Part shown: piece by piece, positions 1-37,226 of the stretch
How the letters are laid out: each line of letters begins with the position of its first letter
Numbering within the stretch: the first letter of the stretch is position 1
DNA from: Candidatus Sulfotelmatobacter sp.
Lineage (GTDB): Bacteria; Acidobacteriota; Terriglobia; Terriglobales; Acidobacteriaceae
Reading direction: 5' to 3'
DNA: 37,226 nt
NCBI GenBank assembly: GCA_030041475.1
Contig: JASHNU010000037.1
Span: forward strand, 1 to 37,226
Notes under the pieces: generated by a model
Databases searched by the model: none
What the model was told of the DNA's origin: nothing
The model's input: only the letters and a program-made list of their open reading frames with translations
Program-made: the position numbers and the translations under genes

Positions 1-441
1 CAAGCGCCGTTTTTCGGGCGGGAAGGTGTCGGCCATGATAGCTTGTGCCATGGGTTGAAGTCCGCCGCCGCCGGCGCCTTGCAACGCGCGGAACACGAGC
101 AGAAGCCCAAAACTTGGCGTCAGCCCGCACAGAATTGAGCTGACCGTGAAGATCGCGAGACACGCCATAAAAAATCGCTTGCGCCCAAACGTAACCGCAA
201 GCCAGCCACTGATGGGGAGAACAATGGCGTTCGAAACCAGATAGGAGGTGAGCACCCAAGTGCTGTCGTTGTTGCTGACGCCCAGACTGCCGGCCATATA
301 AGGTAAAGCCACATTGGCAATGCTGGTGTCGAGCACCTCCATGAACGCGGCCATGGCCACAACCACCCCAATAAGCCAGGGATTGTACCTGGGCGCCCAT
401 GGGGATTGTTCCAGGGGGAGAGCTTGGGCAGCAGCGCTCAT
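1..441 (-). CDS. emrB: EmrB/QacA-type MFS drug efflux pump (DHA2 family), N-terminal part, cut by window edge
   Basis: The first 147 codons of a major-facilitator drug:proton antiporter are present; the gene runs off the left edge. Reading from the ATG at 441, a short cytoplasmic tail leads into the first membrane helix at about residues 22-40. It carries the DHA2 signature around LDTSIANVALP (residues 37-47), where the membrane-embedded Asp is typical of the family. The loop GWLAVTFGRKRFF (79-91) matches MFS motif A between helices 2 and 3. A glycine-rich GAGGGG segment sits at about 122-127. The start codon overlaps the stop of the upstream adaptor gene by 4 nt (ATGA), so translation is probably coupled. 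With the adaptor and TolC upstream it should form an inner membrane-periplasm-outer membrane exporter. The substrate cannot be told; the family exports hydrophobic drugs and uncouplers. Confidence 0.93.
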   Translation of the reverse strand, partial: MSAAAQALPLEQSPWAPRYNPWLIGVVVAMAAFMEVLDTSIANVALPYMAGSLGVSNNDSTWVLTSYLVSNAIVLPISGWLAVTFGRKRFFMACLAIFTVSSILCGLTPSFGLLLVFRALQGAGGGGLQPMAQAIMADTFPPEKRRL

Positions 442-1721
442 CGCAGATAGACCTTTGGTTCCACGCTCATGCCTGGACGCAGCTGCAGGTCGCGGTTTTC
501 GCCCTGATCGAGCACGATCTTCACCGGAATCCGCTGCACGATTTTTACGTAATTGCCGGTCGCATTTTCTGGAGGCAGGACGCTGAACAGCGGGCCCGTG
601 GCCCCAGCGATGCTGTCCACACGGCCCTTATAGTCGCGGCCGCTGGAATCCACCTGAATCTGCACAGGCTGTCCCGGGCGCATGTGTTTCATCTGGGTCT
701 CCTTGAAGTTGGCCGTGATCCACACCTCCCGCAGCGGCACAACCGTCAACATCTGCTGGCCGGGTTGAACGTTCAAGCCGACGACAACGGTCTTGGTTAC
801 CTCGCCACTTTCTGGCGCAATGATCTTCGTGTATTGCAGGTTCAATTCCGCCTGCTGCAGCAGGGACTGTTTTTGCTGGACGTCGGCGATCGCTGCTTGC
901 ACGCGTTCTTTGGTGGAAGATACCAGTTGTGGACCGGTCTGCGCGTAGTCGTGGTTAGCTATCGCCTGCGTTAGGCGACTCTGGGTTTGTTGTACAACCT
1001 GCTGCGCGGCAGACTCGTTGGCTTGGGCGGCGGCGACGTTTGCAGTGCTTGATTTCGCGGTGGCAAGCGCCTGGTCATAGATCTGCTGTGACACCTCCCG
1101 CCTGTCAACCAGCAGCTTATATCTGCGGAGATTATCTTGCGCATTCACGTCGTTCGCCAGAGCGGCCTCCACCTGCTGGTGAGCGGCAGCCAATTGCTTC
1201 TCAGCGGCGGCGATCGCGGCGCGTGCGTCCTCTATGCCTGAGGAAGTGAACTGCAATTGACTGCTTGAATTCACGGAAGTGATGGGCACAGTGATATTGA
1301 GCGATCGCGCAGTAGCCTCGGAGTTCGCAAGATTTGATTGTGCTTGCGCGAGGGCTACCTGGTAATCAGTAGGATCGATTTCAACCAGCACGTCGCCTTT
1401 TTCGACCCACTGGTTGTCATTGACATTGACCTTCACAACATAACCTGATATGCGGGCGCTGACGGGATAGAGGTGGACATCAACCTGTGCGTCATCTGTC
1501 GATTCGTAGCTGCCCAAGTAACGCCAGAGGAACAGGCCGCCGACGATCACGACCACCGCGATGATGAGAATCAATATGTTCCGGCGGCGCCTCCGGCGTC
1601 CCGCAGGCGAATACTTATCCCGAGGCGAAAGGGTTGAAGGCGCCGTTTCTTCAGACCGGGGCGTTGGATTTGGCGCTTCTTCAGAAACAGTAGCAGATGC
1701 GTTTTGTTCCGCCATGTTCAT
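438..1721 (-). CDS. emrA: HlyD/EmrA-family membrane fusion protein of the MFS tripartite exporter
   Basis: Periplasmic adaptor of 427 aa linking the EmrB-type pump to the TolC protein. An N-terminal cytoplasmic region ends in an Arg cluster (residues 42-47), followed by one membrane anchor at about 49-69. Next come a biotinyl-lipoyl-like half (VDVHLYPVSARISGYV and following), a long Ala/Gln-rich alpha-helical hairpin at roughly 125-290, the second lipoyl half (KIIAPESGEVTKTVV) and a beta-barrel domain. This order is usual for EmrA/HlyD proteins. The ATG at 1721 overlaps the TolC stop by 4 nt. A second in-frame ATG two codons later (1715) is better spaced from the GAGG ribosome site, so the true start may be Met3. 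It is the middle gene of a three-gene operon (TolC, adaptor, pump). No regulator gene adjoins within the window. Confidence 0.93.
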   Translation of the reverse strand: MNMAEQNASATVSEEAPNPTPRSEETAPSTLSPRDKYSPAGRRRRRRNILILIIAVVVIVGGLFLWRYLGSYESTDDAQVDVHLYPVSARISGYVVKVNVNDNQWVEKGDVLVEIDPTDYQVALAQAQSNLANSEATARSLNITVPITSVNSSSQLQFTSSGIEDARAAIAAAEKQLAAAHQQVEAALANDVNAQDNLRRYKLLVDRREVSQQIYDQALATAKSSTANVAAAQANESAAQQVVQQTQSRLTQAIANHDYAQTGPQLVSSTKERVQAAIADVQQKQSLLQQAELNLQYTKIIAPESGEVTKTVVVGLNVQPGQQMLTVVPLREVWITANFKETQMKHMRPGQPVQIQVDSSGRDYKGRVDSIAGATGPLFSVLPPENATGNYVKIVQRIPVKIVLDQGENRDLQLRPGMSVEPKVYLR

Positions 1722-3166
1722 TTTCCTCGAAAGAATTCCTTCACGCCCTGCTCTCCAGCCCCCAGGGCGCGAATGAGTGAAATTTTCGCGAAATTGTAGT
1801 TGTAAAGACTGGAAATGTATTGCTCGTGAGCGCTGGCGACCGCCTCTTGTGACTGTACGACCTCGACTGTGTCAGTGACCCCGGCCGTGAAGCGATCACG
1901 TGACTGCTCAAGTGTTTGATCGGCCAACTCGATGTTGCTCTCCGCCACCTTTACTTGCTGGGCAAAAGACTGCAGGTTCAAGAAGGCGGTTCGCACATCT
2001 GCCTCAATCTGTGCTCGCAGGTTTTCCAGTCGCTCACGGTTCTGTTCCACCTGGGCATCAGCCCGCTGAATATCACCATGAACGCTGTTGCCGGTAAAGA
2101 TCGGAATCGATAGCGTTCCCCGGACGTCGTACACCCTCGTTGAATCCGAGGGATGATCGCCGCCTGTTCCATAATCAGCACCGAAAGACAGCGACGGGAA
2201 GTAGCCGGCGACGGCGGCCTTGCGAGATAACTCAGCGGCGCGAAGCGCGCTTGCGGCGGCTCGATAATCGGACCGTGACCCATACGCGCGGGTTAAAGCT
2301 TCATCGACGGTCGTATTCTCGATCGGCTCATACGGCGATTTGTCGGTGAGGTCAAAATCCTGATTCGTGGCCAGACCGATCGCGCGCGCTATGGTGATCT
2401 TCTGAATGGCAAAGTCGTTCTTGTCCTGGATCAGCTGCTGCTGCCTGGTCTGCAGCTCGACTTTGGTGCGCAATGCGTCGATATCAGCAGCTGTACCAGC
2501 GGTGACCTGATCGGTCGCTTGATCAAAGACCGCTTGTGCCGCCTCGACCTGGGCTTCATCCGTTGTAATCCGCGCCTCATCGGCAATCGCCTGGAAGTAA
2601 ACGTTGCCAACGGTCAGGATGACGAGGTCATGAGCGTCGAGGAGCGTATAGTCAGCCGATTTTACATTTTCGACAGCGGCGCGAGCGGCGTTAATGGATT
2701 TCCAGTCGAATAATGATTGGTTCACGGCGGCGCGAGCGTCAAAGTAAGAATACGGCCCTATTGAGGGAGAAATATGGAAGAGCGCGGCGACCCCTGCAAG
2801 TCCTTGTTCGTCAATGTTGAGTTTGGACGCTGCCACGTAAGGTGCGGCTGTCACTTGCGGCAGCAACGCGCTCAATTCCTGCCAGCGCTGTCCTCGAGCG
2901 GCAACGGCATCAGATCGTGAAAGTAGTAGTCCGAGGTTGTGCTTGAGTCCGAGATCAATCGCATTTTGCAGGGACAGCGGCATGCGACCCGCGATGAGCT
3001 TCGCCGGCACGCTGCCCGAATAAGGATTTGCTGCATTTCCAGTCGGAAGACTTTGCCCTGGAGAACCCGGAACAGAACCCGAGTAGGTTTGTGCATGGGA
3101 AATCAGCGCTCCAACAATCAAGGCTTTTGCGCACAAAAGACGTATCGGGGCTCCTGAAGAAACCAC
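1718..3166 (-). CDS. TolC-family outer membrane efflux protein
   Basis: Outer membrane channel of 482 aa, first gene of the exporter operon. The start is GTG at 3166, preceded by a perfect AGGAGG five bases upstream, which settles the start. The first ~25 residues form a signal peptide ending near SHAQ. Two related OEP repeats follow, with the typical helical segments: LSLQNAIDLGLKHNLGLLLS at about 62-81 and ALTRAYGSRSDYRAAASALR near 285-305. The C-terminal repeat includes AQVEQNRERLENLRAQIEADVR. Length and repeat order fit the TolC/OprM class. It is co-oriented with the adaptor and MFS pump and overlaps the adaptor by 4 nt, so it probably serves that pump. The promoter should lie in the 3167-3450 region; I could not assign boxes with confidence. 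Confidence 0.93.
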   Translation of the reverse strand: MVSSGAPIRLLCAKALIVGALISHAQTYSGSVPGSPGQSLPTGNAANPYSGSVPAKLIAGRMPLSLQNAIDLGLKHNLGLLLSRSDAVAARGQRWQELSALLPQVTAAPYVAASKLNIDEQGLAGVAALFHISPSIGPYSYFDARAAVNQSLFDWKSINAARAAVENVKSADYTLLDAHDLVILTVGNVYFQAIADEARITTDEAQVEAAQAVFDQATDQVTAGTAADIDALRTKVELQTRQQQLIQDKNDFAIQKITIARAIGLATNQDFDLTDKSPYEPIENTTVDEALTRAYGSRSDYRAAASALRAAELSRKAAVAGYFPSLSFGADYGTGGDHPSDSTRVYDVRGTLSIPIFTGNSVHGDIQRADAQVEQNRERLENLRAQIEADVRTAFLNLQSFAQQVKVAESNIELADQTLEQSRDRFTAGVTDTVEVVQSQEAVASAHEQYISSLYNYNFAKISLIRALGAGEQGVKEFFRGK

Positions 3167-3557
3167 AAGAACCTCCTAAACCTCGGATATGCCCGCGGGA
3201 AACAACGAAGATAATACGCCACTTGGACGAGCGATCTTTGGAAAAGGTTTCACTGCGCCTGGATCAAAATACACGCTTGACCGGGCAAAACCCCGAGTTC
3301 ACCGTAATGTGGACGGGGGATTTCACTTCCCCCTCCCGTGCCAGCCTTGAATTCTCTAAGGAGTACGACCCGACAAAATCCATGAACACACAATCCAACC
3401 GAGTTGAGATACCGCCTGAAAAAACAGGGGACAATCGTTCAGCGGATAAGGACTAAAGCCATCGCCCTAACGAATTAGTTCTTGAAGGCGATGGCATGAG
3501 CTGGATTATCGCGTATAAATCCCGTCTGGCAAAAAAACCAAATGGGAGAGTGCGCCA
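3167..3557. other. Intergenic region upstream of the MFS exporter operon, with two inverted repeats
   Basis: No convincing gene. It holds the presumed promoter region of the minus-strand exporter operon. One hairpin lies at about 3315-3333 (GGGGGA pairing with TCCCCC around a 7-nt loop, flanked by ACGGG/CCCGT). A second, longer inverted repeat at 3458-3495 is listed separately. Neither is followed by a T-run, so they are not obvious terminators. Confidence 0.5.
3458..3495. repeat. 9-bp perfect inverted repeat with nested hairpin
   Basis: GCCATCGCC (3458-3466) is matched exactly by GGCGATGGC (3487-3495). The 20-nt interior holds a second perfect hairpin, CTAA-CGAA-TTAG (3467-3478). No T-run follows on either strand. 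It lies about 60 bp before a possible small gene at 3558 and could be an operator, a structured 5' leader or an intergenic palindromic repeat. Confidence 0.6.
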
Positions 3558-3770
3558 ATGGGTTTCATTCAAACTCCAGTCGAACCTTCCAACGAGGAGG
3601 CCTGGATCGCAAAATACCGCGCTGCGCTGTCGGTACCCATATCCCAGGATCAATCCCGGTATGCCAGGATTCGTCACTCCGTTTTGCGCACGTGCAAACA
3701 GTTTCTAGCACAGGTTTTCAAGGGTGCCTGCGGCGTGGTGGGGGCAGCAAAGGGGCCCGTGAAGACGTAA
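3558..3770 (+). CDS. Possible small protein of 70 aa, unrecognised
   Basis: A possible free-standing gene in an otherwise empty 750-bp gap. The ATG follows GGAGAG by 7 bases, a good ribosome site. The product begins MGFIQTPVEPSNEEAWIAKY and has an acidic, then mixed-charge helix, a basic stretch (RYARIRHSVLRTCKQF) and a small-residue tail with two Cys. No signal peptide or known domain is visible. The upstream inverted repeat at 3458-3495 would fall in its promoter or leader. A weak hairpin followed by TTTTT (about 3869-3887) could end a plus-strand transcript. The case rests on the ribosome site and protein-like composition only. Confidence 0.35.
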   Translation: MGFIQTPVEPSNEEAWIAKYRAALSVPISQDQSRYARIRHSVLRTCKQFLAQVFKGACGVVGAAKGPVKT

Positions 3771-3919
3771 GCCCCAGCACTGGTCGCACACTCGTCTGGT
3801 GCACGCGATATAGCGATACGAGAATCGTCACCTCTCGCTGAATAGCCCAGAACAAAGAATTTCAAGCCCCCGCCCATGACCGGGTTTTTCTTCGGCGTCG
3901 GCAGTGCGCGGTACCCCTC

Positions 3920-4762
3920 TTATTTCTTCACCCCCTGCTTCCGATTGATCTCCGTCGAAAATTCCGTAATCAAGTTCACCAGCGACCCATACGCCGCCTG
4001 CCCCAGCACCGCCCATCCTCCATTTGCCCACGCATTCTTCGGACTTGGCTTCCACGCCGTCGACAGTAGGCCTCCTCCAAACGCCCCGCCGTACAAGGCC
4101 CATTGCGGACGCAAATTCCCCTCGCTCTGGTCATAAGTCAAAAAATTCCGCATGATCGCATGGTGCAACCGTTGCTTGAACCGGTCGCACTTGCACTTGT
4201 CGTAACGCACTTCGTATCCCAGCTTCGCATTTCCTAACGCCGCAATTGAATTCGAAGTGAAAAACTGCCCCTCGCGTGAAGCAAACCGCTCCGTGTACCC
4301 GGCCCACCCATCGTCCCACTGATGGGGCACGCCGCGCGCCTGGTCCACTCCGGCCGCAAACATTCTCTTCAGATAATCCTCAGGCCGGGTGAACGTTTGC
4401 CGCAGGTAATAATCCAGGCGCTCCTCACGGTTCAGCGGCACCAGCTTGCGGTTTCTGCCCACATAAATTCCCGCAATCCAGTTCGACTCCCAATCCCGTG
4501 CCCTTTTCAATCCCGTCTCGGCCATCTCCTTGGCCGCCTGCACGGTATTGTCGCTGCTCTCTTTCTGGGGCGTCGGGTTCTCCGGTAAGGGCTCGGGAGT
4601 CTTCTGCTGCGACGCTGTCAGGCTGCCGCTTTGCGGATTTTGCGGAGAATTCTGTTCCGGAGTAGGCTGCGCACCCGGAGTCTGTTGCGGCTCTTGCGCC
4701 CACGCGGCCGCTATAGCCAACGCCAGCACCGCAATCGCGAGACGGGCGAGAACATGCCTCAT
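3920..4762 (-). CDS. Secreted protein of unknown function, Pro/Gln-rich N-terminus
   Basis: Protein of 280 aa. The first ~22 residues are a clear signal peptide ending AAAWAQ. A low-complexity linker rich in Pro, Gln, Ser and Asn covers about residues 23-70. A folded domain with several aromatic motifs follows (RDWESNWIAGIYVGRNRKLV, LDYYLRQTFTRPEDYLKRMF, HQWDDGWAGYTERFASREGQ), then two hydrophobic Gly/Ala-rich stretches (YGGAFGGGLLSTAWKP and GGWAVLGQAAYGSLVNLITEF) near the C-terminus that may insert in or sit on a membrane. The ATG at 4762 has AAGGA 8 bases upstream. I do not recognise the family. It stands alone, with no operon partner on the minus strand within 350 bp. Confidence 0.8.
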   Translation of the reverse strand: MRHVLARLAIAVLALAIAAAWAQEPQQTPGAQPTPEQNSPQNPQSGSLTASQQKTPEPLPENPTPQKESSDNTVQAAKEMAETGLKRARDWESNWIAGIYVGRNRKLVPLNREERLDYYLRQTFTRPEDYLKRMFAAGVDQARGVPHQWDDGWAGYTERFASREGQFFTSNSIAALGNAKLGYEVRYDKCKCDRFKQRLHHAIMRNFLTYDQSEGNLRPQWALYGGAFGGGLLSTAWKPSPKNAWANGGWAVLGQAAYGSLVNLITEFSTEINRKQGVKK

Positions 4763-5126
4763 CGCTACAGTCCTTTATGCTTTCTCGCGTGCATCGTTCC
4801 TTTATGTACCTCTGGCCGTTGTGGTGTGCAGATTCCGTAGTGCTCTCACGCGTCCAGCCCTCGTCGTCGCCACACCCTCACAATGCTAAACCCCCTTGGA
4901 TGCGGTCGCTTTACAAGCGCGTTGCAGGCCAAAGCATGGATCGTACCGAGGTTTTCTGGGGATTGTTTTCAAGTAAGCGCTCAGAGTAACCGCACTTTCG
5001 AATCCCGAAAGAGTCTGCCGGAAGGAAAAATCGGGAGTACACGAGGTTCGGGTTGTGCCGATGGCGTTAGTGGCGCCCGCATAAGGCTGTGCGATCGAAT
5101 GAATGATGCGCTCTTCCGCCGCAACG
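4763..5126. other. Intergenic, no gene seen
   Basis: This 364-bp gap lies between two minus-strand genes. The minus-strand ATAAAGGA occurs twice just upstream of the 4762 start; the nearer copy supplies its ribosome site. Short open frames here (for example 4886-5140 minus) lack ribosome sites and protein-like composition. Nothing else was recognised. Confidence 0.5.
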
Positions 5127-5786
5127 TTACCCTCTCTCAAACGCGTGCTTCTTCTCTAGCTCTGCCACGGCGTTTCGCATCGCGCCCTCGAATCTTTCCG
5201 CCTGCGCCAACAGCCCGGGCGCAGCCTCGGCCCATTCCTCTTCCACACTTATCAGTCCATTGGCGGCGACGAGGCTGCGGCCGATCTCCACAAGTTGGGA
5301 CGACGTCGTTCCCAAATATTGCGCATCGGTTGGATCGCCGATCCAGACGCGCTTCTCATCGCCGCCCAGCTTGGTCTGCCAATAAACCTTTCTTTCGATA
5401 AAGGTCGCGATGACCTGGTCCCCGGCTTTCCCAAACACCCATTTTTGCCGCTTGAAATCGTAATCCCGGCTGGAAAACGCCACCGGCAGCAGCTTGCCCG
5501 ACTTCGCAAACTCAATCTGCTTGTGATCAATTTCCTTTCGCAGTGCGTTGATCACCGGCGCTTCGGCGTCCTGCGGCTCCAGCGAGGGCAGCACCTCCCG
5601 CACCGTAGCGGACAGATTCAATGACACCAGCGCGTGCAGCCCCTGCGAGTTCTCCATAAGGATATCCCCATGCAGCACCCAGAAGTCAGCTCCCGAAGTC
5701 GAGCGATGAAACGGCCAGTCGAATTCAAAACTCAGCGGCAGTCCGCTTAACGTAACCCAAATTTTCTTGCTTTGCGGAGCTCTCAA
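5127..5786 (-). CDS. Cytosolic protein of unknown function, 219 aa
   Basis: Starts at TTG (5786), fixed by a perfect AGGAGG six bases upstream. The product has no signal peptide or membrane segment. It begins with a beta-rich part (KIWVTLSGLPLSFEFDWPFH), has a central region with many charged and aromatic residues (SSRDYDFKRQKWVF, VYWQTKLGGDEKRVWIGDP), and ends in a helical region (AAPGLLAQAERFEGAMRNAV) that may form a short coiled coil. No family was recognised. It is transcribed divergently from the guanylate-kinase-like gene across a 117-bp gap, which may hold a shared promoter region. Confidence 0.75.
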   Translation of the reverse strand: MRAPQSKKIWVTLSGLPLSFEFDWPFHRSTSGADFWVLHGDILMENSQGLHALVSLNLSATVREVLPSLEPQDAEAPVINALRKEIDHKQIEFAKSGKLLPVAFSSRDYDFKRQKWVFGKAGDQVIATFIERKVYWQTKLGGDEKRVWIGDPTDAQYLGTTSSQLVEIGRSLVAANGLISVEEEWAEAAPGLLAQAERFEGAMRNAVAELEKKHAFERG

Positions 5787-5903
5787 TTTTCTCCTCCTGG
5801 CAGACTCGTCCCGCGATGGGCTTAGCGGCTAGTCTCGCACTGATAACACCCGGCAGGCAAAGACGCCGAACTTGTCGATTTCTCGTAGACTGTCTGGCAG
5901 GGA

Positions 5904-6680
5904 ATGATGATTCGCAACGAGAAGAAGGTGGGTTCCAGGGGCGGCCGTCTGGTCATCCTCTGTGGCCCTTCCTGCGTCGGCAAGACGCCGCTGCATAAGT
6001 CGCTGGCCAAATTTCACCCCGGGTTGAGCGCGAAATTGCACAAGCTCGTGCTCGTCAACAGCCGCACGCCCCGGCCCGGCGAAATCGAAGGCAAGGATTA
6101 TTACTTCCGCACGCGTGAACAAGTCGAGAAGTTGCGATCCGACAAACGCTACGCGGTTCTCGAAGTTCGCGCCGATCTGCAGGCGCTCAATATTCCGGAA
6201 CTCGAATCCCTATTGGAAAAAGGCGACGTTTTGTTTGAGGGAAATCCCGGAATCGGGCGCGCATTGCAGACCCATCAGCAGCTCGCAAGGGTACAGAAGC
6301 TCAGCGTGCTCCTCTCTCCCTTGTCGAAAGAAGAAATCACATACCTGCAATCGCCCGAACGGAACGTCTCGCTTCCCGACCTTCTTACCGACATCATGCG
6401 CCGCAAGCTGCTGCGTCGCACCACGCGACAAAAGACCAATTTATCGTTACCAGATTTGGAGGATATCGAAAAGCGTGCTTCCGCCGCCTATCGCGAACTC
6501 CAACAGGGCTGGCAATTCGATTACGTCATTCCCAATCACGACGGCGAAGACAGCGACCATTGGGAGGCGTTTTACTACCCGATCGGCGAAGCCCGCCAGA
6601 CGCTGGCAGCGTTCGCAGCGCTGCTGAGCGGGTCGATACCATCTACCGTCGAAAAGTGGGAGCACAATCTCGTCCCCTGA
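5904..6680 (+). CDS. Divergent guanylate-kinase-like P-loop protein
   Basis: This 258-aa protein shows the guanylate kinase plan. A P-loop GPSCVGKT (residues 21-28) sits after a first beta strand (RLVILC). SRTPRPGEIEGKDYYF (53-68) matches the GMP-binding segment of Gmk. The C-terminal helix region around RASAAYRELQQGWQFDYVI matches the Gmk segment ending in FDY. It departs from canonical Gmk: Pro follows the P-loop Thr where Ser/Thr is usual, there is an insertion-rich middle (roughly 85-165, with VLFEGNPGIGRA), and the protein is about 50 residues longer than usual. It is probably a nucleotide-binding paralogue rather than the housekeeping gmk; its substrate is unknown. ATG codons at 5904 and 5907 both follow GGCAGGGA closely. 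It is divergent from the 5127-5786 gene. Confidence 0.75.
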   Translation: MMIRNEKKVGSRGGRLVILCGPSCVGKTPLHKSLAKFHPGLSAKLHKLVLVNSRTPRPGEIEGKDYYFRTREQVEKLRSDKRYAVLEVRADLQALNIPELESLLEKGDVLFEGNPGIGRALQTHQQLARVQKLSVLLSPLSKEEITYLQSPERNVSLPDLLTDIMRRKLLRRTTRQKTNLSLPDLEDIEKRASAAYRELQQGWQFDYVIPNHDGEDSDHWEAFYYPIGEARQTLAAFAALLSGSIPSTVEKWEHNLVP

Positions 6681-6730
6681 TATTGCCGAAGACCGCGGGG
6701 CGCAGGCTGACCCGCAATTTCGAATATGAT

Positions 6731-6759
6731 TTGCTCCTGGTCAAGCCTGGGCTTAGAAT
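6731..6759 (+). promoter_or_regulatory. Candidate sigma70 promoter of the serine hydrolase gene
   Basis: TTGCTC (6731-6736) and TAGAAT (6754-6759) are separated by exactly 17 bp. The predicted start at about 6766 is only ~3 nt from the ATG at 6769, and no ribosome site precedes that ATG, so the mRNA may be leaderless or nearly so. Confidence 0.55.
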
Positions 6760-6768
6760 TTCCGCTCT

Positions 6769-8772
6769 ATGAAAAAACTCTGCGTCTCCCTCTTGTTGGC
6801 TCTTGGTTTTGCCCTTCTTCTGGAGGAAGTTCGTCCTGCGTCGGCTCAGCCGTCTCTTCAGGCCGCGAACGCACAAGCGCCGGAAAAGCTCTCTGCCGAC
6901 ACTCCCAAGACGACTGTGCAGGGCAATGCCTTCATCGCGCCGCAAGACTGGTCAATTCGCGTCCGCGGACCGGCCACTATCCTCGAAGCGCCCGAGGGAG
7001 ATTCCTGGGTTGCGCTGGTCGACGTACAAGCCCAGGGACCGGATGAAGCCCTGGCTGCCGCCTGGAAGGCGTACAAGCCCGATGCTAAGTGGCCGCTCAA
7101 GGTCACGAACGATCTTCCCGACCGCGATGGCTGGAGCCGCCGCCGCGTCTATGCTTATCAGACTTCGCCGAATGAGAAGCGCGGAGTGGCCGCGATCGTC
7201 TATTACTCAGGTTCAAGCTGGACCGTCATTATCGAAGATGTTGCGGATGCGGTCGCGGGCAAACGCGGCTCTCAGATTGCCCTGATATTCAGCCGCTTGT
7301 TGCCCAAGGGCTTCACCCGCGAGTCCTTTGCCGGAAAGAAGGCGAACACTCTTGACCAGGCGCGCATTGCGGAGTTGGGCCGCTTCGTCGAACAGGGACA
7401 AAAAGCCTTGGGCGTTCCCGGGGTTGGCCTTGGAGTGGTGCAAGATGGCAAGGTCGTCTTTGCCGGCGGGTTTGGGGTGAAGGACCTGGGCGGCACCGAG
7501 AAACCGGATGGCGACACGCTGTTCATGATCGCCTCGAATACCAAGGCGATGACCACGCTTTTGCTCGCCAAACTCGTCGACGAACATCGCATCACATGGG
7601 ACACCCCGGTCATCAAGATTTTTCCAAGTTTCAAGCTGGGCGACGCGGAGACAACCCGCAGCGTTCTGGTCAAACATCTGATTTGCGCCTGCACCGGAAT
7701 GCCGCGGCAGGATCTGGAATGGATCTTCGATTATGGAAAGATGACGCCCGAGAGCACGATGGCTCTTCTCGGCACCATGCAGCCTACGTCGAAATTCGGC
7801 GAACTCTTCCAGTATTCCAACCTTATGGCTGCAGCGGCAGGCTATACCGCAGCCCACGTGATCCACCCCGGCATGGAGTTGGGAGCTGCATACGACAGCG
7901 CCATGCAGTCATATGTGTTCGATCCATTGGGGATGAAGGAGACGACCTTCGACGCCAAGCGGGCTTTGTCCGCCAACCACGCCGGCTCACATTCTCCCGA
8001 CATTGATGGAAAAACCTCCAAAGCGATGACGGCGGTAAACGATGCCGTCGTCCCGGCGCGGCCCGCCGGCGGCGCCTGGAGCAGCGTCAACGACATGCTG
8101 AAGTATATCTCCATGGAACTCGCGGAGGGCAAGCTGCCGGATGGAACGACTTACATTTCGAAAGAACCGTTGCTCGAGCGCCGCGCTCCGCAAGTCAGCA
8201 TCGGCAAGGATGTCACCTACGGGATGGGGTTGGAGGTCGATACGACTTACGGCGTACCCGTAGTGCATCACGGCGGCGATTTGATCGGATATCACAGCGA
8301 CATGATGTGGCTGCCACAGCAAAACGTGGGCCTAGTCATCCTTACGAATGCTGACCCTGGCTGGCTGCTGCGCAACCGCATCCAGCGCAAGTTACTCGAG
8401 GTTCTGTTCGACGGGCATCCGGAGGCCGAGGGGCTGCTGAATGCTGACGCAAAAAGTTTCTATGCTGACCTGGCCGCTGAGCGCAAATTGATGACCATCC
8501 CGGCCGATGCGGCGGAGAGTGCGAAGCTCGCCAGACACTACGTGAATGCAAAGCTCGGTGAACTTAACGTCAGCACATCGGGATCCGCAACGATCTTCGA
8601 TTTTGGCGACTGGAAAAGCGAAGTCGCCAGCCGCAAGAATCCGGATGGCACGATCTCCTTCATTACCATCGTACCGGGCGAGTTGGGATTTGAGTTCGTG
8701 GCGGGCTCCGGAGCGAAACGAACGCTGACGATCCGCGACGCGCAGCACGAATACGTGTTCGAAGAACGTTGA
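6769..8772 (+). CDS. Secreted serine hydrolase of the beta-lactamase/penicillin-binding protein class C family
   Basis: Exported protein of 667 aa. The signal peptide is residues 1-27 (cleavage near PASAQ). An N-terminal domain at about 50-185 has no recognised family. The serine hydrolase domain covers about 200-545 and shows all three active-site elements: SxxK as SNTK (256-259), YxN as YSN (349-351), and HHGGD (500-504) in place of KTG, as in class C-like esterases and D-aminopeptidases. A C-terminal beta-rich domain (about 590-667) resembles the lipocalin-like tail seen on many family members. The substrate (peptide, ester or lactam) cannot be told. HLICACTGMP replaces the commoner HLLTHTSGLP segment. 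The ATG at 6769 has no ribosome site; see the promoter entry. Confidence 0.92.
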   Translation: MKKLCVSLLLALGFALLLEEVRPASAQPSLQAANAQAPEKLSADTPKTTVQGNAFIAPQDWSIRVRGPATILEAPEGDSWVALVDVQAQGPDEALAAAWKAYKPDAKWPLKVTNDLPDRDGWSRRRVYAYQTSPNEKRGVAAIVYYSGSSWTVIIEDVADAVAGKRGSQIALIFSRLLPKGFTRESFAGKKANTLDQARIAELGRFVEQGQKALGVPGVGLGVVQDGKVVFAGGFGVKDLGGTEKPDGDTLFMIASNTKAMTTLLLAKLVDEHRITWDTPVIKIFPSFKLGDAETTRSVLVKHLICACTGMPRQDLEWIFDYGKMTPESTMALLGTMQPTSKFGELFQYSNLMAAAAGYTAAHVIHPGMELGAAYDSAMQSYVFDPLGMKETTFDAKRALSANHAGSHSPDIDGKTSKAMTAVNDAVVPARPAGGAWSSVNDMLKYISMELAEGKLPDGTTYISKEPLLERRAPQVSIGKDVTYGMGLEVDTTYGVPVVHHGGDLIGYHSDMMWLPQQNVGLVILTNADPGWLLRNRIQRKLLEVLFDGHPEAEGLLNADAKSFYADLAAERKLMTIPADAAESAKLARHYVNAKLGELNVSTSGSATIFDFGDWKSEVASRKNPDGTISFITIVPGELGFEFVAGSGAKRTLTIRDAQHEYVFEER

Positions 8773-8798
8773 CGCGAGAGATTGCCTCGAGCGCCAAG

Positions 8799-11700
8799 CT
8801 AATCCACGTGCTCTCCTTCGGCAAACCCCGGCTCAGCCGGCGGCAGTACATCCAACTCGCCTGCGACCCAGACGTAAAGCGTTGGCAGAAGGAAGATGCT
8901 CATCACCAGGTCTGCGATTAGGCCGCCGACGATCACGATAGCGAATGGCCGCTGCGAATCGGAACCGATAGCGTGCGACAAGGCCGCGGGCAACAATCCC
9001 AGCGTTGCCACCAGCATCGTCATCATGATGGGACGCAACCTGAGCACCGCTCCTTCGACTGCCGCGTCTTCGATGGAATACCGCCGCGCCCGCAACTGAT
9101 TGATGTACTCAAGCATGATCACGCCGGTCTGCACTGAAACTCCAAACAGAGCCAAAAATCCCACGCCGGAAGAAACGCTGAAGTTCGTTCCCGTAAACAG
9201 AAGCGCCAGCAAGCCTCCAACGCGCGCCATGGCCACGTTAGCCAGTATCAGCATCGCCCATTTGAATGAGCGGAACATCGTATAAAGGATGATGAAGATG
9301 ATGAAAATCGTAATCGGCAGCACGATCAGCAGCCGTTCGTCGGCCCGTTTCTTGCTCTGGTATTCACCCTCCCAATTGATGTGATATCCCTTGGGCAGTT
9401 GAACCTGCTTGTTGACCTTGTCCATGGCTTCTTCCACAGCTCCGCCCAAATCGCGCCCGCGCACGCTGTATTTAATAGCCACGTAGCGCTGATTGCCCTC
9501 GCGGTAGATTTCCGATCCGCCATCTACCACGGAGACTTTGCATAGCTGCGCCAACGAAACCCGCTCGCCGGTGGGAGAAAGCAGCCGAATTTTCTCGATG
9601 GCCTCCTGCGTGTCGCGATATGGAGGCAGATAGCGGAGCACCAGATCGTAGCGCGCCTCGCCTTGCAGCACCTGGGTAAGCGCGTTGCCGCCGACCGCGG
9701 TCTGAATTGCGTCCTGCACGTCTGCAACGTTGATCTGATAGCGGGCGGCGGCATCCCGATCGACGGTGAGATTCAGATTGGGTTGGCCTAGAACGCGAAA
9801 TACGCCCAGATCCTCAATGCCCTTGACTTTGCCCATAATGCCGACAATCTGATCGGCTTTTTCTTCCAGCACTTTCAAATCGTCGCCATACACCTTCGTC
9901 GCCAGCTCGCCTTTCACCCCGCTGACCGCCTCTTCCATGTTGTCTTCGATTGGTTGAGAAAAGCCCCAAACTACGCCGGGAATTTTGTTCAATTCGCGAT
10001 TCATGGCGGCGATCAGTTCGTCCACATTCTGATGGAACACCGGCCGCCACTGCTCTTTGGGTTTAAGATCAACGAAATATTCAGTATTGAAGAAACCGGT
10101 CGTATCGGTTCCGTCATCCGGACGGCCCACCTGGCTGGTGCACTGCGGCACCTCGGGGAACGAACAGAGCACGATTCGTGCCTGATTGGAAACTCGAATG
10201 CCTTCGTCCGGTCCCGTGCTGGGAGCGAGCGTACCGCGTACCCAAAGAGCGCCCTCATCCAGGTGAGGGAGAAATTCGGAGCCGATGACGCCGCCAAAGG
10301 CGAGATAGATCGCCACGAAAAGGCTCACCACTCCCACCCCTACCGTGAGCGCTCGCTCCCGAATCGCCCAGCGGACGGCATGGCGATAGCGTTCCGTCAG
10401 AAACTCCATTACCGGATTGCGCCACTCCTTCGCGCCTTTGGCGAAGGCGAAACTGGCCAGCACGGGGGCGATCCCGATTGAAAAAATAAGTGCTCCCAGC
10501 AGCGCGAACGCGACCGTCCACGCCATGGGGTGAAACAACCGGCCTTCGACCCGCTCAAGAGTAAAAATGGGCAGATACGCGGTAATGATGATCGCGATGG
10601 CATAAAAAACCGGGCGCTGCACTTCATGGGCCGCTTCGCCAATTTTTTCTGTAGGCGTTGCACTGCCATTGTGGAAGCTCATGTGGCGCACGATGTTTTC
10701 GATCATCACCACTGCGCCATCCACCACCATGCCGAAGTCCAGCGCGCCCAGAGAAAGCAGGTTGGCGGGGATCTGGCGCAGATCAAGGCAGATCGAGGCA
10801 AACAACAGAGAAAAGGGAATCGTCGCCGCCACAATCAGCGCGCCGCGCACGTTGCCAAGGAAGGCGAAGAGAATGATCGTGACCAGAATCATTCCTTCCG
10901 TGAGGTTATGCAGCACGGTATGACTGGTGAAATGCACCAGATCGCTGCGGTCGATGAAGGGAACGATCTTCACTCCCTTGGGGAGGATGTGATCGTTCAT
11001 TTCCTGGATTTTGGCTTCGAGGCCTTTGAGGGCGGGATCGGCAGGCGCGCCCTTGCGCAGAAGGGCGATGCCAGAGACGACGTCGTCGTTGTCAATGATC
11101 TTTCCGTCTTCTTTGTGGATGGCGCGGGCAAACTGGCCGAGGCGAATTTTCGGGCCTTGCGCCACGACGGCGATGTCTTTGATGCGAAGCGGCGTGCCGT
11201 TCTTGGTGTAGACGACCGTCTCTTCGATGTCGTGGACGTGGTCGACGAGTCCGACTTCGCGGACGTTGATCTGTTGCAGGCCGGCCTGGATGAAGCTGCC
11301 TCCGGCATTGGCGTTGTTGTTGACGAGCTGCTGCTCGACCTGGGCCAGACTCAGACCGTAGGAGACGAGCTTATTGGGATCGAGGCGGACTTGATATTCG
11401 CGGGTGGGGCCGCCGAAACTGGCAACGTCGACAATGTCGGGAACGGACTTGAGGTTCTTCTCGACGATCCAGTCCTCGATGGACTTCAGCTCCATCGGGT
11501 CGTATTTCGGGTTCGTGCTGCGCAGGGTGAAGAAATAAATCTGGCCGACGGGGCTCCAGTCGGTGCCCATCTGCGGCGAAACGTTTGGCGGGAGCGTCAC
11601 CTGGCTGAGTCGTTCGAGGACGCGCTCGCGGTTCCAGGCGTTGTCGGTTCCGTCTTCGAAGATGAGCTTGAGGTCGGACAGGCCGAATAGTGAGAACGAA

Positions 11701-11948
11701 CGCAGGTGGACCACGCCCGGGATGCCGTTCATGCTGGTTTCGAGCGGAATGGTGACCTGTTGCTCGATCTGTTCAGCCGAAATTCCGGGCCACTGCGTGA
11801 TGATTTCGACGTAATTGTCGGCAACGTCGGGGTAGGCCTCGATGGGCAGGTTGTGGAACGACACGATGCCCCAGGCAAACAAGAGCAGGGCAAAGCCCAG
11901 GACCAGCAGGCGGTTGCCAAGGGCGAAATCGACTACGCGGCGAATCAT
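8799..11948 (-). CDS. Heavy-metal efflux RND pump, CusA/CzcA family
   Basis: Inner-membrane proton-driven pump of 1049 aa, full family length. The N-terminal helix (LLVLGFALLLFAWGIVSF) is followed by the family-typical LPIEAYPDVADNYVEIIT. Helix 4 carries DFGMVVDGAVVMIEN with Asp404, Asp410 and Glu417, the proton-relay pattern of CzcA-type heavy-metal RND proteins. A second set of helices and porter domains follows in the usual duplicated order. The protein ends in an acidic tail. The ATG at 11948 lies 12 bp after the adaptor stop, with AGGTG upstream. It is the last gene of a four-gene minus-strand operon. The pattern supports divalent or monovalent metal export; whether Cu/Ag or Co/Zn/Cd cannot be decided by eye, and no metal regulator is adjacent. 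Confidence 0.95.
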   Translation of the reverse strand: MIRRVVDFALGNRLLVLGFALLLFAWGIVSFHNLPIEAYPDVADNYVEIITQWPGISAEQIEQQVTIPLETSMNGIPGVVHLRSFSLFGLSDLKLIFEDGTDNAWNRERVLERLSQVTLPPNVSPQMGTDWSPVGQIYFFTLRSTNPKYDPMELKSIEDWIVEKNLKSVPDIVDVASFGGPTREYQVRLDPNKLVSYGLSLAQVEQQLVNNNANAGGSFIQAGLQQINVREVGLVDHVHDIEETVVYTKNGTPLRIKDIAVVAQGPKIRLGQFARAIHKEDGKIIDNDDVVSGIALLRKGAPADPALKGLEAKIQEMNDHILPKGVKIVPFIDRSDLVHFTSHTVLHNLTEGMILVTIILFAFLGNVRGALIVAATIPFSLLFASICLDLRQIPANLLSLGALDFGMVVDGAVVMIENIVRHMSFHNGSATPTEKIGEAAHEVQRPVFYAIAIIITAYLPIFTLERVEGRLFHPMAWTVAFALLGALIFSIGIAPVLASFAFAKGAKEWRNPVMEFLTERYRHAVRWAIRERALTVGVGVVSLFVAIYLAFGGVIGSEFLPHLDEGALWVRGTLAPSTGPDEGIRVSNQARIVLCSFPEVPQCTSQVGRPDDGTDTTGFFNTEYFVDLKPKEQWRPVFHQNVDELIAAMNRELNKIPGVVWGFSQPIEDNMEEAVSGVKGELATKVYGDDLKVLEEKADQIVGIMGKVKGIEDLGVFRVLGQPNLNLTVDRDAAARYQINVADVQDAIQTAVGGNALTQVLQGEARYDLVLRYLPPYRDTQEAIEKIRLLSPTGERVSLAQLCKVSVVDGGSEIYREGNQRYVAIKYSVRGRDLGGAVEEAMDKVNKQVQLPKGYHINWEGEYQSKKRADERLLIVLPITIFIIFIILYTMFRSFKWAMLILANVAMARVGGLLALLFTGTNFSVSSGVGFLALFGVSVQTGVIMLEYINQLRARRYSIEDAAVEGAVLRLRPIMMTMLVATLGLLPAALSHAIGSDSQRPFAIVIVGGLIADLVMSIFLLPTLYVWVAGELDVLPPAEPGFAEGEHVD

Positions 11949-11960
11949 TTATTCGTTCAC

Positions 11961-13184
11961 CTACTGCTCCACCGTGTTCTGCAGATCCAAGGCATTAGCT
12001 ACAACCTGGTCGCCAGGCTTCACGCCGGAGACGATCTCCTGTTGTTTGTTCGGTAGCATGATTCCCGTGACCACTTCCACGCGCCGGAAATGACCGTTGC
12101 CCAGGGGTGTGTAAACCCACTCGCGGTCGTGGAGATGGAGCACGGCAGTTGCCGGGACGGCCGAGTGCGTTTCTGCCTGTTTGCCGTAAAAAGTTGCCGT
12201 CGCGAACATGCCGATGCGCATCATTCCCGGATTCTTGACTTCGATACGAACTTTCGCGGTGCGGATATTGGGATCGAGCACAGGCAGGATGTTATCCACG
12301 CGCCCCTTCAGTACCTGGTTAGGATAGGCGTTGAGCCGGATGTCAGCGGTATCGCCCACTCGTACCGCGTCGAGATCGTTTTCGTAGACGTCGCAGATGA
12401 TCCAGACGTAGGAAAGATCAGAGATAGTGAAAGGATTCGGACCGGACAAGCCTTGCACGCCGGAAGCGGTGGTCACTTCCTGGTCCGTAATTACGCCGGA
12501 GACCGGCGCTGTGATGTCGATGATGGCCGAGGGATGGTCTTTGTCAATACCGAGGGTGTGCAGTTGTTCGGTGGCCGCGGTGAGGTCGGCTTTGGCGTCG
12601 GCTTCGGTGTCGTCGGCCTGCTCGAGGGCGCTCTTGGCGATGGCTCCCTTGTCATAGAGAGTCTGGGCGCGCTCGAGCTGTATACGAGCCAGGCGCTCGT
12701 CGTTCTCAGCTTTCAGGTACGTCTGATAAGCGCCGGATACATCGTTGCTGCGGACGCGGACGAGGACCTGGCCTTTCTCCACGGTATCGCCGAGGCGCGC
12801 CTTGAGTTCGATGACCCGGCCGGTGGCAAGTGAGATGACGGGCACCGCGCGGGCGATATCGGGCTGCACTACGCCGGTGACATTTAGTGCCGGGACCGCT
12901 TTGTGTTCGGTGGCGGCGACGAGAGGAAACTGATCGGGATGGTCGACCTTGAAGTTGTTGGCGTCGAGTTCGGTTTCGACGACGGGTTTTGGCGGAACCT
13001 CGGCTCTCTCGTCGGGCTTGCTGGAGCAGGCAGCGATGAGGAGCATCAACGTGCAACAGAGAACTAAGGCAAGAGCGCAACGGCGCAGCTCGCCGCTGGT
13101 GCGCTGCAAGGCTTTCGAGCTGCGCTCGACCGGACAGCCGAGGGCGGCTGTCCCTACATGGATATTTTTGTATTGAGTCCTCAT
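11961..13184 (-). CDS. RND efflux membrane fusion protein, CusB/CzcB-like lipoprotein
   Basis: Periplasmic adaptor of 407 aa. A lipobox LIAAC (Cys53) follows a hydrophobic stretch (ALALVLCCTLMLLIAA), so the mature protein is probably a lipoprotein. Then come the lipoyl half-motif (RVIELKARLGDTVEKGQVLVRV), a helical hairpin (about 150-215), the second half (ITAPVSGVITDQEV) and a beta-barrel with RVGDTADIRL and KVRIEVKNPGMMRIGMF. This is the CzcB/CusB order. The ATG at 13184 overlaps the TolC stop by 4 nt. The stretch before the signal sequence is unusually long, and residues about 11-18 (TAALGCPV) are encoded by a REP-like palindrome. The element appears to sit inside the coding region; if not, a downstream non-ATG start is used. 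Confidence 0.92.
   Translation of the reverse strand: MRTQYKNIHVGTAALGCPVERSSKALQRTSGELRRCALALVLCCTLMLLIAACSSKPDERAEVPPKPVVETELDANNFKVDHPDQFPLVAATEHKAVPALNVTGVVQPDIARAVPVISLATGRVIELKARLGDTVEKGQVLVRVRSNDVSGAYQTYLKAENDERLARIQLERAQTLYDKGAIAKSALEQADDTEADAKADLTAATEQLHTLGIDKDHPSAIIDITAPVSGVITDQEVTTASGVQGLSGPNPFTISDLSYVWIICDVYENDLDAVRVGDTADIRLNAYPNQVLKGRVDNILPVLDPNIRTAKVRIEVKNPGMMRIGMFATATFYGKQAETHSAVPATAVLHLHDREWVYTPLGNGHFRRVEVVTGIMLPNKQQEIVSGVKPGDQVVANALDLQNTVEQ
13132..13153 (-). repeat. REP-like palindrome inside the adaptor gene 5' end
   Basis: GGACAGCCG (13132-13140) and CGGCTGTCC (13145-13153) form a perfect 9-bp stem around AGGG. On the minus strand it is preceded by TGTAGGG. A related element (TGTGGGG before a GGACA/TGTCC stem) lies at 23870-23887, suggesting a dispersed family. 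Confidence 0.7.
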
Positions 13185-14509
13185 GGGATCACCTCACGGC
13201 CGACCGCCTGATTCATTTGTGCGGCCGCCGTCAGATAGGTGCCGACCAGATTCACATAGCTCAGTTGCACGGTGCGGTAGTCGCTTTCGGCGTTCAGAAA
13301 GTCGAGCAAGGAGGCGCCGCCGCGCTGGTAAGAGAAGAAGATGGTGTCGCGTACGCGCACGGCCTGGTCGAGATACTGGCGCTTGTAGGGCTTCAGTAGG
13401 GCAATGTTGCTTTCGACCAGGGCGTAAGCGGTGTCCACATCGCTGTACACCTGAATTTCCGCGCCTTCGCGCAACTGCTGGCTGCGTTTGATGTCGATCT
13501 TGGTGCGCAGTTTCTCGCCCTGGTTGCGGTCGAAGACGCGCAACGGGATGCTGACGCTGACGCCGAGCGTGTTGATGGCGTCGGGGTTATTGGTAGAGGC
13601 GTTGTGCGTGTACCATGCGCCTAAGGTTGGATCGGTCGAGCCGTTGGCCTCGGCCAGCTTGGAGTTCGTTTGAGCTTGTTGAACGGTCAACACTGCGGCG
13701 CGCAGGTCGGGACGGGCGTCGAGGGCGTCTTTGCGATAGTCGTCGAGCGCAGCCAACTGGTCGCTGAAGTCGTAGGGACCGTCGACGTCGAAGCTGTCGA
13801 TGGGGCGGTGGTCGTCAAGCAGCGCCAGCAAATTAATCTTGGTGCTGCGCAGATTGACCAGCGCACTTTGCAGGTCGGATTCGTACTGTACGCGCTGCAA
13901 CTCGAGCCGGTCGAGATCGATCTGGGCAATGTCGCCGGCCTGAAAACGATCGCGGCTGATCTTGAGCACGTGGTCGTAGTAGTCGAGATTATCTTCTGCC
14001 AGCTTGAGCACGGCCTTGCCGTTCAGCACGCCGATGAAAGCACTACGCAGATTAAAGAGCAGCGTACGGTCGAGATCGGCCTGTTGCGCTCGGCCGATGG
14101 CCGTGCCCTGTTTGGCGGCTTCGAGGCGCAGATGGCGTTTGTTGCGGCGCTCGAACAATTGACTGATACCCGGCGATTCGAACGTTCCGGCAAACGGCTG
14201 CCACTCGCCGTGGCTGGGAGCGATCTGGGTTCCATCTACGGTGAGGTTGAACTGGGGGTTGGGCCGCAGGAATGCTGTGATCTCTTCGGCTTTCAGTTCG
14301 TCGATGTTCAACTGCCCCGCCAGGAGGGTTGTATTGTGGATTTCGAAGTTGTTCTTGACGGTGTCCCAGGTCCAGACGACCTGAGACTGCGCCGGAGCGG
14401 ATTGTGCCGGTGGCGGCGATTGCTGGGCGGCAGCAGGCGGCGTCCCGTGCAGCGCCGAAGTGGCCAGTGCAGCCAGCACAATCACGGTTGTTGAAGGTTT
14501 TTTCCGCAT
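13181..14509 (-). CDS. TolC-family outer membrane protein of the metal efflux operon (CusC/CzcC-like)
   Basis: Outer membrane channel of 442 aa. A signal peptide (residues 1 to about 28, ending PAAAQ) is followed by a Pro/Gln/Ala linker (QSPPPAQSAPAQSQ). Two OEP repeats follow; visible helical segments include FNLRSAFIGVLNGKAVLKLA, QIDLDRLELQRVQYESDLQS and RPDLRAAVLTVQQAQTNSKL. The C-terminal repeat ends with TYLTAAAQMNQAVGREVIP. It overlaps the adaptor gene by 4 nt and is followed by the RND pump, so it is the dedicated outer membrane partner. A 197-bp gap with a GC-rich hairpin separates it from the small membrane protein gene upstream. Confidence 0.93.
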   Translation of the reverse strand: MRKKPSTTVIVLAALATSALHGTPPAAAQQSPPPAQSAPAQSQVVWTWDTVKNNFEIHNTTLLAGQLNIDELKAEEITAFLRPNPQFNLTVDGTQIAPSHGEWQPFAGTFESPGISQLFERRNKRHLRLEAAKQGTAIGRAQQADLDRTLLFNLRSAFIGVLNGKAVLKLAEDNLDYYDHVLKISRDRFQAGDIAQIDLDRLELQRVQYESDLQSALVNLRSTKINLLALLDDHRPIDSFDVDGPYDFSDQLAALDDYRKDALDARPDLRAAVLTVQQAQTNSKLAEANGSTDPTLGAWYTHNASTNNPDAINTLGVSVSIPLRVFDRNQGEKLRTKIDIKRSQQLREGAEIQVYSDVDTAYALVESNIALLKPYKRQYLDQAVRVRDTIFFSYQRGGASLLDFLNAESDYRTVQLSYVNLVGTYLTAAAQMNQAVGREVIP

Positions 14510-14557
14510 CAGCTTGTCTCTGAAACTACTTCAATCTACTCGCCGAACACCATTTAC

Positions 14558-14579
14558 GGCGGGCCCGCTGCGGGCCGCC
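14558..14579. repeat. GC-rich stem-loop upstream of the CusC-like gene
   Basis: GGCGG pairs with CCGCC, and CCCG with CGGG inside it around a CTG loop, with one bulged G. No T-run follows on the minus strand. It would lie in the mRNA between the small membrane protein and the TolC gene, where it could stabilise or partly stop the transcript. The rest of the 14510-14706 gap shows nothing clear. Confidence 0.45.
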
Positions 14580-14706
14580 GACAGCATGGGGCCTGCTTCG
14601 TCAAGAATCCGTAAAGATAGAGAAAAGATTGAGGATTGCGGCGCCAATTTTTCCATCGGACCGAACTCGCAGGTCAGATCTCAAAAGACGCAGCAAGGAT
14701 CAGAAT

Positions 14707-15111
14707 CTATGCCAATTGAGGTGGAGCTCGGCTGGCGGCAAGAGCCGGGGGCGACGCGGGGAGGGAGAAAGCCATGCTGAGGGGCAGCATTGTGCACTCG
14801 TCCAAGAGGCTGAACGACGTGACCTTTGGCAGAATGGCGGGCGGACTCTGCAGTCGGCTCTGCCACGCGGAAGCCTTGTCGTTGCTGCACTGGCGGACGC
14901 TGCGCTTGCTGACCGGCGATTCTTCCATCTCGGACCGCATGGCGTGCAGGTCGTCGGTGGCTGAAATCACCGGGAAGAGCATGACCAGCACGCAGCCAAG
15001 AGCCAGCAGGCATTGCAGCGAGCTGAACTTGTGTTCGGAGCGAGCGCCTCGCCAGAGCCAGAATGCGGGCACGGCGAGCAGCACCCAGGCGAGATTGAGC
15101 AGGAGTTCCAT
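14707..15111 (-). CDS. Small membrane protein at the head of the metal efflux operon
   Basis: Protein of 134 aa, not assigned to a named family. It starts with two hydrophobic segments, MELLLNLAWVLLAVPAFWLW (1-20) and SLQCLLALGCVLVMLFPVIS (about 31-50), separated by a short basic loop, so it is probably an inner membrane hairpin. An acidic segment follows (TDDLHAMRSEMEES), then a Ser/Pro/Ala-rich C-terminal half with one more weakly hydrophobic stretch (PLSMAFSLPASPPALA). It is co-oriented with the downstream efflux genes, which suggests an accessory role in that system; this is inference. No strong ribosome site precedes the ATG at 15111. Confidence 0.6.
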   Translation of the reverse strand: MELLLNLAWVLLAVPAFWLWRGARSEHKFSSLQCLLALGCVLVMLFPVISATDDLHAMRSEMEESPVSKRSVRQCSNDKASAWQSRLQSPPAILPKVTSFSLLDECTMLPLSMAFSLPASPPALAASRAPPQLA

Positions 15112-15361
15112 GCAAGTCGCGCGCGCAGAATCTGCGAGAAGCTGAAAATGCCCAGCTTCAAAGAAGCTAGTTTTTCAGAAATGTCCAGTTCGAGTCAACG
15201 TGACCGAGGTGTTAGTGGGCGACTTTCAATTTCAAATCGCCTACTACTGGGAAGTTCTCCGTTTTCCAGGCTCGCGGCGGAGTATTGGCGTGGACGGGCC
15301 ATTTTCGAGGTTCACCGACAAAGTGGGAAAGCCCTCTTCTTCTGAGGATGCCCTGACGCGC
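15112..15361. other. Intergenic, upstream of the metal efflux operon
   Basis: No convincing gene. On the minus strand TTGACT (15195-15200) could be a -35 box for the operon, but no matching -10 is clear. A short AGCTTC/GAAGCT hairpin lies near 15156-15170. A plus-strand frame at 15200-15442 lacks support. Confidence 0.4.
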
Positions 15362-15586
15362 TCAAGAAAACGGGCCTCTAGGTCCTGCGTTCCCGTTTTT
15401 CCCCAGCGTTCTCCGCGTTTCTCCCAATTTCTGTATCTCTAACACGCCCAGCCACTTACGCCGTCGTGTACATACATCTTCATATTGCCAATCCTCGATC
15501 GTACGTACATCCTTGCACGTGCAATGTTCCTTAAGGAACACTTCGCACATTTCATACCGGACGCCGAATGGGTGCGTAACCTTCAC
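15362..15586 (-). CDS. Possible 74-aa protein overlapping the end of the preceding gene
   Basis: A GTG at 15586 overlaps the TGA of the secreted-protein gene (GTGA), an arrangement seen several times in this window. The product has four Cys in its first half (MCEVFLKEHCTCK, EDVCTRR) and a basic middle (TRRRKWLGVLEIQKLGETRR). No family was recognised. Its stop lies just beyond a terminator-like hairpin, and its DNA holds a 16-bp palindrome. It may be real and coupled to the gene before it, or a chance frame in a 3' untranslated region. Confidence 0.3.
   Translation of the reverse strand: MKVTHPFGVRYEMCEVFLKEHCTCKDVRTIEDWQYEDVCTRRRKWLGVLEIQKLGETRRTLGKNGNAGPRGPFS
15367..15399 (-). terminator. 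Candidate terminator for the minus-strand secreted-protein gene
   Basis: AAAACGGG (15367-15374) pairs exactly with CCCGTTTT (15392-15399) across a 17-nt loop. On the minus strand the second arm runs on into TTTTCTT. The large loop weakens the case. Confidence 0.35.
15525..15540. repeat. 16-bp perfect palindrome TGTTCCTTAAGGAACA
   Basis: Every base is symmetric, as for a dimeric repressor site. It lies 43-58 bp beyond the stop of the secreted-protein gene (minus) and inside the possible 74-aa frame. CACGTG at 15517-15522 is a further small palindrome nearby. Confidence 0.55.
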
Positions 15587-16596
15587 CTTATGTCTTTCAT
15601 CGCGAGCAGCGTGCCGTAGTCGTGGCCGGAGGGATCGACGGCGCGGGCGACCGCGCCCGCAAAGGCCTCCCTGAGTTCTGGATACTTCGCCACCAGCGCC
15701 TTCATCACGGCAACGTTCGCGGCGTAGGCCTTGTTGGTATCCGCGACGTCTCCGTTTGTGGCCTGAAACTTCACGATGAGATCAAGGTCATTGCCAACTG
15801 TGGCAGGAAAGAGCGCGGTCAGCTTGTAGGTCGTCGTGCCGGCGACCAGGTCAACGGTCTTGCCGTTGGCCGGAACGTCAGTGGGCTCGAGGCTTTGGGC
15901 ATCGGCGTCGCGCTTGTCGGTGGCCTGTGTGCTCATGAACGGCACCGGAGCGAGCAGGTTGCGCGCTTCGAGCGCGTAGAGCCATGCGTTGTGCACCTGG
16001 CCTTTGGACTTGTACTCGCGGGCACGCGCGGAGAACCAGTCGCTGTCGTGTCCAGCCAGTTGCGCGGGCTTCACATAGAACCCTGCAAGCTTCCAGTCGG
16101 TTCCGTCCTGCTGCAGGATGAACGAAACATTCGTGCGCGCGTGCGGCGTGGCGGCGTCGAAGAGCACAACCGCATATTTCGCCGGCATGAGATTGTCAAG
16201 ATAGAAAGCCGCGCTGTTGGCCGTTTGCCCGTTCTTGCCGAAGACTCCGCAGAGGAACTCGGCGTGCGGCATGGGCTCGGTGCCTGCGACTTCGAGCAGG
16301 AAAATCTTTGGCGTGGCCTGCGCGCCGGCAAGATCCTGCTGGCGTTCCTTGACGGCCGATTCCACCCCGGAGAAGTCGGTGGCGAGCGCGGGAACGGCGT
16401 TCTGGCGCAGGGACCCGGCATCTGCCTTGACCGCCATGTCGAAGTAGCGCTGTCCGGCGGCAGTGATGGCCGCGCGGGGGGCGTCATCGATATCGGCGGA
16501 GGTCTGACAGCTCTGCCCGCTTGCGGGCGGGCTGGACGACCCCACGATCGCCAAGCCAAACAAGCCAATGAAAACGAAGCGAAGGCACTGAATCAT
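15583..16596 (-). CDS. Secreted protein of unknown function, 337 aa
   Basis: An open frame extends upstream to 17076, but the start is best placed at the ATG at 16596. It opens a signal peptide (MIQCLRFVFIGLFGLAIVGS, cleavage near ASGQ) with GGAAG a few bases upstream. The mature part has an Ala-rich helical region (RAAITAAGQRYFDMAVKADA, NAVPALATDFSGVESAVKER), then a beta-rich part (IFLLEVAGTEPMPHAEFLCG, SFILQQDGTDWKLAGFYVKP). A final part has NAWLYALEARNLLAPVPFMS and TTYKLTALFPATVGNDLDLI. No catalytic motif or family was recognised. It is divergent from the STN-like gene across a 219-bp gap, where TATAGA on the minus strand near 16629-16634 could be its -10. Confidence 0.78.
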   Translation of the reverse strand: MIQCLRFVFIGLFGLAIVGSSSPPASGQSCQTSADIDDAPRAAITAAGQRYFDMAVKADAGSLRQNAVPALATDFSGVESAVKERQQDLAGAQATPKIFLLEVAGTEPMPHAEFLCGVFGKNGQTANSAAFYLDNLMPAKYAVVLFDAATPHARTNVSFILQQDGTDWKLAGFYVKPAQLAGHDSDWFSARAREYKSKGQVHNAWLYALEARNLLAPVPFMSTQATDKRDADAQSLEPTDVPANGKTVDLVAGTTTYKLTALFPATVGNDLDLIVKFQATNGDVADTNKAYAANVAVMKALVAKYPELREAFAGAVARAVDPSGHDYGTLLAMKDIR

Positions 16597-16815
16597 CGAG
16601 GCTTCCACGGGCTGTTGTATAAAGACCTGCTCTATAACGATCCTAGCACCGGGATTGAGCGAACGGGAAAAGGCGGCAAGGGAAAGAAATTGCAACGTTC
16701 TACTTGTGGGGTACTTCTGGAGCATTCCGTCAGGCATTCCCGAAGGCCGGACGCGGTGTAGAATTCTTGTAGATCTGCTGTATCCCCTGAAACGACCGCT
16801 TGGGAGGAAGGGTCT

Positions 16816-17688
16816 ATGGGCACTGGGCGCAGGGTCGTGACGTCTACGGGCAAGCTCGTCCTGTGCCTGGCCGTGGTGAGCGTGGTTCTGCTCAGCTTGG
16901 TTGTGCCCTCCTTGAACAGCTTGAGTTTCGCGCGGGCGGCAGACACGCAGACTCATCCGCGAAAGAAAAAACAGCAGCAGCCTCCGCCGCCGTTGCCTTC
17001 TGGACCTACAGGGCGGCCAGTACCGCAGGTTCCTCTGGATTCGGTGCGGCCGATCGCGCCGCAAGTGAGTTATCAAAACGGGCTGTTGACCATCGTCTCG
17101 CCCAATTCAACTTTGGGCGACATTCTGAAAGCTGTGAAGAAGCTGACCCAAGCGGATATCGACATTCCCGACGCGCCGGAGCACGTGGTGATGCGGCTGG
17201 GGCCAGGTTCGCCGCGAGAGGTCGTAGCGGAACTACTCAACGGATCGCGTTTCAACTACGTTCTGCTCGGGTCTCCTGACGACGCGAACCTGCTGACGCG
17301 CGTAGTGCTGGTCGCGAAGAGCGGGCCGGAGAACCCGCCCGGCGCCAATCCGGGGCAGCCCGCGAAGCCTGCGCCGCAAAACGCGAGTCAGCCCGCGCCA
17401 GAGATGGCGCAGGAAGCGAGCGATACGGACGCGGTGGAAGAGAACGCAGATGACAACGCCGAGCCCACGCCTCCGCCTGCTGATGCTGCAGAACAACCGG
17501 CGAACCCGCCCGATGCCAACCAGCCAAAGACGCCGCAGCAGTTGCTGCAGGAGATGCAGCAGCGGCAGTTGCTGATGCAGCAGCAACAACAGCAGCAGCA
17601 ACAACAGCCGGGACAGCCGCCGGTTCCAGGCCCGGGAATGCCGATACCGCAGCCACCGCAGCAGCCACCACAACAACAAGACCAGTAG
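16816..17688 (+). CDS. Secreted protein with an STN-like domain and a Gln/Pro-rich tail
   Basis: Protein of 290 aa, ATG at 16816 with GGAGG 8 bases upstream and TAGAAT at 16759-16764 as a possible -10. A signal or anchor segment spans about 12-38. A basic Gln/Pro linker (RKKKQQQPPPP) follows, then a compact domain at about 83-168 (VSYQNGLLTIVSPNSTLGDI, a helix, HVVMRLGPGSPREVVAELLN, YVLLG, TRVVLVAK). Its strand-helix order resembles the secretin and TonB short N-terminal (STN) domain. The rest is disordered: Pro/Ala/Asn-rich, then LLQEMQQRQLLM running into about ten Gln and Pro-Gln repeats. STN domains normally precede a secretin or TonB receptor barrel; none is present, so this is a free-standing version. 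Its partner is unknown. Confidence 0.75.
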   Translation: MGTGRRVVTSTGKLVLCLAVVSVVLLSLVVPSLNSLSFARAADTQTHPRKKKQQQPPPPLPSGPTGRPVPQVPLDSVRPIAPQVSYQNGLLTIVSPNSTLGDILKAVKKLTQADIDIPDAPEHVVMRLGPGSPREVVAELLNGSRFNYVLLGSPDDANLLTRVVLVAKSGPENPPGANPGQPAKPAPQNASQPAPEMAQEASDTDAVEENADDNAEPTPPPADAAEQPANPPDANQPKTPQQLLQEMQQRQLLMQQQQQQQQQQPGQPPVPGPGMPIPQPPQQPPQQQDQ

Positions 17689-17772
17689 GCGCCGCTCACA
17701 ACCCGACAAGACCAGGAGCTCAGTGCGTGGGTTTCACGAAGCACAGGCGTTCGCTATGCGCGGCGCGGCAGG

Positions 17773-19158
17773 TTAAGGTGCGTTGCCGCGTGCGGTTTCA
17801 GAGCGCAGAGTCGTACTACTGGCAGTCAGAGGTGCAGCGCCCGGGGACAGGGCTTGCTGCAGCAGTTTCCAGTCGCGAGAGACTTCGCTTTCTGCGACTT
17901 CGTGAGGCGACTTCCCGTGCAATTCTGACTGCAACCGCGCTTCGAGCAGTTCGCGGACAAGCTGCGGCGGCGCATCGCCGCTCAACACATTTTCAGCCGA
18001 GGCGCCGACGCGAACCATGCGGCCCCCGTACTGCATCTGGAGAACCAGCCGGCCGTCGTGGTCGAAATCCTTCTTCGCTCTTGCCTGCAATTTTGCCCAC
18101 GCTTTGCCCGCATTCTGTCCCGAAGTTACGGGATAGCTCTCGGCGAGGAGACTCCTCAACTGGTGCTGGTAGGCGCGGAAATCCTCAGTGTCGAGATGTG
18201 GCTCCGGTTCGCGGCCGGGGTTCATCACCAGTGCGTCCTGCGGAGGTCGGAACCGGCCTGCGCCCGTGGCGACGTAGGCGGCCACAACGCCGCCGGCGCA
18301 GAACGGGCATGCCACAGCCGTGGGCACAATGTATTTCGTCGATTTAAGGAACGACTCGACCACGCCGTGCACGGCGGAGCTGCGCGGCATGCTGCCCGGC
18401 ACCTGCGCGATGACCAGCCGTGAATACTCTATTTCAGGATGGCGCTGGTTGTACTTCACCAGCATTTTGGCGATTTGTTTGGGCGTTGTTATGCCCACGT
18501 CGGCCACGACGCTGCGATGCAGCGCCTTGGGATAGTAAAAGTTGATGATCTCTTTGGCAAAGTCGGCGCAGTTTCGCGAAACCGTGTGGAAATGAGACTC
18601 GTTCGGCTGTGAGTTGAGCTTGCGGATCAGGGCCGCATCCTGCTCGGGTGTGGTGTCGATTTCGAAGCCGTAAATGGTGCGGTCGTAGGACGAACCCACG
18701 AGTTCGTACCAGTTTCCGCCCGGCGTTTCGCCACTTGGGCCGTCGGGCGCAACGGACTCGAGATGCTTGCGGCGGTAGTGGTCGCGCAGGAGCGCTACCG
18801 TTTTCGCGTCGGCGAACAATGGCACATCTTCGGGCCAGTCGACGGCATAGAGATATGGAACGAGAGGAATGGCGATCCAGTCGTAGCCGCCAACGCCGTC
18901 ATAGCGGCTGAGTACGACTCCGGTTTCGTCGGCGGCGCAAGGGCGCAGGATCAGCGGAGTATCGGCACAGACGCCGGAAAGATAGACGGCGGCGTGGCCG
19001 GTCGCGGTGAAAAAGCCCAGTCTGCCGTAGGGTTCTTCCAGAAAAAGCGTGGCTGAGGCGCTGGCGAGCGTTGAGCACACCAGCAACAACGAAGTGAACA
19101 GCAGCAGGATTAGTCTGCTGCTGGCGCGCCGCATGGGTTGGATGTGGCGTGTGGGCAT
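17773..19158 (-). CDS. Secreted protein with a possible permuted papain-like (NlpC/P60-type) fold
   Basis: The ATG at 19158 is preferred over an upstream in-frame TTG at 19173, because GGGG stands just before it. The product is 461 aa with a signal peptide to about residue 36. The mature protein opens with LFLEEPYGRLGFFTATGHAAVYL, with His55 in a GHAAVY context. About 140 residues later comes FHTVSRNCADFAKEIINF, with Cys197 in an RNCADF context. A His-before-Cys order with these contexts fits circularly permuted papain-fold hydrolases; this is inference from two motifs. A hydrophobic segment (YIVPTAVACPFCAGGVVAAYV) and a charged C-terminal half without known domains follow. It is convergent with the STN-like gene. 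Confidence 0.72.
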   Translation of the reverse strand: MPTRHIQPMRRASSRLILLLFTSLLLVCSTLASASATLFLEEPYGRLGFFTATGHAAVYLSGVCADTPLILRPCAADETGVVLSRYDGVGGYDWIAIPLVPYLYAVDWPEDVPLFADAKTVALLRDHYRRKHLESVAPDGPSGETPGGNWYELVGSSYDRTIYGFEIDTTPEQDAALIRKLNSQPNESHFHTVSRNCADFAKEIINFYYPKALHRSVVADVGITTPKQIAKMLVKYNQRHPEIEYSRLVIAQVPGSMPRSSAVHGVVESFLKSTKYIVPTAVACPFCAGGVVAAYVATGAGRFRPPQDALVMNPGREPEPHLDTEDFRAYQHQLRSLLAESYPVTSGQNAGKAWAKLQARAKKDFDHDGRLVLQMQYGGRMVRVGASAENVLSGDAPPQLVRELLEARLQSELHGKSPHEVAESEVSRDWKLLQQALSPGAAPLTASSTTLRSETARGNAP

Positions 19159-19358
19159 CGTTACCCCAGACAATTGATTCTAACTCAGCTAATTAGAACC
19201 CTTTAGCAAAAGAATAGTTGCGCGGAATCGGAAAAACCAGTTACTGAGGTGTGGAAAACTCAGGGTAGAAAAGGGATGTTGGCGACCGGAGAATATAAAG
19301 CGAATATATTGAACCCTGGTACGCTACTTGTTCGGATTCGCTACTCTAGGCGGGAATT

Positions 19359-20180
19359 ATGCAGAACGGGCATCCCCCAGATAAGCCATACATACTGGCG
19401 ACCGGGGAGAAAGCTGTTTCTCGTCTGGACCTTTTGGAGCGAATTTTTGGTCCGGCGACGCGCCACTTGCTGTCCGCGGCCGGGCTGTCCCCAGGCATGC
19501 GTGTAGGGGAGATCGGTTGTGGCATCGGCCTCACGGCACAATGGGTGGCAATGCACGTCAGCCCCGGCGGATCAGTGACGGGCGTGGACTCAAGTTCTGA
19601 GCAACTGCACATTGCGGGAAAAAGCGCGACAGAAGCCGGCATCACAAATCTTTCATTCCGCGAAGGCAATGCTTACGAGACTGGCTTGCCGCGGGATTCT
19701 TTTGATCTTGTCTACTGCCGGTTCCTCTTGTGCCATCTCGCTGATCCTGCCAAGGCAGTGGCAGAAATGAGTTCACTCTTGAAGCGGGGCGGAATCCTCG
19801 TATGCGAAGATCACGACGATGATGGCATCTTCACCGAACCCGCGACACACGCCTACAAGCGACTTGTTGAAATCAGCAATGCTGTGAATCGCAGCCACGG
19901 CCTCGATTCCTGCATCGGTCTCAAGCTGCCCCGGCTATTTCGCGAAGCGGGCTTCACGCAGCCGGAGGCAAAGGTGAACCAGATCGCCGTATTACGCGGT
20001 GAGGAGAAGCGATTTTGGGAGCTGACGTTGAGAGAAGCAGCGCCCGCGATTTTGGCCGCTCACGCATCCACTTCGGAGGAGCTCGACGCTATCTGCGAAG
20101 AAATGCGCGAGATCGCTCAGGATGAATCCATCCTTCTGATGCTGGCACGCGTCACTCAGGTGTGGGCGAGAAAAGCCTGA
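19359..20180 (+). CDS. Class I SAM-dependent methyltransferase
   Basis: Protein of 273 aa with a Rossmann methyltransferase core. Motif I VGEIGCGIG is residues 49-57, and the acidic residue ending strand 2 is Asp77 (GSVTGVDSSS). The later strand-4 region is DSFDLVYCRFLLCHLADP, followed by LLKRGGILVCEDHDDD. The pattern is that of the UbiE/Methyltransf_11 type; the methyl acceptor cannot be told. The C-terminal part (about 190-273) is mostly helical. The ATG at 19359 follows GGCGGGA closely. The gene stands alone between divergent (left) and convergent (right) minus-strand genes. Confidence 0.88.
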   Translation: MQNGHPPDKPYILATGEKAVSRLDLLERIFGPATRHLLSAAGLSPGMRVGEIGCGIGLTAQWVAMHVSPGGSVTGVDSSSEQLHIAGKSATEAGITNLSFREGNAYETGLPRDSFDLVYCRFLLCHLADPAKAVAEMSSLLKRGGILVCEDHDDDGIFTEPATHAYKRLVEISNAVNRSHGLDSCIGLKLPRLFREAGFTQPEAKVNQIAVLRGEEKRFWELTLREAAPAILAAHASTSEELDAICEEMREIAQDESILLMLARVTQVWARKA

Positions 20181-20256
20181 ACGCCAGAAGGTTGCAGGAA
20201 GCCCCAAACGGCCGCAAAAGGCGAACCGGAGCCCAACCCAGCGCTGTCCGGACATT

Positions 20257-21384
20257 TTATTCAGTGGATGATTCTTCGCCGGATGCCAGCAGACGCGCCT
20301 TCGCCCAGCGGGCGCTTTCGGCGACAGATTCGTCCTGGTCACTGTCCAGCTTGTCCAGCAGGGGCAGGAAATCCCGGTTTCCGCTGTTGCCCATGGCGAT
20401 GGCAGCGTTTCGGCGCAGGCCAGAGCGGCGGGCGCGGCGGATGGGCGAGCGGCGGAAGGTCTCGCGGAATTGTTCTTCTGACATTTCTGCCAGCTTTTCT
20501 GCGAACTCGGCCAGGGCCGGGTTGACCAGGCCGGGACGAGGCTTGAACTCGGCCACTGTTGTCACCGGAGCTTTGCGGTTCCAGGGGCAGACGTCCTGGC
20601 AGATGTCGCAGCCAAAGATGTGTCGGCCCATGCCTGCTCGCAGCTCTTCGGGGATGGAGCCCCGCTTCTCAATGGTCAGATAGGAAATGCATTTGTTCGA
20701 GTCGAGCTGGTAGGGTGCGACAATGGCATCGGTGGGGCAGGCTTCGATGCAGCGGGTGCAGGTGCCGCAGCGGTCGGGCGGAGGCGGATTCAAAGCAGAG
20801 ACGTCGGGTGTGAGTTCGAGCGAGGTGAGAATCACGCCGAGGAAGAGCCATGATCCCTGTTTCTGGTTGATGAGGCAGGTGTTCTTGCCGATCCAGCCGA
20901 TGCCTGCGTGTCTCGCAAAGACACGCTCGACGATGGGACCGGTGTCGACGTAGGAGCGAGTGATGAGATTCGTTCGCTCCTCAGAGGGCACCGCTTCGCA
21001 CACCGCGGCTTCGACCTGTTGCAGACGGCACAGCACGGCGTCGTGATAGTCTTCGCGGCTCCAGGCGTAGCGCGAGATCCATCCTCGGTCGGGATCGTGC
21101 ACTTGGGTTGAGTAAGGATTTTCGGTGTTGTAGTTGATGGCGCAGACAATGACGCTATGCGCCCAGGGCGCGATGCGGCGGAGTGAACTGCGCTTGAGCT
21201 CGCCATTTTCGTCGCGCGCTTCCATGTATTTCATTTCCCCGGCGCGGCCGGCGGCGATCCATGCGGGAAAGTGCGCGAGTTCCGCGGCGTCGGCGGCGGG
21301 AGCGATGCCGCAGAGGTCGAAGCCGGCTGCGAGCGCGGCGCGGCGGATGAGGGCGGTGAGGTCGGAGATGGAGAGGGTGGTCAT
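20257..21384 (-). CDS. queG: Epoxyqueuosine reductase QueG
   Basis: Cobalamin- and iron-sulfur-dependent enzyme for the last step of queuosine synthesis in tRNA (epoxyqueuosine to queuosine). The 375-aa product has the N-terminal DUF1730 region with SYVDTGPIVERVFARHAGIG, where Asp147 is the expected catalytic acid. Two 4Fe-4S motifs follow: CGTCTRCIEACP (Cys206, 209, 212, 216), and Cys232 with CDICQDVCP (Cys259, 262, 266). The C-terminal ~80 residues form a HEAT-like repeat (SGLRRNAAIAMGNSGNRDFL), as in the usual long form. The ATG at 21384 has no clear ribosome site. No other queuosine gene lies in the window. Confidence 0.96.
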   Translation of the reverse strand: MTTLSISDLTALIRRAALAAGFDLCGIAPAADAAELAHFPAWIAAGRAGEMKYMEARDENGELKRSSLRRIAPWAHSVIVCAINYNTENPYSTQVHDPDRGWISRYAWSREDYHDAVLCRLQQVEAAVCEAVPSEERTNLITRSYVDTGPIVERVFARHAGIGWIGKNTCLINQKQGSWLFLGVILTSLELTPDVSALNPPPPDRCGTCTRCIEACPTDAIVAPYQLDSNKCISYLTIEKRGSIPEELRAGMGRHIFGCDICQDVCPWNRKAPVTTVAEFKPRPGLVNPALAEFAEKLAEMSEEQFRETFRRSPIRRARRSGLRRNAAIAMGNSGNRDFLPLLDKLDSDQDESVAESARWAKARLLASGEESSTE

Positions 21385-21755
21385 TGGATCAAATTACTAA
21401 GGATGCTCGCGTCGCGCTTGATTGTCATCCCGCTGCGCGCGATGACGCGCGGTCGCTCACCCAGATCTTTCGCTCAGCAAACTGCGCTTCGCTCAGGATG
21501 GCAAACACAAATTTTCAGGTTGCAGATTTCAGATTGCAGAATCAAAAGCGATCTGGGTTCTGAGATCTTCAATCCCAAGTCCTCAATCTGAAATCCCCTC
21601 GCTTCCCAAAGTGGCATCCCGAATCAGGAATGGCTGCGATTTTCTTGCGATATTCCTTGTCCCACGAAACTCAGGGTATTACCTTCGCGCTGAAGAGTCA
21701 CGCACGTTTCCCGCGCGCTCTTCGGGAATCCGGTTGATGAAAGGAGCGAATACAG
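21385..21755. other. Intergenic region with short repeated sequence, no gene
   Basis: A 371-bp gap between queG and the HELLE-motif gene. It contains a near-direct repeat of TTCGCTCAG separated by about 13 bases around 21468-21498. A low-complexity tract follows (about 21510-21600), where variants of TTTCAGATTGCAGA and CAATCTGAAATCC recur in both orientations. This composition is typical of non-coding intergenic repeats. The downstream ribosome site AAGGAG (about 21741) belongs to the next gene. Confidence 0.45.
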
Positions 21756-22595
21756 ATGCCACAGATGCCACACGCGCAAAATGCGACAGCTCAGATATCC
21801 GTCATCAACGAGAGCACGGTGCTGACCGATGCTGACGTTACCCCGGTCGTGATCGCCCTGCAACAGCAGGTCACGAACGACTTCCGCCCCATTTGGGGCA
21901 TCGACGCGGAACTGAAGATGATTCCGCAGGGCACACAGCCCACGGCTGGAAGCTGGTGGCTGGCCATTCTGGACGATTCCGATCAGGCGGGAGCGCTGGG
22001 CTACCATGATCTGACGCCGGACGGTTTGCCGATCGGGAAGGTCTTCGCGGCCAGCGATCTGAAGGCCGGCACTTCGTGGAGCGTCACGGCGAGCCATGAA
22101 TTGCTGGAGATGCTGGCCGACCCGAACATCAACCTGAGCGTTCTGGTGCAGAACGCCAACACCAGCGGGACGCTCTTTGCCTACGAAGTGTGCGACGCGT
22201 GCGAGGACGACAGTTTTGGATACCAGATCAACAATGTGCTGGTGTCGGACTTTGTGTATCCGGCGTGGTTTGAGAATTTTCGCGCACAGGGTTCGACGCA
22301 GTTTGACCGCATGAACAAAATTCAGAATCCTCTGGAGCTGCTGGCCGGAGGGTACATTGGGGTATTCAATATCAGTGAGGGCACCGGCTGGCAGCAATTG
22401 ACGTCGCAGAAAACTCTCACGAACATGCGGCACCGCGGACATGTGGGATCGCGCCGCGAGCGCCGCGGGGTGTTGCGCAACCTGTGGGTACCGAGTCTGC
22501 CGCAGCGCAAGATTGTAACCAATGCGCAGCATTACCGGCAGCACGTGCAGATGATCGAGCAGCGAAGAGAAAAAAGCCTGACGGACGTGGCCTGA
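21756..22595 (+). CDS. Protein of unknown function with an HELLE motif (possible zincin-like metalloprotein)
   Basis: Protein of 279 aa, ATG at 21756 with AAGGAG 9 bases upstream; no signal peptide. The central motif VTASHELLEMLADP (about 110-123) has His114-Glu115-x-x-Glu118, followed by Asp122-Pro123. Further on are YEVCDACEDDSFGY (143-156), a Cys/Asp-rich segment, and VLVSDFVYPAWF. An HExxE helix followed by conserved Asp and Cys-Asp segments suggests a metal site like that of zincin peptidases, though the usual second His is Glu. The last ~60 residues are strongly basic (RHRGHVGSRRERRGVLRNLW), probably a disordered or nucleic-acid-binding tail. A strong terminator follows at 22627. Confidence 0.78.
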   Translation: MPQMPHAQNATAQISVINESTVLTDADVTPVVIALQQQVTNDFRPIWGIDAELKMIPQGTQPTAGSWWLAILDDSDQAGALGYHDLTPDGLPIGKVFAASDLKAGTSWSVTASHELLEMLADPNINLSVLVQNANTSGTLFAYEVCDACEDDSFGYQINNVLVSDFVYPAWFENFRAQGSTQFDRMNKIQNPLELLAGGYIGVFNISEGTGWQQLTSQKTLTNMRHRGHVGSRRERRGVLRNLWVPSLPQRKIVTNAQHYRQHVQMIEQRREKSLTDVA

Positions 22596-22626
22596 CAAAC
22601 CCCTGCGTCCGCTTCGAGCTCCTTGC

Positions 22627-22651
22627 AGCCCCGCGCCAGCGGGGCTTTTTT
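22627..22651 (+). terminator. Intrinsic terminator after the HELLE-motif gene
   Basis: AGCCCCGC (22627-22634), loop GCCA, GCGGGGCT (22639-22646), then a run of six T (22646-22651). It lies about 30 bp after the stop codon on the same strand. Confidence 0.9.
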
Positions 22652-22680
22652 CATGGCTAGGAAGGGACTATGCTTTCGCC

Positions 22681-23202
22681 ATGCGTGCGAAAAGATTGGT
22701 GGCTGTTTTTGTTGTTTCGTTCTGCACCTCGGTTCTTGGAGCGCAACAAGCCTCAGTCGGTGCGGCCTCGGCGACGAAGAGTATTCTCGGCGTCGCCGGC
22801 CCGAGCCACGAGCCGATGGAGTTGTCGGCAGCCGACCTGAAAGCGATGCCGCGAACCACCGTGAATTTTCACAATTCCCACACCAATGCCGACGAGACTT
22901 ACTCAGGCGTTCGCCTGGCGGACGTGCTGGCAAAGATGGACGCGCCGCTGGGCAACGCGCTGCGCGGCGAAGCGCTGGCGAATTACGTCGTCGCGACGGG
23001 ATCGGATGGTTACACGGTAGTGCTGGCGCTGGGTGAGGTCGATCCGAGTTTTCATCCAGGAGAAGTGATCGTCGCCGATACGATGGACGGCAAGCCCCTG
23101 GATGAGCACTCGGGGCCCTTTAAGCTGGTGGTGACCGAGGACAAGCGGCCAGCGCGGGGAGTGCGCAACCTGATCAGGATTGAACTGAAAACGGCGCGAT
23201 AG
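22681..23202 (+). CDS. Small secreted protein with an oxidoreductase molybdopterin-binding-like (sulfite oxidase) fold
   Basis: Protein of 173 aa with a signal peptide (residues 1-21, ending VLGAQ). The mature part resembles the Oxidored_molyb domain: an opening beta strand (SILGVAGPSHEPMELSAADL), LKAMPRTTVNFHN, SGVRLADVLAKMDAPLG, VATGSDGYTVVLALGEVDPS and KPLDEHSGPFKLVVTEDKRP with a final RGVRNLIRIEL. The Cys ligand of catalytic sulfite oxidases is absent and the protein is short, so it may not bind the cofactor; this is inference. The ATG at 22681 lies 6 nt after TATGCT, without a ribosome site. Confidence 0.85.
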   Translation: MRAKRLVAVFVVSFCTSVLGAQQASVGAASATKSILGVAGPSHEPMELSAADLKAMPRTTVNFHNSHTNADETYSGVRLADVLAKMDAPLGNALRGEALANYVVATGSDGYTVVLALGEVDPSFHPGEVIVADTMDGKPLDEHSGPFKLVVTEDKRPARGVRNLIRIELKTAR

Positions 23203-23217
23203 GGGTACGATTCGCTT

Positions 23218-23346
23218 ATGAGAATCGGCGAAGTCGGGAAACGAGCGGACCTGAGTCTGCTAGAAATCCTGCCTTCGAAATTTCGCTTGACTCTATACCA
23301 TGGTATAGACCGGATACTGGCGTTGTCCGCAGAGAGAAGCGGATGA
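23218..23346 (+). pseudogene. Remnant of a MerR-family regulator (first ~13 residues only)
   Basis: A 42-codon frame begins MRIGEVGKRADLS, which matches the start of the DNA-binding helix-turn-helix of MerR-family regulators (pattern MxIGExAKxxGVS). After that the similarity stops at once: the next residues (LLEILPSKFRLTLYHG) are not the expected TIRYYE segment. The frame then reads through a MerR-type operator and ends at TGA (23344-23346). It is best explained as the 5' end of a regulator gene left after a deletion. AGGGG lies about 12 bases before the ATG. Confidence 0.5.
23287..23318 (+). promoter_or_regulatory. MerR-type promoter/operator ahead of the SnoaL-like gene
   Basis: TTGACT (23287-23292) is followed by a perfect 18-bp palindrome TCTATACCATGGTATAGA (23292-23309), then GATACT (23313-23318). 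The spacer is 20 bp (19 if GGATAC is used). An over-long spacer filled by a dyad is the hallmark of promoters controlled by MerR-family activators. It would drive the gene at 23373, giving a leader of about 48 nt with AAGGAG before the ATG. Confidence 0.7.
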
Positions 23347-23372
23347 AAGGAAATTGATGACAAGGAGTTCAT

Positions 23373-23927
23373 ATGCGAAGAAATCCTGCTGCTCTCTTAT
23401 CGCTCTTGCTGGTTGTCATGACGACGCCATACCGCGCTCAAGCTGCCAGCGAGCAGGAAAACAACAAGAAGGTCGCACGAGCATTTTTTGAGGACGTAAT
23501 CGGGACGGGGAAACTGGAGAATTACGCGAAGTCTCATGCGCCCGACTTCGTAGCCCATGGATCAGACGGAGATTACACGCTGGCGGACGATAGCGCTGCG
23601 GCACGAGACGAACGCACCGCCCTGCCGGACGTGCAGATCGCCGTAAACCGAATGGTCGCCGAGGGGGACTTGGTCGCCGTGCACTGGACGGCGTGGGGCA
23701 CGAACACGCAGCCGGGCATGGGGCTGCCGGCTACGGGCAAAAAGATTCGAGTTTCGGGAATCACCATCTTCCGCTTCAAGGCAGGGAAGATATCGGAAGA
23801 GTGGAGTGCATGGAACATGCTGTCTGCGCTGAAGCAGGCCGGCTGTATCCTGCCAACCCGTAAGACGTCGCGGACAGGAGTGTCCGCCCCACATTACAGG
23901 CCGAGTTTCTTGACTTCCTCGCTGTAG
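23373..23927 (+). CDS. Secreted SnoaL-like (NTF2-fold) protein
   Basis: Protein of 184 aa, ATG at 23373 with AAGGAG 5 bases upstream. A signal peptide covers residues 1-25 (ending AQAA). The core is a SnoaL-like ester-cyclase type NTF2 fold: NKKVARAFFEDVIGTGKLEN, HAPDFVAHGSD, LPDVQIAVNRMVAEGDLVAV, HWTAWGTNTQ, KIRVSGITIFRFKAGKISEEW and SAWNMLSALKQAG. This fold serves hydrolases, isomerases and binding proteins, so the reaction is unknown. The natural fold ends near residue 155. The last ~19 residues are encoded by a REP-like palindrome (from 23870) and by antisense of the convergent DUF507 gene (34-bp overlap), so the original stop was probably lost. A MerR-type operator lies upstream. Confidence 0.82.
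   Translation: MRRNPAALLSLLLVVMTTPYRAQAASEQENNKKVARAFFEDVIGTGKLENYAKSHAPDFVAHGSDGDYTLADDSAAARDERTALPDVQIAVNRMVAEGDLVAVHWTAWGTNTQPGMGLPATGKKIRVSGITIFRFKAGKISEEWSAWNMLSALKQAGCILPTRKTSRTGVSAPHYRPSFLTSSL
23870..23887. repeat. REP-like palindrome at the SnoaL-like gene 3' end
   Basis: GCGGACA (23870-23876), loop GGAG, TGTCCGC (23881-23887), a perfect 7-bp stem. Read on the minus strand it is preceded by TGTGGGG, like the 13132 element (TGTAGGG). It lies inside the SnoaL-like reading frame. Confidence 0.65.
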
Positions 23928-24169
23928 TACTTGCGGTAGAGGATGTCCCACTCCTGGGAGCCCTCGAGAATGGTGCGCTTCTGGCTCTCGATTTTCTGGC
24001 GGGCGGCGCCGTCGATTTTTTCTTCCTGGTTGAGCAGGTCTTCGAGAATCTTGCGGGTTTCCTGGCGGATGGTGTTGGGGTCTTCGATGAACTCGACTTC
24101 GTCCATCTGCTTGAGCACCTCGGCGACGGCGCGGGCGAGCACGTTGATTTTGTCGCGGCTGAGTCTCAC
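23894..24169 (-). CDS. DUF507-family protein, second of a tandem pair
   Basis: Small soluble protein of 91 aa matching DUF507: MRLSRDKINVLARAVAEVLK, then an acidic stretch (EVEFIEDPN), a helix (TIRQETRKILEDLLNQEEKI) and a basic C-terminal half ending YRKYYSEEVKKLGL. The start is GTG at 24169, overlapping the TGA of the other DUF507 gene (GTGA), so the two are probably translated together and may form a heterodimer. Function is unknown. Its 3' end overlaps the convergent SnoaL-like frame by 34 bp. Confidence 0.9.
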   Translation of the reverse strand: MRLSRDKINVLARAVAEVLKQMDEVEFIEDPNTIRQETRKILEDLLNQEEKIDGAARQKIESQKRTILEGSQEWDILYRKYYSEEVKKLGL

Positions 24170-24444
24170 AGCACCGCCTTGTATTTGCGCACGAGCTCGG
24201 TCTTTACCTTGCGGAACATTTCCTGGTAGTTGGCGCCGGTCTTGCGCATTTCCTCGGAGTAGGCCTCGAGGATGACGCGGACCTCGTCGTTGATGCGGTC
24301 TTCCAGCGAGAGTTCGTCGACCAGGGCGGCGTTGACGCGCTCCGTCACGGCCGGGACGGCCGCGGTTTCGATCATCTTGGCGGCGATCAGTTTCTTGGTG
24401 ACTTCGCGGGCCAGGTAGCCCACATATTCCTTGGAAAAAAGCAT
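24166..24444 (-). CDS. DUF507-family protein, first of a tandem pair
   Basis: Protein of 92 aa from the ATG at 24444 (MLFSKEYVGYLAREVTKKLI). A longer in-frame GTG at 24499-24501 adds an implausible His/Asn-rich leader. The rest is helical and acidic (ALVDELSLEDRINDEVRVIL), then KTGANYQEMFRKVKTELVRK. The overall plan (N-terminal KEYVxYLAREV versus RDKINVLARAV, then a helix and a basic tail) parallels the second DUF507 protein, suggesting ancient duplication. No clear ribosome site was seen before the ATG. Confidence 0.88.
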   Translation of the reverse strand: MLFSKEYVGYLAREVTKKLIAAKMIETAAVPAVTERVNAALVDELSLEDRINDEVRVILEAYSEEMRKTGANYQEMFRKVKTELVRKYKAVL

Positions 24445-24577
24445 GTGTGGATTAAGGTCGTGCTTGTTGAAATTGTGAGTATGAAGGAAAAAGTGTAACA
24501 CACAGGAGCGGCTGGGGAGGGGTCAGCAAGCACTGGCCCGCGGCCGCAGAATTAAGGCAAGTGAGCCGGCTGAATTC

Positions 24578-25243
24578 CTACGGCTCGTAGACGGAACCGC
24601 CATAGCCTTGCTGGCGGGCGGCCTCCTGCATCTCTTCCAGGTGCTGCTGCAGCTGTTCGAGTTGCACTTTCATCGCTGCCACCTGGTCCTGTTTCTGCTT
24701 CTGGCGCTCGTTCCATTCCACACATCCGGAAACGCAGTTTCCCGGAGCGAACTGAATGGAATCGTTCAGCTGGGTGATCTCGGCCTGCAGCGAAGAGATC
24801 GCGTTTTTCTGTGCCTGAATCTGGGCTCCCCAGGTTTCGGCGGAAGCCTTGGCTGTCTCGCTGCCCTCCGACGGAGATTTCACATCCGACGAGTGACTGC
24901 CCGACGCGTGAGTGCCTGCTGTCTGCGGAGTCGCGCCGAAAGGTGAAGAAATGTCTTCGTTGGTGATGACGTGCTGCGTTTTGGGCGCGGGAGGGTTGGC
25001 GGCAGCGTCGGTACCAGTCGCTCCCTGGTTCGGAACGTCCTTGTTCTGGACGTCCTTATTGTGCGCATCGGCATTCTGCGCATTCGCGGCAGCGGCCTTG
25101 GACTCAGCGTCTTTCTGCTGTTTCTGCTGGCGCGTCTGGCGGGCGACGTCACCCAACGAGGGCTCGTCCTGAGCGCGAACGGCAAGCGTTAGCGCAAAGA
25201 TGATGGCTGGAACCAGCAGTACAAATCGACGGAACTCGTGCAT
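24578..25243 (-). CDS. Secreted coiled-coil protein of unknown function
   Basis: The ATG at 25243 is chosen because AAGGA lies 6 bases upstream; an in-frame start at 25264 has no such site. The 221-aa product has a signal peptide (MHEFRRFVLLVPAIIFALTL, cleavage near VRAQ). The motif EPSLGDVARQTRQQKQQKDA comes directly after cleavage. A long disordered part rich in Ala, Asn, Asp, Ser and Thr follows, with repeated HNKDVQNKDVPNQ. A C-terminal coiled coil spans about 140-208 (IQAQKNAISSLQAEITQLND; QKQDQVAAMKVQLEQLQQHL), broken by a two-Cys loop (NCVSGCVEW) that could form a disulfide. The ending GGSVYEP is hydrophilic. Probably periplasmic; role unknown. Confidence 0.78.
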   Translation of the reverse strand: MHEFRRFVLLVPAIIFALTLAVRAQDEPSLGDVARQTRQQKQQKDAESKAAAANAQNADAHNKDVQNKDVPNQGATGTDAAANPPAPKTQHVITNEDISSPFGATPQTAGTHASGSHSSDVKSPSEGSETAKASAETWGAQIQAQKNAISSLQAEITQLNDSIQFAPGNCVSGCVEWNERQKQKQDQVAAMKVQLEQLQQHLEEMQEAARQQGYGGSVYEP

Positions 25244-25355
25244 AGGAAATCCTTCCCGTGGCATCCGTTGAGGGAGGGAGGTGTGCTCAAGACATGCTAT
25301 CCGTTCAACCCATACGATCGGACATTACGTTAGTACCACCGCCGTTAAGCGAAAC

Positions 25356-26396
25356 TTAGGAAACGTAGCCGGCGATTAAGGAGTCCAGCTTGGTGAAGAG
25401 AGCGCCGTTTCCCTGGCGCGGATACTTTTTCAACGCTTCCCGGTAATACGGCGAGTTGAAGAGGAACGCCTCGACGCACTCTTTGGTAAGGACGTCCCAG
25501 TAGGCGCCATAACCGGATTTCTGCACCCAGTATGCGTTGAAGATCTGCTCGAACTGATGGCTCACAGGGATCCCGAGATAAGGCTTACCCAAATGCACAG
25601 CCTCAGTCACCAGAGAGAACCCGGAGTTGCCGATCACCGCACGGGAGCTGACCAGATCCGCGAAGAAACCGTCGAGCGAAGGCTTCTTATAAAGGATGTT
25701 TCCGTCCTGTCCTTCGCGTGCGAAGCCATACGCCACAAAACGGCAGCGGACCGATCGCAACAATCTTGCGAGGGCAGGTGCAGGCGAGGTCACGTACACC
25801 AGCACGTGATCGCCCTCGATCGGCGAAGCATTGACGATCTCCTGCCGCAGCAGCGGCGGAAACAGGAATGTATTGCGCTTGCGGATCGGAGCCATGAAGA
25901 AGGAAATGACGAGGTAAGCGTCGGCCCGTGGCGTCATCAGGCGCGTGACCAATCTGGCAGCCGCCGCGTCGCGTCGGTATTGGCTGGGATACGACACGAC
26001 GGCGTTGGTCAGGCAGTGCTGGTTGTCGATCGAAATCACCGGCAGCCTTTTCCTGTGGGCGACGTGACAAGTGAGCGGCTCGAAGTCGGTGATGACAAGG
26101 TTAATCTTCCGTTCCTCGACGAACTGCTTGAGACGGACATTGCTCTTCGCCGCCTGCGGGAGGGTGATCAGATTCTTCCCATTGGTACGTTTGTAGCGCA
26201 CGCGGTTATTGACGTAAGCGAAACGGAACCCGTAGATCTCGGTCACGTCGAAATGCTCTTGCAAATTGCACAGGCCGCGGTCGAAGGAGGCCACGTGGAC
26301 GCTGTGCCCCTGTGAAACGAGATGAGACAGAACTTCCTTGGCGCGAGTCGAGTGTCCCGCGCCCTCGCCGTTAACTCCATACAAAATGTTGGCCAT
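25356..26396 (-). CDS. Glycosyltransferase of the MJ1255/VC2487 type (GT-B fold)
   Basis: Protein of 346 aa. The N-terminus MANILYGVNGEGAGHSTRAK has the glycine-rich loop and GHxxR that open GT-B enzymes of the MurG/GT28-related group. The acceptor half continues with ITDFEPLTCHVAHRKRLPVI. The donor half has HVLVYVTSPAPALARLLRSV and the nucleotide-sugar loop region SSRAVIGNSGFSLVTEAVHL followed by GKPYLGIPVSHQFEQIFNAY. No signal peptide or membrane span was seen, so it acts at the cytoplasmic face. Donor and acceptor are unknown. It is divergent from the Oar-like receptor gene; no ribosome site precedes the ATG at 26396. Confidence 0.9.
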   Translation of the reverse strand: MANILYGVNGEGAGHSTRAKEVLSHLVSQGHSVHVASFDRGLCNLQEHFDVTEIYGFRFAYVNNRVRYKRTNGKNLITLPQAAKSNVRLKQFVEERKINLVITDFEPLTCHVAHRKRLPVISIDNQHCLTNAVVSYPSQYRRDAAAARLVTRLMTPRADAYLVISFFMAPIRKRNTFLFPPLLRQEIVNASPIEGDHVLVYVTSPAPALARLLRSVRCRFVAYGFAREGQDGNILYKKPSLDGFFADLVSSRAVIGNSGFSLVTEAVHLGKPYLGIPVSHQFEQIFNAYWVQKSGYGAYWDVLTKECVEAFLFNSPYYREALKKYPRQGNGALFTKLDSLIAGYVS

Positions 26397-26673
26397 TAGC
26401 GGAAGGCTAGTACTGCGGCTGCGCTTCGCCGCGCCGACAGATCATATAGCGGCCATAAACAATGGCGAAACGCACTGTCACCGGCCGCGCCCATAACATA
26501 ACACTCGAACACTTTGCGCGATCTTTTTTGCAGCAAAATAGTTGATTACAGCTAGTACAACAACGACTTGTTTTCGGACTATCAAGAGTGGTAGTGTTTG
26601 CGGCTTGTTAAGGAAATCTCGCAGTCACTGTGCAATTTGCTGCCATGGGCCAATCGGGTCCAGGAGGGGCGTT
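26397..26673. other. Divergent promoter region between the glycosyltransferase and Oar-like genes
   Basis: It is AT-richer than its surroundings (about 26450-26600). TTGTTT and TAGTGT spaced 18 bp apart near 26570-26600 could serve the plus-strand gene, but the match is poor. AGGAGG at 26662-26667 fixes the Oar-like start at 26674, so the in-frame extension back to 26542 is leader rather than protein. Confidence 0.4.
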
Positions 26674-29600
26674 ATGAATCGTGTTCGTCGTCAGAGTTTG
26701 CAGAGTTTCACGATCTGCGTGGTCGCCCTGGTGATCACACTGGTGCTGACCAATGCGATTCCCATGTGGGCGCAGTCCACCAATAGCGGCACCCTTGCCG
26801 GCACTGTGACCGATCCAAGTGGCGCGGTGGTGAACGGTGCGTCGGTAAACCTTACCGACAACGCCACGAAAACTGCGCGTTCAACCACCACGAACGACGC
26901 CGGACGATACATCTTCGTGGACCTGGCCCCCGGCGGATACGAATTGAGCGTCACCAAGCAGGGCTTCGCAACCACCAAGACTCAGGTCACGATCGAGGTG
27001 GGTGTGGCCACCAACGCGAATCTTAAGTTGCAGGTGGGCGGCAGCAGCGTGGTAGTGGAAGTTACCTCGGCCACCAACGAACTGCAGACCATGAATGCGA
27101 CGGTTGGCAACACGATCAACAGCGCCGCGCTGGATGCGCTGCCCAGCATCGGCCGCGATGTCAGCACGTTCGTCGAGCTGCAGCCCGGCGTCACTCCGGA
27201 GGGCAGTGTTGCGGGGACGGTTAACGACCAAAGCTATTTTTCGCTCGACGGTGGCAATAACAGCAACGACATGGACGGCAACATGTCCACGTACACGCAG
27301 ACGTATGCCGGTGACCCGACCGGTGGTGTGGCGGCCCAAAATTATTTTTGGCTGGGGGTCGGGAACCCTACCGGCGTGATGCCGACTCCGCAAGACAGCG
27401 TGGAAGAGTTCAAAGTCAACACCGCCGGCCAGACTGCCGACTTCAACAGCTCAGCCGGCGCTGAGGTGAAAGTCGTCACCAAGCGCGGTACGAACGCCTG
27501 GCATGGGACGGCCTACGAGTATTATCTCGATAACAATTGGTCGTCGAACGCCTGGCAAAATAACCTAGACAATTGGGAGGGTGTGGCCCAATGCGGCGCG
27601 CCTAACTGCGGTCACGTCGGCCTTCCGACCTTCCATTACAGCCGTTTCGGCGGCGCCATTGGCGGACCGCTCATCCCCAAGGATATCGCCGGTGGTAAAA
27701 CCTACTTCTTCTTCAACTTTGAAGCCTTTCGCTGGCCGGGCAATTCGGTCACGATTGACCGAGATGTGCCCTCGCCGGGTCTACTAGCCGGTAACATCAC
27801 AGACCCCGTGACAGGCACCGTTTACAGCTTGGCGTCGATCGACCCGCGCGGGATTGGACTCAATCCCGTGGTTTCACAAGTCTGGAACACGTTCGAGCCG
27901 CCATCGAACCATTCCTGCGTCAACACTCTCTGTGATGGAACCAACGTGCTGGGCTTCTCGGCCAACGTGAACCTGCCCGAAAAGAACAATTTCATGGTCG
28001 GACGCATTGATCACGATTTCTCGGCGAAATGGCACTTTATGTCGAGCTATCGATATTTTAAGTATGCGACGAATGCCACTAGCGATCAGGTGGATATCGG
28101 TGGCTTCTTTTCCGGCGACACGCTGGGCGTACCTGCTTCTCAGTCCGGCGATCCGCAGCAAGCCTGGTACTGGGTGGCCGGCATCACGACCAACATTACC
28201 CCGAACACTACAAACGACTTCCACTATAGCTATCTCCGCAACTGGTGGCAGTGGGCACGGGCGGGAGACGTCCCGCAGTTGCCGGGGCTGGGTGGAGCGC
28301 TGGAGATTTATTCCGGTGAGGGCAATGGGCACTACGAAAACCTCGCTCCCTACAATGTAAACACGCAACAAACTCGCACCCGATTCTGGGATGGTCACGA
28401 CCAGATGTTCCGTGATGATATTTCCATGCTGCACGGCGATCACCTGTTCCAGTTTGGGGGCCAGTATCAGCACAACTTTAACTGGCATCAACGTACCGAC
28501 AACGGCGGCGGCATCAATTACCAGCCTGTTTATCAGCTCGGCATCGGCGCCTCGGGGTCTGGACTTACCGCGGATCTACCGATTTGCTCGATAATAAACC
28601 CGGCGACTGGATCTCCCGACATTCCCAACTGCCCTGCTCTGACGGCGGCGGCGCTGGGAATCGTTTCCATCTCTCAGATAGCATATACGCGCTCCGGGCC
28701 TACTCTGACATTGAATCCCCCGCTGACGCCAGCTTTCGATCAGGACACCATCCCCTTCTATAACGTCTATTTCAGCGATACCTGGCATATGAAGCCCACC
28801 TTGACGTTGACCTACGGGCTGGGATGGACGCTGGAGATGCCGCCGGTGGAAAAGAACGGCAAGCAGGTCGAACTGGTGGATCAAAATGACGAGCCCGTCA
28901 GCGCCCCGGACTATCTGGCGGCCCGCCAGAGGGCTGCTCTGCAAGGTCAGGTATTCAATCCGGAAGTCGGATTCGCTCTCGTCGGCAATACGGGAAAGGG
29001 TCTCAAATACCCGTATGATCCTTTCTATGGTGAGTTCAGTCCGCGCGTTGCCCTGGCTTGGAACCCCCATTTTGACGCCGATACCACGATAGGGAAGATT
29101 TTTGGCCATCAGGACTCAGTGGTTCGCGGCGGTTATGGGCGTGTTTACGGGCGTCTGAATGGCGTCGACCTCGTGCTCGTACCTCTCTTGGGTACGGGCT
29201 TGATTCAGCCCGTGCAGGATTTCTCGCCCCTATCGCCAACGGGAGGCAGCTGCCCGGCTCAGACTGGAGTACTCGCTTGCAATGCTTTTCGTATCGGCAT
29301 CGATAGCGCGACGGGACCGGGTACGATCAACGCGCCTCTCCCAACGCCCAGTACAACTTTGCCCCAGCCGGATTACCCCGGCTACAACGCCATTGCAGCC
29401 GGTGCGGGCGAGTCGTTGGATCCTCATTTCCGCCCCAATGTCGTAGACTCGTTCGACCTCACGCTGCAGCGCCAGCTCTCGCGCAAGGTTACTCTTGAGC
29501 TCGGTTACATCGGTCGCAGGATTACCCACGAATATCAGCCCATCAACATAAACGCCGTGCCTTACATGATGACGCTGGGGGGCCAATCGTTCGCGCAGGC

Positions 29601-30747
29601 CTACGCTAATGTCGTGACGCAGTATTGCGGTGGCTTCGCGGGAATGGCTGGCGGGGGCTGTGCACAAAATGCAAGCGCGGTTCAGTCGCAGCCGTTCTTC
29701 GAGGCTGCTCTCGCCGGTACTGGCTACTGCACGCCGGGGAACTGCACGGCTGCTGTCGTCAAGAACGAGGGTACGAACATCGCAGGTCAACAAGTCTGGA
29801 CAATGTGGAGCGACTTGGACAATGGGCCCTTCAACTTCCCGCACACCATGATGAATACCCCCATCGCCGCCGATTGCGGGGCTGGCACAGGTTTCGGCTG
29901 TCAGGGCCAGCTGACCTCCGGCGTAGCGGTCAACGCCAGCGTTGGGCACGGCAACTACAACGCGGGTTTCGCCTCGGTCAAAATGGCCGACTGGAGAGGC
30001 GTGACCATGCAATCGAATTTCACCTGGTCGAAGGCTTTAGGTACGGGAGCCCTGGTGCAAGCCACCAGCGAATACACTCCCGACGATCCCTACAACTTGA
30101 ACGAGATGTACGGACCTCAGTTCTATAATCGCAAATTCGTTTACAACACGTTCATCGTCTATAGCCCACCGTTCTACAAGGGCCAATCAGGCGTAATGGG
30201 ACGGGTCCTGGGCGGCTGGACGTTTTCGACCGTTCTGACCGCAGGCAGCGGACAGCCCAACCAAATCTGGACTACGGGCTTCTCCGGACAAGAGTTCGGC
30301 AGCGGGGATGCCATCAACTTCAACACTCTGGCAACCGCTGTGCCGCTCGGACCTCTTCCTGCGCATGGTCACGCTTACAGTACGCCGGGGTCCAACGGTA
30401 TTGGCACCGGTGGTTACCCGGTCAATATTTTTCAAAACCCGGCAGCTGCCTTCGCCGACTACCGCAATCCGATCCTTGGCCTGGACACGAAGGACACTTC
30501 CTATGTCTACGGCCTGCCGTACTGGAATATGGACTTCAGCATTCGAAAGAATATAAAAATCGCTGAAACGATCGCTCTAGAATTCCAGGGCAACTTCGTG
30601 GATGTCCTCAACCATAATCAGTGGCTGGATCCTCCGGAGTCATGGGGGCTTTACTCCCCAGCCACTTTTGGCAATCTGGGAGGCCAAGCACAAGAGAATC
30701 CCGGCGGCAATCGCAGCATTCAGCTGGCTGCTCGCGTTCGCTTCTAA
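26674..30747 (+). CDS. Oar-like TonB-dependent outer membrane receptor with CarboxypepD-regulatory domain
   Basis: Outer membrane protein of 1357 aa from the ATG at 26674, with AGGAGGGG just upstream. The signal peptide runs to about residue 34 (PMWAQ). A CarboxypepD-regulatory/Ig-like domain spans about 38-120 (GTLAGTVTDPSGAVVNGASV; GRYIFVDLAPGGYELSVTKQ). A plug-like region follows (NTINSAALDALPSIGRDVST, FSLDGGNNSNDMDGN, QDSVEEFKVNTAGQTADFNS). From about residue 320 on there is a long beta-barrel rich in aromatic-ended strands, ending SIQLAARVRF with the terminal Phe used for barrel insertion. This is the Oar class that is greatly expanded in Acidobacteriota, thought to import large substrates such as glycans or peptides. 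No SusD-like partner or TonB gene is nearby. An inverted repeat at 30753 follows the stop. Confidence 0.93.
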   Translation: MNRVRRQSLQSFTICVVALVITLVLTNAIPMWAQSTNSGTLAGTVTDPSGAVVNGASVNLTDNATKTARSTTTNDAGRYIFVDLAPGGYELSVTKQGFATTKTQVTIEVGVATNANLKLQVGGSSVVVEVTSATNELQTMNATVGNTINSAALDALPSIGRDVSTFVELQPGVTPEGSVAGTVNDQSYFSLDGGNNSNDMDGNMSTYTQTYAGDPTGGVAAQNYFWLGVGNPTGVMPTPQDSVEEFKVNTAGQTADFNSSAGAEVKVVTKRGTNAWHGTAYEYYLDNNWSSNAWQNNLDNWEGVAQCGAPNCGHVGLPTFHYSRFGGAIGGPLIPKDIAGGKTYFFFNFEAFRWPGNSVTIDRDVPSPGLLAGNITDPVTGTVYSLASIDPRGIGLNPVVSQVWNTFEPPSNHSCVNTLCDGTNVLGFSANVNLPEKNNFMVGRIDHDFSAKWHFMSSYRYFKYATNATSDQVDIGGFFSGDTLGVPASQSGDPQQAWYWVAGITTNITPNTTNDFHYSYLRNWWQWARAGDVPQLPGLGGALEIYSGEGNGHYENLAPYNVNTQQTRTRFWDGHDQMFRDDISMLHGDHLFQFGGQYQHNFNWHQRTDNGGGINYQPVYQLGIGASGSGLTADLPICSIINPATGSPDIPNCPALTAAALGIVSISQIAYTRSGPTLTLNPPLTPAFDQDTIPFYNVYFSDTWHMKPTLTLTYGLGWTLEMPPVEKNGKQVELVDQNDEPVSAPDYLAARQRAALQGQVFNPEVGFALVGNTGKGLKYPYDPFYGEFSPRVALAWNPHFDADTTIGKIFGHQDSVVRGGYGRVYGRLNGVDLVLVPLLGTGLIQPVQDFSPLSPTGGSCPAQTGVLACNAFRIGIDSATGPGTINAPLPTPSTTLPQPDYPGYNAIAAGAGESLDPHFRPNVVDSFDLTLQRQLSRKVTLELGYIGRRITHEYQPININAVPYMMTLGGQSFAQAYANVVTQYCGGFAGMAGGGCAQNASAVQSQPFFEAALAGTGYCTPGNCTAAVVKNEGTNIAGQQVWTMWSDLDNGPFNFPHTMMNTPIAADCGAGTGFGCQGQLTSGVAVNASVGHGNYNAGFASVKMADWRGVTMQSNFTWSKALGTGALVQATSEYTPDDPYNLNEMYGPQFYNRKFVYNTFIVYSPPFYKGQSGVMGRVLGGWTFSTVLTAGSGQPNQIWTTGFSGQEFGSGDAINFNTLATAVPLGPLPAHGHAYSTPGSNGIGTGGYPVNIFQNPAAAFADYRNPILGLDTKDTSYVYGLPYWNMDFSIRKNIKIAETIALEFQGNFVDVLNHNQWLDPPESWGLYSPATFGNLGGQAQENPGGNRSIQLAARVRF

Positions 30748-30752
30748 CGCTC

Positions 30753-30777
30753 AGGTGGCCTTGTTAAAAGGCCATCT
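30753..30777. terminator. Stem-loop between the convergent Oar-like gene and selC
   Basis: AGGTGGCCTT (30753-30762) pairs with AAGGCCATCT (30768-30777), ten pairs with one G-U, around a 5-nt loop. No T-run follows on either strand, so termination is likely but not proven. Confidence 0.45.
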
Positions 30778-30816
30778 GACGGTTAATTCATTTTCCAGTG
30801 CTGCGCTCTTAGAAAT

Positions 30817-30914
30817 TGGCGGAAGCGAGTGGGGGTCGAACCCACCGACGACGAGGGAACCCGCCGCCCGCCGGTTTTGAAGACCGGGACGATCACCGGA
30901 CCGCATGCGCTTCC
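30817..30914 (-). tRNA. selC: Selenocysteine tRNA (anticodon UCA), with encoded CCA
   Basis: A 98-nt minus-strand gene folds as tRNA-Sec. The acceptor stem starts GGAAGCG and pairs with CGCTTCC; the eighth position, typical of tRNA-Sec, appears as a C-U mismatch. The D arm has six pairs, several G-U (GCGGTC with GATCGT), around a CGGT loop. The anticodon stem CCGGT/ACCGG holds loop CTTCAAA with anticodon TCA at 30880-30878. A long nine-pair variable arm (GGCGGCGGG with CTCGTCGTC, loop TTCC) follows. The T arm is GTGGG-TTCGACC-CCCAC. Discriminator G and CCA are encoded. The product inserts selenocysteine at recoded UGA. selA, selB and selD are not in the window, nor did I see a UGA-recoded gene. 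Confidence 0.96.
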
Positions 30915-30930
30915 GCGATGAGACAGTAAA

Positions 30931-30958
30931 AGGCCACGGACTGTTATATCCGTGGCCT
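30931..30958 (-). terminator. Ten-pair hairpin after the peroxiredoxin gene, before selC
   Basis: AGGCCACGGA (30931-30940) and TCCGTGGCCT (30949-30958) pair perfectly around an 8-nt loop. On the minus strand the stem runs into TTTTA. It probably ends the peroxiredoxin transcript and also overlaps the candidate selC promoter. Confidence 0.55.
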
Positions 30959-30972
30959 GTTCTGTTTCGCAA
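30943..30972 (-). promoter_or_regulatory. Candidate selC promoter
   Basis: On the minus strand TTGCGA (30972-30967) and TATAAC (30948-30943) are 18 bp apart. The start would be near 30936, about 22 nt before the tRNA 5' end. The -10 lies in the loop of the hairpin listed above. Confidence 0.45.
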
Positions 30973-31087
30973 ATGCCGGCGCAAGTTTCCAGGGCTAAGG
31001 CCGGCATCGCTTGCGACCGGCGTCGGCGCCTAAGAACCGCAGCCTTCCCACGCCAACCTCAGAGGTCGCAACCTCGTGTTACGCCGC

Positions 31088-31768
31088 TCACTTCGGCTGG
31101 GGCACGATGCGCAAATACGGCTTGGGAGCCTTGAAGTTGCCGAATTTCTTTCGCGCCTCGTCGTCGCTGACGTTACCGCCCACGATCACGTCCTGGCCCG
31201 GCTTCCAGTTCGCAGGCGTTGCCAGCGAATGCTTGGAGGTGAGTTGCAGCGAGTCGATGACGCGCAGGATCTCGTCGAAGTTGCGGCCCGTGGTCATAGG
31301 ATAGCTTAGCTGCAGCTTCACTTTCTTGTCCGGGCCCACCACGAACACTGTGCGCACGGTCGCGTTGAGCGCAGGGGTGCGGCCTTCGCAGGTATCTCCC
31401 GCATCGCCCGGGAGCATGCCGTAGAGCTTGGCGACTTTCAGTTGCGGGTCGCCGATCATGGGATAGTTCACTTTCGCGCCCTGCGTTTCTTCGATGTCGG
31501 TCTCCCACTTCTTGTGGTTAGCGACGGAGTCGACGCTCAGACCGATGATCTTGGTGTTGCGCTTGGCGAATTCCGGCGCCAGCTTCGCCATCGCGCCAAG
31601 TTCGGTGGTGCAGACCGGCGTGAAATCCTTGGGGTGGGAAAACAGGATCGCCCAGCCGTCGCCGATCCATTCGTGAAAGTGGATGGTGCCCTGCGTGCTT
31701 TCGGCAGTAAAGTCGGGTGCCGTGTCGTTGATGCGGGGGATACTGGTGGTTTCGGTAGCAGTGGTCAT
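31088..31768 (-). CDS. Peroxiredoxin of the 1-Cys (Prx6) type
   Basis: Thiol peroxidase that reduces hydrogen and organic peroxides. The ATG at 31768 has AGGAG 7 bases upstream; an in-frame TTG one codon earlier is rejected. The 226-aa product has the peroxidatic site FSHPKDFTPVCTTELG with Cys53, Thr50 and Pro51, and the supporting Arg in LNATVRTVFVV. The long C-terminal domain (from about 165: KHSLATPANWKPGQDVIVGG, then PYLRIVPQPK) is the mark of the Prx6 class. A second Cys (127, DTCEGRTP) is not in a standard resolving position. The gene is preceded by a Cys-rich leader ORF and an intrinsic terminator on the same strand, so its expression is probably attenuated. It is divergent from phzF. 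Confidence 0.95.
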   Translation of the reverse strand: MTTATETTSIPRINDTAPDFTAESTQGTIHFHEWIGDGWAILFSHPKDFTPVCTTELGAMAKLAPEFAKRNTKIIGLSVDSVANHKKWETDIEETQGAKVNYPMIGDPQLKVAKLYGMLPGDAGDTCEGRTPALNATVRTVFVVGPDKKVKLQLSYPMTTGRNFDEILRVIDSLQLTSKHSLATPANWKPGQDVIVGGNVSDDEARKKFGNFKAPKPYLRIVPQPK

Positions 31769-31850
31769 CAAATATCTCCTTTCTACATTGAATACTTAAG
31801 ATTAAAAGTTTTGCTCCCGCCCAGCCCAAACCCAGTCGTGCGCAGTGGGG

Positions 31851-31884
31851 AAAAAATAAACCCACCCGCTCGCTGGGGTGGGTT
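31851..31884 (-). terminator. Intrinsic terminator in the peroxiredoxin 5' leader (attenuator)
   Basis: On the minus strand AACCCACCC (31884-31876) pairs perfectly with GGGTGGGTT (31867-31859) around an 8-nt loop, followed by T-A and six T (31856-31851). It lies about 80 nt upstream of the peroxiredoxin ATG on the same strand, with no full-length gene upstream for it to end. This is the position of an attenuator. Confidence 0.9.
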
Positions 31885-31902
31885 GGAAGAATCTCGCTGA
31901 CT

Positions 31903-31955
31903 CCCTACCCACCGAGCAGGCAGATGCAACAACACATCATGCAGGAATTGGTAGG
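31903..31955 (-). promoter_or_regulatory. Attenuator segments 1 and 2 of the peroxiredoxin leader
   Basis: Segment 1, CCTACC (31955-31950), can pair with GGTAGG (31909-31904). The overlapping segment 2, GGTGGGT (31913-31907), can instead pair with ACCCACC in the 5' arm of the terminator (31883-31877). This gives protector, antiterminator and terminator as mutually exclusive hairpins. Segment 1 is codons 4-5 of the leader ORF and segment 2 is codons 18-20. Confidence 0.75.
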
Positions 31956-31964
31956 CTGCGTCAT
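31905..31964 (-). CDS. Cysteine-rich leader peptide of the peroxiredoxin gene
   Basis: A 19-codon ORF reads MTQPTNSCMMCCCICLLGG and stops at TAG. Five of 19 residues are Cys, including three in a row (codons 11-13) plus codons 8 and 15. It has no ribosome site, but its ATG falls at the expected transcription start of the promoter at 31971-31999, so it may be read from a leaderless mRNA. Its last codons form the antiterminator strand. By analogy with trp and his leaders, ribosomes stalled at Cys codons for lack of charged tRNA-Cys would mask segment 1, free segment 2 and prevent termination. The in-frame ATG codons 9-10 could serve as a shorter start. The role is inferred from arrangement only. 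Confidence 0.7.
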   Translation of the reverse strand: MTQPTNSCMMCCCICLLGG

Positions 31965-31970
31965 TTTGCA

Positions 31971-31999
31971 AGGATAGAAGCCCGCCGGGCTGGTGTCAA
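31971..31999 (-). promoter_or_regulatory. Sigma70 promoter of the leader peptide-peroxiredoxin unit
   Basis: On the minus strand TTGACA (31999-31994), a perfect -35, and TATCCT (31976-31971) are exactly 17 bp apart. The spacer holds an inverted repeat AGCCC-GCC-GGGCT (31979-31991) that could be an operator. The predicted start, about 7 nt on, falls on or next to the A of the leader ATG (31964). Confidence 0.75.
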
Positions 32000-32102
32000 A
32001 CGGCACGCGGGGCGTTTCAGGTTTTCTGCATCGCGGTCGCGGCCTCAGGCATCTTCCCTTGTTGGTCGGACCTTATTGGTTGGAGTGCGCTCGGGAGGTG
32101 TC

Positions 32103-32996
32103 ATGAATAACGGATCGCGCCGGCTGGCGATGACGCAGTGGGATGTCTTCTCGTCGAGACCGCTCGAAGGCAATTCCCTGGCGGTGTTTTTTGACGGCCG
32201 CGGGTTGAGCGACGCGGAGATGCAGGCGATTGCACGAGAGATGAACCTGTCGGAGACGACTTTCATCTTCCCGCGCAATAAGGCGGTCGAGGACAAGCGG
32301 GGCGTGCGGGTGAGAATTTTCACGGTGCAGGAGGAGTTGCCGTTCGCGGGACATCCCGCTCTGGGCACCGCGTTCGCGCTGCGCGGCGAACAACAACTGG
32401 ACGGGATCGCACTCGAGTTGAACGTGGGCAAAGTTCCCGTGCGATTCGAGCAGCGGGACGCAGACCCTTTGTTCGGCGAAATGACGCAAATCGATCCCGT
32501 GTTTGGCATGCAACACGATCGTGTGGCCGTAGCTCGGGCCACGGGCTTGCGGGTGGAGGATTTCGATGCGTCCTTGCCGATCGAAACAGTTTCCACCGGA
32601 GTTCCCTTCACCATCACGCCAATAAAATCGCTCGAGGTGATCAGGAACCTACGCATCGACATCCACGGTATAAGCGAGTATGCGCAACGGACGAATGCGA
32701 AGTTCTTCTATTTCGTAGCACGGGAAACAGTAGATCCAGCGGCCCGTTTGCACGCCCGCATGCTGTTTTACAATACCGAGGATCCGGCCACGGGATCGGC
32801 CGCCGGCTGTGCCGCGGCGTGGATGGTGGCCCATGGTGTGGTCAGACCCGACGAGCGTGCGCTCATTGAGCAGGGTTTGGAGATGCAACGTCCCAGCCGG
32901 ATTTTTGTGCGCGCTTCGGAGAACGGTAACCGCGTAGTTAACGTGCGCGTGGGCGGCAACGCGGTCGAGGTTATGCGCGGAGAAGTATTTCTTTGA
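32103..32996 (+). CDS. PhzF-family protein (isomerase/epimerase fold)
   Basis: Protein of 297 aa from the ATG at 32103, with GGGAGG just upstream; the frame is open further 5' but overlaps the divergent peroxiredoxin leader region. The diaminopimelate epimerase-like double fold is shown by QWDVFSSRPLEGNSLAVFFD and MNLSETTFIF with the catalytic Glu at residue 51. FAGHPALGTAFAL (Gly83-His84-Pro85) and YNTEDPATGSAAGCAAAW (about 223-240) complete the pattern. In phenazine producers PhzF isomerises trans-2,3-dihydro-3-hydroxyanthranilate, but no other phenazine gene is present, so this is one of the many PhzF-like proteins of unknown substrate. Confidence 0.92.
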   Translation: MNNGSRRLAMTQWDVFSSRPLEGNSLAVFFDGRGLSDAEMQAIAREMNLSETTFIFPRNKAVEDKRGVRVRIFTVQEELPFAGHPALGTAFALRGEQQLDGIALELNVGKVPVRFEQRDADPLFGEMTQIDPVFGMQHDRVAVARATGLRVEDFDASLPIETVSTGVPFTITPIKSLEVIRNLRIDIHGISEYAQRTNAKFFYFVARETVDPAARLHARMLFYNTEDPATGSAAGCAAAWMVAHGVVRPDERALIEQGLEMQRPSRIFVRASENGNRVVNVRVGGNAVEVMRGEVFL

Positions 32997-33206
32997 GTGG
33001 CATGGTGCAAGAAGCCGAAAAATCTGACGCGCGCACTCGCTCGGGAAAAAGGCAATGGCCAGAAAGTCCCATTAGCATCGGCGGCACTTTACAGCGAGCA
33101 CCCTTCCGGTTAGCATGCAGTTCGCTGCGACATTCTTCATATCGAGAAAAGCCTCTGGTGGTGGCTCTGGTCCCGGCAGATTCGATCACCAGTTTGCGGA
33201 AGGCTG

Positions 33207-33629
33207 ATGAAACCCAAGCGGACGATTCTGTGTGTTGACGACAATGAGCAATCCCTGTCCCATCGCAAGATTGTGCTCGAGACGCGCGGGTACCGGGTCG
33301 CGAGTTTCTCACGCGGCGAGGAAGCGCTGGGACGCTTTGTGCAGGGCGGCATTGACCTGGTGATCGCCGACATGGCGATGCCCGGCCTAGACGGGCCGCA
33401 ACTGATCGCAAAAATCAAGGAACTCTCGCCCAACACTCCCGCCATTCTCATCTCGAGCAAGGTGCGCATCTACGATCACGATTCGAAAGCTGATGTGTTC
33501 CTGACTAAAGGGATGTACGCGCCGGCCGATCTGCTGGAGCGCATCCGGGTGCTGCTGATTCGCAAGCGAGGCCCGAAGGCGCCGCAGCCGCGAGGGGCAC
33601 AGATTTCAAGGCACGCCGGAGTCGCCTGA
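33207..33629 (+). CDS. Single-domain response regulator
   Basis: CheY-like receiver of 140 aa with no output domain. The acidic pair is Asp11-Asp12 (ILCVDDNEQ), the phosphorylation site is Asp55 (VIADMAMPG), the conserved Ser/Thr position is in ILISSK (Ser83/84), and the conserved Lys is Lys101 (VFLTKG). The ~20-residue basic tail (LIRKRGPKAPQPRGAQISRH) is disordered. The ATG at 33207 follows GGAAGG. No histidine kinase is adjacent, so it is an orphan. The 210 bp upstream hold no gene. Confidence 0.93.
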   Translation: MKPKRTILCVDDNEQSLSHRKIVLETRGYRVASFSRGEEALGRFVQGGIDLVIADMAMPGLDGPQLIAKIKELSPNTPAILISSKVRIYDHDSKADVFLTKGMYAPADLLERIRVLLIRKRGPKAPQPRGAQISRHAGVA

Positions 33630-33716
33630 GAGACGCGCTGGATGGAGCGCGATTGATGTTCCGCACTGCCCCGACATCGCTCCTCACCGCTTCATTCATG
33701 TAAGATTCCTTCAGGC

Positions 33717-34448
33717 ATGGGCCCTGCATCCAGCGAAGTTGCATTCATCGAAGCCGCCTTCATTCAGGCAAAAGACCTGCGCAAGACCTACCACGTGGGT
33801 AAGATTGAGGTCGAGGCGCTGCGAGGCATTTCCTTCAGCGTGAAGAAGGGGGAATTCGTCAGCGTGGTCGGACCCTCGGGGAGCGGCAAATCGACGCTCT
33901 TCTATCTTCTGGGTGGATTGACGCGGGCCGACGGCGGCAGCGTGATTCTCGACGGCGAAGAACTGGCGGCGCTTTCCGACGCCGAACGCACTCGCCTGCG
34001 CAAGCGCAAGATCGGCTTCGTGTTTCAGAAATTTAATCTGCTGCCTACGCTGGATGCCCGGTCGAACATCCTCATCGCGCAGGAAATCTCTGGCAATGGC
34101 GATCGCGATCCGGCGCATTTCAACCGCATCACAGAGCTGCTGGGCCTGACCAAGCGGCTCGGGCATCGTCCGGCGGAACTTTCCGGAGGCGAGCAGCAAC
34201 GCGTGGCGCTGGCGCGAGCATTGATTAACAAGCCTGCGGTGGTCCTGGCCGACGAGCCCACGGGAAATCTGGACTCGAAGAATTCCGAGATTGTGCTGGG
34301 CATGCTGCGCCGCTCGAACCAGGAACTGGGTCAGACCGTGTTGATGATCACGCACAATCCTGAGGCGGCCAAATTCGGCGACCGCATCATTCACATGCGC
34401 GATGGGCAGATCGTAAAGCCGGAAGAAGATCCGCAGTGGGTAGCGTGA
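33717..34448 (+). CDS. ABC transporter ATP-binding protein, LolD/MacB-like
   Basis: ATPase subunit of 243 aa. Walker A is GPSGSGKST (52-60), Q-loop Gln104 lies in FVFQKFNLLPTLDA, the signature is LSGGEQQR (155-162), Walker B is VVLADEPTGNLD (175-186) and the H-loop His is 213 (ITHN). The KFNLLPTLDARSNI segment and overall length are those of the lipoprotein-releasing/MacB/FtsE-type group, which drives mechanotransmission rather than simple transport. No permease lies next to it: the next gene is ribosomal protein S1. Its partner must be encoded elsewhere. The start at 33717 has only a weak ribosome site; a few residues of the N-terminal extension could be spurious. Confidence 0.93.
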   Translation: MGPASSEVAFIEAAFIQAKDLRKTYHVGKIEVEALRGISFSVKKGEFVSVVGPSGSGKSTLFYLLGGLTRADGGSVILDGEELAALSDAERTRLRKRKIGFVFQKFNLLPTLDARSNILIAQEISGNGDRDPAHFNRITELLGLTKRLGHRPAELSGGEQQRVALARALINKPAVVLADEPTGNLDSKNSEIVLGMLRRSNQELGQTVLMITHNPEAAKFGDRIIHMRDGQIVKPEEDPQWVA

Positions 34449-34515
34449 TGAGGCCTACGCCGCACTCGCGATATCCTAAATAATTCGATTCCCGCAACGA
34501 GGGCTGTAATCCTTC

Positions 34516-36228
34516 ATGTCGAACCCGAGCAGTCCCAATCCCAACGTCCCTACCCGAGAAACTCAGCCAGCCGAGAACACAGAGTCGTTCGGCGAGATTC
34601 TCAACCAGTTCCAGAAGAGCCATTCCCACAAAGCCGAAGACGGCCGGCAACTGCAGGCCACGGTGATTGCCATAACGGCCGAGGCTGTTTTCTTCGACAT
34701 CGGCTACAAGTCGGAAGGCATTCTGCCCGTAACCTCGCTGCAGGGCGAAACGTTGCAGGGCCAAGCTCTGAAGCCGGGCGACAAAGTCTCGGTCACGATC
34801 AAAGGGCGCGATGCGGATGGCTACTACGAGCTGTCGCGCTTCAAAATCGCTCGTCCCATGGACTGGGACGCTCTCGAAAAAGCTTTCGCCGACAAGACTC
34901 CCATACTGGGCACAGTGACGGCGGTAGTGAAGGGCGGATTCAGCGTGGATGTTGGCGTGCGCGCGTTTATGCCGGCGTCGCGCAGCGGCGTGCGCGAAGC
35001 GTCCGAGATGGAGAATCTGGTGGGGCAGGAGATTCGCTGCCGCATCATCAAGCTCGACGTGGCCGATGAAGATGTCGTCGTCGATCGGCGAGCCGTCGCC
35101 GAAGAGGAGGAACGCACGGCCAAGGACCGTCTGTATTCGCAAATCAAAGAAGGCGACACCGTGACCGGCGTAGTGCGCAGCCTGACCGATTACGGCGCGT
35201 TTGTCGACGTGGGCGGCGTGGATGCTTTGCTGCACGTCGGCGACATCGCGTGGGGGCGCGTGAACAAGCCCGCGGACGTGCTCTCTGTGGACCAACAGAT
35301 TGAAGTCAAAGTGTTCAAGCTCGCGACCGAAGGCGACAAGCGCCGCGTGTCGGTAGGACTGAAGCAGTTGCAGCCGCATCCGTGGGATGCGGTTGCGGGC
35401 AAGTACAAGGCCGGAGATCGCGTGCGCGGGACAGTCACCCGACTGATGGAATTCGGCGCATTCGTGGAACTCGAGCCGGGCATCGAGGGATTAATTCACA
35501 TTTCGGAAATGTCGTGGTCGAAGGGCAAAGTCCGCAAGGCCAGCGACGTGGTCAGGCCCGGTGAGACGGTCGAGGTGGTGATTCTGGGCGTAAACACCGC
35601 TGAGCGCCGCATAGCGCTCGGGCTGAAGCAGGCTCTGGGAGATCCCTGGGCGGACGCGCCCCAACGTTTCCCGGTGGGATCGGCGATTGAAGGGCCTGTG
35701 AGCAGCCTGACAAAATTCGGCGCTTTCGTGCAACTCGCCGAGGGAGTCGAGGGGATGGTCCACGTCAGCGAGATCAGCGCCGAAAAGCGCATCAACCAGC
35801 CGGCGGATGTGCTGCGCGTGGGACAGGTGGTGCAGGCGCAGGTGATCGCCATCAATCCGGAGAAGCGGCAGATGCGGCTCAGCATGAAACAACTGGTGCC
35901 GAGCGGGATCGACGAATATCTGGAGGAGCATCAAGAAGGAGACGTGGTCACGGGGCGGCTCACTGACGACTCGCGCGTGGAGTTAGGGGATGGCATCCAT
36001 GCCATTTGTCGCGCCACATCGCCCGCGCCTGCGACTTCAGCAAAAAGTGAGGCGCTGAAAGAAGCGAAGGCGGACCTGTCAGCGCTGAGTTCCATGCTGC
36101 AGGCACGCTGGAAGAGCGGGCCCAGCGCGACGCCCAAGACGGAGCCGGCCCGCGCCGGTCAGGTGCGAAATTTTCGCATTGTGAAGATTGATCGCGCGGC
36201 GAAGAAGATTGAAGTGGAAATGGCGTAG
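34516..36228 (+). CDS. rpsA: 30S ribosomal protein S1 (multi-S1-domain RNA-binding protein)
   Basis: Protein of 570 aa with successive S1 domains at about 44-110, 128-195, 213-283, 299-371 and 386-459, and a degenerate sixth region at about 473-570. The strongest repeats show the signature GTVTRLMEFGAFVELEPGIE followed by GLIHISEMSW, and the parallel GAFVDVGGVDALLHVGDIAW. The N-terminal 40 residues are Pro/Asn/Ser-rich and probably disordered. S1 binds mRNA on the small subunit and helps start translation at structured or weak ribosome sites. The order and number of domains fit S1, though other S1-repeat RNA-binding proteins exist. The ATG at 34516 lacks a strong ribosome site, as is common for rpsA. 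The nearest upstream gene is 67 bp away. Confidence 0.85.
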   Translation: MSNPSSPNPNVPTRETQPAENTESFGEILNQFQKSHSHKAEDGRQLQATVIAITAEAVFFDIGYKSEGILPVTSLQGETLQGQALKPGDKVSVTIKGRDADGYYELSRFKIARPMDWDALEKAFADKTPILGTVTAVVKGGFSVDVGVRAFMPASRSGVREASEMENLVGQEIRCRIIKLDVADEDVVVDRRAVAEEEERTAKDRLYSQIKEGDTVTGVVRSLTDYGAFVDVGGVDALLHVGDIAWGRVNKPADVLSVDQQIEVKVFKLATEGDKRRVSVGLKQLQPHPWDAVAGKYKAGDRVRGTVTRLMEFGAFVELEPGIEGLIHISEMSWSKGKVRKASDVVRPGETVEVVILGVNTAERRIALGLKQALGDPWADAPQRFPVGSAIEGPVSSLTKFGAFVQLAEGVEGMVHVSEISAEKRINQPADVLRVGQVVQAQVIAINPEKRQMRLSMKQLVPSGIDEYLEEHQEGDVVTGRLTDDSRVELGDGIHAICRATSPAPATSAKSEALKEAKADLSALSSMLQARWKSGPSATPKTEPARAGQVRNFRIVKIDRAAKKIEVEMA

Positions 36229-36652
36229 AACGATTCCATCGGAATCAGCTCGCGTTTTCCGGGTAAGCCAACCTGCTGGGCCAGCCCAGTAAACGGACGC
36301 CAAACGAGTGTCGAAACAGCAAAAAAGGTCAGCGCAGTAAGAGCGGCAGTGGTTCTTCTAAACATTTATTGACGATCCAGCCTAACACCAGCAGGTGAAC
36401 TCAGGGCTACCGATTCCGATTCGTGCGTTGCCAGTCGATCCGCCAGCGACCGCAATTCACACCCGCTGCTCTAGCCAACGGGCACAGAGTAACATGTGGA
36501 CATGAGCAGAATACGCCGACAATGTCTCAACGCAGACCGTTCGGATTGCTTCTGAAATGGATCGCGATGCCAAGGCATGGCCTCGCCGGGAGCAAGACGC
36601 AATCGACGAACCATGGTGTTTCCAAGCTGAAAGAGGAGGTCATCGGTCACGG
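36229..36652. other. Intergenic, no gene assigned
   Basis: A 424-bp gap. A small perfect hairpin GATTCC-ATC-GGAATC (36232-36246) follows the rpsA stop directly but has no T-run. Short frames on both strands (such as 36159-36365 minus and 36423-36656 plus) lack support. Confidence 0.45.
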
Positions 36653-37156
36653 TTAGCCTGCCCTGTAAACGAATAATTTCTTACATTCGTCACGTAGAAA
36701 ACCGCCGATGACGGGTATAGAGTGATTGCCCTTCTCGAAGACGAGTCGGCAGGGAATGAGGCAGGCTCGCCACTTGTATTCTTCCGTCCCGCGCTTTCGG
36801 CCATAAGCGGCGATGTCTTCCTGCGAGACTCCGTATACGACGGCACCGATTCTCGCCCACACGCACGCACCCGCACACATTGCGCAGGGTTCGTGCGTGG
36901 TGTAGAGCACGAACTCGGTCAGGTAGCGCCCATAACCGCTCGATACATATTTGAGCGTTTCTAACTCCACATGCTTGATGCTTGACCCTGAAGTCTTTAC
37001 GCGGTTCCCCGCGCTGGCAATGACTACTTCGCGCCCGTCCGTCACGCGGGTGATGACAGCGCCGATGGCATAATCCCCTCGGTCACGGGCACGCTTGGCC
37101 TCCGCGATTGCCAACTGCATAAACTTCTTCTTCGGCTTGTAGGAAGCAGCGATCAT
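36653..37156 (-). CDS. Nucleoside/cytidine-type deaminase
   Basis: Zinc-dependent deaminase of the CMP/dCMP deaminase superfamily, 167 aa from the ATG at 37156. The zinc and catalytic motifs are HVE (His62-x-Glu64) and PCAMC (Pro90, Cys91, Cys94) in THEPCAMCAGAC. The N-terminal helix KKKFMQLAIAEAKRARDRGD followed by YAIGAVI is typical of the guanine deaminase/TadA-like branch. Substrate is uncertain. The C-terminal part (CLIPCRLVFEKGNHSIPVIG) is longer than in TadA. An in-frame TTG at 37210 with GAGG close by would add 18 residues; I prefer the ATG but the start is not settled. No same-strand partner lies in the window. Confidence 0.88.
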   Translation of the reverse strand: MIAASYKPKKKFMQLAIAEAKRARDRGDYAIGAVITRVTDGREVVIASAGNRVKTSGSSIKHVELETLKYVSSGYGRYLTEFVLYTTHEPCAMCAGACVWARIGAVVYGVSQEDIAAYGRKRGTEEYKWRACLIPCRLVFEKGNHSIPVIGGFLRDECKKLFVYRAG

Positions 37157-37226
37157 GCAGGGATCATATCGCAGCGCGAGCGGACAATGGCACACATGTG
37201 AGCGAGGCAAATCCTCTGGCGTCCAT

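Follow-up and report, generated by a model that had tools for sequence, protein, structure and literature searches.

Leader-peptide attenuators of the trp and his type rely on regulatory codons, competing hairpins, and a terminator. Polycysteine versions have been described in mycobacteria, where leaderless short ORFs with contiguous Cys codons lie upstream of cysteine genes (Canestrari et al. 2020, as reported in PMC9031893, PMC9094748, and PMC13236596); the accessible portions of these papers tie attenuation to ribosome speed and cysteine and describe it as translational, and the accessible text of PMC1262725 reports that no conserved terminator hairpin was found at the Mycobacterium cys operons. 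The uORFC-8-2 motif upstream of cysS in Rhodobacterales is presented in the accessible part of PMC8632094 as a predicted uORF with Cys codons and an intrinsic terminator, for which ribosome stalling is the model, and the same source describes PBC-28-3, a cis-regulatory RNA motif upstream of AhpC-like peroxiredoxin genes. On the target side, LsfA of Pseudomonas aeruginosa, a 1-Cys peroxiredoxin, is named for its low-sulfate induction (PMC4199769) and is upregulated more than 45-fold in sulfur starvation (PMC12581299), according to the available text of these two papers. Regulation of the kind considered here is already known, from amino-acid leader peptides, mycobacterial poly-Cys ORFs, and the predicted Cys uORF before cysS (PMC8632094).

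The stretch analyzed here (the window, 37,226 nt) encodes on its minus strand, to which all coordinates refer unless stated otherwise, a Prx6-type peroxiredoxin (prx; 31088..31768) behind a poly-Cys leader that very probably acts as a ribosome-mediated transcription attenuator responding to cysteine supply. The leader begins with a -35 element TTGACA (31994..31999) and a -10 element TATCCT (31971..31976), 17 bp apart, the latter 6 nt ahead of the ATG (31964) of the ORF MTQPTNSCMMCCCICLLGG (31905..31964 with its stop). This short ORF, rich in the codons of one amino acid and predicted to be translated, has 19 codons, five of them Cys, with a three-Cys run TGT TGT TGC at codons 11-13 (31926..31934), further Cys at codons 8 and 15, and a TAG stop at 31907-31905. 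The stop codon is overlapped by what we call segment 2 (31901..31913), the 5' arm of a putative antiterminator according to duplex and fold calculations; the 3' arm placed by the fold model (31877..31889) has ACCCACC in common with the 5' arm of an intrinsic terminator (31851..31884). The latter consists of a 26-nt stem-loop (31884-31859, -15.7 kcal/mol) with arms AACCCACCC (31884-31876) and GGGTGGGTT (31867-31859), followed by the T-rich tail TATTTTTT. The stem ends 90 nt before the prx start codon, and about 75 nt separate the terminator from the prx ribosome site, a Shine-Dalgarno-like AAAGGAG at 31776..31782 read from the sequence. A reading made from the DNA letters before this analysis (the sequence-only reading) had located the promoter, the ORF with its five Cys codons, the terminator, and the letters of its proposed pairings (CCTACC 31955-31950 with GGTAGG 31909-31904; GGTGGGT 31913-31907 with ACCCACC 31883-31877) correctly to the base on this strand. 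Its assignment of the downstream gene to the 1-Cys class also agrees with our search, in which the protein matched human Prx6 (1prx) at E 2.1e-64; by sequence it qualifies as a Prx6 (1-Cys) relative, and NCBIfam peroxiredoxin models match it below their cut-offs.

Like the trp and his attenuators, the window leader has regulatory codons, competing hairpins, and a terminator; it differs from them in lacking a conserved segment 1 pairing, in a start that is probably leaderless, and in a target, prx, that does not belong to the biosynthesis of the sensed amino acid. It resembles the mycobacterial ORFs, as these are described in the accessible text, in its probably leaderless short frame, its contiguous Cys codons, and the proposed dependence on ribosome speed and cysteine, but it does not fit a type marked by translational control and the lack of a conserved intrinsic terminator, since it carries such a terminator together with a predicted stop-overlapping antiterminator; it also lies in another phylum and targets a peroxiredoxin and perhaps a tRNA. 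In contrast to our leader, uORFC-8-2 has two tandem Cys codons, another structure, a cysteinyl-tRNA synthetase target, and hosts in another phylum, and PBC-28-3 as described ends next to the start codon, is perhaps translational, and comes with no mention of a Cys leader in the accessible text (PMC8632094 for both). LsfA belongs by name to the same peroxiredoxin subfamily and shares the link to sulfur limitation, whereas the available descriptions mention no leader-peptide attenuator (PMC4199769, PMC12581299). In the open-access literature searched, we found neither an Acidobacteriota case of such an attenuator nor the combination of a terminator-type leader, probably leaderless in its genus, in Acidobacteriota with Prx6 and perhaps tRNA targets.

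The Cys-rich frame is conserved in relatives, a check that the sequence-only reading had asked for: a Cys-rich leader ORF lies ahead of prx in 60 of 69 loci of the window's family and in 0 of 24 outside it, counts that come from loci picked by prx homology only, with detection patterns that varied somewhat between searches. No leader at prx was found in the other nine family loci. Matches to prx occurred in 34 of 61 relatives, from which 30 loci were retrieved, 27 of them in the window's genus; all 27 have a Cys-rich ORF 6-7 nt after a TATNCT -10 box (the start in L034 being a GTG two bases further on), preceded by a -35 element that reads TTGACA in all 27 (the search pattern demanded TTGACA or TTGACC), and the three loci of other families lack a Cys leader. 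Twenty-three further loci of the class yielded a leader in one, a member of the same family, and 80 named loci from many phyla yielded similar leaders in three, all of them Acidobacteriota: L153, L161, and Terriglobus albidus DSM 26559 (L169; Acidobacteriaceae; leader MITRFANSCMCCCRCCCCGPMRVCE). Among 40 loci from other genera of the family, drawn by prx homology alone from 168 genomes with a match, 32 carry a CCC-type leader (for example MTMTPNTMPTLCCCCCCSPVWVCG), with both ORF and terminator parsed in 30. Across all 125 stretches, including 51 fetched via an RNA-model match and 4 by hand, ORF and terminator were parsed in 105 (prx homology alone had supplied 70 stretches, of which 56 parsed), and the 20 unparsed stretches were dropped. 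At E<=0.1 a family-wide RNA-model search found matches in 128 of 398 genomes, with many of the weaker ones confined to the terminator, and it brought up leaders at genes other than prx.

We tested the coding signal with ORFs anchored on the promoter alone, applying no Cys criterion. In the 27 genus loci these ORFs span 16-23 codons with a mean of 4.96 in-frame Cys, compared with means of 2.30 and 0.37 for the two other frames; every one has at least two in-frame Cys codons, and the ORF frame has the highest count of the three in all 27. Because the leader parser required CC, the presence of Cys at the last two run positions in 37/37 leaders is circular. The codons upstream of the run vary freely, whereas the distance from the last Cys of the run to the stop varies little: among 104 leaders it is 24 nt in 64 and falls within 18-30 nt in 94 (the window has 21 nt), about the length that would leave the end of the ORF just uncovered by a waiting ribosome. 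Genus leaders use TGT for 130 and TGC for 46 Cys codons, compared with 7 and 18 in five long window genes, and perhaps slower wobble decoding makes these TGT-rich leaders more sensitive sensors; distant-genus leaders show no TGT preference (TGC 108, TGT 70). The stop is TGA, rather than TAG or TAA, in 2 of 37 genus leaders, and three leaders (L030, L110, and L116) have a premature TAG or TGA before the conserved end, possibly reflecting decay or a shifted release point. The 6-7 nt from the -10 element to the start codon suggest a leaderless mRNA, a spacing found in all 37 parsed genus leaders and in 5 of 30 parsed leaders of distant genera. Upstream of the -35 element, the conserved CGATGCAGAAAA (32022..32033) is a possible activator site; 20 of 27 genus leaders have a CGATGCA-type site there, and in seven of these 20 a second GATGCA lies 20-21 bp further upstream. 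The window itself has a second GATGC near this site, at about 32053.

Related leaders also stand at sulfur genes. A poly-Cys leader precedes the phosphoadenylyl-sulfate reductase gene cysH in three genomes (L127-L129; both cysH proteins scanned from this set score above the NF002537 cut-off), and another precedes a gene resembling 3-mercaptopyruvate sulfurtransferase (L119, model match below cut-off). The window's own genome has a leader MHTRMSDFLKSVASCCCTCCCCACVCAGAGRRLT with nine Cys and a -24.5 kcal/mol terminator (G000:C51:66364-66260, minus strand) at the head of an operon for a sulfite/nitrite reductase-like protein (below model cut-offs), siroheme synthesis, and cysH (above cut-off). 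This leader was located by reading upstream from cysH and not with RNA model R1, which returned no second prx-type leader in the genome (next E 0.5). A poly-Cys leader with a terminator likewise heads both other genus sulfite reductase-cysH operons that were read to their head; within 900 nt upstream of cysH, the genus loci examined contained no CCC-type leader, although one sits at the operon head in these three operons. In another family of the same order, one genome has the leader MVRTSSHMCRCCCHTTCMWPEVGRNPR and a terminator at cysD. At the other end of the cysH operon of the window's own genome (L245), a LysR gene is convergent with cysH; its best match is a selenium-metabolism LysR model, below the cut-off. 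This poly-Cys leader type thus marks sulfur-assimilation genes, with prx as one target, and the Prx6-type peroxiredoxin would belong to a cysteine-limitation regulon, a placement supported by the leaders and by analogy with what Pseudomonas LsfA would suggest.

The two RNA structures proposed to compete at the leader are predicted across much of this set. In the window, GGTGGGTaGGGAG (31913-31901) pairs with CTTCCaACCCACC (31889-31877) at -19.5 kcal/mol, compared with -15.7 for the terminator, and the duplex of segment 2 with the terminator 5' arm reaches -21.1 against -11.8 in 200 dinucleotide shuffles (p=0.005). The same comparison falls below p<0.05 in 47 of 104 leaders (L110, with too short a segment, was left out), and the other 57, including the cysD leader (p=0.229) and L257 (p=0.08), show no individual significance; the cysH-type leaders L127, L128, and L129 gave p values of 0.58, 0.23, and 0.21, and one of the three sulfite-reductase leaders missed the threshold. 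In a two-state fold model, which left out L015 for its mis-parsed terminator (the shuffle test kept it), a switch was called when terminator probability exceeded 0.8 with the ribosome at the stop and that of the nascent antiterminator exceeded 0.5 when the ribosome was stalled. The first condition is predicted for 88 of 104 leaders, the second for 85, and both for 77, in support of the ribosome-mediated attenuator with Cys codons that the sequence-only reading had proposed. For the nascent antiterminator, controls with shuffled spacers passed in 222 of 520 trials (43%), a rate that implies that C-rich arms and G-rich leaders pair easily, and the predicted excess is clear over a high background. 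At equilibrium the modeled terminator probability with a stalled ribosome falls below 0.5 in just 14 of 104 leaders (0.28 in the window, whose antiterminator is predicted to prevail even without a ribosome); since the terminator mostly wins with segment 2 free, the model needs co-transcriptional folding. The antiterminator helix touches the stop in 99/104 leaders, a figure largely built into the search window used.

The pairing scheme of the sequence-only reading stands in part. Its terminator and the complementarity of segment 2 to the terminator arm are conserved, with CCCACCC and GGGTGGG invariant in 26 aligned genus leaders (entry required CCCACC[C/G]-like arms, and L017 was left out), and the design recurs in other letters in the G339 leader (CUGCGGGUG/CACCCGCAG), a leader at sulfite reductase (CUGGCG/CGCCAG), and the cysD leader (GAGGUGGG/CCCACCUC). 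Its expectation of compensatory changes was not borne out, as covariation in the genus alignment was not significant, and is uninformative because the terminator arms are nearly invariant within the genus. As a shared element, its segment 1 pairing of CCTACC with GGTAGG has to be dropped, CCTACC occurring in 1 of 37 genus leaders. In 14 of the 37 the 5' part of the ORF pairs with segment 2 more strongly than shuffled controls do (p<0.05; window p=0.17), and a first segment may possibly operate in some species; two competing structures are enough for an attenuator.

We propose that transcription would start at or next to the leader ATG and that the ORF would be translated leaderless. When Cys-tRNA-Cys is plentiful, the ribosome would reach the stop and cover segment 2, the terminator would fold, and transcription would end before prx. 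A shortage of Cys-tRNA-Cys would keep the ribosome waiting on the Cys run, leaving segment 2 free to pair with the 5' arm of the terminator as this arm emerges, and with the antiterminator formed RNA polymerase would read into the Prx6-type peroxiredoxin gene. The physiological signal would be cysteine supply. Sequence comparison establishes that the ORF, its Cys richness, the spacing, the terminator, and the competing complementarity are conserved and that related leaders occur at sulfate-assimilation genes.

A chance ORF ahead of an ordinary terminator, with no regulation, would be in keeping with several of the statistics within the window. The Cys count of 5, compared with a shuffle mean of 1.86, is equalled in 30 of 2,000 shuffles and is only moderately unusual, terminator-like sites are common (2 found, 2.3 expected), and shuffled spacers fairly easily give antiterminator-like pairing. 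The promoter scores 10/12, with 2 such sites in 2 kb compared with 0.3 in shuffles, and among 589 small window ORFs three contain CCC, of which the prx leader alone has a downstream terminator. Against chance stand the leader in 60 of 69 family prx loci and the complete lack of ORF-terminator pairs, by the same parser, in 139,761 bases from other stretches of the same genome (some overlapping) and in 38,415 bases that follow prx in 40 genomes of the family. This conservation is the decisive evidence that the leader is regulatory, and we give a chance origin almost no credence. Strong conservation at the RNA level could also be expected of a ligand-binding riboswitch that happens to contain an ORF, but the enrichment in Cys codons is confined to one frame, and no Rfam family reaches its gathering score over the leader, which belongs to no known Rfam riboswitch, T-box, or leader family (the one match in the whole window is a tRNA-Sec); a riboswitch is accordingly extremely improbable. 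That the Cys-rich motifs are conserved might also mean that the peptide itself acts, for instance as a metal- or thiol-binding microprotein. This is very unlikely given that the N-terminal parts vary freely, that the spacing to the stop is narrow, and that the end, which is conserved (CG stop in most genus leaders), is at the same time the RNA segment with complementarity to the terminator.

Two further alternatives accept the leader as a sensor. Mainly translational control, with the prx ribosome site hidden, would follow the leaderless poly-Cys ORFs of M. smegmatis, described in the accessible text of PMC13236596 as translation attenuation of cysteine genes; the conserved intrinsic terminator well before the prx ribosome site argues against it, and we consider it improbable. 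The signal might instead be oxidation, for example where peroxide depletes cysteine or inactivates cysteinyl-tRNA synthetase, and the sequence-only reading had left the choice between cysteine and oxidative state open. That the target is a peroxidase and that the conserved upstream site may bind an activator speak for oxidation, but limitation of cysteine or sulfur explains the leader better than oxidative state alone does, given that leaders of this kind also precede sulfite reductase-cysH, cysH, cysD, and a sulfurtransferase gene. Oxidation in place of sulfur limitation is therefore unlikely as the signal, and both could act through one leader. We retain a transcription attenuator responding to cysteine supply as the preferred reading.

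The surroundings of prx hint at a wider target. The next recognized gene after prx in the window is a tRNA-Sec gene (30821..30914; RF01852, 66.5 bits), with a terminator-like 11-bp hairpin (30931..30958) 16 nt ahead of it that argues, on sequence grounds, against simple co-transcription of the two; no promoter-like site was found in window positions 30700-31200. Same-strand tRNA-Sec lies downstream of prx in 17 of 27 genus loci (including L033, L034, and L030; some contigs end early), in seven of these at 15-59 nt counted from where the prx match ends (a distance that takes in the stop codon), and was not seen in the stretch read for the other 10; in G010, G011, and G022 tRNA-Sec is 2-11 kb from prx. 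Thirty-seven further loci fetched by RNA model have tRNA-Sec in nine and tRNA-Cys in one. The sulfurtransferase-like locus L119 is ordered leader, sulfurtransferase-like gene, tRNA-Sec, and L170 has tRNA-Sec behind prx with no leader visible. In the window's own genome no tRNA-Cys was found among the 38 classified of 41 tRNA matches at E<=1e-8, and a tRNA-Cys DNA query gave no match at E<=0.01. Five of 15 AhpC/TSA-family matches in this genome contain one in-frame TGA (C50:153952, C3:65118, C3:161075, C18:16508, and C51:102697 of G000), candidate selenoproteins in keeping with the tRNA-Sec gene.

In the 40 loci of other family genera, tRNA-Cys follows prx on the same strand in 29, between 29 and 218 nt past the stop (median 50), and 21 of these 29 gaps lack TTTT. 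Leader and tRNA-Cys occur together in 29 loci, the leader alone in 3, tRNA-Cys alone in 0, and neither in 8 (Fisher p=2e-6, ignoring kinship). Of the three genomes with the leader alone, G172 and G267 do have a tRNA-Cys about 860 nt downstream, just past the stretch first read. In all 20 family genomes chosen for a tRNA-Cys search at E<=1e-4, the best match shares the strand of prx and lies 38-859 nt downstream of that gene; the threshold would miss a second, Gly-linked tRNA-Cys type, which several genomes have, among them G415 and the genus member G018. Neither tRNA-Sec nor tRNA-Cys was found at the 24 prx loci outside the family, and at L148 tRNA-Cys is upstream of prx. In two of the eight genomes without a leader at prx, a tRNA-Cys at another site has a poly-Cys leader and a terminator of its own ahead of it: in G140 with another peroxiredoxin between leader and tRNA, and in G291 (L465, minus strand) with the tRNA 234 nt after the leader stop and no recognizable protein gene between. 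At the G140 locus (L464) the tRNA-Cys is followed by an integrase-like ORF and, 7 kb on, by a partial second tRNA-Cys match, the pattern expected had a mobile element inserted into the tRNA gene. Near the Gly-linked tRNA-Cys no poly-Cys ORF was seen in G018, G097, or G127. That the prx-linked copy is the sole tRNA-Cys is unproven, with a second copy beside tRNA-Gly in G415 and three tRNA-Cys-like matches away from prx in G314, which has the leader.

We give roughly even chances to the leader being the sensor of a thiol-tRNA operon, in which poly-Cys leader, prx, and tRNA-Cys would form one operon in Terriglobus and other Acidobacteriaceae, with tRNA-Sec in the genus version. We know of no tRNA gene under leader-peptide control, and a narrow search of the accessible open literature found none. 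If the proposal is true, a tRNA-Cys gene would be controlled by the speed at which ribosomes decode its own codon, which would provide an example of such control. A named species in culture, Terriglobus albidus DSM 26559 (L169), makes both the attenuator and the tRNA proposal open to testing. The attenuator itself would add a family-wide cysteine attenuator to the Acidobacteriota, built from a poly-Cys leader, probably leaderless in the window's genus, and an intrinsic terminator, and would show one way of tying a Prx6 peroxidase to cysteine supply. In the window's genus, should the operon proposal hold, cysteine shortage would raise both the peroxidase and the selenocysteine tRNA.
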